In this document: positions 1-64,000 of the stretch, piece by piece
Numbering within the stretch: the first letter of the stretch is position 1
Layout of the letters: the number at the start of each line of letters is the position of its first letter
Assembly (NCBI GenBank): GCA_002127285.1
Contig: NFUW01000001.1
Span: 446,057 to 510,056, forward strand
Direction: 5' to 3'
DNA: 64,000 bases
Source of the DNA: Chitinophagaceae bacterium IBVUCB1
GTDB taxonomy: Bacteria > Bacteroidota > Bacteroidia > Chitinophagales > Chitinophagaceae
Program-made: the position numbers and the translations under genes
Notes under the pieces: model-generated
Database searches by the model: none
What the model was told of the DNA's origin: nothing
Seen by the model: only the letters and a program-made list of their open reading frames with translations

Positions 1-482
1 AAGGGACGATTCTACTAAAAGAAGGACAATACACCAAAGACAGCTACTTTGTGCTGAAAGGCTGCATCCGTACCTATTATGTTTTAGATAATGAAGAAAA
101 AACAACCGCTTTCTATACCGAAATGGAAGCGCTGACACCCCCTTGTGTAATAAGTAAAACACCCTCTGAATTTTATGTAAGCTGTATAGAAGAGACTATT
201 CTCACGGTTTCAAATGCCGATATGGAAGCAGAAATAAACGCTCAATTCCCCAAGTTTGAGACCATGTGCAAAATGTTATCCGAAGAATTGCTGGCAAAAC
301 AACGAATAGACTTTGACGAGTTCAAGACTTCATCGCCCGAACAACGATACCTCAATTTATTAGACAAAAGACCCGACCTTATTCAGCGTGTGCCACAATA
401 CCAATTAGCAAGCTATTTAGGCATCAAGCCCGAATCACTAAGCAGGTTGAGAGGAAGAATTACAGAGAAGAATAGAGGCTAA
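1..482 (+). CDS. Crp/Fnr family transcriptional regulator, 5' end outside window
   Basis: The frame is open from the first base, so the true start lies before the window; the first in-window GTG (51) is internal. The visible part is the second half of a cyclic-nucleotide-binding fold (GTILLKEGQYTKDSYFVLKG, then the beta-roll) followed by a helical linker and a short C-terminal DNA-binding region (QYQLASYLGIKPESLSRLRG), which is the usual end of small Bacteroidota Crp/Fnr regulators. Such proteins are usually transcription regulators of the neighbouring gene; the next gene, an outer-membrane-like protein, starts 81 bp downstream with its own candidate promoter. Ligand and targets cannot be read from the sequence. 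Confidence 0.85.
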   Translation, partial: GTILLKEGQYTKDSYFVLKGCIRTYYVLDNEEKTTAFYTEMEALTPPCVISKTPSEFYVSCIEETILTVSNADMEAEINAQFPKFETMCKMLSEELLAKQRIDFDEFKTSSPEQRYLNLLDKRPDLIQRVPQYQLASYLGIKPESLSRLRGRITEKNRG

Positions 483-529
483 GGTTCATTTCTTAACTTA
501 AGTGAATAAGTCGTAGCACCTCTCCCATC

Positions 530-537
530 TACTTTTG
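530..537 (+). promoter_or_regulatory. candidate -7 element, Bacteroidota type
   Basis: TACTTTTG fits TAnnTTTG and lies 27 bp upstream of the start of the outer-membrane-like gene. No clear TTG box is seen at -33, so this is a weak call. Confidence 0.4.
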
Positions 538-563
538 CAGCATCATTTAATATAAATAAAAAA

Positions 564-1190
564 ATGCAAAAGAAGATTTTACGGATTGGACTTGCTTTAG
601 TATTGGCAAGCAGCTTACAGGCAAAAGCCCAATATGCCAAAACAGATAGTACATACAAAAAGTGTTTCATCGGTAGCACTTTGTTTTTATTAGGCAATCT
701 TGCTACTACAAACCCGCCCAACTTTGCTCAAATCAATATTGGCTATCGTCTTACAGGCAAAGATGTAATTACATTAGAACCCAAAACATGGAAATATGCC
801 TGGCCAAATGGTATTCACCCGTTTTTTAATACCGCATACGGAAAGCCTGAAGAACAATTTCCGGGCTATGTTCGCGAATATGGCATATCCCTGTCTTACC
901 AGCGATTTTTGTGGAAAGGTTTGTATGCAGAGCTTAACGTAATGCCTTCTTTGCAAAACTTTATGAACAGCAAAGGCAAAAAAATGGACAATGGTTTTCA
1001 GATTTTCAACACCTACCGTATTGGTTATCACATCAAGCTATTTAAAGACAGGTTTTTCATTCAACCATCCATTGCAATCACCCATCGTGCTTATCACACA
1101 GAGCTGCCAGATGGATTTAAACAGTTAGACGACAAATGGTCAAAATTCGTTTTCGGCGAACCGGGATTCCATTTTGGTTTTAATTTTTAA
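564..1190 (+). CDS. outer-membrane-like exported protein, unknown function
   Basis: 208 residues. Residues 1-22 are a signal peptide (KK near the start, hydrophobic core, cleavage likely after AKAQ). The rest alternates aromatic and polar residues and ends in FHFGFNF, a terminal aromatic typical of outer-membrane beta-barrel strands. It follows a Crp/Fnr regulator and precedes a small membrane protein, an arrangement that suggests co-regulation but not a function. I do not recognise a named family with confidence. Confidence 0.7.
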   Translation: MQKKILRIGLALVLASSLQAKAQYAKTDSTYKKCFIGSTLFLLGNLATTNPPNFAQINIGYRLTGKDVITLEPKTWKYAWPNGIHPFFNTAYGKPEEQFPGYVREYGISLSYQRFLWKGLYAELNVMPSLQNFMNSKGKKMDNGFQIFNTYRIGYHIKLFKDRFFIQPSIAITHRAYHTELPDGFKQLDDKWSKFVFGEPGFHFGFNF

Positions 1191-1200
1191 CAGACGATGT

Positions 1201-1632
1201 ATGAGCACGAAAAAAACACAACAAATTTCGCTGGAAGACATTAAAGTCAATGTAAAACTGAAACTCGCAGCATTATGGACGAGCTTAATGTTTCTCATCA
1301 TCTATATTGATTACTTCCACTTGTATATGCCGGGTATGATAAAAGATGTTCTTATCGGGAGAGTCTATGTATTTAATATTACACAAGGGTTTCTTCTGGC
1401 AGCACTCGTGTCAGTTAGTATTCCCGCACTCATGATTTTTCTTTCTGTTGCACTACCGGCTAAAACGAACCGCCTAACGAACATCATAATTGCCACTGTA
1501 AATATCCCCTTTATGTTATTTAATCTGGCTGGGGAAGCATGGATACACATGGTATTAGGTGCTGTTGTTGAAGTGGTTCTTCTTTGTCTCATTATCCGTT
1601 ATGCATGGAACTGGCCTCGTATTAAAATATAA
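1201..1632 (+). CDS. DUF6326-like small integral membrane protein
   Basis: 143 residues from the ATG at 1201; an earlier in-frame start at 1174 would overlap the upstream gene and add nine unlikely residues. Four hydrophobic segments are visible (near residues 22-38, 58-80, 88-105 and 113-135). The layout, with a first helix containing LAALWTSLMF, a VFNITQGFLL segment before the second helix and a terminal YAWNWP, is what I remember of the DUF6326 family. Function is unknown. It starts 10 bp after the stop of the outer-membrane-like gene, so the two are probably cotranscribed. It is the last chromosomal gene before the integrative element. Confidence 0.65.
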   Translation: MSTKKTQQISLEDIKVNVKLKLAALWTSLMFLIIYIDYFHLYMPGMIKDVLIGRVYVFNITQGFLLAALVSVSIPALMIFLSVALPAKTNRLTNIIIATVNIPFMLFNLAGEAWIHMVLGAVVEVVLLCLIIRYAWNWPRIKI

Positions 1633-1762
1633 AACCTATTAACGCTCTATATATGAAAAGTATGCATGTTTTTGACGCTAACATATCCTAACACCTTCAG
1701 CATTAATATAGAGCCTGCATGCAAAGTTATTGGTGACGAAGATCTGCAAAGCAGAAAAGAAA

Positions 1763-1795
1763 AAAGCAGTTATGAATATTCTTCATAACTGCTTT
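1763..1795 (-). terminator. original tRNA-Phe terminator, now separated from its tRNA
   Basis: A perfect 14-bp stem (1763-1776 with 1782-1795) and a 5-nt loop, followed on the minus strand by a T run. It sits just outside the left border repeat, where the terminator of the undisturbed tRNA-Phe gene would lie. A near copy is found at 41954-41984 beside the working tRNA. Confidence 0.75.
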
Positions 1796-1806
1796 GTGTT
1801 TTTGAT

Positions 1807-1851
1807 GTGGTGCGGGAGGGAATTGAACCCCCGACACAAGGATTTTCAGTC
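1807..1851. repeat. left attachment site (tRNA-Phe 3' end copy)
   Basis: Identical over 45 bp to 41994-42038. It covers the tRNA from near the anticodon arm to the 3' end; beyond 1851 the match to tRNA stops (cactaaaatg instead of cctttgctct), so this copy is a fragment and not a tRNA gene. Confidence 0.92.
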
Positions 1852-1953
1852 ACTAAAATGCTTTATATATATGGTTTTATATGTTCTTAAACCATTGATA
1901 ACCAGTGTTAATTTTTCAAATTAAACCACATCGGTACAGATAAATAGGGTATT

Positions 1954-1977
1954 TGTTCGACCATTGTTCGACCAAAG
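1954..1977 (+). repeat. arm-type repeat, left
   Basis: A 24-bp sequence identical to 41926-41949 and in the same orientation. It is built of two 11-bp units starting TGTTCGACCA. It lies 103 bp inside the left border, between the border and integrase 1. The likely role is arm-site binding by the integrase. Confidence 0.65.
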
Positions 1978-2028
1978 TTTCTAATTTTGTTGAACCAAAC
2001 ACCCTAACCTTAAACCTATCAGGTCATC

Positions 2029-3276
2029 ATGGCATCCGTGAAAATTATTCTTCGCAAGAGGGCTAATAAAGATGGTACACACGCCCTCGTACTTCAGATT
2101 ATTAAAGATCGTAAAAAATCTATCATTCATCTTGGCCACCATGTAAAAAAATCGGATTGGGATGATGATAAAAAGCAAGTGAAAAAGTCACACCCCAATT
2201 CAGCAAGGTTAAATTCATTTCTGCTGACTAAACATTCCGAAGCACTTTCAAAAGTGCTGGAAGAAGAAACAGGTAAAACCCCTGTTTCAGCAAAGGCTCT
2301 CAAAAATAAAATTAAGCCTAAAACTGGTGTGTCATTCTTTGCGCAAGCGCAGGATTATATTGATACCTTGCAAAAGGCTGGTAAGTACAACCGCTATATT
2401 GCCGACAAATCAAGAATAAAACGCTTCAAGGAATTCTTAAAAGAAGATATTTCCTTCTCTGATATTACGCCTGGCTTGCTTGATAAATACTATGCTTTTT
2501 TGAAGGGATATATTTCCGGAAAAGTGAATAAAAAGAAGTTGAGTGAAAGAACGATTGTAAACCATTTAGCAGTTATTCGCTGTGTATTTGCTCATGCTAG
2601 GCGTAACAAGGTTATCACCAAAGCTCAAAGCCCTTTTGGTGGGGATGATGGGACTAAAATTAAGTTCCCTGACTCTACAAAGACAGGGCCATCGGAAGAT
2701 GCAATCTCCAGGCTTGAAGCATTAAGATTTGAGGATCAACGACATGACCACGCAAGAAAATTATGGCTGTTCTCATTTTATTTCGCGGGGATGCGTATAT
2801 CTGATGTTTTAAGACTTCGTTGGTCTGACTTTGTAAATTATCGCCTTGTTTATTCAATGGGCAAGAATAACAAAGTTGACTCTTTAAAAGTTCCGGATAA
2901 AGCAGTGCAAATCCTAAAACATTACGAACAATTTAGAGAGAATGCAGATGACCTCGTTTTCCCTGACCTAAAGGGCGTGGATTTTAAGGACGACTTTAAA
3001 ACTCAAAAAGCAATCGCATTCAAAACAAGTGCCCTGGATAAAGTATTAAGAACATTCGTTGCACCTGCTGCGGGTATTGAAGGAAAGTTGACTATGCATA
3101 TGGCCAGGCATTCTTTTGGTGAGCTTGCGGGTGACGCTATTCCAATTCAAATGTTGCAAAAGCTTTATAGACACTCAAATGTTGCAACTACGATAGGATA
3201 CCAGTCGAATTTCATCCACAAGGAGGCGGATGACGCATTGGATACTGTATTAAAAAAAGTAAAACCGATTCCTTAA
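2029..3276 (+). CDS. tyrosine recombinase/integrase 1 of the tRNA-Phe element
   Basis: 415 residues, the usual length of Bacteroidota element integrases. N-terminal residues 1-90 form the arm-DNA-binding region, residues about 110-200 the SAM-like core-binding domain (FFAQAQDYIDTLQKAGKYNR), and the C-terminal half the catalytic domain. Visible catalytic residues: Arg in GMRISDVLRL (near 254), HxxR in HMARHSF, His in YRHSNVATTIGY and the Tyr ending that motif. Its position beside the left attachment site, facing inward, and the matching arm repeats at both ends make it the enzyme that integrates and excises this element at tRNA-Phe. Confidence 0.93.
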   Translation: MASVKIILRKRANKDGTHALVLQIIKDRKKSIIHLGHHVKKSDWDDDKKQVKKSHPNSARLNSFLLTKHSEALSKVLEEETGKTPVSAKALKNKIKPKTGVSFFAQAQDYIDTLQKAGKYNRYIADKSRIKRFKEFLKEDISFSDITPGLLDKYYAFLKGYISGKVNKKKLSERTIVNHLAVIRCVFAHARRNKVITKAQSPFGGDDGTKIKFPDSTKTGPSEDAISRLEALRFEDQRHDHARKLWLFSFYFAGMRISDVLRLRWSDFVNYRLVYSMGKNNKVDSLKVPDKAVQILKHYEQFRENADDLVFPDLKGVDFKDDFKTQKAIAFKTSALDKVLRTFVAPAAGIEGKLTMHMARHSFGELAGDAIPIQMLQKLYRHSNVATTIGYQSNFIHKEADDALDTVLKKVKPIP

Positions 3277-3310
3277 TGCATACAATATGCGATAATTGAA
3301 TTGTCACATT

Positions 3311-4636
3311 TTAATTAGCTTCATGGAATACAAAATTTAAATCTGAAATCCTGTCATATAAAATTTTGTCCGCTGTGTGTATATCCTCGAATGTAATATC
3401 AACATTCCTGACATGGATTTTAATTTCATCAGCCAGCATGGGAGAGCCTATAGAAAACTCTGTTGGGGAATTCAACGCACCGTTCAGCATTGGATACAGC
3501 AATAGAACATCGTTGCAATTTCTCTTAACGGCATAGCTGACCATTTGGTAAAGGTCGCTTTGACTAACGCCAGCTTTCAAAGAGCCGTCTGTGTACCTGA
3601 TTTTATACTTAGTGTCGATTATCAGCCTGTTTGGAATATAAATGTCGTTTCTGATTTGAAATACTTTTTTTCCCTGACTTAGAGCGAGAAAATCAGAGCT
3701 TTGACTTCTGACATTAAGGTGTGGCCATTTGTCCTGAACAAAACCGAAAATAAAATCCTCGAATATATACTCCATCGGAACAAGGAAACAAAAGTTCCGG
3801 CTGTCCTCCGTATCCAGGTCTATTACCTGATTTGACAAATAGAGCTTGCACAAGTCGAGGATATGCCGGTGTTCCTCGAACAATGGATTTAGCTTTACCC
3901 TGTCACAATCTGCTGCCGTACAGCGAACATCTGAAACGTCATCAAGCAAGAACAATATCTCGTTTAATTTATCTTTGTTCAGGTGATTTTCGCTAATCAG
4001 GAAAAGCCTTCGCGTCACGTATTTTATAATCCTGTTAAACAGATTGTCGTACACAAACGGCTGGTGGGAGCAGTAAAAATTTTGCCACTTGCCTGTCGTC
4101 AGATTGTGTTTGGTGTAATTTTCAAACATCAATCTGCCTTTTAAAAATACTGTTTCCTCCTCAACCGTTTGGTATGCCTGAAATGGTTGCTTTGATATTG
4201 TTTCCTCGGTATAATTTGCGAAAATGTAAATCAGTAATTCGAGATAATCGTCGAATTTCATTTTTGATACATCTGCAAAGGAGAAAGGGAACTTAATCTT
4301 GCGGCAATACATCAACCAATACAATAAATTCAACTGCCACTTTGCAGTATTTTCTTCGGCATCCTCCGAAAATATCTTAGGATATACTTCTATCCTTACA
4401 TCATTGTACTGGACAACCCCGACATAGTTACGCGCTGAAACTTTGCCATCGAAAGTGAAATCAAAAAATCGTTGCTTGTGCAGCGTGGCTTCCTGTTCTT
4501 CTTCACTGGCTTCATCATCGGACAAATCAACATAGCGATTCCTGTTCTGCCAAACGCCTGCAAGGTATTTGACAAAATCAGGAAGCATGTTTTTATGCTT
4601 GTCAAATGAAGCTGATTTCCATTCAAAAAGCCTCAC
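3311..4636 (-). CDS. mcrC: McrC-like nuclease subunit of a modified-DNA restriction system
   Basis: 441 residues from a GTG start whose GTGA overlaps the TGA stop of mcrB, so the two are translationally coupled. N-terminal beta-rich region (GVVQYNDVRIEVYPKIF), a central helical part, and a C-terminal PD-(D/E)xK nuclease with the core IIDTKYK near residue 340 and a following SQSDLYQMVSYAV helix, as in the McrC family. McrC is recruited by the McrB GTPase ring and cuts DNA carrying modified cytosine. The element itself carries a C5 methyltransferase, so the specificity of this McrBC must spare that mark or the enzyme must be controlled. Confidence 0.9.
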   Translation of the reverse strand: MRLFEWKSASFDKHKNMLPDFVKYLAGVWQNRNRYVDLSDDEASEEEQEATLHKQRFFDFTFDGKVSARNYVGVVQYNDVRIEVYPKIFSEDAEENTAKWQLNLLYWLMYCRKIKFPFSFADVSKMKFDDYLELLIYIFANYTEETISKQPFQAYQTVEEETVFLKGRLMFENYTKHNLTTGKWQNFYCSHQPFVYDNLFNRIIKYVTRRLFLISENHLNKDKLNEILFLLDDVSDVRCTAADCDRVKLNPLFEEHRHILDLCKLYLSNQVIDLDTEDSRNFCFLVPMEYIFEDFIFGFVQDKWPHLNVRSQSSDFLALSQGKKVFQIRNDIYIPNRLIIDTKYKIRYTDGSLKAGVSQSDLYQMVSYAVKRNCNDVLLLYPMLNGALNSPTEFSIGSPMLADEIKIHVRNVDITFEDIHTADKILYDRISDLNFVFHEAN

Positions 4637-7026
4637 TCTGCAACAATTTGAAAGTTCTCTTTAATACCTGTCGGCTTTGTATTCACCCCTGCATCAGATA
4701 GTATTTTTTTGACGGCATCGGTGTTGTTCTGGCAATACTCATACAGCAACGGAATAATTTTGGTGTTCAAAATGCGTGTCAAATCAGCTGGCTGCTTGTT
4801 GATAAAAAACGCATGACCGATAAAAAAGTCAGGGTTCTTTTTCCAGTTATATATTGCTGCATTAAGTGCTTCCAGTAATGCCGCCCACCACTGCCCCTCC
4901 TGATATTCAGGATAGAGGGCTTTAAATTCAAAACGACGACGTAGGGCTATGTCGAGAAGCGCGATAGAACGGTCTGCCGTGTTCATTGTTCCGATAACAT
5001 AGAGGTTAGGCGGCACACAAAATTTTTCATTCGAATATGGTAGTTCAATCCACATTTCATTTTCTTCTCCAATCCTCTTGTCATCTTCCAGCAAGGTAAT
5101 AAGCTCACCGAATACTGCGGATATATTTGCCCTGTTGATTTCATCAATGAAAAGTGCGAATTGTTTTGAGGGCAGGTTCTTTGCCGCTTCAAATTTAGAG
5201 TTACGATTTATGACTGAATCGCTATAGCATTCATTAAAGGTTTCGTAATCAGCAAGCCTTAATGCTTCAAGGCAACTGTTGTAAAAAATTCCCTTTTTAA
5301 GCTCAAATTGCAGATTACCGTCGCCCACATCGTCAAACTCGTCGTCCTTCAATACCGGCTTTATGCCTTCGATAAAGTCTTCATAGCTATACTTCTGATG
5401 AAAGGTGATAAAATTAAAGCGGGTTTTAGATGTTACGTCCCTAACGGGGGCTGTTAGTGGATTTGTCGCAATATCTATTATCTCCTGACCGATAATGTCC
5501 GAAAGTTCCGTAACCTTGTCCTCTGCGATTGTCCACTTGTTCTTGTCTTCCTTGTGAAAGAGTTTTATTGACCTGCGAAGACTATTATCCAACTGCGTGG
5601 AATCATCATCAGCGTATGAATGTAAACTATTCCAAATCTGATTATAGGGGTCTGTTTTGTTCGCTGGATTTAATTTTGCACTGACCAATGGATGCTGTAT
5701 CAGTTCCGTTATGCCTATTGGCTCTTTTGACGCATGTATTACTGCCGCCAAAACCTTCCACAGCGGAAAGGAAGGCACTTTATTCCTTAAAGCATCTTCT
5801 GGTGAAATTGAAACGCCCCTGTCAGTAAAATATTCGTCTTTATATTCATTCAGGCGATAGGTTTTACCTGTACCTGGAGGGCCGTATAAAATCGTGTTGA
5901 TGAACAAGTCTATTTTTGCACTCATATTCTGATTGGCTTTTTCAACCATGTTAAGAAGAATTTTATATTGCTTTTTGGTTGCCGAGAAATTTGTCCCTCG
6001 ATGACCCACTTTCATTTCTTCAAGCCCATTTGTGTCTTTAATCTTTTGCCACAATAGCGGGTTGCCCGTCAGGGCATGTGTCAGTTCAATGCCAGCTTTC
6101 AAAGAAGCCTTCGGCTCGTTCTTCCACAAATGGCTGTCGGGTGAATTATCTTTTTCTTCGGGTGGTGAAGTAATACGGGCAAGGGCGTAACAACCAGCAC
6201 GCTTGCCAGTAAGCCAAAGTATGACCTTGTCGCCTGTTTTTATTTTGTCTTTATGTGCGGTAACTGTCCAGTCATACAGAACGTCGTCGTGAACAGCCCT
6301 GCCAAAATCAAATTCCGTTGGGTCGCCCTGAAATATCCAGTAATTGATAAAGCGGTCTTTCCAAAGGTTTAGGGCAAGATTTCTTATGTGGTAGTTATTG
6401 ACGCGGCAGATACCTTTTCTCTCCGAATATTCAAAAATATCGTCTTTCTCAAGTTCGTACCATTCAGCTTGCGCCGTATTCACGTAATCGTCATACTCGA
6501 TTTGATATTTGGCAAACTCGATTTCCAACCCAGGGTCATCGGTGACGGTCGTTGTCTCGCTGATAACTTTCGCAATGGCATAAACGGTGAAACCCTCCGT
6601 GATGATGACCAAATCACCAGGTCTGTATAATTTGTGATTCACGCCTATTACTATGGAGCGTGACTTTATCATTTCGTAGAAGCTATTCGGGTTTCCAGTA
6701 CCCCAAAAACAGCCAAGTTTGAAAACATTTCCAGTCAGTTCATATTCTGTGACTGCTTTAGGTGCCTCATCTTTACCGACAATCTCAAAACCCCAAGCCT
6801 TTAAATATCTATTTGTTGGTTCGCCGCCGCTTAGTGACCATTCCTTTACGCCATTTGCCAGCAAATTGGCATAGCGCATAATTTCTTTAGGCGGGTAGCT
6901 TTTGCCATTAATGACTACGTCAAATTTTGTTGACGGCTCTAAGGTGATACTCTCGTCTTCGATTTTCTTGACAGCATCCAAAACGTGTTGCTGTGTAATA
7001 CGGGTATAGTCAATATCCTGTGACAT
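4633..7026 (-). CDS. mcrB: McrB-like GTPase with N-terminal DNA-reader modules
   Basis: 797 residues, longer than E. coli McrB (about 460). Residues 1-80 are a small helical domain with the YPPK motif (SYPPKEIMRYAN) seen in several modification-dependent enzymes; 95-210 look PUA/ASCH-like (LGCFWGTGNPNSFYEMI); 228-345 are an EVE-type domain (YWIFQGDPTEFDFGRAV ... KVILWLTGKRAGCYALARI), a known modified-base reader. The AAA+ GTPase follows: Walker A GPPGTGKT near 382, FITFHQKYSYEDFIEGIKP, and the McrB signature MNTADRS near 680, then ALRRRF. Head-to-tail with mcrC. The three-reader layout suggests broad or unusual target recognition. Divergent from the gene at 7126. Confidence 0.92.
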   Translation of the reverse strand: MSQDIDYTRITQQHVLDAVKKIEDESITLEPSTKFDVVINGKSYPPKEIMRYANLLANGVKEWSLSGGEPTNRYLKAWGFEIVGKDEAPKAVTEYELTGNVFKLGCFWGTGNPNSFYEMIKSRSIVIGVNHKLYRPGDLVIITEGFTVYAIAKVISETTTVTDDPGLEIEFAKYQIEYDDYVNTAQAEWYELEKDDIFEYSERKGICRVNNYHIRNLALNLWKDRFINYWIFQGDPTEFDFGRAVHDDVLYDWTVTAHKDKIKTGDKVILWLTGKRAGCYALARITSPPEEKDNSPDSHLWKNEPKASLKAGIELTHALTGNPLLWQKIKDTNGLEEMKVGHRGTNFSATKKQYKILLNMVEKANQNMSAKIDLFINTILYGPPGTGKTYRLNEYKDEYFTDRGVSISPEDALRNKVPSFPLWKVLAAVIHASKEPIGITELIQHPLVSAKLNPANKTDPYNQIWNSLHSYADDDSTQLDNSLRRSIKLFHKEDKNKWTIAEDKVTELSDIIGQEIIDIATNPLTAPVRDVTSKTRFNFITFHQKYSYEDFIEGIKPVLKDDEFDDVGDGNLQFELKKGIFYNSCLEALRLADYETFNECYSDSVINRNSKFEAAKNLPSKQFALFIDEINRANISAVFGELITLLEDDKRIGEENEMWIELPYSNEKFCVPPNLYVIGTMNTADRSIALLDIALRRRFEFKALYPEYQEGQWWAALLEALNAAIYNWKKNPDFFIGHAFFINKQPADLTRILNTKIIPLLYEYCQNNTDAVKKILSDAGVNTKPTGIKENFQIVAE

Positions 7027-7125
7027 GGTACTCTTTAAATAATATTTATTTACATTTCGGTTCTTTAGTACTCTTTATTATTAAACCGGTATCCTACAAA
7101 CACCAAAGTACAAAACCTTAGATAT

Positions 7126-7809
7126 ATGGCAGTGATTCCGCACCGATTTATTGACAGGCTTAACCCGCAACCCTCTATTGGGGTACTGAATACTTTGATT
7201 ATTGGAACGTTTAATCCAGGTCTGCCCATAGACGAAACGCTTACCGACCAGGAAAGGTTATTGTTTCAGGGGATAAGAGCAACCGATAAGTTCAGGCGAT
7301 TTAACGAAGTGCGAAATTTCTATGACAGGCCGCAAAACAGGTTTTGGAAAATAATGGATGTTATTAATTCTCCGGAATATTATTTGCAGAACCCATACAA
7401 CACACAAAACCCCAAAGGACTCAAATATTATCGTGGTTTTGACAGAAACAATGTATTCCAATGTCAGCAACAATTTTGTGCTGATAAAGGGCTATTTATT
7501 ACTGATATAGTTCGCAAGATTAATACATCAAACTTCGATATTATCTATAATAACTTTGCCGATTCTGTTATTGACAGGTTAGTTTCAGAATGGAACACCG
7601 AGCACATTATTGATACTATTACTCAATTCGGACCAGCCCAAGTGATAATCAATTTTGGAACAAATGGTGCAATTCCCCGCATTTCAGAACAAGTGAATTT
7701 AATGAAACAGCAATTCCCTAATATTATTACACATGCTTTGTCAACATCCGGCGCTGCCGGAAATACGTACCAGGATTTAGTAGCTGATTGGGGAAGGTTC
7801 TTTAATTAA
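7126..7809 (+). CDS. possible uracil-DNA-glycosylase-fold protein
   Basis: 227 residues. Residues 18-30 read LNTLIIGTFNPGLP, like the first motif (GxxPG) of the uracil-DNA glycosylase superfamily; NFYDRPQNRFWKIM near 65-78 resembles the FYxxxxNxFW motif; HALSTSGAAG near the end sits where the superfamily's SPS-type motif lies. I infer this fold, not a substrate. It is transcribed away from mcrB with a 99-bp gap and overlaps the AbiEii gene tail-to-tail by 4 bp. In a defence island such a protein could act on modified or deaminated phage DNA, but that is inference; an unrelated hypothetical is possible. Confidence 0.5.
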   Translation: MAVIPHRFIDRLNPQPSIGVLNTLIIGTFNPGLPIDETLTDQERLLFQGIRATDKFRRFNEVRNFYDRPQNRFWKIMDVINSPEYYLQNPYNTQNPKGLKYYRGFDRNNVFQCQQQFCADKGLFITDIVRKINTSNFDIIYNNFADSVIDRLVSEWNTEHIIDTITQFGPAQVIINFGTNGAIPRISEQVNLMKQQFPNIITHALSTSGAAGNTYQDLVADWGRFFN

Positions 7810-9038
7810 GTTGAGATGCTTTCAAGCATAAAGTGCCCATTTGAATACAGGACTGTTACCTGCAACGTTATACTTTGATTGTCAGGGCCGGCGGCTTTGT
7901 AAGGATCAGAAAGGTATACAACACTGGTTATATGGATTGCATCTTGACCTGCATCATAACTGTCAGACTGCTTTATCTGGTCAACAGCCTTTTCAAATAC
8001 TTCTTCCAGTGCGATAGGCTGATTTTTAAGCCGAACCTTCCCTTGCAGGATTTTGAGTTGTGCTATTAACGCATCAAAAGCCAAAGCTTCTTCCTCATAT
8101 ATCATTTCTTCCAGCATGGTTTGATAATCGCTCCGATATTGGTCTATAACAGCATCCGGCGGTATAAATGATACTGTATTATGCGAATGTGTTGTATAAT
8201 CTACCCCGGTAATTTTACTGTACCATTCCCTATGCTGTATCAATTCCTCATATAAAGCATGGTCAGATAGTGCCTGTGCCAGCACATCCGTCTGCATGAT
8301 TTTACCCAAATCATACAAGTGTCTTGACATACGCTCGGTTCGTATCCTTGCTACATCAGGCTTGCTGAATTCTTCATGCAGAAGAAATATCTTTTCCAGA
8401 AACGTTTTTCTTGGCTCAACAGTTTCAACACTGAACGGAGTTTCGCCATACACCGTCAGAGGATGATACTTGTTCAGAATGGTCTGCATTTCAGCCTGTC
8501 GTGAAGGAACACTCAATGAACGTACACTTACCTCAATCTTAACTCTAGGTTCTACATACTCATTACGTGGATATAAAGAATTATAATTGACGTACAAGGT
8601 TTGAGGGTCAGTGTCTGGTCGTTGTGCAGGTACTGGTTCAGCTTCAATGGTCAATATTCCATCAGGCACACCTAATGCACGAAACTGATTTTCCAATTCA
8701 GTTCTAAGTTGATTGGTAGTAAAATCACATCCCGCTCGCTTTAACTGGTTTACAAAGCCTCTTGAAGGATTTTCTGCATACGCCATTCCAAAAGCGGCGG
8801 GGTCAAGAGCTATATCAATATCTTCAGAAAACCTCGCTATCAAATCCCAACCCTTGCTTAAAGAAGTCCCTCCTTTAAACACCATGTGTTGGCTGTACTG
8901 CGATTGGAACAATGCTTTTAGAGTAAGTGTTACCCACCAGTCTTTCTCAATGACATAGGCCGGAATACCGCTTTCTCGTTCTGCCTCGCCTATAACGGTT
9001 CTTTTCTGCTCGTCTGTAAGTTGCAACCAGCCTATCAT
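7806..9038 (-). CDS. AbiEii-like nucleotidyltransferase toxin
   Basis: 410 residues. The nucleotidyltransferase core is plain at residues 55-78: VFKGGTSLSKGWDLI followed by FSEDIDIAL, the GS...DxD signature of the AbiEii/AbiGii toxin family. The C-terminal half is helical. These are the toxins of type IV-like abortive infection pairs; characterised members transfer nucleotides to tRNA and stop growth. The start ATG overlaps the stop of the upstream antitoxin gene (ATGA). Regulated together with the antitoxin from the operator at 9661-9731. Confidence 0.9.
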   Translation of the reverse strand: MIGWLQLTDEQKRTVIGEAERESGIPAYVIEKDWWVTLTLKALFQSQYSQHMVFKGGTSLSKGWDLIARFSEDIDIALDPAAFGMAYAENPSRGFVNQLKRAGCDFTTNQLRTELENQFRALGVPDGILTIEAEPVPAQRPDTDPQTLYVNYNSLYPRNEYVEPRVKIEVSVRSLSVPSRQAEMQTILNKYHPLTVYGETPFSVETVEPRKTFLEKIFLLHEEFSKPDVARIRTERMSRHLYDLGKIMQTDVLAQALSDHALYEELIQHREWYSKITGVDYTTHSHNTVSFIPPDAVIDQYRSDYQTMLEEMIYEEEALAFDALIAQLKILQGKVRLKNQPIALEEVFEKAVDQIKQSDSYDAGQDAIHITSVVYLSDPYKAAGPDNQSITLQVTVLYSNGHFMLESIST

Positions 9039-9646
9039 TTATTGTTTTCTTTTAGTAGTTTAAGGATAAAGTTATTGATTTTGACAGGTGATAGCTCCAG
9101 GTCATGCTTGAGCATACGAGGATTTTCTTTCAGTAATAGCTCCCGTATCTTTTCTTTAGTCGTTACATCGATATGCTCCGTTCCTAATTCTTCCAGCGCC
9201 TCAATAACAAGACTGCTTATTTTCCCTTTTCTTTGCAACTTTTTGGAGGTCGTTGACTTGAACTTCACTTGCAGCTTTCCCAAAGAAAACTGCCTGGAAT
9301 GGCCATCTGTTATATACACCCTGCGTGTTGGAACCTGAGTCGTTAATCCCAACTGGTGAAGCGCATATGTACCGGAAGGCTTTATCCTGATTTTTTCTTT
9401 CTCTGCAATCATCTTTATCACATCGTCAGCAGCAGGCCGTACCTCACCTAAGACAGGGTCAACTTTCGGTATGTAGTAAATCCCGTGCGCCAGACGCTTA
9501 AGGATGCCTTGCATCGCAAGCCTAGACAGTGCTTTTTTTATTGCCGCATCCGTACCTATTCCTCGAAAGTCTGTGGTGAATATAAGCTCACCCTTTTTCT
9601 TCCTGGCTATTACCCGTTCAATATGAGTATGTGTTTTCTCCAGCAT
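9035..9646 (-). CDS. AbiEi-like / DUF6088 antitoxin and autorepressor
   Basis: 203 residues. N-terminal winged-helix region (residues 8-60, ending GILKRLAHGIYYIP), then a domain with GTYALHQLGLTTQVPTRRVYITDG, the pattern of the AbiEi/DUF6088 antitoxin family. Members neutralise the AbiEii toxin and repress their own operon by binding inverted repeats. The four evenly spaced TGTCAC boxes upstream fit that. Overlap of 4 bp with the toxin gene gives coupled translation. Confidence 0.88.
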   Translation of the reverse strand: MLEKTHTHIERVIARKKKGELIFTTDFRGIGTDAAIKKALSRLAMQGILKRLAHGIYYIPKVDPVLGEVRPAADDVIKMIAEKEKIRIKPSGTYALHQLGLTTQVPTRRVYITDGHSRQFSLGKLQVKFKSTTSKKLQRKGKISSLVIEALEELGTEHIDVTTKEKIRELLLKENPRMLKHDLELSPVKINNFILKLLKENNK

Positions 9647-9660
9647 ATCGCACCTTAATT

Positions 9661-9731
9661 TGTCACCAATTTAGCAATTATAGTGACATATACAAAATTA
9701 AAATGTCACTAATTTTATAAAAAGGGTGACA
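9661..9731. promoter_or_regulatory. four-box operator upstream of the AbiE-type pair
   Basis: TGTCAC or its complement GTGACA occurs at 9661-9666, 9683-9688, 9704-9709 and 9726-9731, alternating in orientation with start-to-start spacings of 22, 21 and 22 bp, about two helical turns. The boxes lie 15-85 bp before the antitoxin start. The arrangement is that of two inverted repeats bound by a dimeric repressor; the antitoxin is the obvious candidate. Confidence 0.75.
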
Positions 9732-9868
9732 ATTCAGAGTTGTCAATCTTGTTGCCTATTGTTATAGGCATGGTTACACTGTTTAGAAATCAATATGTTA
9801 CGACATACATGACCCTGAAAAAGGTAAGGAACGGAAATATTGGAAAAATATCTGGTGCAGGAGTGATA

Positions 9869-10285
9869 TTAACACCATTCTCCATAATGCAACCAAATAT
9901 CACAATCATTTACAGGCACTCTATTATTCCCCTGAAGATTAGTTGAGCTTATTGAGATTGCAGATAATGGAAGTTTATTTTTTGTCTGCCCAACCATAGT
10001 TTCGGAAATTGAAAACAGGTTTTCAATTTTACTATATTCTTCTATTTCGTCTTCTCTTAAAAAGAAATTCCAGAGATCTGTTTCATACTCTATTCCTGTT
10101 GGTGTAATACCACATTTAACAACACCATTAAGTTGTGCATTCCATTTGTTATCGATATCCCAGCAGATGCCTTCTACCCATTCGAATTTCAGTGTTTCTA
10201 ATGGTCCGTAAAGTGCTATCATGACATTTAAGAAATTGTCTGACGATATTTTTACGGTGAACGTATCAATATTCTTTGTTGCCAT
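9869..10285 (-). CDS. hypothetical protein
   Basis: 138 residues, acidic (EYETDLWNFFLREDEIEEYSKIENLF), no signal peptide, no membrane segment and no motif I recognise. Several tryptophans (FEWVEGICWDIDNKWNAQL) and the overall composition look like a folded small cytosolic protein. It stands alone between the AbiE operator region and another small gene on the same strand (98 bp gap). In such positions elements often carry immunity or anti-defence genes, but nothing here shows this. Confidence 0.5.
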   Translation of the reverse strand: MATKNIDTFTVKISSDNFLNVMIALYGPLETLKFEWVEGICWDIDNKWNAQLNGVVKCGITPTGIEYETDLWNFFLREDEIEEYSKIENLFSISETMVGQTKNKLPLSAISISSTNLQGNNRVPVNDCDIWLHYGEWC

Positions 10286-10383
10286 TGATGATAATTTTTA
10301 TCTAACTAAATTAAGCAATCTAAAGTGAACTAATACCAACTACTATAGTTGCAATCTGTGCTTATACTACTGTCGTGCTAACA

Positions 10384-10794
10384 CTATCCAAGCATTTCAA
10401 GTATTTTCTTTGAAACTGATGGGGGAAAAATATTACATGATTCCCAAGCATCGATAGTAATACCTAATTTGTCTATATTTCTTTTGACGTTTTCTGCAAC
10501 GGTTTTATAATCTGAAGCAGACAATTCAGCGATTTGCTTCTTTGTCAAAATAAGTGACGTGTCACTCCCAAAACTGGCTTTAATTCCTATAACTTCTAAC
10601 CGGGTTAAATTTCTTTTGTGTTGCCAATCATCTATGGGTATTTCACTCTGAAAATACCTGATCCATTTTAAAAGCGTAGGGCGTGTGATATTGTAAAATT
10701 TTGCCAGTGATTGCTTTGATTCTTTTCTGCTGAATAATGCAGCTATGAAAAGAAAGATTATCAATAAAATAAAAAGTATGTTTTCTGACTTCAT
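10384..10794 (-). CDS. membrane-anchored protein with helix-turn-helix-like region
   Basis: 136 residues. Residues 5-21 are a single hydrophobic segment (ILFILLIIFLFIAALF). Residues 27-45 (KQSLAKFYNITRPTLLKWI) have the spacing of a helix-turn-helix. The remainder is helical and charged. Combining an N-terminal anchor with an HTH is unusual; it may tether DNA at the membrane, or the helices may only mimic an HTH. No family recognised. The gap to the upstream radC-like stop is about 180 bp with nothing evident. Confidence 0.55.
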   Translation of the reverse strand: MKSENILFILLIIFLFIAALFSRKESKQSLAKFYNITRPTLLKWIRYFQSEIPIDDWQHKRNLTRLEVIGIKASFGSDTSLILTKKQIAELSASDYKTVAENVKRNIDKLGITIDAWESCNIFPPSVSKKILEMLG

Positions 10795-10976
10795 AAAATA
10801 TTTTTCTCAAAAATAAGTAGTCACAACACCAACGCTCTAAACTTTTCGCAATGCACCAATGTAAATATATGGCAATATTTAATTTAATTACACGTTCTAC
10901 AAAATAGGTGATAAGGCATGACTTGTGCTGATTAAAAGACGGATATAATAACTACTTCATTTACGTGTAAATATGT

Positions 10977-11444
10977 TTAAGGCAGACAAAGTGTGCCTTC
11001 ATCCGCATAGGAATAGTAGCCATCCTTTGTCACAATCAGATGGTCCAGCACCCGCAGGTCTAAGAAGCTGCCCGCCTCCCTCATCTTTGAAGTGACTGCA
11101 TTGTCTTCTTTGCTTGGCTGTAAATTACCTGACGGGTGGTTATGAGCCAGGATGATACTAGATGCATTCGCCTTCAGTGCAGTAGAAAAAACAATCTTGG
11201 GGTCAACAACAGTTCCTGCAACACCGCCGGTTGAAATATCACTGATACCGATCACATGACTTGCACGGTTCAGTAGCAGGATTTTGAACTGTTCCAGCAG
11301 TTCAATTTTATTCTCATCCCAATATTGCATCAGGATATTGTAAGCGTCACCCGAAGTATTGACCGAAGGCCGCTCCGAAGCCTTCACTTTCGTTCGATAT
11401 ACAAGTTCTACTTCAGAAATCTTATACAATGTATCTACTGCCAT
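10977..11444 (-). CDS. RadC family JAB-domain protein
   Basis: 155 residues, the short form lacking the N-terminal helix-hairpin-helix region of chromosomal RadC. The JAMM/JAB metalloprotease-like motif is intact: HNHPSGNLQPSKED near residues 101-114, preceded by a conserved Glu-containing strand. Genes of this type are typical passengers of Bacteroidota integrative elements and plasmids, often near antirestriction genes; their biochemical role is unsettled. The start lies beside a region with a 21-bp inverted repeat shared with the divergent resolvase gene. Confidence 0.85.
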   Translation of the reverse strand: MAVDTLYKISEVELVYRTKVKASERPSVNTSGDAYNILMQYWDENKIELLEQFKILLLNRASHVIGISDISTGGVAGTVVDPKIVFSTALKANASSIILAHNHPSGNLQPSKEDNAVTSKMREAGSFLDLRVLDHLIVTKDGYYSYADEGTLCLP

Positions 11445-11544
11445 TGTTCACCTCTCTAGAAGGCACAAAGCATAGCCAGAAATGATTCGGGGCATTTTAT
11501 GCTCAAATTAAAGCCCATATATAAAAAACATTCACCGGGATTTG

Positions 11545-11720
11545 TTCATATACAAACGAGGGTTTGTATGTTAACAAATCGAGCCTTATTTAGTGGTTTT
11601 CTACCCGTATTCCGAATGCAAAACCTTCCATTTTACAGGGGATTCAGTTACACAACTAAGTCCATCTTTCTCTTTTCAGACTGAAAGCCATTCAAAGATA
11701 AACCCTCGTTTGTATATGAA
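11545..11720. repeat. 21-bp perfect inverted repeat between radC-like and resolvase genes
   Basis: The 21 bp at 11545-11565 are the exact reverse complement of 11700-11720; each arm contains ACAAACGAGGGTT or its complement. The arms are 134 bp apart in the 317-bp divergent intergenic region. No gene is seen between them. The pair could be resolvase binding sites or a shared operator. Confidence 0.7.
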
Positions 11721-11761
11721 TAAGCGGCAGGTCTGAAACACATTTACAAGGGGTTTTGCAA

Positions 11762-12442
11762 ATGAAATCAGACATGAAAATAGCCTATGCGTATTACAGG
11801 GTATCCACAGTAAAACAGGGTAAATCAGGCTTAGGCCTGGAAGCCCAGCAAGAGGCTGTGAGCGCATTTTGTAAGACACATGGTTTTGAAATAAAGGGCG
11901 AGTTCATTGAAATAGAATCAGGCAAAAGAAGCAACAGGCCGGTACTGACTGAATCACTGGCTGTGTGTAAAAAACAACGTGCAACACTACTGATTGCAAA
12001 ACTGGACAGGTTAGGACGAAATGTGGCTTTTATCTCCATGCTGATGGAAGCAAAAGTTGAATTCAAAGCAGTTGATAATCCGGATGCTGATAAAGTCGTA
12101 GTGCATGTGATGGCTGCTTTTGCAGAATTTGAACGGGATATGATTAGCAGGCGGACAAAAGCTGCCCTGCAAGCAGCAAAGCGGCGTGGTGTGGAATTAG
12201 GGTCAAACGGCAAATATGTACTGTCCAGGCTCAATCATGAAAACGCTGTAAAGTTTGCGGAAAAGATGTCACCGATAATTGAAAAGATTAAAGCAAAAGG
12301 AATGAAAACAATCAAGGCCGTAACGAATGAATTGAACAGGTTAGAAGTGCCGACATTCCGGGCGCATCACCATAAATGGCATCCTGCAACCGTCCACCAA
12401 CTATTAAGAAGAATTAAAAACCAATCAATACAATACCAATGA
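11762..12442 (+). CDS. serine recombinase (resolvase family)
   Basis: 226 residues from ATG 11762, chosen because AAGGGG sits 8-13 bp upstream; a TTG at 11756 is also in frame. The N-terminal catalytic domain begins KIAYAYYRVSTVKQG, with the active Ser in YRVST near residue 13, and continues with LDRLGRNVAFI and AAFAEFERDMISRRTKAAL, the resolvase hallmarks. The C-terminal part (from about 170) is a small HTH-like DNA-binding domain. Likely role: resolution of multimers or DNA inversion on the element. It overlaps the next gene by 4 bp (ATGA), so it heads an operon with three exported proteins. Confidence 0.92.
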   Translation: MKSDMKIAYAYYRVSTVKQGKSGLGLEAQQEAVSAFCKTHGFEIKGEFIEIESGKRSNRPVLTESLAVCKKQRATLLIAKLDRLGRNVAFISMLMEAKVEFKAVDNPDADKVVVHVMAAFAEFERDMISRRTKAALQAAKRRGVELGSNGKYVLSRLNHENAVKFAEKMSPIIEKIKAKGMKTIKAVTNELNRLEVPTFRAHHHKWHPATVHQLLRRIKNQSIQYQ

Positions 12443-12969
12443 ACATCAAAAAACTATTCATGACATTGCTTTGTTGTGCAGTATTACAAGTAACAGCCCA
12501 ACCATGCAAGTACGTCAAGCCGCAAAAAGACCAGTTTACTAATGAAACTTATAACCTTGCAAAGATGGCCATTGGTGCACCGATGGCTATGCGAGAATTG
12601 ATTATTTATGAGTCAGACGGAAAATTCAATCTTGGTTTACGATTGACCTTCAACACGGATTTTCCTGAAGTTGCATTCAAAAAAGGTGACAAGGTAAGCC
12701 TGAAACTTGCAAACGGTGAAATCATAGAAATAACAGCAGAAAAAGACCTCCCCCCAACTACAATCCGTGTCCTCGATGTGCCGCTCCGTATGTGGTATAT
12801 CAATCAACAAGTTGCACGGAATGTCTACGAAAAACTATCTGTTTCACCCATTACCGCAGTTCGGGTAAAACTGAATGATGCAGACCATGATTTGCAGGGT
12901 ATCAAAGACAAACAATCAGCGAAAATCATGGAGACAGTGAAATGTATGCTTGACAATTATAGTAAATAA
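12439..12969 (+). CDS. exported protein, unknown function
   Basis: 176 residues. A signal peptide covers residues 1-20 (NIKKLFMTLLCCAVLQVTAQ). The mature part begins with a cysteine two residues after the probable cleavage site and contains a small beta-rich domain (GDKVSLKLANGEIIEITAEKD). No family recognised. Its start overlaps the resolvase stop, so it is probably translated from the resolvase transcript. Confidence 0.65.
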   Translation: MNIKKLFMTLLCCAVLQVTAQPCKYVKPQKDQFTNETYNLAKMAIGAPMAMRELIIYESDGKFNLGLRLTFNTDFPEVAFKKGDKVSLKLANGEIIEITAEKDLPPTTIRVLDVPLRMWYINQQVARNVYEKLSVSPITAVRVKLNDADHDLQGIKDKQSAKIMETVKCMLDNYSK

Positions 12970-12996
12970 CCATTCTGAACTTAAAGCCAATTTTAT

Positions 12997-13485
12997 ATGA
13001 AACAACTGACATTGATAATTTCAACACTGTGTGTACTTAGCGCATGTTCCAAGAAAAATACCACACCCGCAAACAATACAACTAATACACAACAACCTTC
13101 TGGCAACCTGAATGCGGATGAACAAAAACTGGTTGGTAATTGGATGGTAGAATTTCGCACGGATACTTTTTATGACGGGTCGGGTAAAAATTATACACAT
13201 CAAAAAACTATCCCGATTTTATGTGAGCAGGATGATACATACATATTCAGGGCTGATAAGACTTATATCATTGATGAAGGGAAAGACACCTGTAAGGCAG
13301 GTGAACAATACGGGCCTTGGGAATGGTCGATTAGCTATGACATGCTAAACTATGAGCATGGGCCTAATCCTCCACAATTTTCAAGCCAGTATAACATGCC
13401 GGACGATAGCCATTTTTCTGTACAATGGTCAACACAGGGCTTGAAAGGGCTTGTTAAGTACACCTACCATTACAAAAGAAAATAA
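12997..13485 (+). CDS. lipoprotein, lipocalin-like
   Basis: 162 residues with a lipobox LSAC (Cys near residue 17) followed by SKKN and an Asn/Thr-rich linker. From LVGNWMVEFRTDTF onward the pattern resembles the small lipocalin-like lipoproteins common in Bacteroidota (GNW... start, closing strand YTYHYKRK). Surface or periplasmic role unknown. It belongs to the resolvase-headed operon and is paralogous in layout to the next gene, which begins six bases later. Confidence 0.7.
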   Translation: MKQLTLIISTLCVLSACSKKNTTPANNTTNTQQPSGNLNADEQKLVGNWMVEFRTDTFYDGSGKNYTHQKTIPILCEQDDTYIFRADKTYIIDEGKDTCKAGEQYGPWEWSISYDMLNYEHGPNPPQFSSQYNMPDDSHFSVQWSTQGLKGLVKYTYHYKRK

Positions 13486-13491
13486 TCTCTT

Positions 13492-14037
13492 ATGAAACGA
13501 CTAATCTTAGTAGTTTTGACCAGCGGGACATTGCTTACTGCTTGTGTCAAGACAGAAACGGTTAAGCCTGTACCTGCTCCTGTGGTAAAAGATACCATCC
13601 TTACTGCTGAAAAGCTTGAAGGCAAATGGGACGTTATCTATTCTTCTTTCGTGACCTATAAAAACGGCGAGAAGTCCGAAAGCCTCGAATGGATAAAAAC
13701 GAAAGGCCATTTTATTGATGGGAATGGGCCTGTGACACGTTTCTGGAATGACTCCACTGACATCAGTTTTATTACGTTTCATACAGACGGCAGTTTCCAA
13801 CAGACTAAGAGAGACGGAACACAAGGCAGTTACATGCTCGGTTATATCCTGCCTGGATCAGGTAAATGGATACTGAAAGACAGTACTATCATATTGACCA
13901 CTTATATTGATGGCGGTACCCTGGACTACACTTATGAATTAGAAGATAATGAACTTGTTGTCACTGGATTAGAAACAGAGACAAGGAATGGCGCTGACTG
14001 GTTATATATAAACACATTCGTCATCAGGAAAGAGTAA
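13492..14037 (+). CDS. lipoprotein, lipocalin-like
   Basis: 181 residues with lipobox LTAC (Cys near 18), a Pro/Val-rich linker, then LEGKWDVIYSSFVTYKNG and repeated beta strands to a final NTFVIRKE, the common layout of lipocalin-like Bacteroidota lipoproteins. Same organisation as the preceding gene, which suggests an old duplication or related function. Last gene of the resolvase-headed run. Function unknown. Confidence 0.68.
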   Translation: MKRLILVVLTSGTLLTACVKTETVKPVPAPVVKDTILTAEKLEGKWDVIYSSFVTYKNGEKSESLEWIKTKGHFIDGNGPVTRFWNDSTDISFITFHTDGSFQQTKRDGTQGSYMLGYILPGSGKWILKDSTIILTTYIDGGTLDYTYELEDNELVVTGLETETRNGADWLYINTFVIRKE

Positions 14038-14241
14038 GTATATACACATGCGCAAAAGTATTCATTGTGTAATGATAGGCTCCGAAAAGTGTTTTGCAGC
14101 GTACAGACAAGGTTTGAGAAAAAAGAATACAACATGGCAATCAGGTATTTTCTGCTCATGTGGAGATTGTTTTTTCTCAACTCGCAAGCAACCAGACTTA
14201 ACCGGTTGCGCCGACCTTTTCTGTACGCGGTAAAACGGCAT

Positions 14242-14371
14242 TAACTTTGCCTTTCAGAGCGCAATGAAAAAATTGGAAACACCATCCGCAATAGTTAGAT
14301 TTGTAGTGTATAAAAAGTTTTCATGGTGATAGGGTTTATAGGGGCTGGCCTGTTCTCGGGCCGGCTTTTTT
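14242..14371 (+). ncRNA. candidate small RNA (promoter-like element to terminator)
   Basis: The gene-free stretch 14038-14369 holds TAACTTTG at 14242-14249, matching the Bacteroidota -7 element, and a strong terminator at 14344-14371 about 95 bp downstream. No convincing reading frame lies between them. A short transcript of roughly 115 nt starting near 14255 would explain both. It could equally be the trailer of the lipoprotein operon. Confidence 0.3.
14344..14371 (+). terminator. rho-independent terminator
   Basis: Seven-bp GC-rich stem (GCTGGCC with GGCCGGC, one G-U pair), 7-nt loop and six T residues. It ends the plus-strand transcript coming from the lipoprotein operon or the candidate small RNA; the T run overlaps the stop codon of the convergent gene. 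Confidence 0.8.
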
Positions 14372-14849
14372 ATTCATCACTCAACTTCCAGTTCCAATCA
14401 CCACCTCTAATAATGAAGTCGTTTTCATCTAGACGGTAAATAAAATTACTTCGTGATTTTAAAACTTGGTAGTTATCTAACTCTGGAAACACCATCGCTT
14501 CGTACATCAATGAGGAGATTCCTGGCCAATCAACACCGAATTTGTTTTTGGCTGCATTTGTGTTGTTAAATAATATCGGATTTGGGAAAAATCTACCAGT
14601 CTTGATTTCGGTCGTTTGACCATCCTTAGTTTCAAAAAATGAAAAATAAACATAGTCATACTCAATAGGAACAGTATATAGTCCCTCTTTTATATCCTGC
14701 AGACAATGAACTTCATCAATAGATACCGTCTCTATTACAACTCCCCAACTTTCTTTAGAATGGCAGGGAATCATTATTTTTCTAAAATTCGTGTAGGTTA
14801 TTCCTGGCTTCTCTGAAAAATCCATAAATAATATTTCAATGTCCGCCAA
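14370..14849 (-). CDS. hypothetical protein
   Basis: 159 residues, no signal peptide or membrane helix, acidic and rich in aromatic residues (YDYVYFSFFETKDGQT, GGDWNWKLSDE at the end). Convergent with the lipoprotein operon; its stop lies in the T run of the plus-strand terminator. I recognise no family. Composition and position as a lone cytosolic gene are like those of polymorphic-toxin immunity proteins, but no toxin is adjacent, so this is only a thought. Confidence 0.55.
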   Translation of the reverse strand: MADIEILFMDFSEKPGITYTNFRKIMIPCHSKESWGVVIETVSIDEVHCLQDIKEGLYTVPIEYDYVYFSFFETKDGQTTEIKTGRFFPNPILFNNTNAAKNKFGVDWPGISSLMYEAMVFPELDNYQVLKSRSNFIYRLDENDFIIRGGDWNWKLSDE

Positions 14850-14890
14850 ATTTAAGAAGCATAATTAAACATTATGATTTTAAAACGCCT

Positions 14891-14898
14891 TATATTTG
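14891..14898 (+). promoter_or_regulatory. candidate -7 promoter element
   Basis: TATATTTG matches TAnnTTTG exactly, 22 bp before the ATG of the HTH gene at 14920. No clear -33 TTG is seen. Confidence 0.5.
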
Positions 14899-14919
14899 CA
14901 TTACCTAAAACCTGAAAAC

Positions 14920-15189
14920 ATGAATGTAATTTGTCTTGAAGAACCTGCATTATTTCAACTCGTAGAAATCGTAGTTGCCAGGTTACAATCCTCAAACGGT
15001 CAGGAATATAAAAAGTGGATACCTCCATCGGAGGCTATGCAATTACTTAACCTGAAAAGCAAAACCAGTCTCCAGGCATTAAGAGATACGGGTAAAATCC
15101 GTTTCAGCCAACCACAGAAAAAAGTCATTCTGTATGACAGAGATTCAATTATCACCTACTTAGAAAAGAACGCACAAAACACCTTTTAA
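14920..15189 (+). CDS. helix-turn-helix protein, excisionase-like
   Basis: 89 residues from ATG 14920 (an upstream in-frame start at 14896 would overlap the promoter element). The C-terminal 55 residues read YKKWIPPSEAMQLLNLKSKTSLQALRDTGKIRF and YDRDSIITYLEKN, the winged-helix pattern of the small HTH_17/MerR-like proteins that every Bacteroidota mobile element carries. Such proteins act as recombination directionality factors or regulators. It is followed after 2 bp by another small gene. Confidence 0.8.
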   Translation: MNVICLEEPALFQLVEIVVARLQSSNGQEYKKWIPPSEAMQLLNLKSKTSLQALRDTGKIRFSQPQKKVILYDRDSIITYLEKNAQNTF

Positions 15190-15191
15190 TC

Positions 15192-15467
15192 ATGGAAAAA
15201 TATTTAGACATCGACCCTCACTCTGATTATGTTGAAGGGTATAATCAAGCTTATGTATTGATGCAGGAGTATCGTGAACTTGCCGACAACCTTGCCAAAT
15301 CTATGCCGCAATCGGAAAGAGGCATTGGCTTTAAAGATGGCAGAGAACAATATTTGTTAGAGAAAAACGACAGGATGCCAAAATGGCTTCAAAACAAAGC
15401 TGATATTCAGAAGGACGTAGAGCCAGAGCCTGACAAAGACATGGATGACTACGAGCCGGATCGATAG
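15192..15467 (+). CDS. small hypothetical protein
   Basis: 91 residues, strongly acidic at the C-terminus (DVEPEPDKDMDDYEPDR). Tyr- and Asp-rich N-terminus (DIDPHSDYVEGYNQAYVLMQEY). No known domain. It begins 2 bp after the HTH gene, so the two form one translational unit. The charged tail resembles DNA-mimic or partner-binding tails, but nothing more can be said. Confidence 0.65.
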   Translation: MEKYLDIDPHSDYVEGYNQAYVLMQEYRELADNLAKSMPQSERGIGFKDGREQYLLEKNDRMPKWLQNKADIQKDVEPEPDKDMDDYEPDR

Positions 15468-15487
15468 AGCCGACCGGAGCAAAAACA

Positions 15488-16516
15488 TTACTTGGTTGTA
15501 AGCTGTGAAATTATTATATCCAATTCCTTATCTGGTTTATCTTCTCTCAACCACGTAGCAAACTTATTTTTTATTGAATCAGCTAATTTGAATTTAGTTT
15601 CCCAATTTTTAATAATCTTATCTGCATCTTTAGGGGCAGGCTTCCCTTTCCACTCATCAATAAATTTTTGAGCCTGGTTCTCATCGTTACATATTGCAAG
15701 CGTCATTGTTCCGATTCTGCTTTCTCTGATTGGCGGCATATCCTCATAGTGGGCAACATACGTCCCGGTGATTTTGTCCGCCTCGGTATTCAACTCGAAA
15801 AGAAATACGCCGGCATGCTCCTTGAATTGGTCAGCATTTTTATACCGCAGAATCAATATGCTATTATAATTAAACCATCCGCTTATAACTAATTTTTCAG
15901 TGACTGTCTTATAACTAAGGTCCGGATTTTGATACAGGACTTCAAATACTCCTCCTATAACGCTATTCCCCTCGGTTTTAAATCGTAAGACAGCACGGTC
16001 TATCAACTGCCCTTGCCGGTATTCGGTGAGGTAGACTTTGTTGTCCAAGTTGCGGTACCGACCAACCGAATAATCCAAATCAGCCCCAATATCAGTACTC
16101 TTAGTTCTCCAACTATAATTGACTACGATATCAATATAATCAGGTTGTTGCGAGAAATATTTTTTAAGGAATTTTGTGCCCCACTCGTTTAGCCTTTCTG
16201 TGTACGTATAGTCCAAATCGGTCTTTTTAGTAGGGATTTTATAGCCTAAAAATTGCAAAGCATCACAGAATAAATCTCTGTCAAATGAAATCAGATGTTT
16301 CGGATTTCCGCGTTGCTCTAACTTTCTGTAAATGTGATTTGGCTTAAATTTTTGACTTCTGAATAAATCCCTATAGTACTTGCTTCTCTCAAATGCCTCC
16401 CACAACTGAGCATCTGTTGCTGTAAGAACAGCACCGCCCAATTTCGTCTTAACCTTCAGTACCAGCATATGATACAGCTTGTCATACACTTCAGTAGGCA
16501 ATTTTATTTTTACCAT
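15488..16516 (-). CDS. hypothetical protein with helical N-terminus and beta-rich C-terminus
   Basis: 342 residues. The N-terminal 100 residues are helical and end RDLFCDALQFLGYK, a pattern of the helical adaptor-like region found at the start of various Bacteroidota regulatory or signalling proteins. Residues 150-290 look beta-rich (GQLIDRAVLRFKTEGNSVIGGVFEVLY, ITGTYVAHYED), and the last 50 are helical. No catalytic motif stands out. Isolated on the minus strand between two plus-strand groups, as accessory cargo often is. Function unknown. Confidence 0.65.
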   Translation of the reverse strand: MVKIKLPTEVYDKLYHMLVLKVKTKLGGAVLTATDAQLWEAFERSKYYRDLFRSQKFKPNHIYRKLEQRGNPKHLISFDRDLFCDALQFLGYKIPTKKTDLDYTYTERLNEWGTKFLKKYFSQQPDYIDIVVNYSWRTKSTDIGADLDYSVGRYRNLDNKVYLTEYRQGQLIDRAVLRFKTEGNSVIGGVFEVLYQNPDLSYKTVTEKLVISGWFNYNSILILRYKNADQFKEHAGVFLFELNTEADKITGTYVAHYEDMPPIRESRIGTMTLAICNDENQAQKFIDEWKGKPAPKDADKIIKNWETKFKLADSIKNKFATWLREDKPDKELDIIISQLTTK

Positions 16517-16614
16517 TACAGCAGTTTGTAACGGAAGCTACAAAAATCCCGAAAATTCCAAAAATTTTCCACCGGGATCATTGGAATTCCAGAATGTAAT
16601 AATGCTTACAGAAA

Positions 16615-16953
16615 TCAAAAACCTTTGCATTTAGTACGGGGATCGTGTGGCTTGTTTAAATGATTTAAATCAACGCCATTTCCTTCGGAAAAATTAAACA
16701 AAGCATTATGAAGGTTAGAAACTTTACCAAGAACTGTAGATTTAGTTTCCCTGAAGCCATCTACCTCGAATTTTTTTACGTACAGTATTTTATTAAGTAC
16801 TTCGGTAAATTCCGTCAATGCTTTAAAATATCCGGAAGCAGCTTCTTTACCATGTGTTTCGGCGAACAAATCGAATGCGTGTTGATCTATCCTGTTTGCC
16901 TCACCATCAAAAATACCACTGTTTTCTTTAAAAAACTCCACCGAAGACATCAT
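16615..16953 (-). CDS. small hypothetical protein
   Basis: 112 residues, start at a double ATG (16953). Mostly helical, weakly charged, with a C-terminal NKPHDPRTKCKGF. No recognised domain, signal or membrane segment. Same strand as the 342-residue unknown but about 100 bp upstream of it, so they may share a transcript. Confidence 0.45.
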   Translation of the reverse strand: MMSSVEFFKENSGIFDGEANRIDQHAFDLFAETHGKEAASGYFKALTEFTEVLNKILYVKKFEVDGFRETKSTVLGKVSNLHNALFNFSEGNGVDLNHLNKPHDPRTKCKGF

Positions 16954-17070
16954 TTCCCCTTTGCCCGATCGCCATGCTGTGATTTCAAATTCCTTAATAC
17001 ACCAGTTAATGGTGTATGTAAATCAAAATCTAAAATAACAACAGTCATTTTTTAAAAAAAACATAATAGT

Positions 17071-17256
17071 ATGTATCAAAATGAAAAGGGTGAAGCCGCC
17101 AAAAGGGCTATCAAAGAAGGCTATACACAGGATAGCCAGGACAAAAGCAGATATACGAATGGAATCAAAACTGTCCGAATCAATGACAACTCCATTTTCG
17201 TAAACGGAACGACCTACAACAACATCAAGGACATCAAAAACAGTAAGAAGTTCTGA
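17071..17256 (+). CDS. small hypothetical protein at the head of the transfer module
   Basis: 61 residues, basic and polar (NEKGEAAKRAIKEGYTQDSQDKSRYTNGIK, then TVRINDNSIFVNGTTYNNIKDI). The second half has a short beta-hairpin look. First of five plus-strand genes that run to the relaxase; probably cotranscribed with them. No family recognised. The spacer before it (16954-17070) has nothing evident. Confidence 0.5.
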   Translation: MYQNEKGEAAKRAIKEGYTQDSQDKSRYTNGIKTVRINDNSIFVNGTTYNNIKDIKNSKKF

Positions 17257-17314
17257 TGTTGGTTTTTGGCAGGCGGTGTTTAACCGCCTGCCAAAACTTA
17301 TAAACCACACCGCC

Positions 17315-17491
17315 ATGACACAGGAAGAAAAAGAACAATTAGCCAGGGAATATTGGGAATCCCGATTTGAGTACCTGGCACAGTTCGAGCCACCGCAGGA
17401 TGATACCATCTACTACTGGAACGACTGTCCTCCTGTAATTGATGAAAAACCAATTCATGATAAACCAAAGTCAAAAAAACGTAACGTATGA
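17315..17491 (+). CDS. small hypothetical protein overlapping the coupling ATPase gene
   Basis: 58 residues from ATG 17315 (MTQEEKEQLAREYWESR); an earlier in-frame start at 17276 is less likely because it lies in a spacer with no ribosome site. Acidic, with a basic tail PKSKKRNV. Its stop overlaps the start of the next gene by 4 bp (ATGA), coupling it to the coupling ATPase. May be an accessory subunit of the transfer machinery; that is inferred from position only. Confidence 0.6.
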   Translation: MTQEEKEQLAREYWESRFEYLAQFEPPQDDTIYYWNDCPPVIDEKPIHDKPKSKKRNV

Positions 17492-19044
17492 CACGTTGGA
17501 ATTTAGATACGGAACTTATAAGATTTGTCGGAGAAACGCCCGATTCCAGCTTTACTATCCGCAATGCTGTGGAAGGCGTGCAAGTCTTCGGCGGGATAGG
17601 CGGAGGAAAAAGCTCGTCCTCCGGCAGGTTACTAGCTCTAAAGTATTTGGCTCATGGTTTTGGTGGGCTGGTACTCACTGTGAAACCTGATGAAAAACAG
17701 GCTTGGCTTGAGTATGCCTCCATGACTAACCGCCTTCATGATATCATTGTTATTGAACCAGGACAAAAGAAATACCTGTTCAATTTCCTGGAATACGAAA
17801 GCAAGGCAAAGTACGGCACTTCATACACTGATAATATCCACCAAGTATTGCGGACAGTTATACGCGCCTCCGAGGAGCAAAGCGAAGGACGCAGTGATGA
17901 TGCTTTCTGGCAAGACTCTATGGATTTGTTCCTGAATAACCTGATAACGCTTTGCCTCTTGGCATACAACAAGGTAACCGTTCAGTTATTGTTTGACATT
18001 GCACAGACAGTACCTAAGAAAACAACAGCAGAATCAACTAAGCCAGAAGAGGAAAAAGAAGAAAATCCCGAAACTCCTGTTATAGAATTAACGCCGTATG
18101 AGAAAGCTATCGAGCGTGCCAATGAAAAGATAAAACAGGCCATGAAAGAATGGAGTGAAAGCCAGCCTGTCGGATACGTGCATTCCCTGACTGAAGAAAA
18201 ATATGAGGATGTATTGGATGAAGCCATACCCGGTTACAGGGAACTCAAAATGCTCGTAAACTTCTTTAAAGATAGCTTTTACAACATAGGCGAAAAGACC
18301 AGGGCGATAATAGAATTCTGCCTTACGTCATTTTTGCAACGCCTCCTGCGTGATCCGATCTATTCCCTATTTGCACAATATACATCCACCGTTACACCTG
18401 AAGACTGCCTGAAAGGTAAAATCATTATCGTTAACCTCCCCGTCAAGACGTTTCACAAAGCCGGAAGGGATGCACAGTTACTTTTTAAGTATATCTGGCA
18501 ACGTGCAATGGAGCAAAGGAATGTAAACGAGAATCAACGTCCTGTATTTCTGTGGGCGGATGAAGCGCAGCATTTTCTGCATGAAGAAGATACCACCTTC
18601 CAGGCGACTGCACGGAGCAGCCGGGTAGCCACCGTGTATTTATCCCAAAACCTGCCGAATTATTTCGCCAGCATGGGCGGTGAAAAATCGTCCCATAAGG
18701 TTAAGAGTTTCCTTGGCACGTTAGCCACGAAAATATTTCATGCGAATTCCGATGCGGATACCAATACCTATGCCAGCGAGTTGATTGGCGAAGCATACCA
18801 AAACGATTATTCAAAGAATGTCAATATGGGAGAAAACTTCAGCATCAGCAAAGGCACTTCCGTGAAGCTGGAGTCTATGGTGCGGAAAGAGGAATTCAGC
18901 AGACTTAAAACGGGTGGGGAGCGCAATGATTATATCTGCGAGGCTTATATCATCATCCAGGGTAAGAAGTTCTGTTCCGGAATGAACTTTCTGAAAGTAG
19001 GCTTTCATCAAAATATCAATCCATACACAAACATAAATTCCTAA
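17488..19044 (+). CDS. TraG/TraD-like conjugative coupling ATPase
   Basis: 518 residues. Walker A-like GGIGGGKSSSSG near residues 34-45, Walker B FLWADEAQHF near 350, and SRVATVYLSQNLPNYFA following it, the arrangement of type IV coupling proteins with a TraM-recognition domain. There is no N-terminal membrane anchor; the membrane protein encoded next (19063) may supply it. Role: brings the relaxase-DNA complex to a secretion channel. The low-complexity acidic insert at residues 172-195 (TTAESTKPEEEKEENPE) is a linker. Belongs with the MobF relaxase downstream. Confidence 0.85.
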   Translation: MTRWNLDTELIRFVGETPDSSFTIRNAVEGVQVFGGIGGGKSSSSGRLLALKYLAHGFGGLVLTVKPDEKQAWLEYASMTNRLHDIIVIEPGQKKYLFNFLEYESKAKYGTSYTDNIHQVLRTVIRASEEQSEGRSDDAFWQDSMDLFLNNLITLCLLAYNKVTVQLLFDIAQTVPKKTTAESTKPEEEKEENPETPVIELTPYEKAIERANEKIKQAMKEWSESQPVGYVHSLTEEKYEDVLDEAIPGYRELKMLVNFFKDSFYNIGEKTRAIIEFCLTSFLQRLLRDPIYSLFAQYTSTVTPEDCLKGKIIIVNLPVKTFHKAGRDAQLLFKYIWQRAMEQRNVNENQRPVFLWADEAQHFLHEEDTTFQATARSSRVATVYLSQNLPNYFASMGGEKSSHKVKSFLGTLATKIFHANSDADTNTYASELIGEAYQNDYSKNVNMGENFSISKGTSVKLESMVRKEEFSRLKTGGERNDYICEAYIIIQGKKFCSGMNFLKVGFHQNINPYTNINS

Positions 19045-19062
19045 CAATTAAAAACAAATAAC

Positions 19063-19827
19063 GTGAAACAAAATCTCTATTACAGGTCTACCTTCAAAAG
19101 GTACAACGTATTCAAAAGCTCCATTCTTGGTTTTGCATGGGCTATGGCATCTTATCCCCGTTTATTACTGGAAGTATTTATCAGGCGGGACTTCGGGCAT
19201 AGGTATTTCAGTCTCTCTTCCTGCATTACCATTTTTGTCATTTTGGCATTTCTGCCAATGGTAAGGCCCGGCTATGGTTTTAGCCTGGACACACTGTATT
19301 ACCTGATTTTTGAGCAGCCGTTATGGTACATCTACCTGATTGTATTTCTCGTGTTTTCGATAAAGAGGCACAAAGAACTGAAAGTAAAACCCGGCCATTA
19401 TGATGCCAAATGGTTTTCCATGTCTACCGGCCTGACCCTTGACTGGTTTTACAAGCTGTCATTTAAAGGCAAGCCATTCAGCAACAGGACGATTGAAATC
19501 TGGCTGGAGCCTGCCCCGTTCTTTTTAGCAGGGCTTATCTTGATACTCCTGCAAAGCAGCCTGGGTATTCTTTTAGTTTTCTGTGCGGTTGCTTATAGTC
19601 TTAGCTACAGTGCGGCATATGCTTCCGGGGATGGTATTATCTGGGACATTATCGACAATAAGCTGATGGTGGAAGCAACTGAAAAATACTATGTCGATGA
19701 CGAAGACACTGAAGGAACTAAAGGTGTCCATTTCTACACGAACAGGCCTGACGACAAGCAACTAGGTAAGACGATTTCAGATGCCCTAAATCAGAAAGAC
19801 GATGACGACACCAGTTATGCGTTCTGA
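19063..19827 (+). CDS. membrane protein of the transfer module
   Basis: 254 residues from a GTG start 18 bp after the coupling ATPase stop. Hydrophobic segments lie near residues 49-68, 83-102, and 150-184 (a long one, probably two helices: FFLAGLILILLQSSLGILLVFCAVAYSLSY), followed by an acidic cytoplasmic tail. The position between a soluble coupling ATPase and the relaxase suggests it anchors the ATPase at the membrane. Family not recognised. Confidence 0.7.
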   Translation: MKQNLYYRSTFKRYNVFKSSILGFAWAMASYPRLLLEVFIRRDFGHRYFSLSSCITIFVILAFLPMVRPGYGFSLDTLYYLIFEQPLWYIYLIVFLVFSIKRHKELKVKPGHYDAKWFSMSTGLTLDWFYKLSFKGKPFSNRTIEIWLEPAPFFLAGLILILLQSSLGILLVFCAVAYSLSYSAAYASGDGIIWDIIDNKLMVEATEKYYVDDEDTEGTKGVHFYTNRPDDKQLGKTISDALNQKDDDDTSYAF

Positions 19828-19850
19828 CCTAAGTACATTCTTACGGGAAG

Positions 19851-19964
19851 ATGTCTGACAAAAAAAACAAAAAATCACACTATGAAAACAAGCAGGAAAC
19901 AGCCCCTTACCCTTCACCCGCACAGCCCCTAAAAAACCCGAACATGAAAACAAAAAACCTATAG
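19851..19964 (+). CDS. possible 37-residue Lys/Pro-rich peptide
   Basis: An ATG-to-TAG frame in the 225-bp gap before the relaxase, beginning MSDKKNKKSHYENKQE and followed by a Pro-rich part. GGGAAG lies directly before the ATG, too close for a good ribosome site. May be real or chance; the gap could instead hold the origin of transfer, for which I see no clear inverted repeat. Confidence 0.2.
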   Translation: MSDKKNKKSHYENKQETAPYPSPAQPLKNPNMKTKNL

Positions 19965-20052
19965 ACCCTTTCTTTTTTAACTGACCCACTTTGTCACCTG
20001 ATCCAAAAGAAAAAATGCAAAACACATTTTAAACCACCTAAAACCTCCATCC

Positions 20053-22800
20053 ATGATACGGATGATAATGTCAACATCAGCAGCGTCCGCGAAGTCTTAC
20101 TTCACGGACGCGCTGATTAAATCAGATTACTATATCAACGACCAGGAACTCAAAGGAGTATTCGGAGGCAGGTTAGCCGAGCGGTTAGGTATCAGGGGGG
20201 ATGTTGACAAAAACAGTTTCTTTAATCTCTGCGAAAATATCAACCCGAACACAGGCAATCCCCTCACCCCGAAAACAAAAGAAGAAAGGACGGTAGGGTA
20301 CGATATCAATTTCCATTGCCCGAAATCAGTTTCCATTGTCCATGCACTGTCCGGTGACGACCATATCCTTAAAGCATTCTCGGGCAGCGTTAAAGAAACC
20401 ATGCAGCTCTTAGAAAAAGATGCGTTTACAAGGGTACGAGTGGGTGGGGCAGACCATGACAGGGTGACAGGTGAATTGATATGGACGGAGTTCATCCACC
20501 AGACGGCAAGGCCGGCAGGTGAACATCATCCCGACCCTCATCTTCATGCGCACTGTTTTACGTTTAACGCTACGTATGATGCCGCCGAGGATAAAATCAA
20601 AGCAGGGCAATTCAGGGAAATAAAACGCGCCATGCCTTTTTATCAAAGTTACTTTCATAAGGTGCTATCTGATAAGCTTATGGATTTGGGCTATGAAATC
20701 GAAAGGACGAAAAACTCTTTTGAACTTTCCGGTGTGCCATCAAAAGCCGTTGAATTATTCTCAAAGCGGACAAATGAGATCGGGCAGGTCGCCAAAGAAA
20801 AAGGCATCACCGATGCGAAGGAACTGGACAAGCTGGGCGCAAAGACCCGCAACAGGAAACAGAAACACCTGTCCATGTCGGAACTGAAATTACAGTGGCG
20901 CAAACAGATTACGGATGCAGGGATTCGCCCTGAACCCTCTAAACCTGTTATCCGCTACGGATACAGTGAGGCAAAGAACCTTGTTACGCCGGATAAATGT
21001 GTCACACACAGCCTGCAACATAGTTTTGAACGTGCCTCGGTTGTACCGGAAAGGGTTATCCTGGAGGCGGCGTTGAAACAAGGTATCGGGAGCCGCTTTG
21101 CAAAAGCTGATGCTATCGTGGGAGCTGTAAAGGCAAACCAGTTTATTATCAAAGTCACTGATGGGGGGATTTCAAAATGCACGACAAAGGAAGTGCTTGA
21201 AGAAGAAAAACGCATGGTCAAACTGGCAAGGCGTGGCCTTGATGCCGTTACACCTATGTACAAAGAATGTCCAAAGCTGCAACTGGACGGACAACAGAAA
21301 GAAGCAGTGTCTTTCCTTTTAACCAGCAGTAACAGGGTTAATATTGTAAGGGGTGGCGCAGGAACGGGTAAAACAACCTTGATGCAGGAAGCGGTTAAGC
21401 ATATCCGCAAGACAGGCAAAGAAGTGTTTACCGTTGCTCCTACTTCTGAAGCGTCCAGGGGCGTTTTAAGAAACGAAGGTTTTGGCAATGCGGAAACAGT
21501 TGCATCTCTATTGCTGAACAAAAAAGAACATGACAAGCTGAAACATAATATCATCTGGGTGGATGAAGCGGGATTGCTTGGCACAAAAGATATGCGGGCC
21601 TTACTGGAGCTTGCTGAACAGCAAAAGGCGCGTTTGATTTTAAGCGGCGATACCCGGCAACATGCGAGTGTGGTCAGAGGCGATGCTCTGCGTATCCTAA
21701 ATACCGTTGCGAAAATCCCTGTGGCAGAAGTCAGTAAAATCTACCGCCAGAAAAAACATCATTACAGGACTGCGGTGGAGCATATTGCCAAAGGGGAAAT
21801 TGAAGCAGGTTTCAAGCAACTGGACAGCATAGGGTATATCCGAAAAATGGACGACCTGAACCCTTACCAGGAACTGGTCAAAGACTATGTGCAATCCCTG
21901 AAGATAGGCAAAAAATCCCTCGTGATCGCCCCGACCCATAAGGAAGGCGAAGCAGTTACAAAGCAAATACGCCAGTCGTTGCGCGCGGAAAAAATAATTG
22001 GACAAAAAGAACGACAGGTTACAAGGCTTGTAAACCTGAACCTCACCGAGGCGCAACGTGCCGATTGGCGCAACTTCAAGAAAGGACAGGTTGTGCAATT
22101 CAGCCAGAAAGCGACAAGGGAACTCACCAGGGGCAGTAAATGGTTGATCGCAGGGGTGACGGAAAACTATGTCAGCCTGAAGGGTAAAAACGGTATGACG
22201 GCATCCCTCCCCCTTAACAGGTCAAAACAATATGATGTCTATGAAATGCAGCCGCTCGCTATTTCAAATGGTGACACGCTTCGCATCACACGTAACGGTA
22301 TCGATGAAAAAAGAAATGACCTGTACAACGGCCAGGTGCTTGAAGTGGTGCATATCGATAAAAAGGGAAAGATTGAACTACGTAACAAGGCCAGTAAATG
22401 CACCTATACGCTTTCTCCAACCTTTGGCCATATGACCCATGCCCATTGCATGACCTCCCATGCATCACAAGGCAAAACATTAGACAGAGTATTCGTAGCC
22501 CAACCAACGGCCACATTTGAAGCGACCAACGACAAGCAATTTTATGTGTCGGCCTCGAGGGCAAAGGAACAAGTCACGTTTTACACCGATGACAAAGAAG
22601 GGTTACTGAAACACGCAGCAAGGGTGAGTGAACGGCAATCCGCTATTGAGTTATCAGTGCAGCATGATTTGCATAAAGATGCCATTGAACGACTGTTACG
22701 CAGCGAAGTCAATAAAGACAAAAAGCAGCAAAAGCAATTAGACAAACAACCGACCCGCAGGGCAAGGTTTGAAGACAGGGATTATGAGCCAAGACCTTAG
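20053..22800 (+). CDS. MobF-family relaxase-helicase
   Basis: 915 residues. N-terminal TrwC/TraI relaxase domain: tyrosines in SAKSYFTDALIKSDYY (residues 13-28) and the metal-binding three-His motif HPDPHLHAHCF near 170. C-terminal superfamily 1 helicase: Walker A GGAGTGKTT near residue 435, WVDEAGLLG, LSGDTRQHASV, and HASQGKTLDRVFVA near 805. It nicks DNA at the origin of transfer, binds the 5' end and unwinds the strand. MobF is much less usual in Bacteroidota elements than MobP/MobB. Alternative starts at 20062 and 20068 exist; the TTAAACC-rich leader has no strong ribosome site to decide. Confidence 0.93.
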   Translation: MIRMIMSTSAASAKSYFTDALIKSDYYINDQELKGVFGGRLAERLGIRGDVDKNSFFNLCENINPNTGNPLTPKTKEERTVGYDINFHCPKSVSIVHALSGDDHILKAFSGSVKETMQLLEKDAFTRVRVGGADHDRVTGELIWTEFIHQTARPAGEHHPDPHLHAHCFTFNATYDAAEDKIKAGQFREIKRAMPFYQSYFHKVLSDKLMDLGYEIERTKNSFELSGVPSKAVELFSKRTNEIGQVAKEKGITDAKELDKLGAKTRNRKQKHLSMSELKLQWRKQITDAGIRPEPSKPVIRYGYSEAKNLVTPDKCVTHSLQHSFERASVVPERVILEAALKQGIGSRFAKADAIVGAVKANQFIIKVTDGGISKCTTKEVLEEEKRMVKLARRGLDAVTPMYKECPKLQLDGQQKEAVSFLLTSSNRVNIVRGGAGTGKTTLMQEAVKHIRKTGKEVFTVAPTSEASRGVLRNEGFGNAETVASLLLNKKEHDKLKHNIIWVDEAGLLGTKDMRALLELAEQQKARLILSGDTRQHASVVRGDALRILNTVAKIPVAEVSKIYRQKKHHYRTAVEHIAKGEIEAGFKQLDSIGYIRKMDDLNPYQELVKDYVQSLKIGKKSLVIAPTHKEGEAVTKQIRQSLRAEKIIGQKERQVTRLVNLNLTEAQRADWRNFKKGQVVQFSQKATRELTRGSKWLIAGVTENYVSLKGKNGMTASLPLNRSKQYDVYEMQPLAISNGDTLRITRNGIDEKRNDLYNGQVLEVVHIDKKGKIELRNKASKCTYTLSPTFGHMTHAHCMTSHASQGKTLDRVFVAQPTATFEATNDKQFYVSASRAKEQVTFYTDDKEGLLKHAARVSERQSAIELSVQHDLHKDAIERLLRSEVNKDKKQQKQLDKQPTRRARFEDRDYEPRP

Positions 22801-23170
22801 AAGCAAACTCGACCGGATGCTGGAGAATGACCCTTCTCCCTCATCCAAATCCCCTGCGCAGGGACAGGATAATTATCCTGATGCAGGTTATGCAAGGAAC
22901 CTGTGCTTTATCCTGCCCGGTGAAAGCAGGGTGTTTTTCGGGTATGGTTATATCGTAAGCTGTACCTATGACCCCGAGGCCAATACTATCAAGGTAGCTT
23001 TCACCACGCATACGGTGACCATTGCAGGACACAATTTACTTTCGTTGTTTGAGCAACTCATGAACCAGACGGCGAGGATTATCGCCACCTCTGACGAACG
23101 GTATAATTCGCTGAATAAAACGCAGTGCCTAATCAATAACATCACGATTACAGAGAACCAGCCAGGGTAA
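22784..23170 (+). CDS. hypothetical protein overlapping the relaxase gene
   Basis: 128 residues from ATG 22784 (MSQDLRSKLDRMLEN), overlapping the relaxase end by 17 bp in another frame; a start at 22769 is also possible. The N-terminal 30 residues are a polar linker; the rest is a small alpha/beta fold (VFFGYGYIVSCTYDPEANTIKVAFTTHTVTIAGHNLLSLFEQL) that I associate with the minor DUFs that accompany relaxases. Ends at the strong bidirectional terminator 23172-23201, closing the transfer operon. Confidence 0.65.
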   Translation: MSQDLRSKLDRMLENDPSPSSKSPAQGQDNYPDAGYARNLCFILPGESRVFFGYGYIVSCTYDPEANTIKVAFTTHTVTIAGHNLLSLFEQLMNQTARIIATSDERYNSLNKTQCLINNITITENQPG

Positions 23171-23171
23171 A

Positions 23172-23201
23172 AAAGTCCCTGTATTTTCATACAGGGACTT
23201 T
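23172..23201. terminator. bidirectional terminator
   Basis: A perfect 12-bp stem (AAAGTCCCTGTA with its complement) and a 6-nt loop, with A-rich and T-rich flanks on both sides. It serves the transfer operon on the plus strand and the DUF2958 gene on the minus strand. Confidence 0.88.
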
Positions 23202-23205
23202 ATAC

Positions 23206-23613
23206 TTAAGGTTTTGGCTTGTTACGTTTACGCTGGATTATTGACTGAAATGCTTTATTCAAACTCATTTCGTCACGGGTAATCTGCCCTTCCAATTTTG
23301 CCGCCTCCGCATAGATGCTCATCGGATAAGTGCCGACAAAAAATGGATTGCTTAAAACAGAAAATCCGAATGGCCCGACCTTGATTGATTGTAACTCTTC
23401 AAGATCAACGGACCCGAGTTCCGGGAATCCCATGCCGAGATCGCATAAACCGAAAGCGATATTCGGGTTTTCAGGGTCGAGTTCAGAAATCAGCCATTCG
23501 CATTTTGTATACGGCAAGTGCAAATGAATAATTGGTGGATGATCTTTATCCCTGTTCTCCGGCTTGCCGTTTTCCAGCAGCTTTTGATATTGTTGTTCGG
23601 TAAAGAGTGTCAT
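23206..23613 (-). CDS. DUF2958 domain protein
   Basis: 135 residues. The family signature is clear: LLENGKPENRDKDHPPIIHLHLP, CEWLISELDPENPNIAFGLCDLGMGFPELGSVDLEEL. DUF2958 proteins are small passengers of plasmids and integrative elements, usually near antirestriction or partition genes; function unknown. The start ATG follows AAAGGA, which is the 3' strand of the outermost helix of the leader 23617-23802, so translation is probably controlled by that structure. Confidence 0.87.
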   Translation of the reverse strand: MTLFTEQQYQKLLENGKPENRDKDHPPIIHLHLPYTKCEWLISELDPENPNIAFGLCDLGMGFPELGSVDLEELQSIKVGPFGFSVLSNPFFVGTYPMSIYAEAAKLEGQITRDEMSLNKAFQSIIQRKRNKPKP

Positions 23614-23616
23614 TGT

Positions 23617-23802
23617 TTTTTCCTTTCATAAGGTTGATGGTTACAAGTGTGAACCAACTGCGGGGCTGAAGCGAATGAACAAGCTGTATTTTGGTTGGGC
23701 GGGTGAATGCCGCAGGCAGAGGGAAAATACTGCTTAGTGAAATGAGTGCACGCAGTTAACACTTGTAGCCAACCATCAACCCTTCCTGACCGAAAGGAAA
23801 AA
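23617..23802 (-). ncRNA. structured 5' leader A, masks the ribosome site of the DUF2958 gene
   Basis: Nested helices (plus-strand positions): 23619-23627 with 23792-23800, 23632-23642 with 23771-23781, 23643-23650 with 23759-23766, 23656-23662 with 23751-23757, then an inner helix (agctgtatttt with aaaatactgct, one mismatch) and a small apical hairpin. The outermost 3' strand contains the AAAGGA ribosome site. The same helices recur, with compensating changes, in the leader of ArdC at 24807-24996. This fills the 270-bp gap before the gene. Confidence 0.7.
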
Positions 23803-23883
23803 TTGGTGACACAGCATAGGGGAACAACTATCATCACAGCAGCAAAAAAAAGAGGATTGGATAGACCAACCCTCCTTCTTGCG

Positions 23884-24801
23884 TTACATTGACGGTTGCA
23901 GTGATTTCAGGTACTCAACGGCACGGGATGCAGCATTCGCTGACGCAGCGACAAGGTATTTATTGCTCTTGAGTGCCTGCATCCAATGGCCGATATAATC
24001 AGCATGGTCTTTACGGGGTTCACGGCTTATATTAAGTTCCGCGCAAAGAAAGCTGGCACCGAATTCCGCGACAAGTTCTTCGGCTGCATAGGCTTTGTCA
24101 CCGAAGCGTTTTCCGAATTCACGGTTGAGGCGCTTTTCATGGCCAACCCAATGTACCAACTCATGGCACAGGGTGCTGTGATAATTTTCGGTGGCGGAAC
24201 TATGAACTGTATCGATAAACAAGGAAGGTTTAGGCATCAGGATTTTATCTTCAGCAGGTATGTAACAAGCTTTCGACCCTTTGTGTTTGATTACGGCTTT
24301 GGTATTGGCGACAAATGCTTCCACCTGTTCCAGGCGCTGGGCAAGCGGTTCTAGCGGTTCTGCAACGGCTTCTTCCGGTTGATAGCTTGCCAACTGGCAT
24401 TTGTTGAATACCACGTAGGATTTTACGAAAGGCACTTTCTTTAGCTCGCCGCTTTCATCTTCCTTTTCGATGAAATCATAATATAATACCATCGTGCCTT
24501 TCTGCCCTTTGGAAATCTGCTCACCTTTCGATTGCCACTGCCGAAAGCTGCCCCAGACATTAGAGGAAAATTCCTGTTCGTGGGCTGCGCCCCAAAGCAA
24601 CAAGGTATTGATACCGTTGTAAGGCTTACCGCTTACCAGGTTTCGTGGCATTCGGAAGGATGTGTCGGACGACTTCCAGGGTTTTACCCAAGGAGTGATA
24701 CCGTTCTCAAGATATTTAAGGATGGTATCGGTGACGCGTTGATGAACATCGGTTTTTGCATTGTCAATGACGGCAGGGATAGTTTCAGAGATATGTTTCA
24801 T
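23884..24801 (-). CDS. ardC: ArdC-like antirestriction / ssDNA-binding metalloprotease
   Basis: 305 residues from ATG 24801; an upstream in-frame start at 24867 would run through the RNA leader and is rejected. N-terminal ArdC_N ssDNA-binding region (DTILKYLENGITPWVKPWKSS, then YNGINTLLLWGAA) and a C-terminal zincin domain with HELVHWVGHEKRL (HExxH, near residue 225) and AAEELVAEFGASFL. ArdC proteins protect incoming single-stranded element DNA from restriction in the new host. This fits a mobilised element with a MobF relaxase. Its ribosome site GAAAGG is buried in leader B. Confidence 0.92.
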   Translation of the reverse strand: MKHISETIPAVIDNAKTDVHQRVTDTILKYLENGITPWVKPWKSSDTSFRMPRNLVSGKPYNGINTLLLWGAAHEQEFSSNVWGSFRQWQSKGEQISKGQKGTMVLYYDFIEKEDESGELKKVPFVKSYVVFNKCQLASYQPEEAVAEPLEPLAQRLEQVEAFVANTKAVIKHKGSKACYIPAEDKILMPKPSLFIDTVHSSATENYHSTLCHELVHWVGHEKRLNREFGKRFGDKAYAAEELVAEFGASFLCAELNISREPRKDHADYIGHWMQALKSNKYLVAASANAASRAVEYLKSLQPSM

Positions 24802-24806
24802 GGCAG

Positions 24807-24996
24807 TTGCCTTTCTGTTTAGGTTAATGGTTACAGGTGATGGCACAACCGAAGGACTAGTGACCAAACCGGCTGTTATTTTGTTTCGCGATGAATCACG
24901 CTGAAAGCGTGAGAGGAAAATAATAGTTGGTGACGGGAGCGGCTTCGGTTAATCACCTGTACTGAAACCATTGACCGTCACTTAACTGAAAGGCAA
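24807..24996 (-). ncRNA. structured 5' leader B, masks the ribosome site of ardC
   Basis: Helices (plus-strand positions): 24807-24815 with 24988-24996, 24822-24832 with 24966-24976 (one mismatch), 24833-24841 with 24952-24960, 24847-24854 with 24943-24950, then CTGTTATTTT with AAAATAATAG and an apical hairpin CACGCT-GAA-AGCGTG. The layout is that of leader A. Paired changes keep the helices: outer helix TTTCC/GGAAA in A against TTGCC/GGCAA in B; third helix ACAAGTG against ACAGGTG with matching partners. Its 5' end overlaps the methyltransferase stop. Confidence 0.7.
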
Positions 24997-25916
24997 TTTC
25001 CATGCTCACGCTCATACTGTTCTATTGTTTTGAACAACTGCAAGGCGATTTCCGGCACGATGGCGTTGCCGAACATCCTGATCGATTGGGACACCCATTT
25101 TGGAAGGGTAATACCGTCCAGTCGGGCGGGAACCCCATCATCTCCCCCACAAAGCGGGGGTTGAGTCGGCCAGTCCTGCCAACGATATCCTGTATCCTTG
25201 AAGCGAGGTCGTCTCCGCGCCAGTTTTCCGTTTTCCGTTTGTGGTTGCTGTCGCTGGCAATGGGTGTTGGTAACAGCTTGTGGCGGTTGTACAGCACATA
25301 GGCCGTGAGTTTGCTGGTGTTGTCGGGTGTTTCGTCCGCGCGAAGCCTTGCCGAGAATCCCGGTGCGTTCCCATCGAAGGCTGTCGGTGTCGGGAGCAAC
25401 TTGCGTATTCCCCACGGCGGCAGGTTCAAATAGTCGTCCGACAATCCAGACCCTGTACCTTTGGTGCGGGGCGTTGACACCTGAAGCTGGCAATACATAC
25501 GATGCGACTTCGTAGCCTTCAGCTTCCAGGTCAGATTGCACCGTGTCGAAGACCAGTCCCTCGTTCCAATTAAGCAGGCCGTAAACATTTTCGCAAACAA
25601 CCCATCGGGGTTTGATTTGTTGAATAACGCGATACATTGCAGGCCAGAGATAACGGTCATCTGCCGTGCCTGCGCGCTTCCCGGCAGCACTAAAGGGCTG
25701 GCAGGGGAAGCCGCCCGTGAGGATGTCGATTTTTCCTTTGTAGGGTGTGGCATCAAAATCTCCGATGTCGTGGTAACAGGCCGCATCAGGCCAGTAATGT
25801 TGCAGGATGGTTTGGCAGAACATATCTTTTTCGCAATGGAATATGTTCTTCCATCCCATTTTTTCAGCAGCGAGGTCAAAGCCCCCGCCACCGGAAAACA
25901 AGCTTCCGTGTCTCAA
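24978..25916 (-). CDS. C5-cytosine DNA methyltransferase
   Basis: 312 residues. Motif I SLFSGGGGFDLAAEKMGW (3-20), motif IV GGFPCQPFSAAGKR with the catalytic Cys near 71, motif VI ENV (near 116), motif VIII QRYRVWIVG (near 153), and a C-terminal motif IX/X region KWVSQSIRMFGNAIVPEIAL. The target-recognition stretch, residues 165-250, is unusually Gln/Thr/Arg-rich (RQHQQTHGLCAVQPPQ), and the same DNA carries a long open frame that also looks coding. A lone element-borne methyltransferase, probably for evading host restriction. In one transcript with the primase-like gene upstream and ardC downstream. Confidence 0.92.
   Translation of the reverse strand: MRHGSLFSGGGGFDLAAEKMGWKNIFHCEKDMFCQTILQHYWPDAACYHDIGDFDATPYKGKIDILTGGFPCQPFSAAGKRAGTADDRYLWPAMYRVIQQIKPRWVVCENVYGLLNWNEGLVFDTVQSDLEAEGYEVASYVLPASGVNAPHQRYRVWIVGRLFEPAAVGNTQVAPDTDSLRWERTGILGKASRGRNTRQHQQTHGLCAVQPPQAVTNTHCQRQQPQTENGKLARRRPRFKDTGYRWQDWPTQPPLCGGDDGVPARLDGITLPKWVSQSIRMFGNAIVPEIALQLFKTIEQYEREHGNCLSVK
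25022..25891 (-). other. long second reading frame inside the methyltransferase gene, possibly coding
   Basis: An 870-bp frame (+1 relative to the methyltransferase) with a protein-like pattern: DWSSTRCNLTWKLKA, the repeats LLPTPTAFDG and LLPTPIASDS, and GRLNPRFVGEMMGFPPDW. From memory, the LPTP...D repeats followed by LNPxFVxxMMGFPxxW occur in proteins found beside C5 methyltransferases of Bacteroidota elements. Either the region codes in two frames or database copies are themselves shifted readings. Unproven. Confidence 0.35.
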
Positions 25917-25931
25917 TTGATGTCCTTTCGG

Positions 25932-26834
25932 TTATTTGAATCGGGTTAGCATTTCATTCAGGTCTTTGAATGAATAGTAATCTTCGTTTTTAGGATAATG
26001 CTTCATGTCTTCAGCAATCGAAAACTGCTTAAGTAAATCAGTACATGCTTTCCATTGTTCATCATTGCCCAGCCATGAGCACAGGTATTGATAGCCGTAG
26101 TTGCGCACATACCCTGTCATATCCTGCAAGCAATCCACGCTGTTCAGGATGATGCAATCATCATCAAACAGCCTGCCGTTCCGGAGTAGTATTTCAGAGA
26201 GGTAATCGTAAATGTCTTTGAAAATATGGACACCGGGTGGTTTGGGAATTTTCCCCCTGATAAAGCTGATCGCACGAGGGCCAACATGGGCTTTGATAGT
26301 CGGGTTGCGTATAGCAAAGCCGCCGTCCTCGTTTTCAAAGCCAATGGCGATAAAGCTCTTGTCCGTTAAACCGTTTCTGATACGCACCTGTTTTAGTGCA
26401 TGTCTTGCGGTATGAAACGGGATGCCACGGCGTAGTTCAAGGTAGCGTATAAGCACAGGTTCGCTTAACGGGCTTACGTCTTTTATCGTTAGTGGGTGGT
26501 CAATCGTTTTATAATCCGGTGTGCCGGGTGGAAGAAGGATGATAGCAGGATTATAACCAATCATGTTCTTCAGCCATCGCAGCGCATCCATAACAGTATG
26601 GTTGACATCCTGGCTTTGCAGGTAAAGACAAACCAGTTTAATGACATTCCCCATCTGTTCCGTGACAGGGTCAAACCATGTGTTGGTTGTATTGTTCACA
26701 ACCAGCCTGGAGCGTTGCCCGTCATTGAATGGGGATTTGTATAAATCAAGTCCGTTGCTTGTTGGCTTAGGTGATATGCCCCATACCTCAAAAATTTTAC
26801 GCAGGGGTATTGTGTTAGCAAATTGAATATCCAT
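25932..26834 (-). CDS. primase/toprim-like protein, probably catalytically degenerate
   Basis: 300 residues. N-terminus IPLRKIFEVWGISPKPTSNGLDLYKSPFNDGQRSR ... NTWFDP ... GNVIKLVCLYL follows the element-borne CHC2/toprim primase pattern, but no zinc-binding cysteines remain. The toprim part has DDDCIILNSVDCLQDM and then WLGNDEQW, where active relatives usually have a LDND.AG-type motif, so metal binding is probably lost. In active relatives the protein primes the complementary strand after transfer. 15 bp separate it from the methyltransferase. Confidence 0.78.
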   Translation of the reverse strand: MDIQFANTIPLRKIFEVWGISPKPTSNGLDLYKSPFNDGQRSRLVVNNTTNTWFDPVTEQMGNVIKLVCLYLQSQDVNHTVMDALRWLKNMIGYNPAIILLPPGTPDYKTIDHPLTIKDVSPLSEPVLIRYLELRRGIPFHTARHALKQVRIRNGLTDKSFIAIGFENEDGGFAIRNPTIKAHVGPRAISFIRGKIPKPPGVHIFKDIYDYLSEILLRNGRLFDDDCIILNSVDCLQDMTGYVRNYGYQYLCSWLGNDEQWKACTDLLKQFSIAEDMKHYPKNEDYYSFKDLNEMLTRFK

Positions 26835-26865
26835 TGCTATTCCTTCAAAATTATTATTGTGAAAA

Positions 26866-27063
26866 TCAGAAGGCGCTTAGGCGGCGTTCTTCCAGGAAAG
26901 CGTCCAGTGCAGACTTGCGGTAACGGACACTGCGCCCGATTTTAATAGGCTTAAGGTCATAGCGTTTGGTACAGTCCCACACAGCTAAAGTGCCGTAACT
27001 GTAATTGATGTAACGGGCGGCCTCCTTGCGGTTCAACAATGGTTCATGGGCAGGCAAATTCAT
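26866..27063 (-). CDS. excisionase-like HTH protein
   Basis: 65 residues from ATG 27063, preceded by GAAAGGAATTCAC; the longer in-frame start at 27186 is rejected because it crosses the leader. Sequence EPLLNRKEAARYINYSYGTLAVWDCTKR, SVRYRKSALDAFLEERR is the HTH_17/AlpA-like winged helix that acts as recombination directionality factor or regulator. First gene of the minus-strand module (HTH, primase-like, methyltransferase, ardC, DUF2958) and next to integrase 2, so it is the likely partner of that integrase. Confidence 0.85.
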   Translation of the reverse strand: MNLPAHEPLLNRKEAARYINYSYGTLAVWDCTKRYDLKPIKIGRSVRYRKSALDAFLEERRLSAF

Positions 27064-27120
27064 GTGAATTCCTTTCAATAAAAAAACAAAACTTTTTTTG
27101 GGTTGGACAAAACGAAGTGG

Positions 27121-27205
27121 GTGATATGCGAAATGAATATGCGCTGTCAAAGAAAAAACGCTTTTAATATCACAAACCATATCCATTAATGTCAGATGGA
27201 TATGG
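27121..27205 (-). promoter_or_regulatory. hairpins in the leader of the HTH gene
   Basis: A perfect 10-bp stem (27177-27186 with 27196-27205, 9-nt loop) and a second helix GTGATAT/ATATCAC (27121-27127 with 27167-27173). They could be operator sites or leader structure. They do not share sequence with leaders A and B. Confidence 0.45.
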
Positions 27206-27420
27206 TGAAGTGTTTTTACTAAGTATTCTTACGGATGGGTTTTAAGAGCTTTGGAAGCTTTATGCACACTTTGCGAATCACCCTCGCAGCAATAGGCAAC
27301 ATGAACCTGATATATACTTTATCTGCTGTATGAATGGATGTATTACAAATTGGCATCGCAAATGGTGCTGTACAATGAACACACGACAGGATAAAATAAA
27401 AGCCTGTTTAATGTTCGTTT

Positions 27421-27675
27421 ATGCAGATTGTCCCCTAATTGTCCCCTTAGGAATGACTAATAAATGATGATGCAATATAAGTGTTTGAAAAATGGTGCTG
27501 TTGAGCAGGATTGAACTGCCGACCTCTCCATTACCAATTTTTCCAAGCAATATTATTGTTCGTATTTCCTGATACGAAAATCATTTATTTTCAGCAACTA
27601 AGAGCCGAATCAGTCAGGGTCAACATCTGCATTAATACACGGATTTTAATGCAGATTGTCCCCTAATTGCCCCCT
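27421..27675. other. attP-like site of integrase 2
   Basis: Two 27-bp direct repeats with one mismatch (27421-27447 and 27649-27675; each holds TTGTCCCCTAATTG) flank a copy of the 3' half of tRNA-Thr(GGT) at 27493-27537, from the TTGGTAA anticodon loop to CCA. Arm sites on both sides of a core are what an unrecombined attP has. The gene-free stretch 27206-27685 holds nothing else evident. Confidence 0.65.
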
Positions 27676-27685
27676 AAAGGTTCTT

Positions 27686-28924
27686 ATGCAAACAGTATTT
27701 AATTTTACAAAATCAGCCTTAGAAGCCCTGCCCTTCACTGATACCCAATATGAGGTACGGGACATAAAAACCCCCAGCCTTATCCTGCGGGTGAACCCTG
27801 GCGGTATCAAAACCTTTATGTTTTACCGACGTGTGCAGTATAGAAACCTGCGTATCAAAATCGGGCGGTTGAAGGAAATATCAATAGAAGCTGCCCGACA
27901 AAAAGCTATTTTTCTTAACAGCCAGATTATTGCTGGTGTTAACCCCAATCAGGTACATAAAGAAAAAAGGCAGGAGTTAACTTTCAGGGAACTCTATTAT
28001 AAATACTATCGTGAACACGCTTTAATCAATACGAAAACGCCCCATGATAGTAAGGCGACTATTGAATTTCACCTGATGCCGAAAATCGGCAACTGGAAGC
28101 TAAGCGATATTACCAGACAGAAAATGAAAGAACTTCATCTGAACCAAGGGGAAGCCAGAGGTAGAATACAGGCAAATAAAGTGCTGAACATCGCCAGTGC
28201 GGTCTTTAACTTCGGTATCAGAGAGCAATACTATAAAGGTCAAAACCCATGTAAAGACATCAGGCGATTTAAAACCATCAGCCGCGACAGGTTTTTAAAT
28301 GGTGAAGAACTACGCCTGTTTTTTGAAGCGTTAAAAGAAGAAGAACAAATCTATCAGGATTTCTTCATGCTCTGCCTGTTTATTGGTGCCAGAAAAACGA
28401 CCATGCTGCGTATGAAATACGTGGATATTGATTTTGACCTGAAACGCTGGCGGTTATCTGAAACGGAAACAAAAAACGGGGATGTCAATATCCACGCTTT
28501 GCCGGATGCGGCAGTTGATATTCTAAGACGGCGGTCAGAACAGAATAAACTATCTGTCTCACCTTCCCTGTATGTATTTCCCGGGGATGGTAAAGAGGGC
28601 CACCTGGTTGACCCTAAAAAATCGTTTGCGCGTATCAAGAAGCGCATGGGAGTGTATGATTTCAGAATACATGATTTGCGCCGTACACTTGGTAGTTACA
28701 TGGCTATCGGCAATACCAGCTTGCAGATAATCGGCAAAGCCCTTAACCATAAAAGTCAAGTGTCTACTGAAATATATGCGCGGTTGTGCTATGACCCAGT
28801 ATTAGAAGCGGTGAACGATGCGACTAACTTGATAATGGAAAAAGCAAGTAAGCAGCTTAACTCTGTTAATGCAACACCCTATCTTGTTCAGGTGTCAACA
28901 GCCTTCAATTTAGCTAAGTTTTGA
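27686..28924 (+). CDS. P4-like tyrosine integrase (integrase 2)
   Basis: 412 residues from ATG 27686; a start at 27656 lies inside the arm repeat. N-terminal DUF4102-like arm-binding domain (ALPFTDTQYEVRDIKTPSLILRV, TFMFYRRVQYRNLRIKIGR), central SAM-like domain, C-terminal catalytic domain with Arg in GARKTTMLRMKYVDID, HDLRRTLGSYM and LNHKSQVSTEIYARL (His and Tyr). All catalytic residues seem present. Its start follows the attP-like site directly. Unlike integrase 1, it has no matching border pair in this window. Confidence 0.92.
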   Translation: MQTVFNFTKSALEALPFTDTQYEVRDIKTPSLILRVNPGGIKTFMFYRRVQYRNLRIKIGRLKEISIEAARQKAIFLNSQIIAGVNPNQVHKEKRQELTFRELYYKYYREHALINTKTPHDSKATIEFHLMPKIGNWKLSDITRQKMKELHLNQGEARGRIQANKVLNIASAVFNFGIREQYYKGQNPCKDIRRFKTISRDRFLNGEELRLFFEALKEEEQIYQDFFMLCLFIGARKTTMLRMKYVDIDFDLKRWRLSETETKNGDVNIHALPDAAVDILRRRSEQNKLSVSPSLYVFPGDGKEGHLVDPKKSFARIKKRMGVYDFRIHDLRRTLGSYMAIGNTSLQIIGKALNHKSQVSTEIYARLCYDPVLEAVNDATNLIMEKASKQLNSVNATPYLVQVSTAFNLAKF

Positions 28925-28951
28925 ATTCGATTTTGTATCTACTTATTGCCC

Positions 28952-29614
28952 CTAATAAGTAAACTTATCTGTAATTCTTTTTAGTTTAGCATTAAGCTCG
29001 TGCAATTCAGTATTCATTTCTACTTTCTTATTGAATTGCACTTCCTTCTTTATAGCTTTTTTTAATTGAAATATGGCTTTCTCAATAGCACAGATTTTTT
29101 GTTCAGTTTCTACTAACTGTGTTGAGCTAACTCGTTTAGTGAATTTTTTACCGGACAACTGGATAGCAAAATCATTTACAACTCTATCCAGGCTATATTT
29201 GAGATTTAAAACAAATGGCTGGTCTGCACCGTTAAGCCAGGCAGATTTATAAGTCCAGTCCAACACTGAAATATTTTCATTTGCTGGGTTGGGATGTTTA
29301 AATGCAAGCCTGACAAAATATTCATCTTCATAGCTCGAAATAAATATTATTGGATATGGAATGGCTTTATCAATGGCATCAAGGACTTCATCTGCATAAG
29401 TCTTGCATTTTAACGTTATTTCAAAAATCTGTATTTCGTGGATGTCAGAGCCGTTAAGGTTGATAGTCTGTTTAGATAATTTATTTGCCCACTTAATCCT
29501 GTCAATTAACTCTGAAAATTGTTTTCGTTGTTTATAACTAACATACGTATCAAAGCTATTTTTAGGAATAGCTTTGTTAATCTCCGTTGATATGGGCAGA
29601 TCGAATATCTTCAC
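28952..29614 (-). CDS. DUF4391 domain protein of the type III-like R-M cluster
   Basis: 220 residues. N-terminus IFDLPISTEINKAIPKNSFDTY is the DUF4391 hallmark (short strand, then IPK and an aromatic), the middle gives ISVLDWTYKSAWL, and the C-terminal 60 residues are a Lys/Glu-rich coiled coil. DUF4391 genes travel with SNF2 helicases and type III methyltransferase/restriction genes in prokaryotic defence clusters; biochemical role unknown. The start shares a base with the SNF2 helicase stop, so it is translationally coupled. Confidence 0.85.
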   Translation of the reverse strand: MKIFDLPISTEINKAIPKNSFDTYVSYKQRKQFSELIDRIKWANKLSKQTINLNGSDIHEIQIFEITLKCKTYADEVLDAIDKAIPYPIIFISSYEDEYFVRLAFKHPNPANENISVLDWTYKSAWLNGADQPFVLNLKYSLDRVVNDFAIQLSGKKFTKRVSSTQLVETEQKICAIEKAIFQLKKAIKKEVQFNKKVEMNTELHELNAKLKRITDKFTY

Positions 29615-32600
29615 TATCTGACAACAATAAATGAAATGAGAGTGAAGTCTTCAATACCCTTAATTTTGTCACCAAGTGCAGTTGTTCCTCCAGTTCTAAA
29701 TAAACTCATGACATCCTTTTCTTCTTCAACTTTAAGAATAGACGCTATCCCTTTTTTCAGCAATGTTGAGTATAAAGTCATGTCTTTATAGTCATTGGTT
29801 TCTTTACTAAATTGCTGACACAATTCAAGCAAAGGTTCTTCTTTCCCTTTTGTAAGATGCCTTAAAATATCCAGTGTCTTCTTAGCGTCAACGTGGTTGT
29901 AATGTACCAGTCCATCCTGTTTTATATATACCAGGTAGTAGGGATGCAGCCTGTTAATCTTATCAATGTCAATCTGATTATTAATATTTTTCAAAACAAA
30001 GATAACGCCTCGCTGTTCAGGGTCCTTCGCTTCAACAATAGCGTGCAATCCTTCAGGGATGTTTTTTAATGCGCTATATTTTTTTAGAAGATTTGAAAGG
30101 TCTACCCGGAACTCATTAAGGCCAAGATCAGTTATTGATACCCCTTCTCTCAAATCTTCTAAATCAACTACTTCCTCGCGGAGCTTTTTAAGCTGTATCT
30201 TACGATATTCCAGGTCTTTTTCTTCAGTATTAAGAATGTTATCATCACCTGTACTTGCCATGTTACTGATAAGCATTCTGTTCTGAACACGCTGTTTCAG
30301 ATTGATATAGGCATCCAATGTTACATCAGGCCAGAAGTTAACCATTGTAATGCAGTCATTCTTTGAGCCAATCCTGTCAATACGGCCGAATCGTTGTATG
30401 ATACGTACCGGATTCCAGTGAATATCATAGTTAACCAAGAAGTCACAATCCTGAAGGTTTTGACCTTCTGAAATACAATCTGTTGCAATAATCAGGTCTA
30501 TTTCTTGGTCAATATTCGGGTATAGTAAGGTTTTATCTTTTGAGTTTGGTGAAAAGCAACTCAACAACACATTCAGGTCTGTCGGAATTGATTTTACTGA
30601 CACCTGCCTGGTTGAACCCGTAATCAATGCAGTGTTTATGCCGAAATTCTGTGCCATAAACTTATTTAACTGTTTGTATAGGTAGTTTGCAGTATCTGCA
30701 AAAGCGGTAAAGACTATAATTTTTTTGTTGCCTGGGTTAATTGGGTTGCCGATTTTATCTTCAATAATTGATTTCAGATGTGACAGCTTTAAATCATTAT
30801 CGCCGGGTATTGGTTCAATTTCTGATAGTAGGTCAGTCAGGATTACTAAATCTGCAATCAAGTCTTCTGACCACTTTGTTATATCGACATCCGATACGCT
30901 AACTTTGACTTTCCCGCCAATTAGATTTTCTTCATCGCCCCACTCCGGCTCCCAATCGACTTCTTCAGATAATGGGTCAATCTGTGTACTGGTAATACTT
31001 TCGTCGCCTTTCCTCAATGAATTAAGAAGGGAATCTATTTGTTTCTTTATGCTTTCTATTGTTAAGCGGAATGACTCAACCGAGCTTTCGATACGCTTCA
31101 GCAAGTTAATACGCATCAATAACTGTAAGCTCTTTTCCCTGTCCCTTTGCGTGAAAGTCCCAGACTTTACCTTTTTATCATACCGCTCTGCATAGTAGGC
31201 AACCTTACTTGGCAGAATATAGTTTAACGGTGAATACACGGAAAGATTGAGCATAGTCAATCTTTCTGCAATGTCTTTAAAGTTTATACCATCTTTCACT
31301 AACGGGCTGTCAATCGCAATCGGAGTATTCCTCTTTGGGAATTTCCCAATATCATTGGTATCATAATAAGTTGTGATGTGCTTACGGGATCGTGCGATTG
31401 TTAAGCTATCCAGGATTTCAAAGAAGTCAAAATCCAACATTTCAAGTAGCTTTTCAGTAGTACGTTCTTCGGCATTAAACTTAGACCAGGCATTAAATGC
31501 TACCTGCGCCCTCCGGAACACATGCTCTATCCCATGTTCTGTCCCAAGCTTTTCGTCTATCTGTGTCGGTTTACCTTCATAAGCCAGAGCTAATTGATTT
31601 TTCAGGTCATTAAATCTATTATTTACAGGGGTTGCGGATAGCATCAGCACTCTCGTTTCGATACCATCCTGAATAACCTTCTTTAAAAGCTTTTGGTATC
31701 GGTTTTCTTTCCCAGCGATTTGATTATTATTGCGGAAATTGTGGGATTCATCAATTACAACTAATCCATAATTCCCCCAGTTCACATTCGCAAGTTCTCT
31801 GCCATTACTCATACCTCGATCACGAGAGAGGTCTGTATGAAATAGAACATCATAGCGGAATCTGTCTTTTGCTAGAATGTTATTCTTGTCGTTATGGCGG
31901 TAAGTATTCCAGTTGGCTTCAAGTTTCTTTGGGCATAACACAAGAACGTCTTTGTTGCGTTTCTCATAGTATTTGATAATCCCTAATGCAGTGTAGGTCT
32001 TTCCTAAGCCTACGCTATCAGCAATAATACATCCATTATACTTTTCAAGTTTGTTTATTGCACCAATCACAGCATCCTTTTGAAAGTTGTATAACTTATT
32101 CCAGATGTCAGTTTGTTTAAATCCAATTTCGTCATTAGGCAAATTATCTAAAGCGATATCGCCCAAAAAATCATTGAATATATTGTAGAGAGCAATGAAA
32201 TAGATAAATTCAGGGCTATTTTCCTTGTAGGCACTTTCAAAGTAATCACGTACAGCATGTGTTACGTCTTTTAAACTATCTTCATCTTCCCATACCTGGT
32301 TAAACCAATCAAGGAATGCTTGGGTTTGAGGGTATTCTACTTTTTGTATTAAAGTGGGGAATCCTTTCTTAGGAGTAAACCCCAAATCAGAAGTCGTAAA
32401 TCCATTTATTCCGGAATAAGCGGCTCCTGCGTCACCGCCATTAACATGCACAATACCTGCCAATGGAATATTCGAGTGCCTGTTAGTTTTAAACTGAACC
32501 TTATCCTGTACCCATAATGAACACTCTTTAGCTATGGCACGTTGATTTAATTCATTTTTCAGCCTTAGTTCAAATTCTCCCCCGCACAAGTGGGCTTCAT

Positions 32601-32832
32601 TAAAGATGTGGGGTATATAAAATTCTCTTGCTTCACGTTGGAGATTTTCTTCAATAAAGGTAGGTGAAGTAAAAATAAACCGAAGATCATCAATCGATTT
32701 CAATTCCTTCTTGAGGGCTTCAAAGGCGTAAATTGAGAATGTAGATGCCGCAATAGATAACTTACTGCCCTTCCTAATCTCCTCCTTAAGATCATCTCCA
32801 AACCTTATATTTACGTTATCTATAATCTTCAT
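29614..32832 (-). CDS. SNF2-family helicase with N-terminal PLD-like region
   Basis: 1072 residues. Residues 1-175 look like a phospholipase D-type fold (LSIAASTFSIYAFEALKKEL, then GINGFTTSDLGF like the second strand of PLD motifs), but a clear HxK is not visible, so nuclease activity is doubtful. Superfamily 2 helicase core: ADSVGLGKTYT (271-281), VVIDESHNF (near 357), MLSATP and, in the second lobe, RFGRIDRIGS. A DNA translocase in a defence cluster, between Res (5-bp gap) and DUF4391. Confidence 0.9.
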   Translation of the reverse strand: MKIIDNVNIRFGDDLKEEIRKGSKLSIAASTFSIYAFEALKKELKSIDDLRFIFTSPTFIEENLQREAREFYIPHIFNEAHLCGGEFELRLKNELNQRAIAKECSLWVQDKVQFKTNRHSNIPLAGIVHVNGGDAGAAYSGINGFTTSDLGFTPKKGFPTLIQKVEYPQTQAFLDWFNQVWEDEDSLKDVTHAVRDYFESAYKENSPEFIYFIALYNIFNDFLGDIALDNLPNDEIGFKQTDIWNKLYNFQKDAVIGAINKLEKYNGCIIADSVGLGKTYTALGIIKYYEKRNKDVLVLCPKKLEANWNTYRHNDKNNILAKDRFRYDVLFHTDLSRDRGMSNGRELANVNWGNYGLVVIDESHNFRNNNQIAGKENRYQKLLKKVIQDGIETRVLMLSATPVNNRFNDLKNQLALAYEGKPTQIDEKLGTEHGIEHVFRRAQVAFNAWSKFNAEERTTEKLLEMLDFDFFEILDSLTIARSRKHITTYYDTNDIGKFPKRNTPIAIDSPLVKDGINFKDIAERLTMLNLSVYSPLNYILPSKVAYYAERYDKKVKSGTFTQRDREKSLQLLMRINLLKRIESSVESFRLTIESIKKQIDSLLNSLRKGDESITSTQIDPLSEEVDWEPEWGDEENLIGGKVKVSVSDVDITKWSEDLIADLVILTDLLSEIEPIPGDNDLKLSHLKSIIEDKIGNPINPGNKKIIVFTAFADTANYLYKQLNKFMAQNFGINTALITGSTRQVSVKSIPTDLNVLLSCFSPNSKDKTLLYPNIDQEIDLIIATDCISEGQNLQDCDFLVNYDIHWNPVRIIQRFGRIDRIGSKNDCITMVNFWPDVTLDAYINLKQRVQNRMLISNMASTGDDNILNTEEKDLEYRKIQLKKLREEVVDLEDLREGVSITDLGLNEFRVDLSNLLKKYSALKNIPEGLHAIVEAKDPEQRGVIFVLKNINNQIDIDKINRLHPYYLVYIKQDGLVHYNHVDAKKTLDILRHLTKGKEEPLLELCQQFSKETNDYKDMTLYSTLLKKGIASILKVEEEKDVMSLFRTGGTTALGDKIKGIEDFTLISFIVVR

Positions 32833-32836
32833 GCTA

Positions 32837-35800
32837 TTATTTAACTTGTACGATTTCTAATAGTTGCTCATAGCTATTTACTTTTGAGAATTTCACTTCC
32901 TGGCCGCTGATTGCTTTAAAGTGTTCATCCGCACAGTGGATTTTCAACTTTTCAATTTCTCGCAATTCCAGATTTGAATCAGAGCCTTTTGTTTCAGCTA
33001 CAAAGTAAATATGACGTACTCGCTCCTTATCCAACACAATAGCCCAATCCGGACTGTAATTAGCTACAGGCGTAGTAATATAAAAGCTCTTAGGTAATTT
33101 GGCATACACAACAACTTCCGTACTGTTTTCAAGAGCCTCGGCAAACCTCGCTTCTGTTTTTGAATCCGTTGTCAAATAGTCATATATGTGTTTCTTGAGC
33201 AATTCCGATTGGCGGATTACAGATTTATCATTTGTAAAGACAGTCGTTGCGTCGTGTCTTTCATCTATTTTATGATAGATAATATTGTTGATAATCAGGC
33301 TCGCTTTTACTTCATTGATTAGTTTGCCACACTTAGCTATAAACTCCTCGGGATTTTTGCGAAGTAATAAAAATTTCTTGGGGCTGATACTTTTAAGAAT
33401 ATCAACCACAGTTCGTCTTGTAAGATTTGTAGCGGTAACAATCTCTCCAACTATGTCATAAACTGTGTTGGTGTAAATATCAGCGTTTAGGCTTCTGGTC
33501 TCCCGCATAGTTTGCTTAAAACCTTCCCTGTTTGACAACTCTTCTTTAGATGTTTCTTTGAGTTCCCCTTCTTTTAATTCATATCGTCTATCAGCAATCT
33601 CGAGGTCGGCATTTATACGTAGTTTGCTATCATTGACTAATTTCTCTGTATCAAACTTAACTTCATAAATGGTTTTGAGGTTTATTCTCTCCCAAAGTTC
33701 TTTAAACTCCTTCTTATGAAAGTTAGAATTTACCGATACAGGCAAATCATTGCGTTCATTTTCAGGCATTGGAACTTCCCCTGAATACACTAATTGCAAC
33801 AATTTTGTTATACTATTACGGTATGGTTCCAGGTTCTCGGGTAAGGGCAGTTTGTTATCTTCAATTATTGTGCGTCCTTCGTCTGTGACTTTATCATCAT
33901 CGTCCAGAATATCGTTCTTAAACCAAAGCTTGTTTAGTTTTTTGGCAATTTCTTCATCTATTCTAAGAGTAATGCCCTTTTCGTCTTTTACGATTTTGCC
34001 GACAAAGTACTCTACTTCTGCTTTTTGAGGCCTGTTTTTGATGGTGGCGGCTATTTCTGACTGAAGTGCTTTTGCAAAGTCTTCATAGCTCTCCGAGGCA
34101 ATTACTGTAAGACGGTTAATTTCATGCACCTGTTCTCCAACAGTATCGTAATCAAGTCTGATACCATTACTATTAACACATAGGCGCATACCTCGCCCCA
34201 CTTCCTGCCTTCGGCGTATATTCGCATCAGAGTGTTTGAGGGTGCATATCTGGAATACATTGGGGTTGTCCCAGCCTTCCTTTAAAGCGGAGTGCGAAAA
34301 GATAAACCTGGTCGGCTCGTTGAAATCCAAAAGCCTTTCTTTATCCTTCATGATTAAATCATAGGCACTTACATCATCTGATTCTGCTTCTTCATCCTTC
34401 TTGGCTTTTTTGACCGAAGGATCAATAAGGCGTTTTTGCTTGTCTATCGAAAAATACCCGTTATGTACTCTTTCAGCAGCATCTCTTTCCAGATATGCGG
34501 CATAAGTTCCCGGCATATAGGCTTTTCTTGCAGTAGCTGGATCAGTTGTTTGCAGATATTTATTATAGTCCTGATGGAATAAATCCACGAATTCGTTTCT
34601 AAGAAGATTGTACTCTTCCTCGAACATTTTAGCGTATTCACCAGGTTGCTCAATTCCCTCCGCATCATATACCTTGTATTTTTCAACTGAATCAATAAAG
34701 AACAGCGACAATACTTTAATACCCTTATCAAAAAGTTGTTTCTCTTTTGTCAGATGTGAAAGGATTGTTTCGCGAATTTGAATTCTTCTAAAAGCCTTTT
34801 CGTCCAGGTCACCTACTGCTTCCCCTGCAAATAGCTCCTGCCCATTGATAACAATCTTGTTAAAATATCCGTCAATATCCTGAATGGTATAGTTCTTGTA
34901 CTGCGGCATTTCACCAGATAACTGGTAAAGGTTTGCGCCTTTCTCAAGTTTCTGACGTACCCGCTTTACTGATGTTCCACTGCGTTTCTCATATTCGATT
35001 AGCGCAACAGGAGGTTTGCTCGTGCTTAATTCTATCTGCTCAAGATACAGGTATCCGGTCGTTCCGGTTGACCCCTTGAGGTTAATACCTTTTACTTGAA
35101 TTTTCTTTACCAGTTTCCGGTTATAAGCATCCAGTGCATCGAGCCTGAATATTTTATTATACTCATTCTTGTGCGTAGCAGAGTATCGAAGCGTGAGCAG
35201 CGGATTAAAGTCCTGCATTCCCTCTAATGTCTTGTCACCTTCAACTGATTGAGGTTCATCTATAATTAGAATTGGATTGGTTTGCGCGATTATATCAATG
35301 GGTCTTCTTGAACCGAATTGGTCAAGTTCCATCTTAATCCTTCTTGCATCCTTTCCGCTTGCATTAAATGCCTGCGTGTTAATAATCATGACGCTTATAC
35401 GGCTGTCGGAAGCGAAATTCTCAATATCCTGTGGACGGCTTGAATTATATATAAATGGCTTGATTTTGTGGCCGTAGATTTCCTGAAAGTGTTCCTGTGT
35501 CAATTCAAAGGATTTATAAACACCCTCACGAATTGCGATACTCGGCACAATAATTATAAACTTGCTCCAGCGGTAATGCTTATTTAGCTCATACATCGTG
35601 CGTATGTACGTATAAGTCTTACCTGTACCGGTTTCCATCTCAATGGTAAGGTTACACCCGAGTTTTACCTTTGCAGGGCGTTCAATCGTTTTACTTTCCG
35701 CAATGTCATTAGCATGCTGTACATGCTGAATATTTTGAAGTAGCTGTGCCTCTGTTAAGCGTATAGGCCTGTTACGATAACCAATACTTTCTTCCACATC

Positions 35801-35974
35801 CTTTTCTAAATCCAAGGTGTTGACCCCAAGTGCTGCTTCCTTTGCTTTTCTGATAATTTCGTGGCTACGCTCCAGGGTGAAGCGTGCCGTTTCCATAGGC
35901 TGCCCTGTAAAGCAATCTGTAACTGCCTTTACCGCCTGAATTTGAAACTGTTGTTCTTTAAATTGTAGTTTCAT
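32837..35974 (-). CDS. type III-like restriction subunit (Res), DEAD/DEAH helicase-nuclease
   Basis: 1045 residues. Helicase motif I METGTGKTYTYIRTMYEL near 115, DEAD-box variant LIIDEPQSV near 235, and second-lobe RRRQEVGRGMRLCVN. C-terminal PD-(D/E)xK nuclease: PDWAIVLDKERVRHIYFVAETKG, with PD near 974 and ExK near 994. This is the Res subunit of a type III restriction enzyme; it follows mod after 3 bp. The nuclease residues look intact. Confidence 0.92.
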   Translation of the reverse strand: MKLQFKEQQFQIQAVKAVTDCFTGQPMETARFTLERSHEIIRKAKEAALGVNTLDLEKDVEESIGYRNRPIRLTEAQLLQNIQHVQHANDIAESKTIERPAKVKLGCNLTIEMETGTGKTYTYIRTMYELNKHYRWSKFIIIVPSIAIREGVYKSFELTQEHFQEIYGHKIKPFIYNSSRPQDIENFASDSRISVMIINTQAFNASGKDARRIKMELDQFGSRRPIDIIAQTNPILIIDEPQSVEGDKTLEGMQDFNPLLTLRYSATHKNEYNKIFRLDALDAYNRKLVKKIQVKGINLKGSTGTTGYLYLEQIELSTSKPPVALIEYEKRSGTSVKRVRQKLEKGANLYQLSGEMPQYKNYTIQDIDGYFNKIVINGQELFAGEAVGDLDEKAFRRIQIRETILSHLTKEKQLFDKGIKVLSLFFIDSVEKYKVYDAEGIEQPGEYAKMFEEEYNLLRNEFVDLFHQDYNKYLQTTDPATARKAYMPGTYAAYLERDAAERVHNGYFSIDKQKRLIDPSVKKAKKDEEAESDDVSAYDLIMKDKERLLDFNEPTRFIFSHSALKEGWDNPNVFQICTLKHSDANIRRRQEVGRGMRLCVNSNGIRLDYDTVGEQVHEINRLTVIASESYEDFAKALQSEIAATIKNRPQKAEVEYFVGKIVKDEKGITLRIDEEIAKKLNKLWFKNDILDDDDKVTDEGRTIIEDNKLPLPENLEPYRNSITKLLQLVYSGEVPMPENERNDLPVSVNSNFHKKEFKELWERINLKTIYEVKFDTEKLVNDSKLRINADLEIADRRYELKEGELKETSKEELSNREGFKQTMRETRSLNADIYTNTVYDIVGEIVTATNLTRRTVVDILKSISPKKFLLLRKNPEEFIAKCGKLINEVKASLIINNIIYHKIDERHDATTVFTNDKSVIRQSELLKKHIYDYLTTDSKTEARFAEALENSTEVVVYAKLPKSFYITTPVANYSPDWAIVLDKERVRHIYFVAETKGSDSNLELREIEKLKIHCADEHFKAISGQEVKFSKVNSYEQLLEIVQVK

Positions 35975-35977
35975 AGC

Positions 35978-37897
35978 TTAGATAACACGCATTTCGGTTT
36001 CTGGACTTAGTTGTTTGAGCAACTGTTTCACATTCTCTTTAGCAGTATCATTCTTAAACGATGAATCCCTGAACACGACACGCAATGGTGTGTATTTTGC
36101 TATTTCTTTGGCAAAAGCTTCATCAATGTCTTTATCAAAGCAAGCCATCAAAGAATTTTCAGCGACCTTAAAAACTGTCCTGTCGATAATTGATAACTGC
36201 TCAATTTTTAGTGAAAGGGGTAACCCCCAATCCAACATCACCTGCGCCAATAAATCATCACCACTTCTACCAGGCTTTACATTGTCTGCAAATAATTCCA
36301 GGTTCTCCTGTTTATAATCTTGAGGCCTATAATAAACATCTTGCATATTGCTTTCATCAAGACGATAGACACGGAAGCCGTAATCAATTTCCGCACCAGT
36401 TTCAGCTTTTATTTTCTTCGCTGCACGTCTGATACGCTCTTTTCCAATATCACAAATTGTTTTATATCCTTGTTGCCAAGAAGACGCATCTTCTTGCAAT
36501 GACTCTGGCACTTGAACCATAATAAAACGCCTGTTCCCGTTGTCATTGGCGTTAAGTTCTAAGACAGCATGTGCGGTGGTACCAGAGCCTGAAAAAAAGT
36601 CTAAAAAGATAGCTCCTGTGTCTGGTGGGGCAGCATATTGTATTAAGTCACTTAGCATTTCTACAGGTTTTGGGTTTGTAAAATTTATATCTCCCATTAT
36701 TGACCTGTATTTTTTAGTGGCTCCGTCCGTTGAGTAAGCTGAACCAGCCATTACAGATTTTGGCTTAATTCTTCTTAATTCACCATTTTGCTCTAAATAG
36801 TCTTTTTCATATATATTGTATCTATTTGTACCTTGTACGGGTTTGCCAATCAATAAATCAATCCGTTGTTTCACGGTATCCTTACCCCATCTCCATCGAC
36901 CAGCGGTGCCATCCGATTTTTTTGGAATGGCCTCTATGGAATATATCTCGCTTTTATTAAGTGAGACCGTTCCAGATGTAGGGTCAACATATATAGGGAA
37001 GTACATGTTAGGCCTTTCTGCGCGAGTGTCAGGTCCACCACGTTTCCTTAATTCGATTAGTCTATATTTTTGATCATCTTGCCCTTCATTATAAGTTGAT
37101 AACTTATCGTCAGGTAGTGAAAGTCCATACTCTTGAAACTCATCTGTTTTAACATACATAAAAAGTTTCTCGTTTGCTGTGGCAATGTACTTCTTATCAT
37201 TCCTTCCTTTGAGGTTATTAACAACAGTAATATCAGAAATGAAGTTGTTCTCCCCAAATATCTCATCTAACATTTTTTTCAGATTGTGAGCTTCATGGTC
37301 ATCGATTGAGACAAATATCATCCCATCGTTAGCTAATAGATTCCTCGCTAATTTTAATCGTGGATACATCATAGTTAGCCAGATAGAATGGTAGCGTCCT
37401 TCAGTTTCAACGTTGGGCACTAACCTTTGACTATATTCATTAGTTTGTCCTGATTGCTCTTTAAATTCAACTGAATCTTGCTTGAAATTGTCACGATAAA
37501 CAAAATCCTTACCCGTATTATATGGTGGGTCGATGTAAATCATCTTGACTTTGCCAAGGTAACTCTCTTGCAAAAGTTTCAACACTTCCAGATTGTCACC
37601 TTCAATGTAGAGGTTCTCTGTATTGTCAAAATCAACTGAATCTTCCCGCACTGGACGCAAGGTTTTTGTGGTAGGCAAGTTTGCTGTAACAATAGCCTCT
37701 TTCTTGCCTGGCCATTCCAGGCGGTAGCGTTCTTTAGTCCCTTCTACGATATAATTATTCAACTCCTGTTTTAGCAGATCGAAGTCAACTACCAACCCCT
37801 CTGCGGATTCTGTCACGCAGTTAGGGAACAAGGCTGCTATTTTCTTAACATTATTATTCGCTCCATCCGGAGTCGTCATATCCAGCTTATCTGTCAT
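35978..37897 (-). CDS. type III-like DNA methyltransferase (Mod)
   Basis: 639 residues. Catalytic motif IV YIDPPYNTGKDF at 121-132 comes before the SAM motif I FLDFFSGSGTTAHAV (near 446), the beta-class order of N6-adenine type III Mod proteins. The region between them (about 190-430) is the target-recognition part. Head of the mod-res-SNF2-DUF4391 operon. The modified site cannot be predicted. The 163-bp gap to the ATPase gene upstream contains TACTTTTG at 38020-38027 on the minus strand, a possible promoter. Confidence 0.93.
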   Translation of the reverse strand: MTDKLDMTTPDGANNNVKKIAALFPNCVTESAEGLVVDFDLLKQELNNYIVEGTKERYRLEWPGKKEAIVTANLPTTKTLRPVREDSVDFDNTENLYIEGDNLEVLKLLQESYLGKVKMIYIDPPYNTGKDFVYRDNFKQDSVEFKEQSGQTNEYSQRLVPNVETEGRYHSIWLTMMYPRLKLARNLLANDGMIFVSIDDHEAHNLKKMLDEIFGENNFISDITVVNNLKGRNDKKYIATANEKLFMYVKTDEFQEYGLSLPDDKLSTYNEGQDDQKYRLIELRKRGGPDTRAERPNMYFPIYVDPTSGTVSLNKSEIYSIEAIPKKSDGTAGRWRWGKDTVKQRIDLLIGKPVQGTNRYNIYEKDYLEQNGELRRIKPKSVMAGSAYSTDGATKKYRSIMGDINFTNPKPVEMLSDLIQYAAPPDTGAIFLDFFSGSGTTAHAVLELNANDNGNRRFIMVQVPESLQEDASSWQQGYKTICDIGKERIRRAAKKIKAETGAEIDYGFRVYRLDESNMQDVYYRPQDYKQENLELFADNVKPGRSGDDLLAQVMLDWGLPLSLKIEQLSIIDRTVFKVAENSLMACFDKDIDEAFAKEIAKYTPLRVVFRDSSFKNDTAKENVKQLLKQLSPETEMRVI

Positions 37898-38060
37898 GGT
37901 ATGTCCACTTATATAAATTATCAGGTTATTATTGCCGAAAATTAAGGTTATTAAAAGGCAGTAATTAACAAACCTTCTAATATTAACCCTTTAAAATCCT
38001 AAATTAAACGATTTATACCCAAAAGTATCATAAGACTGTTGCGGGATAGGACTATTCAAG

Positions 38061-40064
38061 TCAGATATTTAATTTATTGAAAAATATCTTGTTACGGAGA
38101 TTGGCATCACGAAGCAGCTTTCTAAAACTAATTATTTCGACATACATTTTGTATCCGGAATGAAACCCAAAGTAGCCCTCACCATCAGGACTTTGTGTTA
38201 ATGAATGAACTTTGGCAAAGCCTTTTATCTTATCCGTCAAATCTGCGACTACATAACAATATACTGGCGTATTCTCGTTAACCTTTACTTTTTCCAATCC
38301 GTCAGGCAATTCGTACTTGCCAGCACGAATTTTTTCTATGTATTCACCTACCTGAAGCACTGGGTCTTCTTCTTGTTTATACGTCTCTCGTTTCGGACGT
38401 TTAAATTCAAAGACAGTTAATGGGTTGCTGAATTCATTATCACCATTCCTAAATGTTTTCTTTTTATCAAAGATTAATAGGTCTGGCTCATCTAATGCGT
38501 CTTTCTTTTTTGATATTTTTTTGTCAGATGCAACATATTCAGAAAAGACCAGGCGTTCATCTAGCAACCAAAGGTTATGGTCTTCGTATGATACGTTTGT
38601 AGAGTCTTTCCCCATAGGAAAAATAATTTCATGAATCTCTTTCTCAAGATTGGTTTTTCCATCGGTGTTTCTTCGCAATAAATCTTCAAAAATCTGAAGC
38701 ACAGTCTTTCTGGTGCTTACATAGTGAGCTAAGTCATTTTTGCCAGCTTCAGTAATTTTAGAAATAACACCCGCTAACTTTTCTTCAAACTCGTTATTTT
38801 CAGCTTGAAGGATTTCACTAATTTCAGCCTTGGCTTCTTGTTCTTTACGGAACTTGACCTGTTGTAGTGTCAATTCGATTTTTTCATTGCTCAAAGAGTA
38901 TGGCATTGAAGCAAAGTCTAAATCATTGATATATGGCTTGTGCCAGGGAGCCTCATCATTTATATACTCAACAATCTTTTTACGCTTTTTATCACTTCTA
39001 ACCTGTACTTCCTTCTTAAATGCCTCTTTGGTAACTTCTGCCGCCCTTGCCTCAATGTCTGCTTGAGAAAGCGGATATATACTGTCTCCTCGTTCCTTGT
39101 CAAAATTGAATGTTTCTCGTTCATGTGAAACAGACTCATTTAGGTAATCACCTAAAACATATGTTTTTATAATATAGTTTTTCCGTGTATAACTTTCCCC
39201 GTTTTGCTCCTCCTCAAAAAAATCGTCCTCAAACTCAGGTATGTAGTTATGCAACGATACGTCAGTAACTTCACGATTATTTGCAGTGAGGCTTATTTTA
39301 CTCCGCAGGTTACCGGCAAAATATACTTTAAAAATCTTTGCGACAAATTCTTGTTTTACCTCACTATAGGAGTTGGCCAACGAAAAATTTACAGAGTCTA
39401 CTAATCGTATATCACTTGTGACGGATACGAAATCATTTAGAACGATTGTATGGCTTCCATCAAATTCTTTTAACACAATTTGAGGGCAGTTAAATTTCTC
39501 GTTGATAAAAAATATAAGCAGTTTTTCAACCAACTTCCTTGCAATAGTGTCTAATTCTTTGTCAAGCAGGTTTTCGTTTAAAACTGTGTTCAGAAAAAGA
39601 GTTGTACCGGATTCTGCTTGGTTCGCAATTTCATCGTTCGTCTCTTTTTCAATAATCTGGTACTTTTTCCCAAATACAAATGTTCTTTTAAATACCTTTT
39701 CATTTTCATGATAGATACTTTCAACTTTTGCATCATTAAAGTACTTCAGGAACATGAACCTACCAAAGCCTTTGCCTCCGGCATCTATTTTATTTTCAGT
39801 TAAATATGTATCAAATGAATCCCTGTTTTTTGGAGTAAACCCAATCCCATTGTCGCTAACCTCAAAACTCTTGATAGAAGGTATGCTATTATCATTCAGC
39901 GATAAAGTATTTTCTCGCTTAACCGAGATAGTTATTCGGCCATTCTCTACTCCGCTTTCCGTGATTGCGTCTATCGAATTTACAATCGCCTCAATGATAG
40001 GAGTATAGACGTTGGTCTTACTTCTAATATTTTTTATGATGCCTTGTATATTTAACCTACTCAT
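38061..40064 (-). CDS. GHKL ATPase with possible C-terminal PD-(D/E)xK nuclease
   Basis: 667 residues. GHKL fold at the N-terminus: IIEAIVNSIDAI (22-34), SDNGIGFT (70-77) and GGKGFGRFMFLK (97-108), as in HSP90/MORC/MutL-type ATPases. Central helical part (TEAGKNDLAHYVSTRKTVLQIFEDLL). Near the C-terminus DEPDLLIFDKKK (near 528) and LTVFEFKRPKR (near 551) fit a PD-(D/E)xK nuclease core. Follows kwaB after 19 bp on the same strand. It has the form of an ATP-dependent effector; its role with Kiwa is inference. Confidence 0.8.
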   Translation of the reverse strand: MSRLNIQGIIKNIRSKTNVYTPIIEAIVNSIDAITESGVENGRITISVKRENTLSLNDNSIPSIKSFEVSDNGIGFTPKNRDSFDTYLTENKIDAGGKGFGRFMFLKYFNDAKVESIYHENEKVFKRTFVFGKKYQIIEKETNDEIANQAESGTTLFLNTVLNENLLDKELDTIARKLVEKLLIFFINEKFNCPQIVLKEFDGSHTIVLNDFVSVTSDIRLVDSVNFSLANSYSEVKQEFVAKIFKVYFAGNLRSKISLTANNREVTDVSLHNYIPEFEDDFFEEEQNGESYTRKNYIIKTYVLGDYLNESVSHERETFNFDKERGDSIYPLSQADIEARAAEVTKEAFKKEVQVRSDKKRKKIVEYINDEAPWHKPYINDLDFASMPYSLSNEKIELTLQQVKFRKEQEAKAEISEILQAENNEFEEKLAGVISKITEAGKNDLAHYVSTRKTVLQIFEDLLRRNTDGKTNLEKEIHEIIFPMGKDSTNVSYEDHNLWLLDERLVFSEYVASDKKISKKKDALDEPDLLIFDKKKTFRNGDNEFSNPLTVFEFKRPKRETYKQEEDPVLQVGEYIEKIRAGKYELPDGLEKVKVNENTPVYCYVVADLTDKIKGFAKVHSLTQSPDGEGYFGFHSGYKMYVEIISFRKLLRDANLRNKIFFNKLNI

Positions 40065-40083
40065 ATCGCGTACCGTACAAAAG

Positions 40084-41109
40084 TTACCCAGCTTCTACAA
40101 TGTCAATCTTCCTGCCAGCAAATGTACCATAGGATTTGCCTGATACCTCACCTCGTTTATAATAATCGGCTAACATTTTAAGTGCCAGGTCAATATCCGC
40201 TTCATCTTCAATATTGAGCTTGCCCTCTTTAATTTTCAATTTGTCACCGTATTGTTTACAGACCTTTTGCATCTTCTTGATTATTGCCGGGCTTAGATCA
40301 CGGTAATTACCAATTTTAGATAGTCTTACCAGTTTTTTGTGAATTGAAGGGTTGCTTTCAATTTGCTGCTTAACCAGGTCAAGGCCTTCAATCATTTTTG
40401 TCTCAATTAATTCAACTAACACTTCTGATGCCTGCACCTTATATTCTTCTTCCAATCCAATTATCTGTTCAAACTGTGTTTTTTTGGCGATATAGAACGT
40501 ATCCTCGTAGAATATACAATCTACCTGCTTATCAAGGTTGACTGTTTCTCCCTCTATCAGCTCCAGTTTTTGGCTTCTTGTGTTAAATATTGTCCTTATC
40601 GTCTTTTGCAATTTGGTATGCTTGTTACCATCTTTTTCATCAACAGCTACCTTCCCGGATAATATTTTCCTGAAAGTGTATATCCAATCATCTTTCTTAT
40701 TAAAGAACCCTACACAATAAGCCCAAAGTTCTTCAGTCTTGATAATGTCTTCAAGGCTTTTTATTTTAGGTGGGTTTGACTGAAGCTGATTATTGACAAC
40801 ATCAGCAAATGACATAGCTTTGTTCGTCATGTGGTAGGTGAATAACTGTTCCGTATCATCGGTAATTACATCATATTCATGCATTTCTGTTTTCTTACGG
40901 AGCAAATATTGTAATTGCTCTTTCGTCAGATCATGGAGGTGCTGGCGGATTTCATCATTAACGTCAATCTGATATACTTTGAAATCATATTTATCCAGGA
41001 TTTTTGCTGACTTTTTCATGTCAGGTTTTAAAACCCGTGTAATAAAATACAGGTGTGTATTGTTCACCTTTATTCCGTCAACCTTGTCAAAAAAATCGCT
41101 TAGTATCAT
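40084..41109 (-). CDS. kwaB: KwaB-like (DUF4868) protein of a Kiwa system
   Basis: 341 residues, near the family length. Signature stretch YQIDVNDEIRQHLHDLTKEQLQYLL, YDVITDDTEQLFTYHMTNKAMSFADVVNNQL matches the DUF4868 domain, which defines KwaB. In the E. coli Kiwa system KwaB works with the membrane protein KwaA; it binds phage DNA and blocks its late stages. Here a four-helix membrane protein starts immediately upstream (9-bp gap), completing the pair. Confidence 0.85.
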   Translation of the reverse strand: MILSDFFDKVDGIKVNNTHLYFITRVLKPDMKKSAKILDKYDFKVYQIDVNDEIRQHLHDLTKEQLQYLLRKKTEMHEYDVITDDTEQLFTYHMTNKAMSFADVVNNQLQSNPPKIKSLEDIIKTEELWAYCVGFFNKKDDWIYTFRKILSGKVAVDEKDGNKHTKLQKTIRTIFNTRSQKLELIEGETVNLDKQVDCIFYEDTFYIAKKTQFEQIIGLEEEYKVQASEVLVELIETKMIEGLDLVKQQIESNPSIHKKLVRLSKIGNYRDLSPAIIKKMQKVCKQYGDKLKIKEGKLNIEDEADIDLALKMLADYYKRGEVSGKSYGTFAGRKIDIVEAG

Positions 41110-41118
41110 GCCTGATTA

Positions 41119-41733
41119 TTAATTGTTATTAATTGCGAAATAGAGCTTATGTCCAATTTCATAAAGTTTAAGCTCACAGTCTTCCATTAAATACTTGTCC
41201 CTCGAAATTATCAATCCCTTTTTACTCTTATCCTTTGCAGAGTATTCAATCTCATAGATTGCATATTTAAAACTCAACAGAGGGTTTATCAATAGAAGGG
41301 ATGAATTGATATATATTCTATAAATCACTACCAGCAAAAAAAGGACCGAGAAACACTCATACCAGCCACTAAAACTCTGGAATAAGAATGGTATAATGTA
41401 TGTGGCGATATAGCCAATAGCTTCACTATTCTTATTTGTCACTTCTTTGACGGTAACAGGAAAACCGTTTTCTGCAACTTCCTCAATATTGGAGAGTGTT
41501 TTTGTGAAACCTACTAATCCCAAAATTGAAACTGCAATCAGGATAGTTGAGAGTCCGAATTTTGTAAGGAAAATTGATGTGCTGTCTAAGCTAAAGCCTC
41601 CCCAATTTAAATAATTGATATTTTCTGAAACCTGGCGAACTATTATCAGTATAAATAATGGCAGATATGAGGATACAAATAGCGCGAATTGTGCTATCCC
41701 ATGCAAGTTATTTATTTGCGCTTTCGGGGCCAT
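41119..41733 (-). CDS. kwaA: KwaA-like membrane protein of a Kiwa system
   Basis: 204 residues from ATG 41733 (a TTG at 41757 is also in frame). Four hydrophobic segments: IAQFALFVSSYLPLFILIIV, LTKFGLSTILIAVSILGLVG, AIGYIATYIIPFLFQSF and CFSVLFLLVVIYRIYI, then a cytoplasmic charged tail. Size, four helices and the adjacent DUF4868 gene fit KwaA, the membrane sensor of Kiwa. Last gene before the right border, and first gene of the kwaA-kwaB-ATPase operon. Sequence similarity alone is weak because KwaA varies widely. Confidence 0.72.
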   Translation of the reverse strand: MAPKAQINNLHGIAQFALFVSSYLPLFILIIVRQVSENINYLNWGGFSLDSTSIFLTKFGLSTILIAVSILGLVGFTKTLSNIEEVAENGFPVTVKEVTNKNSEAIGYIATYIIPFLFQSFSGWYECFSVLFLLVVIYRIYINSSLLLINPLLSFKYAIYEIEYSAKDKSKKGLIISRDKYLMEDCELKLYEIGHKLYFAINNN

Positions 41734-41925
41734 GTTTTCAATTATACATTTTTTCAATGCATATAGATAGTGTGTATGGGTAGTAATGAAGGTTGTGCCT
41801 CATCTGTAAAAATATAATAATCGCAATTAAATACCAGAGAATTTACCAGTTAGATATTCCTTATTTGGTAATAAATAAGCGACTAACTATTGTTGGATTC
41901 GTGTTAGTCGGTTATTTAAATGAAA

Positions 41926-41949
41926 TGTTCGACCATTGTTCGACCAAAG
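41926..41949 (+). repeat. arm-type repeat, right
   Basis: Identical to 1954-1977 over 24 bp, in the same orientation, 44 bp inside the right border. Confidence 0.65.
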
Positions 41950-41953
41950 AAAA

Positions 41954-41984
41954 AAGCAGCTATGAATTTTCGTCATAACTGCTT
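41954..41984 (-). terminator. element-borne copy of the tRNA-Phe terminator
   Basis: Twelve-bp stem (41954-41965 with 41973-41984) matching the chromosomal one at 1763-1795 with one difference that gives a G-U pair on the minus-strand RNA. A run of T follows on the minus strand. It lies inside the element, downstream of the working tRNA-Phe. Confidence 0.75.
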
Positions 41985-41993
41985 GATTTTTAA

Positions 41994-42038
41994 GTGGTGC
42001 GGGAGGGAATTGAACCCCCGACACAAGGATTTTCAGTC
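41994..42038. repeat. right attachment site (within tRNA-Phe)
   Basis: Identical over 45 bp to 1807-1851. This copy is joined to the 5' half of tRNA-Phe and rebuilds a complete gene. Confidence 0.92.
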
Positions 42039-42067
42039 CTTTGCTCTACCAACTGAGCTACCGCACC
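41995..42067 (-). tRNA. tRNA-Phe (GAA)
   Basis: 73 nt. Acceptor arms GGTGCGG and CCGCACC pair fully, the anticodon loop reads CTGAAAA with anticodon GAA, the T loop is GTTCAAT, and the discriminator base is A. CCA is not encoded. Its 3' part was supplied by the integrated element. Confidence 0.95.
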
Positions 42068-42131
42068 TTCCCGTTTTGGGATTGCAAAAATAGGTTTAAT
42101 ATCCAATTTTCCAAAAATGATGCTAAACTAT

Positions 42132-43493
42132 TTACTGTATAGCTACGCCGGTAACTGCCTGTAGTGCCGCACCATCATATACCATCAGCTTGTATAGCCC
42201 TGCAGGCAAGGTTTTCACACCGATGGCAGTAGATGAATTTTGCAGTTTTCCCTGCATCACTACTTGTCCGTTCATATTCACAATCTTATAATCTGCACTG
42301 CCTTTAAATACATACTGCTTTATTTTAATTGTAAGCATATCTGTAGCAGGGTTGGGGTACGCTTCTATACTTGGCTGCTGGTTTTCTGTTTGTGCTATGC
42401 TGTTGTAAGACGGGTCGTATATCTCCACTATCCTGTCTATACGTGTACCTGTGCCGCTTGATGCCGAATTGCTGGTAGAAATATAGATACGCCCTTCGGG
42501 TGATATACATATATCGCGCAGGCGGCGGTATTTTATCAATGCCACTTTGCTGATGCTGCTTACATCATCGCTTGCGGTGTTCAGTTTCAGTTGGTATAGT
42601 GTAGAGTCTTTCAATGTTGTCATCAGCAGCGATTTCTGAAACTGCGGAAACATAGGATGGTCGTAATAATCCATACCGCATACAGCCAGTGTGGGTGTCC
42701 AAGCCTCAATAGGTTCAACAACGGCAGAATCGTTACAGAAACTAATTTCGGTAGCCGTGTTGCAATAACCTTGCACGGTAGGCCATCCGTAGTTTCGTCC
42801 TTTTTGTATTACGTTCACTTCGTCGTCAGTATTGGCACCATGTTCTGTCTGGTATATTTTGCCATTGGCATACACCATGCCTTGCGCGTTTCTATGTCCC
42901 CAACTCCATGCGGCATTGCCTGCTATGGGATTGTCTGCAGGTATGCTGCCGTCAAGATTCAGGCGCAGCAGTTTGCCATTCAGCGAGCCTAGGTTTTGAG
43001 AAGTAGATGTAACGGTTGCATCTCCAGTAGTAATGTATAAGTATCCGTCAATTATCAACAACCTGCACCCATTATGAAAGCTGGCAGCACCTATGTTTTC
43101 TATGATTGTTTGCGGGTTTTGCAATGTGTTGGTAGTACTGTTATACTCGTAACGCGCCACACGCAGCTTATATACCGATGCATCCAAATAATTATAGGCA
43201 ACAAATACATGCGGCGTATTGCTGAATTGCGGGTGCAGTACCATACCAAGCATTCCGCCCTCGCTCTGTATGCGGGTATTCGTTTCATTATACAATGTAT
43301 CTATCTTGCCGCTGGCAGGTTGCATTCGGCAGATGTAGCCGTTCTTTTGTGTAAACCATATATGATTATCGGGCCCGTACACAAGCTCCCAAGGTATAAA
43401 GAGTGAATCGCGTACTACACGCACTGTCAGTTGAGCTTCAGCATCAGTATCGACAGAGAAAACAATCAGCAATAACAGTAACAGCTTTTTCAT
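42132..43493 (-). CDS. secreted PQQ-type glucose/sorbosone dehydrogenase with T9SS sorting domain
   Basis: 453 residues. Signal peptide 1-20 (LLLLLLIVFSVDTDAEA). Beta-propeller of the glucose/sorbosone dehydrogenase family: GGMLGMVLHPQFSNTPHVFVAYN, SFHNGCRLLI, GHRNAQGMVY, GRNYGWPTVQG. Type IX secretion C-terminal domain from about residue 375 (AYPNPATDMLTIKI ... GLYKLMVYDG). Secreted or surface-attached; would oxidise sugars with quinone cofactor. A lone gene; starts near a divergent pnuC with 82 bp between. Confidence 0.88.
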   Translation of the reverse strand: MKKLLLLLLIVFSVDTDAEAQLTVRVVRDSLFIPWELVYGPDNHIWFTQKNGYICRMQPASGKIDTLYNETNTRIQSEGGMLGMVLHPQFSNTPHVFVAYNYLDASVYKLRVARYEYNSTTNTLQNPQTIIENIGAASFHNGCRLLIIDGYLYITTGDATVTSTSQNLGSLNGKLLRLNLDGSIPADNPIAGNAAWSWGHRNAQGMVYANGKIYQTEHGANTDDEVNVIQKGRNYGWPTVQGYCNTATEISFCNDSAVVEPIEAWTPTLAVCGMDYYDHPMFPQFQKSLLMTTLKDSTLYQLKLNTASDDVSSISKVALIKYRRLRDICISPEGRIYISTSNSASSGTGTRIDRIVEIYDPSYNSIAQTENQQPSIEAYPNPATDMLTIKIKQYVFKGSADYKIVNMNGQVVMQGKLQNSSTAIGVKTLPAGLYKLMVYDGAALQAVTGVAIQ

Positions 43494-43575
43494 ATACCTG
43501 TGTTTAGTATATTGAAGTTACGAAATATGCTACCAACAATGCCAGTTGTGGAATGTTGGACTATTTTTACACTCG

Positions 43576-44193
43576 ATGGATGTATCGGCAATAGCAGAAC
43601 AATTTTATACTCAACTACAAGCAACAAAGCCTGTAGAGTTTGTAGCTGTATTGTTCGGGATGATAAGTGTGATATTAGCAAACAGGAACAATGTATTGTT
43701 ATATCCTACAGGCATCATCAGCACCGTATTATATATGTGGATAATGGCAAAAGTAGGTCTGTATGCAGAGTCGTTGCTGAACCTCTATTATTTTATCATG
43801 AGCATCTATGGTTGGGCAATATGGAGTATAAGAAAAGAAAATGAAAACCCTGCTTCTATATCGCACAATACTTTTAAAGACTGGATGATAACAGTAACCA
43901 TATGCATCATAGGTGCGGGTGTACTTTACTTTGTATTATCCCGCTATACAGACTCTACCGTGCCCATGCTCGATGCCATTGTATCTGCCACTGCATGGGC
44001 GGGTATGTGGCTGCTGGCAAAGCATAAAATAGAAAACTGGCTGTTGCTTAATATATCCAACGCCATAGCCATACCATTGTATATATATAAAGGCATCCCC
44101 TTTACTGCGTTTCTAACATTGTTTTTGTTTATTGTTGCTATCTTCGGTTACTTCAGATGGAAAAAACAATATCGTATGCAGCACGCATCTTGA
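43576..44193 (+). CDS. pnuC: nicotinamide riboside transporter PnuC
   Basis: 205 residues from ATG 43576; a TTG at 43546 is less likely. PnuC features: VEFVAVLFGMISVILANRNNVLLYPTGI, SLLNLYYFIMSIYGWAIW, and LLLNISNAIAIPLYIYKG, with about seven transmembrane helices. Takes up nicotinamide riboside, which NadR (two genes downstream) phosphorylates; the pair makes an NAD salvage path. Overlaps the PAP2 gene by 37 bp. Confidence 0.9.
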   Translation: MDVSAIAEQFYTQLQATKPVEFVAVLFGMISVILANRNNVLLYPTGIISTVLYMWIMAKVGLYAESLLNLYYFIMSIYGWAIWSIRKENENPASISHNTFKDWMITVTICIIGAGVLYFVLSRYTDSTVPMLDAIVSATAWAGMWLLAKHKIENWLLLNISNAIAIPLYIYKGIPFTAFLTLFLFIVAIFGYFRWKKQYRMQHAS

Positions 44194-44792
44194 TGGCGGC
44201 AATTATCATGCTGCTGCCTTGCAGTATGCAGGCGCAAAGCAATGACATAGAATGGCTGCGCAGCATCAATGGTACACGCGGCAGTAGTGCCGATTCGTTC
44301 ATGAATGGCATCTCTCAATCTACCTACCCCATTTCTTTTGCCATACCCGCCTCGCAATTATTAATAGGCTATATAAAAAAAGATACACAAACCATTCGTA
44401 ATGGATGGCAAACGGTGGCAAGTCTGGGCACAACAGTTGTTGTAGGCTATGGCATGAAGTATGCCATCAACCGCAGCCGTCCGTACGAAAGCTATAAAGA
44501 TATTGTACCTTATCATTACGATACCGACCCATCGTTTCCATCAGGGCATACCAGTATCGCATTTGCTACGGCTACATCCATTAGTCTGCAATACCGAAAA
44601 TGGTATGTGATAGCACCTGCATACTTGTGGGCAGGCACCATTGGTTATTCGCGCATGCACTTGGGTATGCACTACCCCAGCGATGTATTGGCAGGTGCGG
44701 TAGTAGGCGCAGGTAGTGCATGGCTATCATACAAAGGGCAGCAATGGTTGCTGAAACGCAAACAACAAAAAATAAAAGGGCGTATTGAATAA
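44157..44792 (+). CDS. PAP2-family phosphatase
   Basis: 211 residues with a signal peptide or first helix at 5-25. The PAP2 catalytic motifs are all present: KYAINRSRP (KxxxxxxRP), PSFPSGHTS (PSGH) and SRMHLGMHYPSDVLAG (SRxxxxxHxxxD). Membrane or periplasmic. Lies between pnuC and nadR, overlapping both, so it is in the same operon; it might dephosphorylate external nicotinamide mononucleotide or a lipid phosphate. The substrate is not known from sequence. Confidence 0.88.
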   Translation: MEKTISYAARILMAAIIMLLPCSMQAQSNDIEWLRSINGTRGSSADSFMNGISQSTYPISFAIPASQLLIGYIKKDTQTIRNGWQTVASLGTTVVVGYGMKYAINRSRPYESYKDIVPYHYDTDPSFPSGHTSIAFATATSISLQYRKWYVIAPAYLWAGTIGYSRMHLGMHYPSDVLAGAVVGAGSAWLSYKGQQWLLKRKQQKIKGRIE

Positions 44793-45309
44793 CATCAGGA
44801 AAATAGTAGTCATAGGCCCTGAATCTACAGGCAAAAGCACACTGAGCCAATCGTTGGCTGCAAGCCTGCAAACCGTATGGGTACCCGAATATGCCCGTAC
44901 TTATCTGGAAACGCTGGGCAGAGAATATACAGAGGCTGATTTATTGGATATAGCCAAAGGGCAGCTTGCCGCCGAAGACGCTGCCATGCAAAAAGCTCAT
45001 CAATACCTTGTTTGTGATACCGACCTGTATGTGATAAAAGTATGGAGCGAAGCAAAATATGGCCGATGCCACCCTTGGGTGCTGGAACAGATAGCCAAGC
45101 GTTCTTACGATTTGTATTTGCTTACATATATAGATGTGCCATGGACAGACGACCCACTACGAGAACACCCCCAACCACAGGAAAGACAGTATTTTTATAA
45201 TATATATAGGGATATAGTAATGGAGTCTTGCTGCCTTTGGGCAGATATCAGGGGCAATGAAAATGAACGCCTGTTGGCGGCAACAAATGCCGTGCAAAAA
45301 CTGTTATAA
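44785..45309 (+). CDS. nadR: NadR-like ribosylnicotinamide kinase
   Basis: 174 residues from a TTG overlapping the PAP2 stop by 8 bp; no ATG exists upstream of the Walker A. VVIGPESTGKSTLSQSLA is the P loop of the NadR kinase domain, followed by VPEYARTYLE and CDTDLYVIKVW, as in NadR. The adenylyltransferase and HTH parts of E. coli NadR are absent. Converts nicotinamide riboside to the mononucleotide; works with PnuC. Confidence 0.88.
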   Translation: MNNIRKIVVIGPESTGKSTLSQSLAASLQTVWVPEYARTYLETLGREYTEADLLDIAKGQLAAEDAAMQKAHQYLVCDTDLYVIKVWSEAKYGRCHPWVLEQIAKRSYDLYLLTYIDVPWTDDPLREHPQPQERQYFYNIYRDIVMESCCLWADIRGNENERLLAATNAVQKLL

Positions 45310-45334
45310 ATCCGTATATTTACTATACAGATTT

Positions 45335-45955
45335 ATGTTGCTCCATATTCATCCAAAAGATCCACAGTCGCGCCATATTAAAACAGTTGTCGATTGCCTG
45401 AAAAGTGGCGGGGTAATCATTTATCCTACCGATACGATATACGGTTTGGGATGCGATATTTATAATGTTGAAGCTATAGACCGTATCTGCCGTATCAAAA
45501 ATATAGACCCAAAAAAGGCACAATTCACTTTTGTGTGCAACGACCTGAGTCATATCAGCGATTATGCTAAAAGTATTGATACCCCCGTATTCAGGGTAAT
45601 GAAAAAATGCCTGCCCGGCCCATATACATTCATACTGGAAGCCAGTAAGATGGTACCCAAAATGCTGAAGACCAAAAAAGATACCGTCGGCATACGTGTA
45701 CCCAACCATACCATCAGTCAGGAGATTGTGAAGCAATTGGGCAACCCAATCATGAGTGTATCGCTGCCAATGGAAGACGAGGTAGAATATTATACAGACC
45801 CCCTGCTGATACACGAGATATTTGAAGACCGTGTAGATATAGTAGTGGACGGCGGGCACGGAAGCACGACGCCCTCTACAGTTATTGACTTCTCCGGCAG
45901 CGAGCCCGAACTGATACGCGAGGGTGCGGGCGAATGGGAAAAAATTCTTGGCTAA
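45335..45955 (+). CDS. tsaC: L-threonylcarbamoyladenylate synthase
   Basis: 206 residues from ATG 45335; an earlier in-frame start at 45257 overlaps nadR and adds 26 unlikely residues. YrdC/Sua5 fold: GGVIIYPTDTIYGLGCDIYN, KKCLPGPYTFILEAS, VGIRVPNHTI, STVIDFSG. Makes the threonylcarbamoyl-AMP used for t6A in ANN-decoding tRNAs. Short form without the C-terminal Sua5 domain. Follows nadR by 25 bp. Confidence 0.9.
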   Translation: MLLHIHPKDPQSRHIKTVVDCLKSGGVIIYPTDTIYGLGCDIYNVEAIDRICRIKNIDPKKAQFTFVCNDLSHISDYAKSIDTPVFRVMKKCLPGPYTFILEASKMVPKMLKTKKDTVGIRVPNHTISQEIVKQLGNPIMSVSLPMEDEVEYYTDPLLIHEIFEDRVDIVVDGGHGSTTPSTVIDFSGSEPELIREGAGEWEKILG

Positions 45956-45982
45956 TTAGCACATTCCTTTTTTCTTTGTCCT

Positions 45983-48076
45983 ATGTACACCACGCAGGAC
46001 GAGCAACGCCTTTACAATCTGGCTAAAACATTGATGGATGCCGATGGCGAAAACGCGGAAAGTACCATCATACAACTACGCGAAGTACTGAACTATGCCG
46101 ACTGGAAATACTATGTACAAAGCGAACCTGTACTGGCAGATGTAGAATACGATACCCTCTTCAAAAAACTGCAACGCCTTGAAGAGCAACACCCCGAATA
46201 CGTAACAGCAGACTCACCTACACAACGTGTGGCAAAAGGCTTGAGCGAAAAGTTTCCCGCCGTCAGCCACCTTGTACCTATGCTGAGCCTTGATAATACT
46301 TACAATGCAGACGACCTGCGCGATTGGGACAGACGTTGCAAAGAACTGGCAGGGACTGACGATATTGAATATTGCGCCGAACCAAAATACGATGGAGCCA
46401 GTATATCCATCATCTACGAAAACGGGCAACTCGCTCGTGGTGCTACACGTGGCGATGGTGTGATGGGAGAAGAAGTAACAACCAATATCAAACAGATACG
46501 CTCCATCCCCCTATCTGCTGCATTCACAAAAGCAGGCATTAATCAGATAGAAATACGGGGCGAGGTGGTTATCAATAAAGATGTATTTACCGCTTATAAT
46601 ACCCAACGTATTGCAGAGGGTTTATCGCCGTTGGCAAACCCGCGCAATGCTGCATCGGGCACGCTACGTATATTAGACCCTGCGGAAGTAGGCAAGCGTA
46701 AACTGTCTGCCATACTATACCATATCAGCTACTACACACAAACGGGCGATGCAATACCTGATGCCTTGCATACACACTACGGCTCACTCAATTGGTTGTA
46801 CGAATTAGGTTTCCCCACACCAGTAAAGGAAATGAAACGCTTCCGTTCTATAGACGAGGTGATAGCTTTCTGCGAAGCCTTTGAAGTGCGCAGAGACGAC
46901 CTGCCTTATGAAGTGGATGGCTTGGTGATAAAAGTAAACAGCTTTGCCCTGCAAGATAAAATGGGCATGACAACCCACCACCCGCGCTGGGCAGTAGCAT
47001 ATAAATTCAAAGCGAGGCAGGCTACCAGCAAACTGCTGCGTGTAGAGTTTCAGGTAGGCCGCACGGGTTCTGTAACACCTGTAGCCAAGATAGAACCAGT
47101 ACCCATCGGCGGTGTTACGGTTAGCTCTATATCACTATTTAATGAAGATGTGGTACGCGAAAAAGACCTGCACATCGGCGATACCGTATTGGTAGAGCGT
47201 GCAGGTGATGTGATACCCTATATCGTTAAGCCATTGGCAGAATTGCGAAACGGCACGGAAGAAAAAATCATCTTCCCTACCCACTGCCCTGTATGTAATG
47301 AGGAGCTTGAAAAGCCAGAGGAAGAAGCCGTATGGCGTTGCATCAATATCAGTTGCCCTGCGCAAGTGGTAGAGCGCATCATACACTTCGCCAGTAAAGA
47401 CGCGATGGACATCCGCAATATGGGTGATGCCAATGTGCGCAAGTTTTACGAACTGGGCTTGCTCAAAAACATCCCAGCCATATATACTATCAACTGGGAT
47501 GAAGTAAGCAAGTTGGGCGGCTTTGGCGAAAAGTCTGTTACCAACCTGCAAACCGCTATTGACAATAGCAAACAACAACCGCTGAACCGTGTCATATACG
47601 GGCTGGGCATACGCCATGTAGGCGAAACAATGGCAAAGACATTGGCAAACGCCGTAACGCACATCCGCGATTTGTATGACTATACCGAAGAGCAACTGCT
47701 GGCATTAGATGATGTAGGTCCTAAAGTGGCTGCATCTGTTTTGCACTTCTTCCACACACAAGAGAACAGGCACATGATAGACCTGCTGGAGCAGGCTGGT
47801 GTAAATCTTGTGAACCAAAAAAGGAATACACCGCAAGGCAGTGGCGAGTTGGAAGGAAAAACATTCCTGTTTACAGGTACGCTCAGCCGCTTCAAGCGTA
47901 GTGATGCCGAAGCGATGGTAGAAGCCAAAGGCGGCACACTACTTAGCAGCGTCAGCAGTAAGCTCAATTATCTGGTAGTGGGCGAAGATGCAGGCAGCAA
48001 ACTGGAAAAAGCCAAGAAGCTCGGCACTGTAGCTATATTGAGTGAAGATGAATTTTTAGGGTTGATAAATGGTTAG
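45983..48076 (+). CDS. ligA: NAD-dependent DNA ligase LigA
   Basis: 697 residues, normal length. NTase domain with the AMP-lysine motif CAEPKYDGAS near residue 134, OB fold (EFQVGRTGSVTPVAKIEPVPIGG), Cys4 zinc finger (CPVC ... CINISCPAQ), helix-hairpin-helix repeats, and a C-terminal BRCT (GKTFLFTGTLSRFKRSDAEAMVEAKG). Seals nicks in replication and repair using NAD+. Follows tsaC by 27 bp. Confidence 0.95.
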   Translation: MYTTQDEQRLYNLAKTLMDADGENAESTIIQLREVLNYADWKYYVQSEPVLADVEYDTLFKKLQRLEEQHPEYVTADSPTQRVAKGLSEKFPAVSHLVPMLSLDNTYNADDLRDWDRRCKELAGTDDIEYCAEPKYDGASISIIYENGQLARGATRGDGVMGEEVTTNIKQIRSIPLSAAFTKAGINQIEIRGEVVINKDVFTAYNTQRIAEGLSPLANPRNAASGTLRILDPAEVGKRKLSAILYHISYYTQTGDAIPDALHTHYGSLNWLYELGFPTPVKEMKRFRSIDEVIAFCEAFEVRRDDLPYEVDGLVIKVNSFALQDKMGMTTHHPRWAVAYKFKARQATSKLLRVEFQVGRTGSVTPVAKIEPVPIGGVTVSSISLFNEDVVREKDLHIGDTVLVERAGDVIPYIVKPLAELRNGTEEKIIFPTHCPVCNEELEKPEEEAVWRCINISCPAQVVERIIHFASKDAMDIRNMGDANVRKFYELGLLKNIPAIYTINWDEVSKLGGFGEKSVTNLQTAIDNSKQQPLNRVIYGLGIRHVGETMAKTLANAVTHIRDLYDYTEEQLLALDDVGPKVAASVLHFFHTQENRHMIDLLEQAGVNLVNQKRNTPQGSGELEGKTFLFTGTLSRFKRSDAEAMVEAKGGTLLSSVSSKLNYLVVGEDAGSKLEKAKKLGTVAILSEDEFLGLING

Positions 48077-48103
48077 TACAATCTGTTTATGTAAATTCAT
48101 CTT

Positions 48104-48517
48104 ATGAAACACACCCTCTGCATAGCATTCATGGCATTATCTGTAATGGCTTGCAACTCTGCCAATACAGAGCGCCCGTCTGATAAATACGAAGCCAAAA
48201 AGAAATCGTTGGAAGAAACCGAGCGCGAAAACCCCTTGCAGTTTCTGCGCATTCAGGGCGATAACCACGTCAACCTGCTCAATCAGGAAGTAGTAGAGGG
48301 CGAGATAACCAACAAAGCCACTCTCGCGTCTTTCAAAGATGTAGAGGTACGCATCACATTCAAAAGCAAAACTGGCAGCACCATAGAAAAAGCCGTAAAG
48401 ACAGTGAACGAGGTAGTAGCCCCGCAAGAGTCGGTATCTTTCAAATTCAAGATGAAGAAACCCAAAGGCACTGCATCCGTAGCAGTTGACATCATTAGTG
48501 CCGTACCCGATAAATAA
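48104..48517 (+). CDS. small lipoprotein, unknown function
   Basis: 137 residues. Lipobox VMAC (Cys near 17), a charged linker, then a beta sandwich-like domain (VVEGEITNKATLASFKDVEVRITFKSKTGS ... SVSFKFKMKKPKGT) like the FxLYD-type domains in periplasmic lipoproteins. It follows ligA by 27 bp and ends before a strong terminator. No function known. Confidence 0.72.
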   Translation: MKHTLCIAFMALSVMACNSANTERPSDKYEAKKKSLEETERENPLQFLRIQGDNHVNLLNQEVVEGEITNKATLASFKDVEVRITFKSKTGSTIEKAVKTVNEVVAPQESVSFKFKMKKPKGTASVAVDIISAVPDK

Positions 48518-48540
48518 GCCTTTAGCTTATATATGTTATT

Positions 48541-48565
48541 AAAAGCCGTTTACAGACGGCTTTTT
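48541..48565 (+). terminator. rho-independent terminator
   Basis: Nine-bp stem (AAAAGCCGT/ACGGCTTTT), 6-nt loop and a run of T. Closes the tsaC-ligA-lipoprotein transcript. Confidence 0.85.
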
Positions 48566-48589
48566 GCGTGTATTCACCACACATTATAT

Positions 48590-48597
48590 TACCTTTG
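48590..48597 (+). promoter_or_regulatory. candidate metH promoter -7 element
   Basis: TACCTTTG matches TAnnTTTG; a TTG lies 23 bp upstream (48564-48566), slightly long spacing. No cobalamin riboswitch is visible in the 108-bp leader. Confidence 0.45.
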
Positions 48598-48625
48598 CAA
48601 ACGTTTTAAGAGCACTGTATAACTG

Positions 48626-51301
48626 ATGTCTGAAATTAGGCCATATCTCAGGTTGAGCGGGTTAGAACCCCTTGTAGTTCGCCCCGAAACAAATTTTGTA
48701 AATGTGGGCGAAAGAACCAATGTAACGGGTTCTAAAAAATTCGCGCGCCTCATCAAAGAAAATCAATATGAAGAAGCACTATCCGTTGCCCGTCAGCAAG
48801 TAGAAAGCGGCGCGCAGATACTGGATATAAATATGGACGATGCCCTGCTGGACGGGGAAAAAGCCATGACCACTTTTGTGAACCTGCTGCAGAGCGAACC
48901 CGATATTGCCAAAATACCCATCATGCTCGATTCGTCTAAGTTCTCCATCATACTGGCAGGGCTTAAATGCATTCAGGGTAAGTGTATTGTTAACTCCATA
49001 TCGCTCAAAGAAGGCGAAGAGAAATTTATAGAGCAGGCTACTATTTGCAAAAGCTTCGGCGCTTCGGTTATCGTCATGGCTTTTGACGAGTTAGGACAGG
49101 CAGACAACCTGCAACGCCGTGTAGATATTTGCCAGCGCGCGTACGATATACTGACGCAGCAAGTAGGCTTTGCACCGCAAGACATCATCTTCGACCCCAA
49201 CATATTTGCCGTAGCTACCGGTATAGAAGAGCACAACAACTACGCGGTAGAGTTTATAGAAGCAACACGCATCATCAAGCAACGTATGCCGCTTACCAAA
49301 GTGAGTGGCGGGGTAAGCAATGTATCGTTTTCGTTTCGTGGCAACGACCATGTGCGCGAGGCTATCCATAGTGTGTTTCTGTATCATGCCATCAAAGCGG
49401 GCATGGATATGGGCATCGTAAACGCAGGCCAGTTGGTAGTGTACGATGAGATAGAACCGCAACTGCGAGAGCTATGCGAAGACGTAGTACTCAACCGTCG
49501 CCCCGACTCTACCGAACGCCTCGTAACATTTGCCGAAACCGTAAAGGCAAAAGGCAAGGAAGAAAAGAAAGACGAAGCATGGCGTGGCAACAGTGTGGAA
49601 GAACGCCTGAAACACGCGCTGGTAAATGGCATAACAGATTATATAGACGAAGACACGGAAGAAGCAAGGCAAAAGTACCCCCGCCCGTTGGATGTGATTG
49701 AAGGCCCGCTGATGGCAGGTATGAATGTAGTGGGCGACCTCTTTGGCAGTGGTAAAATGTTTCTGCCGCAAGTGGTAAAGAGCGCGCGCGTAATGAAGAA
49801 GAGCGTAGCATGGCTTACCCCATATATAGAAGAAGAAAAAAGAAACAACCCTGCGGCGCAGCAAGGCAGCGTTGCCAAAATACTGATGGCAACCGTTAAG
49901 GGCGATGTACACGATATTGGTAAAAACATTGTAGGTGTGGTGCTGGGCTGCAATGGCTACGACATCATAGACCTTGGCGTGATGGTGCCTGCCGATAAAA
50001 TATTGGAAACGGCACAAAAAGAAAATGTGGACATCATAGGCTTGAGTGGTTTGATAACCCCATCGCTGGATGAGATGGTGCATGTAGCCAAAGAAATGAA
50101 ACGCCGTGGCATGAAGCAGCCTTTGCTGATAGGTGGTGCTACCACATCGCGTACACACACGGCCGTAAAGATTGCACCAGAGTATGATAATGGCGTGGTG
50201 TATGTATTGGATGCCAGCCGCAGTGTAACGGTTGCGGGCAGCCTGCTAAGCAACGAGCAAAAAAGTGGTTTCCTCGATAGTATCAAAACAGAGTACATCA
50301 AACTACAGGAAGATTTTGCAAGCAAGCGTACTGCTAAAGAATACGTGCCATTCAGCGAAGCGCAGCAAAACCCCGTGAAGATTGATTGGGACAACTATAC
50401 CCCACCAGTGCCGCAGTTTACAGGCACTAAAGTGTTTGAGGATTACAGTATTGCCGATATACGCCGATACATAGATTGGGGGCCTTTCTTCATAGCATGG
50501 GAGATGAAGGGTAAGTACCCTGATATATTGAAAGATGCCACCATCGGTACAGAAGCTACCAAGCTATTTAACGATGCCAATGCCATGCTCGATAAGATTG
50601 TGAGCGAACAATGGCTGCACGCCGAGGGTGTTATAGGTTTTTGGAACGCAACTAAAACTGCTCCAGATACCATTGTGTTGAAAGATGATGCAGGCAATAC
50701 CTTACATACATTAGAAAGCCTGCGCCAGCAACAAAAGAAAGCAGCCAACCAGCCGCATTTTTCTTTGTCAGATTTCATAAGCCCTGTCAAGCCAGACCAC
50801 ATGGGTGCATTCGCCGTCAGCATACACGGCATAGAGCCGCACCTCAAGGCATTTGCCGATAACCATGATGACTATAATAAAATTATGCTGCAAGCATTGG
50901 CAGACAGGCTGGCAGAGGCATTTGCCGAATTGCTGCACCACAAAGTACGTACAGACTATTGGGGTTATGCAAAAGACGAAAGTCTGAGCAATGAAGAAAT
51001 GATTAAGGAAACCTATCAAGGCATACGCCCCGCGCCGGGCTATCCTGCCTGCCCCGACCATACTGAGAAATACAAACTATTCGACCTGCTGAAAGCGACC
51101 GACAATGCAGGTATAACGCTTACGGAGTCGTTGGCTATGTACCCTGCGGCATCTGTATGCGGTTGGTATTTCAGCCATCCGCAAAGCACATATTTTGGCA
51201 TCAACAAAATACAGCAAGACCAGTTGGAAGACTACGCCAAACGCAAGGGCATGACACTGGAAGAAATGACCAAATGGCTAAGCCCCATATTAGAAGGATA
51301 A
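48626..51301 (+). CDS. metH: cobalamin-dependent methionine synthase, lacking the homocysteine module
   Basis: 891 residues against about 1230 in E. coli. The pterin-binding module ([18 protein letters not shown] at 26-43) leads directly; the zinc/homocysteine module that normally comes first is absent. Then the cap, the B12 domain with [12 protein letters not shown] (base-off His near 429), and the SAM reactivation domain to the end ([17 protein letters not shown]). In Bacteroidota the homocysteine module is often a separate gene; it is not in this window. Confidence 0.93.
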
Positions 51302-51304
51302 CCC

Positions 51305-51985
51305 ATGAGCGACATCAGAAAAACAGAACAGGCAGGCACATCCTCTTCCGCATTACGGATATTGGCAAACATCGTTTCGTTTGTTTTTCATCCCGTATTT
51401 ATGCCTACGGTGTTGTTTGTAATATTATTTTTCTTAGCTCAGTCTAGTTTTGTAGGGATGGACTCAAGGGGCTTCTTAAAATGGTTCGCTCGTATTGGAT
51501 ACATCACAATGCTAATACCTTTAATCATTGTATTCTTATTAAAGAAACTTGATTTTATACAAAGCATTTACATGCATGACCCGAAAGACCGTATCATTCC
51601 CCTTATTGGCATTATGATAATGTATTTCTGGATTTATCATGTTGCCAATAGTATCAGTGATCCTAAAGACGTACCAGCTCCCTTTATTTTAAAAGTAATG
51701 CTGCTTGGCAATTTTTGGGGTATCATCCTGCTGTTTATCATCAATATATTTTTCAAGCTCAGTATGCACACCAGTGCGGCAGGTGGTTTTTTGGGTGTCA
51801 TGATTGTACTGCTGCTCACCAACCCCGTTAATATGATGTTGCCACTGTTTGTATCGCTCATTGTATGCGGTATCATCGGTACGGCACGTCTGTTGTTGGG
51901 GGCACATAAGCCAGCCGAGGTGTGGTGGGGTTATGCCATCGGCATATTGGCGCAGTTGGCTGCCTATGTATATATTACTTGGTAA
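51305..51985 (+). CDS. integral membrane protein, PAP2-like C-terminus
   Basis: 226 residues with six or so transmembrane helices. The end (SMHTSAAGGFLG ... GTARLLLGAHKPAEVWWGYAIG) resembles a PAP2 domain with the first motif weakened: His and the RxxxxxH-like spacing remain. Starts 3 bp after metH and shares a base with the next gene, so all three are likely one transcript. Function not known. Confidence 0.65.
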   Translation: MSDIRKTEQAGTSSSALRILANIVSFVFHPVFMPTVLFVILFFLAQSSFVGMDSRGFLKWFARIGYITMLIPLIIVFLLKKLDFIQSIYMHDPKDRIIPLIGIMIMYFWIYHVANSISDPKDVPAPFILKVMLLGNFWGIILLFIINIFFKLSMHTSAAGGFLGVMIVLLLTNPVNMMLPLFVSLIVCGIIGTARLLLGAHKPAEVWWGYAIGILAQLAAYVYITW

Positions 51986-52305
51986 TGAACATCTTATTTG
52001 TATGTAGCCGCAATCAATGGCGCAGCCCTACTGCCGAGGCAATTTATAAAAACGTACATGGCATTACTGCCAAGTCTGCAGGCACCTCGCCATCTGCAAG
52101 GATAAGGGTTAATGAAAGCCTTATTCAATGGGCAGATATGGTTTTTGTGATGGAAGATAAGCATAAACAGATACTACTGTCGCAATACCCGCTGGCTATG
52201 CAGCATAAGCAAATAGTGGTAATGGATATACCCGACGAGTACAAGTATATGAACAAAGAACTGATTGAAATGATACAGGATATTGTCAGTCCATATATCG
52301 TATAA
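51985..52305 (+). CDS. low-molecular-weight protein tyrosine phosphatase-like protein
   Basis: 106 residues. N-terminal NILFVCSRNQWRSPTAEAIY has the CX5R catalytic loop of the family (Cys 7, Arg 13) but not the usual CxGNxCRSP. The DP(Y/F) acid loop seems replaced by MDIPDEYKYM near the end, which is short for an active phosphatase (about 150). Such forms occur in many bacteria; activity uncertain. Start ATG overlaps the stop of the membrane protein gene (TAATG). Confidence 0.8.
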   Translation: MNILFVCSRNQWRSPTAEAIYKNVHGITAKSAGTSPSARIRVNESLIQWADMVFVMEDKHKQILLSQYPLAMQHKQIVVMDIPDEYKYMNKELIEMIQDIVSPYIV

Positions 52306-52492
52306 ATGTCGTAAATTTGTCATTGTAATTCCCGCTCTTTGACATACTGTATAAACCCTGCTTCCCAATCGTTTTGTTACAAATTGTTGCTTTTTTCAAC
52401 TATTGAAAAACGGCAACAAAACGAAACATTTTCTCTTATAACGTATTGATTACCAATAAAAATTATTACTCAGCCTTGTTTCAGCAACAAAA

Positions 52493-52524
52493 CATTAAGG
52501 CTCCCCGTTTGGAGAGCCTTAATG
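52493..52524 (-). terminator. terminator downstream of ahcY
   Basis: Eleven-bp stem CATTAAGGCTC with its complement (52493-52503 and 52514-52524), extended by two G-C pairs, small loop. Lies 48 bp beyond the ahcY stop, with TTTTG after it on the minus strand. Confidence 0.7.
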
Positions 52525-52571
52525 TAGTATAACGTTCCCTTCCTCCTTGGGAGGAGATAGGGAGGAGGCTA

Positions 52572-53900
52572 TTAGTAACGATACATTTCAGGTTTGAACG
52601 GACCGTTCTTAGAAATGCCGAGGTATTCAGCTTGTTCATTAGTCAGTTCTTCCAGTTCTACACCAATCTTAGCAAGGTGCAGGCGGGCAACTTTCTCATC
52701 CAGATGCTTTGGCAACACATATACTTTGTTTTCGTAGTTGCTGTGGTTGTTCCACAACTCTATCTGTGCCAGCGTTTGGTTGCTGAAAGAGTTACTCATT
52801 ACGAATGATGGGTGACCTGTAGCGCAGCCAAGGTTCACCAAACGACCTTCTGCCAATACGATAACGTCTTTACCTTCTATCGTATACAAATCTACCTGCG
52901 GCTTGATGGTATTCTTCGTATTGCCATAGTTGTCGTTCAGCCATGCCATATCAATTTCAATATCGAAGTGGCCTATGTTGCAAACGATAGCCTTGTCTTT
53001 CATCAGGCGGAAGTGTTGTTCTGTAATCAGGTCGCGGCAGCCCGAAGCTGTAACGATGATGTCTGCTTCTTTTACTGCATCTACCATCTTCTTCACTTCA
53101 AAGCCATCCATAGCAGCTTGCAGCGCGCATATCGGGTCTATTTCTGTAACGATAACACGGGCACCGGCACCACGCAAAGATTCTGCTGAACCTTTACCTA
53201 CGTCACCATAACCACCTACAACGGCTACTTTACCAGCCATCATCACGTCTGTAGCGCGGCGGATAGAGTCAACCAATGATTCTTTACAACCGTATTTGTT
53301 ATCAAATTTAGATTTAGTAACCGAGTCGTTTACATTGATAGCAGGCATTGGCAATGTACCTTTCTGCATACGCTCGTACAGGCGGTGTACACCCGTAGTA
53401 GTTTCTTCGCTCAGGCCTTTTATGTGCTGTACCAGTTCTGTATAGTTGTCCAGTACGATGTTTGTCAGGTCGCCACCATCGTCCAGTATCATGTTCAGCG
53501 GGCGGTCTTCACCACCAAAGAACAATGTTTGCTCTATACACCAGTCAGCCTCAGCTTGTGTCTGCCCTTTCCAAGCATATACGCCTATACCTGCAGCAGC
53601 TATGGCAGCAGCAGCGTGGTCTTGTGTAGAGAAGATGTTGCAAGAACTCCATTTCACCTCTGCACCCAGTGCCACCAATGTTTCTATCAACACCGCAGTT
53701 TGTATTGTCATGTGCAGGCAACCAGCTATGCGCGCGCCTTTCAATGGTTGTTGGGGACCATATTCTGCACGGATAGCCATCAGGCCGGGCATCTCTGCTT
53801 CAGCCAGTTTTATTTCTTTACGGCCCCACTCAGCCAAGCTCATGTCCTTAACTTTGTAAGGCAATTTGAAGTCAATTTGTGAACGCGTCATTGTGCTCAT
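52572..53900 (-). CDS. ahcY: S-adenosylhomocysteine hydrolase
   Basis: 442 residues. NAD-binding [16 protein letters not shown], substrate residues in [27 protein letters not shown] and the C-terminal KPEMYRY that caps the neighbouring subunit's NAD. Splits S-adenosylhomocysteine to adenosine and homocysteine, which metH (upstream on the other strand) remethylates. A well-formed promoter is seen in front. Single gene. Confidence 0.96.
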
Positions 53901-53937
53901 TTTCAGTCTATTTATAGTTTTTATTTTTTTCGAAGCG

Positions 53938-53968
53938 CAAAGGTAAGCTATTTACTATTATTAACCAA
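53938..53968 (-). promoter_or_regulatory. ahcY promoter, Bacteroidota consensus
   Basis: On the minus strand TTG (53966-53968), 20-bp spacer, TACCTTTG (53938-53945). This matches the TTG-N19-21-TAnnTTTG consensus and lies 38 bp before the start. Confidence 0.75.
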
Positions 53969-54024
53969 TTAAATAATATGTGTTTAACAATATCTCTTTG
54001 CAACATAAATAACAGTCAGCAGCC

Positions 54025-54900
54025 TTAAAAGTTGCTCAGATACTGCTGAATTTTCTGATTGGTATCAGCACTTACATTTACCAATGGCAGGCGTACGGTA
54101 TCGCCGCAAATGCCCATTTGTTTCAGTACGCACTTCACACCGGCAGGGTTGCCTTCAACAAACAACAGGCGGATGCCTTCCAGCAGTTTATAATGCAGGT
54201 TTTGTGCTTGGGTGTAATTGCCTGCCAATGCCTCATTTACCAGTGTGGTAAAGTCTTTGGTAAAACAATTGGCAGCAACGGATATAACGCCTTCCATACC
54301 AATGGCTATCTGCGGCAGCACCAAATCATCATCGCCCGAAAGGATAGCGAAGTGCGCTGGCTTGCCTTGTACTAAATCCATGCATTGCCCCATATTGCCA
54401 CTGGCCTCTTTTACAGCTACTATATGCTTAAACTCGTTTGCCAGCCTCAGTGTGGTAGCAGGCAGCATATTGGTAACCGTGCGTCCGGGTACATTGTATA
54501 ATATAATGGGCTTAGTGGTAGCCTGTGCAATGGCTTTAAAGTGCTGGTACAAACCTTCCTGGGTTGGCTTATTATAATAAGGTACTACACTTAGTATGCC
54601 GTCAACATTCGTCAGGTCGTATTCGCTTAGTTGGGCTATCACCTCTGCTGTATTATTGCCGCCTATGCCGCAAACTACAGGTACGCGCTTATTGCATTTC
54701 TCTACGATAAAAGCCAGCACTTGTTTTCGCTCTGTGGCGCTCATGGTCGGAGCTTCGCTGGTAGTACCCAATGCTACCAAATAATTAACCCCACCTGTTA
54801 TAACATGGTTTACCAGTTTTTCCAATGCAGGGTAGTCAATACTGCCATCTGTATTAAAAGGTGTAACCAATGCTACACCTGTACCGCGAAATTGATTCAT
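54025..54900 (-). CDS. dapA: 4-hydroxy-tetrahydrodipicolinate synthase
   Basis: 291 residues. TIM-barrel with GVNYLVALGTTSEAPTM at the pyruvate site, PIILYNVPGRT with the proton-relay Tyr, and IVAVKEASGNM with the Schiff-base Lys. Condenses pyruvate and aspartate semialdehyde in lysine/diaminopimelate synthesis. Begins 15 bp after accA, so the two are probably one operon. Confidence 0.95.
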   Translation of the reverse strand: MNQFRGTGVALVTPFNTDGSIDYPALEKLVNHVITGGVNYLVALGTTSEAPTMSATERKQVLAFIVEKCNKRVPVVCGIGGNNTAEVIAQLSEYDLTNVDGILSVVPYYNKPTQEGLYQHFKAIAQATTKPIILYNVPGRTVTNMLPATTLRLANEFKHIVAVKEASGNMGQCMDLVQGKPAHFAILSGDDDLVLPQIAIGMEGVISVAANCFTKDFTTLVNEALAGNYTQAQNLHYKLLEGIRLLFVEGNPAGVKCVLKQMGICGDTVRLPLVNVSADTNQKIQQYLSNF

Positions 54901-54915
54901 TTATGATGTTGATTA

Positions 54916-55875
54916 TTATTCTGCTACTTCGTCGTAAAAGCCCATTTTAGAAAACTTCTCTATGCGCTGCTCTATGCGCTCTTCGGGGCTTAGTTTATTA
55001 AGACCTGCCAACGTACTTAATAGATATGTTTTGATGGTAGCAGCCATTTCCTCGGGTTTGGCATGTGCACCGCCAACTGGTTCGGGCAATACATCATCTA
55101 CCAGTCCAAAACCCTTCATATCTTCCGAAGTAAGCTTTAGTTGCTCGGCTGCTTTTTCTTTAAAGTTCCAGCTACGCCATAGGATAGACGAGCAAGACTC
55201 TGGTGATATTACTGTGTACCATGTATTTTCCAGCATGGTTACCTTATCACCAATACCTATGCCCAATGCACCACCCGATGCACCCTCACCAATGATGATG
55301 CAAATAACAGGTACTTTCAGATTCACCATTTCAAACAGGTTGCGGGCTATGGCTTCTCCCTGTCCACGCTCTTCAGCTTCCAGACCGGGGTAGGCTCCGG
55401 GGGTATCTATCAACGTAACGATTGGGCGGTTGAATTTCTCTGCCATCTTCATCAGCCGCAGGGCTTTGCGATAGCCTTCGGGGTTGGCCATACCAAAATT
55501 GCGTAGCTGGCGCATCTTGGTGTTAATACCTTTCTGCTGTCCCATTACCATTACAGGCATGCCATCCAGCTCTGCCATACCGCCAACCATGGCTTTATCA
55601 TCGTTTACCTGCCTGTCGCCATACAGCTCTGTAAAATTGCTGAATATCTTTTCGATATAGTAGAGCGTATAAGGGCGCTCGGGGTGGCGGCTCAGTTGCA
55701 CTCGCTGCCAGGGGGTAAGGTTGTTATATATCTTTTCTCTTGTCTTTTCGATAGAAACCTCCAGTTCTCTCACGGTAGCAGACACATCTACCTGATTTTT
55801 GGCAGACATTTCTTTCAGCTTATTCATCTGGTTGTATAATTCTTCCAGCGGCTTTTCAAAATCCAGAAACTGCAT
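54916..55875 (-). CDS. accA: acetyl-CoA carboxylase carboxyltransferase subunit alpha
   Basis: 319 residues. N-terminal helical region with [32 protein letters not shown], then the crotonase-like fold: [26 protein letters not shown] and [35 protein letters not shown]. Full length. First step of fatty acid synthesis. Upstream of dapA on the same strand. Confidence 0.96.
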
Positions 55876-55983
55876 ATAAAAGATTTAGGGCTGTAAAAGT
55901 ACAATATTGCACATCAAAAGGCTACCATTCGGCAGGTTAATTCTGTATATGTATCTTAAAAAGATAAGATATTATTAAAATAC

Positions 55984-56010
55984 AAAAGCTACTCGTTGAG
56001 AGTAGCTTTT
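55984..56010 (-). terminator. tRNA-Asp terminator
   Basis: Perfect 11-bp stem AAAAGCTACTC with its complement, 5-nt loop, T run on the minus strand; directly downstream of the tRNA. Confidence 0.8.
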
Positions 56011-56011
56011 G

Positions 56012-56085
56012 CGGACCGGACGGGACTCGAACCCGCGACCTCCGCCGTGACAGGGCGGCATTCTAACCAACTGAACTACCGGTCC
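56012..56085 (-). tRNA. tRNA-Asp (GTC)
   Basis: 74 nt. Acceptor GGACCGG/CCGGTCC, anticodon loop CTGTCAC with GTC, T loop GTTCGAG and discriminator G. CCA not encoded. Confidence 0.95.
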
Positions 56086-56167
56086 GTGTTAGTTGGGGTG
56101 CAAAGATAAATTCAATTTTTTGATTTCTGCAAATCTATTTTATCAAAATACGTCTGCAATCTGAACC

Positions 56168-58153
56168 TTATTGCTTCACCAATTTCTTCACGACGGTGTT
56201 AGTGCCGCTAACCAGTTTTATGATGTAAACGCCCGGCGTTTGTGCTTGCATATTAAAGGCTTTGGTGCCGCTGACACCATCTATATTCTGCGTTTGCAGT
56301 ACCCTGCCTTGTATATCCGTGAGGTATATTTTACCATTCTCGTTCAGCCCATTATAAGTTATATATACTTTATCGCCCGCCGGGTTGGGATATACTTCTA
56401 CACTTGCTGCATTAGCCGATGTATTGGTTACATCCATGCCGAAAGCAGCCATGAAGTATAAACCATACAAAGCACCAAAATCTCCACCAGTAGTATTATA
56501 CGGACCTCCTGCAACTGCTGTTACATCTTTCAACGTAGCACCATTTGCCGCGTTGCGTATTCTTAATACACCTGTTCCCTCATACGCATTTAAAGCCCAA
56601 AAATTGAGTCCGTCTTTATTAGACCCTGTACCACTTGACGATACGCCCTCGTCGGAAAAACGGAAGTAATAACAATTGCCCGGACTGAGGTCTATAGTAT
56701 CTAAATACAATTTCTCGTTTGTAAAACCCGATTTTTGATAATGTACTTTATTGGTGGTAGCATTGAAGATGGTATAGTTGTTCTCGCTTGCATCTTTATT
56801 TGTCTGAAAATGCACAATAATCTTTGTTGGGAAAACGACGGGTGCAGTAAATTGTGACGTTAATACATTATCATCGGTGTATTCATCTGCAACACCATTT
56901 ACTGTTTTGATATCTACCACAAACTTGCCCGAAGACTTAGTCCAGTTTACCGGATTGGTCAATTCTACCGTGTCATATTGTTGAGTCGCAAGGCTTCCTG
57001 TCCATTGATAAGTAGCCATTGTGCCACCCTCTACTCCGTATTCAATCTGCGCAGATGTAAGGTTGGCGCTGCCATTATTGCGTATTACTACTATCGGTGT
57101 ATTGCATATGGGGTTCATTCTTTTAAACTCTACCTCCTTGCTTGGTGCCATGATGGTTTCCAGCGAAGCATCGTTTGTTTTGGCAGCATTTTTATACTCT
57201 ATCAGGTAGGCAGTAGTATAAATGTTGCCAAAGTTCTTGTATGCTACATAAGGCTGCATATTCATATCTACTGTATGCGAGCTGCCGCCTGTTAGGTTTT
57301 TAACATCTACATGGTCGTATGCTACCGGAGAACCTGGACACCATCCCGCACGGTCGTATAGCCAAGTACCTGCTTGCGGATATACTGCGTTATAACCACA
57401 ATCATTTCGCCAAACGTCACGTTTGCTTACAGAACTTCCGTCCCACAAAATCTCTCTGTATTTGCTGCAAAACTCCATACATCCTTCTGCACTATCACTG
57501 CCATGCCCTGTGTTCATCATCTTTACACGTACTTGCTGCGTTAGTGCATCCAGTGTTATATTTTGTGCCGTCAGATAGTTTTCTACAGGCATAGAAGTAT
57601 CGCCCATGCGGTAAGAACCATCCCATAACTTAGTAATTTTTACAGGCTCTAATACCGGCGTTCCTTCTATGCAAATGAACTTCAGATTTACCTTCCATCC
57701 CCTGTCGTTATTGGCTTCGTAGCCCGAATGGCGGTATATTACTTCAACAGAATCGTGCAACAACAGCGCAAAGTCTGTAACATCGTAATACCAGCTATGC
57801 TGCCAGTTCATAGACGAGTTCCAGTAAAAACCGTAGGGAGTAATGTAACGTGCTATCTCATAATTGAGCGGGCTGTTGTTTTTGCTGCCCGTGCGACCAA
57901 TGATGATGTTATTGATATAGTCCCACTCGCCGCACTTGAGACCGGGAGCACATTCAAAAGACAACTGCATCAATACTTTGCGGTATTGCTTGGTTGTATT
58001 TGGGAAAGTAGCCCATTGAGGGTATTTAGTTTCTCCGATGGCAGGGTTCGTTTTTATCACTATATCTTGATGCGATACTACAGTAGTCGTATCGGCAGCG
58101 AATACTACATGATGAAACAAAATGCATAACAGCCATAATGCTGCTTTTTTCAT
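56168..58153 (-). CDS. PNGase F-like secreted protein with T9SS sorting domain
   Basis: 661 residues with signal peptide 1-19. Residues 30-340 have the PNGase F features: SFECAPGLKCGEWDYINNIII (first-domain motif), then KVNLKFICIEGTPVLEPVKITKLWDG and GCMEFCSKYREILWDGSSVSKRDVWRNDCG. The last 80 residues form a T9SS type A domain (EVYPNPAGDKVYITYNG ... GVYIIKLVSG). Family enzymes cut N-glycans from proteins. Some active-site residues vary in distant relatives; activity is not certain. Confidence 0.82.
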   Translation of the reverse strand: MKKAALWLLCILFHHVVFAADTTTVVSHQDIVIKTNPAIGETKYPQWATFPNTTKQYRKVLMQLSFECAPGLKCGEWDYINNIIIGRTGSKNNSPLNYEIARYITPYGFYWNSSMNWQHSWYYDVTDFALLLHDSVEVIYRHSGYEANNDRGWKVNLKFICIEGTPVLEPVKITKLWDGSYRMGDTSMPVENYLTAQNITLDALTQQVRVKMMNTGHGSDSAEGCMEFCSKYREILWDGSSVSKRDVWRNDCGYNAVYPQAGTWLYDRAGWCPGSPVAYDHVDVKNLTGGSSHTVDMNMQPYVAYKNFGNIYTTAYLIEYKNAAKTNDASLETIMAPSKEVEFKRMNPICNTPIVVIRNNGSANLTSAQIEYGVEGGTMATYQWTGSLATQQYDTVELTNPVNWTKSSGKFVVDIKTVNGVADEYTDDNVLTSQFTAPVVFPTKIIVHFQTNKDASENNYTIFNATTNKVHYQKSGFTNEKLYLDTIDLSPGNCYYFRFSDEGVSSSGTGSNKDGLNFWALNAYEGTGVLRIRNAANGATLKDVTAVAGGPYNTTGGDFGALYGLYFMAAFGMDVTNTSANAASVEVYPNPAGDKVYITYNGLNENGKIYLTDIQGRVLQTQNIDGVSGTKAFNMQAQTPGVYIIKLVSGTNTVVKKLVKQ

Positions 58154-58390
58154 AAGCTAATATTTTATCAATCTTACAAGTTACAAAATAATATGGCATC
58201 AATTAGTATAGCCATATAAAAACCCCTATCGAGCTAGGAGATTATTGCTTATCTTGTATGCTATACAACAGGCGGGCATATTGTTTTGTCATGTGAGCAA
58301 ATAACAATAATCCGTATTTTTAATCTGTTTTTAATATAGCCTTTACTCAACTGCATTATTTTAAATGCTGCATATACTAATTGAAACTAC

Positions 58391-59086
58391 ATGAAACACA
58401 GCATATTATTAGTAGAAGATGAAAAAAAAATAGCTGACAGCTTGCAGGCAGGCCTGCAGGAAGATCAGTTTGATGTTGCATTGGCATATAACGGACTTGA
58501 AGGCAAAAAACTGTACCTCAACAACGCGTACGACCTGATTATACTTGATATCAACCTGCCTTTCCTCAATGGCTACGAGCTTTGTAAAATCATCCGTGAA
58601 AGGGACAAACGTATTCCCATCATCATGCTTACAGCACTGAACTTTATGGATAATAAAATTCAGGGATTTGATGTGGGGGCTGATGATTATATAGTAAAAC
58701 CATTTGAGTTCAGAGAACTATTAGCAAGGGTAAAAGCCATGCTACGCCGTGCAGATGTGGTTGCCGAAACACCGGCAGAAAAGATACTGAACCTGGCAGA
58801 TCTTGAAGTGAACCTTGATAATAAAGACGTAAAGCGCAGCGGTCAAAAAATATCGCTTACAGCCAAAGAATTTCAATTGCTGGAATATTTGCTGAAGAAC
58901 AAAGGCAAAGTCGTTTCTCGTGCAGACATTGCAAAAGATGTGTGGGATATAGACTTTGACACCCAAACCAATGTGATAGACGTGTATGTAAACTTTCTGC
59001 GAAAAAAGCTGGATAAAGACTTTACACCCAAACTGATACACACACAAGTGGGTATGGGCTATATCTTAAAAACCGAAGAAGACTAA
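58391..59086 (+). CDS. OmpR-family response regulator
   Basis: 231 residues. Receiver domain with the phosphoacceptor Asp in LIILDINLPFLNG (near 52), Lys in IVKPFEFRELL, then a winged-helix DNA-binding domain (LTAKEFQLLEYLLKNKGKVVSRADIAKDVW, TNVIDVYVNFLRKKLD). Shares its last base with the histidine kinase start (TAATG), so they are translationally coupled. Signal unknown; relatives respond to metals or envelope stress. Confidence 0.93.
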   Translation: MKHSILLVEDEKKIADSLQAGLQEDQFDVALAYNGLEGKKLYLNNAYDLIILDINLPFLNGYELCKIIRERDKRIPIIMLTALNFMDNKIQGFDVGADDYIVKPFEFRELLARVKAMLRRADVVAETPAEKILNLADLEVNLDNKDVKRSGQKISLTAKEFQLLEYLLKNKGKVVSRADIAKDVWDIDFDTQTNVIDVYVNFLRKKLDKDFTPKLIHTQVGMGYILKTEED

Positions 59087-60477
59087 TGCAATTAAAGTAT
59101 AGAATAACCTTTGGCTACTTGCTTATTGCGTTATTGCTGCTGCTATCGGGCTGTGGTCTATTGTATTACTTCGCGTATCAAAATCACACAAACGATTTTA
59201 ATAATAAATTACAAGCACAAGCAGAAAGTATTTATCACATATACGATATACAAAGCAATAAAGACAGCCTTGTATATACAGCCTGCATACACTCTGCCAG
59301 TACGCTTGCAGACAAAAGCATCCTCATTTACAACCAAGTAGGCAAAGAGTTATTCAGCTACGACCAAGATGCTACGCAATCACTGCATATCAACAACAAC
59401 ATCATCCGCAAATTGCAGGCAGGCAGGCCGCATTTTTTTACAGCTGCTTACAGAAACGCGGTTGCCTATACCAATAACAATAAGCATATAGTAGTAGTAG
59501 CTGCCAATAACACACTACACGATGCATGGATGGTGCATCTTAGAAACAAGATGATAACAGGTATCATTGCATTTATTATTGTATTTTTTATTGCAGGGTA
59601 TATCTATTCAAAATATGTAGTGCGCTCTATCAGCAAGCTGACGGATAAACTGACGAAAATATCTTCTGAAGCCTTTTCGGCGCGCCTTAGTACAGGTAAA
59701 GAAAAAGACGAGTTGTGGGAACTTGCTACCACTATCAATAACCTGCTTGACCGACTGCAATCTTCTTTCGATACGCAACGCCGTTTCCTCTCCAACGCAT
59801 CGCATGAGCTTACTACACCATTAGCTGCCATCAGTAGCCAGCTCGATGTGGCACTGCATAAAGAACGTACGAATGAAGAATACAAAAAAGTATTCCTATC
59901 CGTAAAGGATGACGTAAAACGACTTGCCTTGCTGGTGCGCAGCATCTTGGAGATAGCCAAAGCGAGCGGCTCTGTTGGTGGTATAGACCTGACCAAAGTG
60001 CGTATAGACGAGTTGCTGATGCGCATACCCGGTGAAATGAAAAAAATAAGCCAGTTGTATGATGTGAAGCTGAGTTTTGAAGACTTTCCCGAGAGTGAGG
60101 GCTTTGACATCCTATACGGAAACGAGGCACTGCTGTATAGTGCACTCAGGAACATCATTCACAATGCCTGTAAGTTTTCTAAAGACAAATGTGCCAAAGT
60201 ATCGCTTACCTATACTTTTCAGAATATAGTAGTAGAAGTGAAAGATAATGGCCCCGGCATACCGCCCAATGAATTGGAAACTATCTTTCAGCCTTTCTTT
60301 CGCGGCTTGAAGTATGAAAACACCAATATGATACATGGTACAGGTTTGGGCTTGGCGTTGGCACACCGTATCATAGAATTGCACAAGGGCGATATTTATG
60401 TAGAATCAACCGTTGGCGAGGGTAGTACTTTCAGTATATTCTTGCCGGTAGATAGTACCAAAACATACAAAAAATAA
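59086..60477 (+). CDS. sensor histidine kinase
   Basis: 463 residues. Two transmembrane helices (8-29 and 150-172) around a sensor region, a HAMP linker, HisKA with SNASHELTTPLAAI, and HATPase with NIIHNACKFS (N box), DNGPGIPP (G1), and HGTGLGLAL (G2). Partner of the upstream response regulator. Confidence 0.94.
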   Translation: MQLKYRITFGYLLIALLLLLSGCGLLYYFAYQNHTNDFNNKLQAQAESIYHIYDIQSNKDSLVYTACIHSASTLADKSILIYNQVGKELFSYDQDATQSLHINNNIIRKLQAGRPHFFTAAYRNAVAYTNNNKHIVVVAANNTLHDAWMVHLRNKMITGIIAFIIVFFIAGYIYSKYVVRSISKLTDKLTKISSEAFSARLSTGKEKDELWELATTINNLLDRLQSSFDTQRRFLSNASHELTTPLAAISSQLDVALHKERTNEEYKKVFLSVKDDVKRLALLVRSILEIAKASGSVGGIDLTKVRIDELLMRIPGEMKKISQLYDVKLSFEDFPESEGFDILYGNEALLYSALRNIIHNACKFSKDKCAKVSLTYTFQNIVVEVKDNGPGIPPNELETIFQPFFRGLKYENTNMIHGTGLGLALAHRIIELHKGDIYVESTVGEGSTFSIFLPVDSTKTYKK

Positions 60478-60500
60478 GGGCGGAATTTCCGCCCTTATTT
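60472..60500. terminator. bidirectional terminator
   Basis: Thirteen-bp stem AAATAAGGGCGGA with its complement, 3-nt loop, T-rich on both strands. Between the kinase gene and the convergent secreted-protein gene. Confidence 0.85.
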
Positions 60501-60505
60501 TTCTA

Positions 60506-61429
60506 TTAACGTGTTATGGTTATTGTGTTTCGTTGTACAATAATTCCGTCATTGTCTGTAATGGTGTAGTAATAATTTCCTTGCGCAAGTGCTGATGTAT
60601 TGACAGTTGTTTTACCGGTAATACCCGCACTCATCATTTGCCTGCCATCTATACTATAAATAGTAAATCGCTGCATATTATCATTACCGTTTATGTATAA
60701 AACATCATTCGCGGGGTTAGGATATACCGCAATTGCACCCTTAGGCACATTATTTACACTTGCCGGAAAGATGGAGTAACTGACATCATCAATCAACAAT
60801 TCACTACCGATAGTCGCCCTTCTGCCGCTGCTTGCAAAGCTTATCTGTAATGCATCAGGGTCTAATGTTGTAGCCCCGTAGGTAATAGCTACATCAATTA
60901 ATGTATACGGCATTGGGGTTGTTATCCTACTAAGCCCGACTCCCAAAACAGAGTCTTTGCCGCCTGCGCCTGCATTTTTTCTGATAGCACTTACCGTAAT
61001 ATTAGCAGTGTCTCCACCCTGCGGATTGTATTTTATCCAAGCGTTTACAAAATATACCCTCCCGTATATTGGTGTTCCTCCCGACAGGGTATAGCTTTGA
61101 TTAACCAAATCGAGGTTTATAACCGCACTCGTCAAAATACCGGCAGAGTTGCCAAAGCTGCCCTGAGCCTCCGATACAATTCTTGCTGCGTAGTTACCAT
61201 TCACTTTATCGGTACTCTTATATAATTGCCGCTTAGGGTTACCTATTAGAAAACCAAACTCGTGAGCAATAGAATCAGGACAACGCCAACCATTGACAAC
61301 ATCCAACGCTACTGGCGGAATGCCTACCGAGGTGGTTCGCCATTGCTCCATATCATTCACAATTACTTGTGCATTGGCGCTAAGACCTATGAAACATATA
61401 ATAACTGCTAACAGTTTATTTATATACAT
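60506..61429 (-). CDS. secreted T9SS protein with PCMD-like domain
   Basis: 307 residues. Signal peptide 1-20 (LLAVIICFIGLSANAQ). Mature part begins VNDMEQWRT and goes on with beta strands (GFLIGNPKRQLYKSTDKVNGNYAARI, LLIDDVSYSI), like the putative carbohydrate-binding PCMD fold. A T9SS type A domain closes it (AVYPNPANDVLYINGNDNMQ ... GNYYYTITDND). Exported; function not known. Confidence 0.72.
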   Translation of the reverse strand: MYINKLLAVIICFIGLSANAQVIVNDMEQWRTTSVGIPPVALDVVNGWRCPDSIAHEFGFLIGNPKRQLYKSTDKVNGNYAARIVSEAQGSFGNSAGILTSAVINLDLVNQSYTLSGGTPIYGRVYFVNAWIKYNPQGGDTANITVSAIRKNAGAGGKDSVLGVGLSRITTPMPYTLIDVAITYGATTLDPDALQISFASSGRRATIGSELLIDDVSYSIFPASVNNVPKGAIAVYPNPANDVLYINGNDNMQRFTIYSIDGRQMMSAGITGKTTVNTSALAQGNYYYTITDNDGIIVQRNTITITR

Positions 61430-61445
61430 GCTCTAAAGTTATACC

Positions 61446-61916
61446 TTAATTCAATCGGTTGAGCGTTTCATTTATCGCGTTGAAATCGGGTACGTCTCCA
61501 GCGTTTTCCAACACTTCTGCATATTGTACTATACCCTCTTTGTCTATAACGAAAGCGGAGCGTTTTGATACGCCTTTCATATCGTTGAACCAGTTTTCGT
61601 AAATTGTATCGTAAGCTGTAGATGCTTCTTTATTAAAATCGCTCAAAAGGGTGAAGTTCAGGTTTTGTTCTTCCTTAAACTTACCCAGCGAAAACAGGGC
61701 ATCTACCGATATGCCATATACCACCGCATTGGCATTGTTATAGAAAGAAAGATTATCGCGCACGCCACATAGTTCTGTAGTGCATACACTGGTAAAAGCG
61801 GCAGGAAAGAACAGTAATAATACGTTTTTACCCTTCTGTTCGCTCAGGGTTACTTTGTTCTTTTCAGTATCGCGCAGTGCGAAATCGGGTGCTTGCTGAC
61901 CTACTTGAATTGCCAT
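61446..61916 (-). CDS. peroxiredoxin, AhpC/TSA family
   Basis: 156 residues from ATG 61916; an upstream start at 62012 adds 32 residues with no ribosome site and is rejected. Thioredoxin fold with the peroxidatic Cys in PAAFTSVCTTELCGVRD, and a second Cys five residues later. Partly like BCP. Reduces hydroperoxides in the cytosol. Next to the groES start but divergent. Confidence 0.88.
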   Translation of the reverse strand: MAIQVGQQAPDFALRDTEKNKVTLSEQKGKNVLLLFFPAAFTSVCTTELCGVRDNLSFYNNANAVVYGISVDALFSLGKFKEEQNLNFTLLSDFNKEASTAYDTIYENWFNDMKGVSKRSAFVIDKEGIVQYAEVLENAGDVPDFNAINETLNRLN

Positions 61917-62141
61917 AATTAATGTTTTAGTGATTATACGATGCGAAGATAACACCCTGTCAAAATGAAAGTTCAGAAAAGGGGAGGAAAATATAAACTG
62001 ACAGAAAATCAAAAAAACATATTAAGAAAAGTACTTTTTTCATGAAATTTTGGCGCAACTTTGCCACCCTGCAACCAATGGCACAAAAGATGAGGGCTAT
62101 GGGTACAAAGTAATTTTTAAATATTTAAATATTAATAAACT

Positions 62142-62420
62142 ATGGCTAACGTAAACATCACACCGCTGCACGACAGGGTAATTGTGAAACCCGCAGCAGC
62201 AGAAGAGAAAACAGCAGGTGGCATCATCATCCCAGATACTGCTAAAGAAAAACCACAACGCGGCACGGTAATAGCTGCCGGGCCTGGCAAAAAAGACGAA
62301 CCCATGTCTGTAAAGTCGGGCGATACAGTTCTGTACGGTAAGTATGCAGGTACAGAAATATCTATTGAAGGTGGCGACTACCTGATAATGCGCGAAAGCG
62401 ATATACTGGCTATTGTGTAA
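62142..62420 (+). CDS. groES: co-chaperonin GroES
   Basis: 92 residues. [33 protein letters not shown], then [25 protein letters not shown]; the mobile loop is complete. No CIRCE repeat is visible in the leader; CAACTTTG near 62054 is a weak -7-like element. Forms the lid of GroEL. Confidence 0.96.
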
Positions 62421-62506
62421 CCCCAACCCCTAAAGGGGCTTTTTCAGTAACAATATTTAATTAAATAATACGCTTCTATTTCCTTTTATAGGGCAGGAGT
62501 AAATAA

Positions 62507-64000
<1,494 letters not shown>

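Follow-up and report, generated by a model that had tools for sequence, protein, structure and literature searches.

Hairpins before ardC and DUF2958 genes of a Bacteroidota integrative element are candidate single-stranded DNA promoters

Genes and hairpins of the window

The stretch of DNA analyzed here, referred to below as the window, comprises 64,000 nucleotides of the Chitinophagaceae bacterium IBVUCB1 genome (GCA_002127285.1, contig NFUW01000001.1, positions 446,057 to 510,056). Its genes for a coupling protein, a MobF/TrwC relaxase, a dcm-like methyltransferase and a tyrosine integrase (Table 1) show that the surroundings are a relaxase-bearing integrative element, which may be mobilizable only. 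A related second module was observed on contig 2 of the same genome (L020, 1262000-1278000). That module has a relaxase, a methyltransferase, ardC, DUF2958 and both hairpins, and the hairpins are 91 and 93% identical to those of the window.

Table 1. Positions of the genes, hairpins and other features discussed in the text
Feature	Position in window	Strand	Remarks
TraG/TraD-like coupling protein	17488..19044	+	
Putative oriT/nic	19829..19858	+	Imperfect inverted repeat then GGAAGATGTCT^GA; inferred cut 19856/19857
MobF/TrwC-type relaxase-helicase	20053..22800	+	
DUF2958 gene	23206..23613	-	PF11171; 135 aa
Putative T-strand hairpin (candidate ssDNA promoter) before DUF2958	23607..23812	+	Core kept 23637-23778
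Intrinsic-terminator-like stem, 3' of ardC	23844..23874	-	GAGGGTTGG/CCAATCCTC then T8
ardC gene	23884..24801	-	PF08401 ArdcN and PF18818 MPTase-PolyVal; 305 aa
Putative T-strand hairpin (candidate ssDNA promoter) before ardC	24799..25004	+	Core kept 24827-24972
C5 cytosine methyltransferase, dcm-like	24978..25916	-	
ORF	25932..26834	-	No Pfam/NCBIfam match; conserved beside relaxase/ardC module
Tyrosine integrase of the element	27656..28924	+	

The hairpin before ardC runs into the end of the dcm gene. The terminator-like stem lies 73 nt ahead of the core of the DUF2958 hairpin, so the DUF2958 gene, separated from ardC by this stem, probably needs its own transcription start. Among the 47 members of the hairpin family described below, stems of this kind were found upstream of nine, against a background of 6%.

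Several additional features of the region were noted. Two ORFs that lack a Pfam or NCBIfam match, at 22769-23170 and 25932-26834, recur with the relaxase/ardC module in many loci, and the second has what we take to be a Toprim/primase-like look. The dcm-like gene contains a second open frame (25022-25891, minus strand, ~276 aa) that is conserved as a protein, with 87-91% identity in L020, L021 and L024 and 44% over 318 aa in L025. Pfam gave no match for this frame; its C-terminal text is presumably methyltransferase-like. A perfect 13-bp inverted repeat at 23172-23201, between the convergent orf22 and DUF2958 genes, is perhaps a bidirectional terminator.

A covarying hairpin family and its genes

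The original prediction had described RNA leaders before DUF2958 and ardC in which the ribosome binding site is buried. Both leaders were present where it had placed them, its outer arms were recovered as inverted repeats, and the predicted RNA folds (-69.5 kcal/mol, z -4.38, for DUF2958 and -68.9 kcal/mol, z -4.47, for ardC) were more stable than those of all 200 shuffles of either leader. In the folds of both copies the Shine-Dalgarno (SD) strand GAAAGG was paired, as had been claimed, and the ATG also lay inside the helix. Folding the hairpins as DNA gave a small strand difference for the DUF2958 copy (-41.3, z -5.31, for the + strand; -40.5, z -6.73, for the minus strand) and a larger one for the ardC copy (-45.5, z -7.49, and -40.5, z -6.96, respectively).

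The paired differences that the prediction had noted between the two copies proved to be real. With 16 related leaders, 10 of the 13 pairs in the RNAalifold consensus showed changes to both partners in one or more sequences. A consensus derived on the opposite strand, which is the inferred transferred strand (T-strand; see below), had 22 pairs, 18 of which vary on both sides, and 94.4% of its 807 cells pair. None of 500 shuffles equalled this covariation and slid versions came nowhere near it. Alignment of the arms gave 47-65 Watson-Crick pairs per hairpin, besides G.T and tandem G.A. That no family name was known for the leaders also held, in that neither leader matched an Rfam family above the gathering threshold. 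A low-stringency Rfam search returned three matches only, to two miRNA families and one snoRNA family, all far under the gathering scores.

The search for further copies with a covariance model, which the prediction had proposed, brought together 47 copies in 36 loci. Model R1, built from the 16 leaders, matched 25 of the 394 genomes searched in the window's family, that of the window among them, and three of 298 genomes of the order sample, these being the window's genome, one known family member and one false match. Model R2, a T-strand model built from 37 copies, had matches in six of 395 genomes of the class sample (again with the window's own) and in three of the 296 genomes of the phylum-wide sample, all of which belong to the class; that sample thus gave no match outside it. 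The samples overlap, and filters were stricter in the large searches.

From the loci that were fetched, 42 matches had an E value of 2e-5 or better and 41 of these were kept, while six weaker matches (E 0.079 to 5) were left out. The one removed, L081 (G173), was a false match and was dropped because it sits within a long open frame. Six later copies bring the total to 47; they come from five additional genomes, which belong to three other families in the class. The match in L101 is the L055 copy again and was counted once.

The hairpins are closely tied to a small set of genes. The gene immediately downstream encodes ArdC, DUF2958 or an ArdcN domain in 42 of the 47 copies: ardC in 23 (in one, L022, the gene is split in two frames), DUF2958 in 15 (in one, L065, apparently frameshifted) and an ORF with the ArdcN domain alone in four. 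Three hairpins precede other ORFs (126 aa in L064, 120 aa in L073, and 75 aa followed by ardC in L094), and two have no gene, one of them at a contig end. The distance from the end of the core to the ATG is 17-28 nt in 45 of the 47 copies. The recognizable likeness of the ardC and DUF2958 leaders stops at about the start codon. As an observation apart, the ORFs other than ardC and DUF2958 that carry a hairpin, L064:7794-8174(-), L073 ~12815(+) and L094 from 10031(+), are candidates for further early-entry genes; the first had no match in Pfam. Exact copies of TTCACCCGCCCAACCAAAAT in viral contigs numbered zero.

Folding strand and transfer polarity

Mismatches within the helices indicated which strand folds. 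The two arms of each hairpin were aligned with G.U and A.C given equal cost, and, read on the mRNA strand, 40 of 41 copies (L025_12802, whose anchor was lost, is omitted) contained 83 A.C, five G.U and 64 other mismatches, where composition would give A.C and G.U at ~1.2:1. Such an A.C corresponds to G.T on the complement. The asymmetry was also present among isolated mismatches alone (37 A.C, one G.U) and in the outer SD helix (15 A.C, one G.U), and 52 of the 83 A.C cells fall in one helix. When one copy was taken from each of the 23 clusters at 75% identity, the counts were 50 A.C and two G.U, or 16 and two outside the AT-rich helix (p 0.0035 against composition); G.U exceeded A.C in none of these representatives and equalled it in six. 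The six later copies had 14 A.C and one G.U on the mRNA strand, although they were found by a T-strand model that already allowed G.T and one of them, L096, was mis-anchored in the arm alignment. The next most common mismatch on the mRNA strand was T.C (28 of the 64 others), which is G.A on the complement. Of 37 aligned copies, 31 have a tandem 5'-GA/3'-AG on the template strand and 35 keep a G.G mismatch.

Folding energies agreed with the mismatches. With RNA parameters, 41 of 41 copies folded more stably as the template strand, with a mean difference of -16.6 kcal/mol. DNA parameters favored the template strand in 38 of 41, with a mean of -5.8, compared with -0.1 (sd 2.95) for windows placed at random in these loci; the coding strand was slightly more stable in the remaining three, all of them DUF2958 copies from near relatives. 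Among the later copies, the template strand was favored in six of six with either set. From an identical alignment, the complement gave 22 consensus pairs at -10.4 kcal/mol and the mRNA strand six pairs at -3.3. On the T-strand consensus structure itself, G.T outnumbered A.C by 105 to 1, a count that is biased because the structure was derived on that strand; a control with 16 tRNAs (20 G.T, no A.C) is likewise biased because the program allows G.U.

These computations show that the hairpin family folds in the template strand of its genes. The original prediction had assigned the fold to the mRNA, as selected RNA structure controlling translation. A selected, covarying structure before antirestriction-type genes is supported, but the mRNA leader as the selected molecule is not. 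Even in the outer helix, which covers the SD, the 15 A.C against one G.U suggest that the DNA strand is at least part of what selection sees. Polymerase perhaps needs duplex there, downstream of its start.

The predicted direction of conjugative transfer provided a separate view of the same strand. Many loci have an inverted repeat upstream of the relaxase gene, followed by GG.AGA..GTCTGA. The arrangement is like that described for R388, where the MOBF relaxase TrwC acts on a hairpin and the adjoining TATTGTCT/ATAG, the repeat and nic being eight nucleotides apart (PMC4814116). A cut after GTCT would make the T-strand of the window the + strand, running rightwards from 19857 across the genes for the relaxase, DUF2958 and ArdC. 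It would thus be the template strand of ardC and DUF2958, which is the strand in which the hairpins fold. The predicted nic lies ~3.8 and 4.9 kb ahead of the two hairpins on the T-strand, and would place them in the leading region.

A MobF-type nic motif was found in 22 of the 36 hairpin loci, and in all 22 it lies downstream of the hairpin's gene, on the other strand. The folding strand thus agrees with the predicted T-strand wherever the motif is present, although the 22 loci are not independent events because many are related. Polarity was scored by script in 18 loci and by hand in four. The set consists of 17 loci together with L069, L094, L101, L102 and L104, of which L101, L102 and L104 extend L055, L064 and L074, and the GG of the motif is GA in L069. 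Polarity between hairpin and nic holds in L101 and L066 as well, although the relaxase gene of the former is inverted with respect to the nic and that of the latter lies beyond the hairpin. The motif was not found in the other 14 loci, including L078 and L080, in which the relaxase gene is inverted. Nic-like matches in L025 (17952), L093 (11276) and L104 (2847) were inside genes or not strict, and were left uncounted.

Proposed function and comparison with known systems

We hypothesize, with a probability of about 0.7, that each hairpin is an Frpo/ssi-like single-stranded DNA (ssDNA) promoter in the leading region that expresses ardC or DUF2958 from the entering T-strand. The relaxase would nick at ~19856 and the + strand would go into the recipient 5' end first, with the relaxase, DUF2958, ardC and dcm genes entering within about the first 6 kb. 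At each hairpin the T-strand, while still single-stranded, would form a long fold-back duplex that mimics a double-stranded promoter, with an AT-rich, UP-like apical helix, a -33-like TT(G) and a TA ~20 nt on. RNA polymerase would start on this duplex with the T-strand as template and read towards oriT, and ardC or DUF2958 mRNA would be made before the second strand exists. As such an mRNA starts inside the hairpin, it would lack the 5' arm and its SD and AUG would be free. In this proposal we infer nicking at the motif, polymerase binding, the promoter boxes, the start site and the timing. The orientation of the genes is as the proposal expects, in that ardC and DUF2958 are read from the predicted T-strand towards oriT. 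Expression at entry would also suit ArdC, since that of R388 is described as required in the recipient and not in the donor (PMC7213743). A point against an ssDNA promoter is that the outer helix covers the SD and ATG, for which a promoter has no obvious need.

The primary sigma factor of Bacteroidota is reported to recognize a -7 box, TAnnTTTG, and a less constant -33 box, TTTG (PMC7366714, PMC9723704). The -7 box was present in the 160 nt upstream of none of the 47 hairpins and, within the hairpins, on the coding strand of none and the T-strand of two. These absences are suggestive only, because the background rates are low (27 of 220 for other genes in these loci; 5.7% for 160-nt stretches taken at random). 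Nor was the full TAnnTTTG found in the outward orientation, where a TT(G) is followed, usually, by a TA at roughly the expected distance. Along the non-template arm of the folded T-strand the order is AAAAT(T/A)nTT, then GTTGG, in which TT is almost invariant, then ~20 nt and usually TA. To judge by its letters, this order would resemble UP-like, -33-like and -7-like elements without the TTTG. A promoter aimed at the apical loop, for which the T-strand hairpin offers a conserved AATTTTGG in its 5' half, was not adopted because polymerase would have to round the loop and cross its own promoter.

A two-state switch coded by strand is a tentative extension about which we are rather doubtful. The hairpin in ssDNA would be an active promoter, whereas read-through mRNA carrying both arms would be silent, its SD and AUG buried. 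If so, a single palindrome would time anti-restriction to the minutes of entry through both transcription and translation, in a phylum that has a primary sigma factor of its own. The original prediction had suggested a switch that opens on entry of the element or in response to a ligand; action at entry is plausible, and the form of an RNA switch was not supported. Its own alternative, that the palindromes act as DNA sites, is better supported, in single-stranded form.

Of the other explanations, the one closest to an ssDNA promoter is that the hairpins are ssi/sso single-strand initiation sites that prime the complement of the T-strand, gene expression being secondary. Strand and place would be identical, and Frpo reportedly does both, promoting and priming (work of Masai and Arai in 1997). 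We nevertheless think it unlikely that priming is the main role, as it requires no link to the start codon such as the 17-28 nt seen in 45 of 47 copies, and as up to three hairpins occur in a locus (L025), each with its own gene. It is quite improbable that a structured antisense RNA from the + strand, repressing the gene across the leader, is what has been conserved. The strand would be the one that the evidence favors, G.U and tandem G.A fit RNA equally well, and the strand difference was larger with RNA-parameter energies. Against this, antisense TAnnTTTG occurred in the first 160 nt of none of the 47 genes (weak, given 5.7% at random), the likeness of the ardC and DUF2958 leaders ends at about the start codon, and an antisense RNA would not predict the polarity of the nic in 22 of 22 motif-bearing loci.

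The hairpins could also be sites, without promoter function, at which a protein of the element (a relaxase, an SSB-like protein or ArdC) binds the T-strand or a cruciform, or they could be regulators like EGeRS1. The conserved non-Watson-Crick motifs (G.G in 35 and tandem G.A in 31 of 37 copies) would suit a binding site, R388 ArdC is described as having an ssDNA-binding domain (PMC7213743), and pLS20 ardC is preceded by a structured region of 400-600 bp in which no strong sigma-A promoter was found (PMC8708921). We consider this very unlikely given the fixed spacing to start codons, the promoter-like order of AT-rich helix and TT(G)...TA, and the polarity of pLS20, whose T-strand is the non-template strand where that predicted here is the template. 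A cis-acting mRNA leader (a riboswitch, a thermometer or a protein-bound leader) that hides SD and AUG until a signal would account for the helix over SD and ATG in both window copies, the strong covariation and the place right before the ATG in 45 of 47, but is highly improbable in view of A.C instead of G.U on the mRNA strand (15:1 in the outer helix), the more stable complement (41 of 41 with RNA energies; 22 consensus pairs to six), the lack of TAnnTTTG upstream of all 47 hairpins (27 of 220 in the control), the terminator-like stem that separates ardC from the DUF2958 hairpin, and the lack of an Rfam match.

An ssDNA promoter would place the family beside known T-strand hairpins. Frpo1 and Frpo2 of F are described as T-strand hairpins on which the early expression of leading genes in the recipient depends (PMC9849209), and Frpo-like sequences as widespread in leading regions with anti-defence genes (PMC11541004). 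Like Frpo1, Frpo2 and the ssi of ColIb-P9, members of the window family are long imperfect hairpins in the T-strand of the leading region, read towards oriT. In both cases the hairpin is repeated before early genes, which in ColIb-P9 include an anti-restriction gene (PMC8708921). The Frpo of F also shares the AT-rich apical helix and a tandem G.T in the T-strand stem, with two G.T and no A.C in each copy; the DNA energies of Frpo2 differ little between strands (-63.7 and -62.7). The differences lie in the genes (ardC, DUF2958 and ArdcN here; ssb/psiB/ygeA for Frpo), in the base of the hairpin, which here covers the SD and ATG and in the ssb copy of F, by our own fold, has its main stem further upstream, and in the hosts, which have sigma-ABfr and not sigma-70 as primary sigma factor (PMC7366714). 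A blastn search of 72,556 plasmid records with one member of the family (L024:6724-6921) gave no match, whereas Frpo2 matched at least 5000 records of the same collection; for this member, the family is thus not a homologue of Frpo detectable by sequence.

Samuel et al. (2024) also predicted ssDNA promoters before anti-defence genes, but found their candidates through similarity to Frpo and sigma-70 boxes (PMC11541004). The window family was found without an Frpo reference, and the evidence for it consists of covariation, strand asymmetry and the polarity of the nic. The main text of that article does not contain the words Bacteroid, ArdC or DUF2958, and the open-access literature (PMC) yielded no description of ssDNA promoters in Bacteroidota, which is weak evidence of absence. 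Leaders of mRNA that sequester the SD, such as riboswitches and thermometers, resemble the window family in that a hairpin covers the SD and start codon; they differ in that the pairing rules of the family fit the complementary strand.

In gene content, EGeRS1 of the pLS20 plasmids is a closer parallel than Frpo. It is described as structured regions of 400-600 bp with several inverted repeats (PMC8708921), and like the window family it is a conserved structure before establishment genes, including ardC, in several copies per plasmid and with no strong sigma-A promoter found (PMC8708921). The hairpins here differ in being ~200 nt long. For EGeRS1 an ssDNA promoter was rejected by its authors on the ground that in pLS20 the non-template strand is the one transferred (PMC8708921). 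The opposite predicted polarity here leaves that reading open to the window family and not to EGeRS1.

Promoters in ssDNA have been established with enterobacterial plasmids and sigma-70. Should our hypothesis be true, an unrelated family on Bacteroidota mobile elements would suggest that expressing anti-restriction genes from the entering strand is a general strategy with more than one origin, strand asymmetry of G.T and A.C together with nic polarity would offer a way to such promoters without sequence similarity, and how polymerase with sigma-ABfr starts on a hairpin would become directly testable. Overall, the kind of element is known from enterobacterial plasmids, and the family in the window appears to be new.
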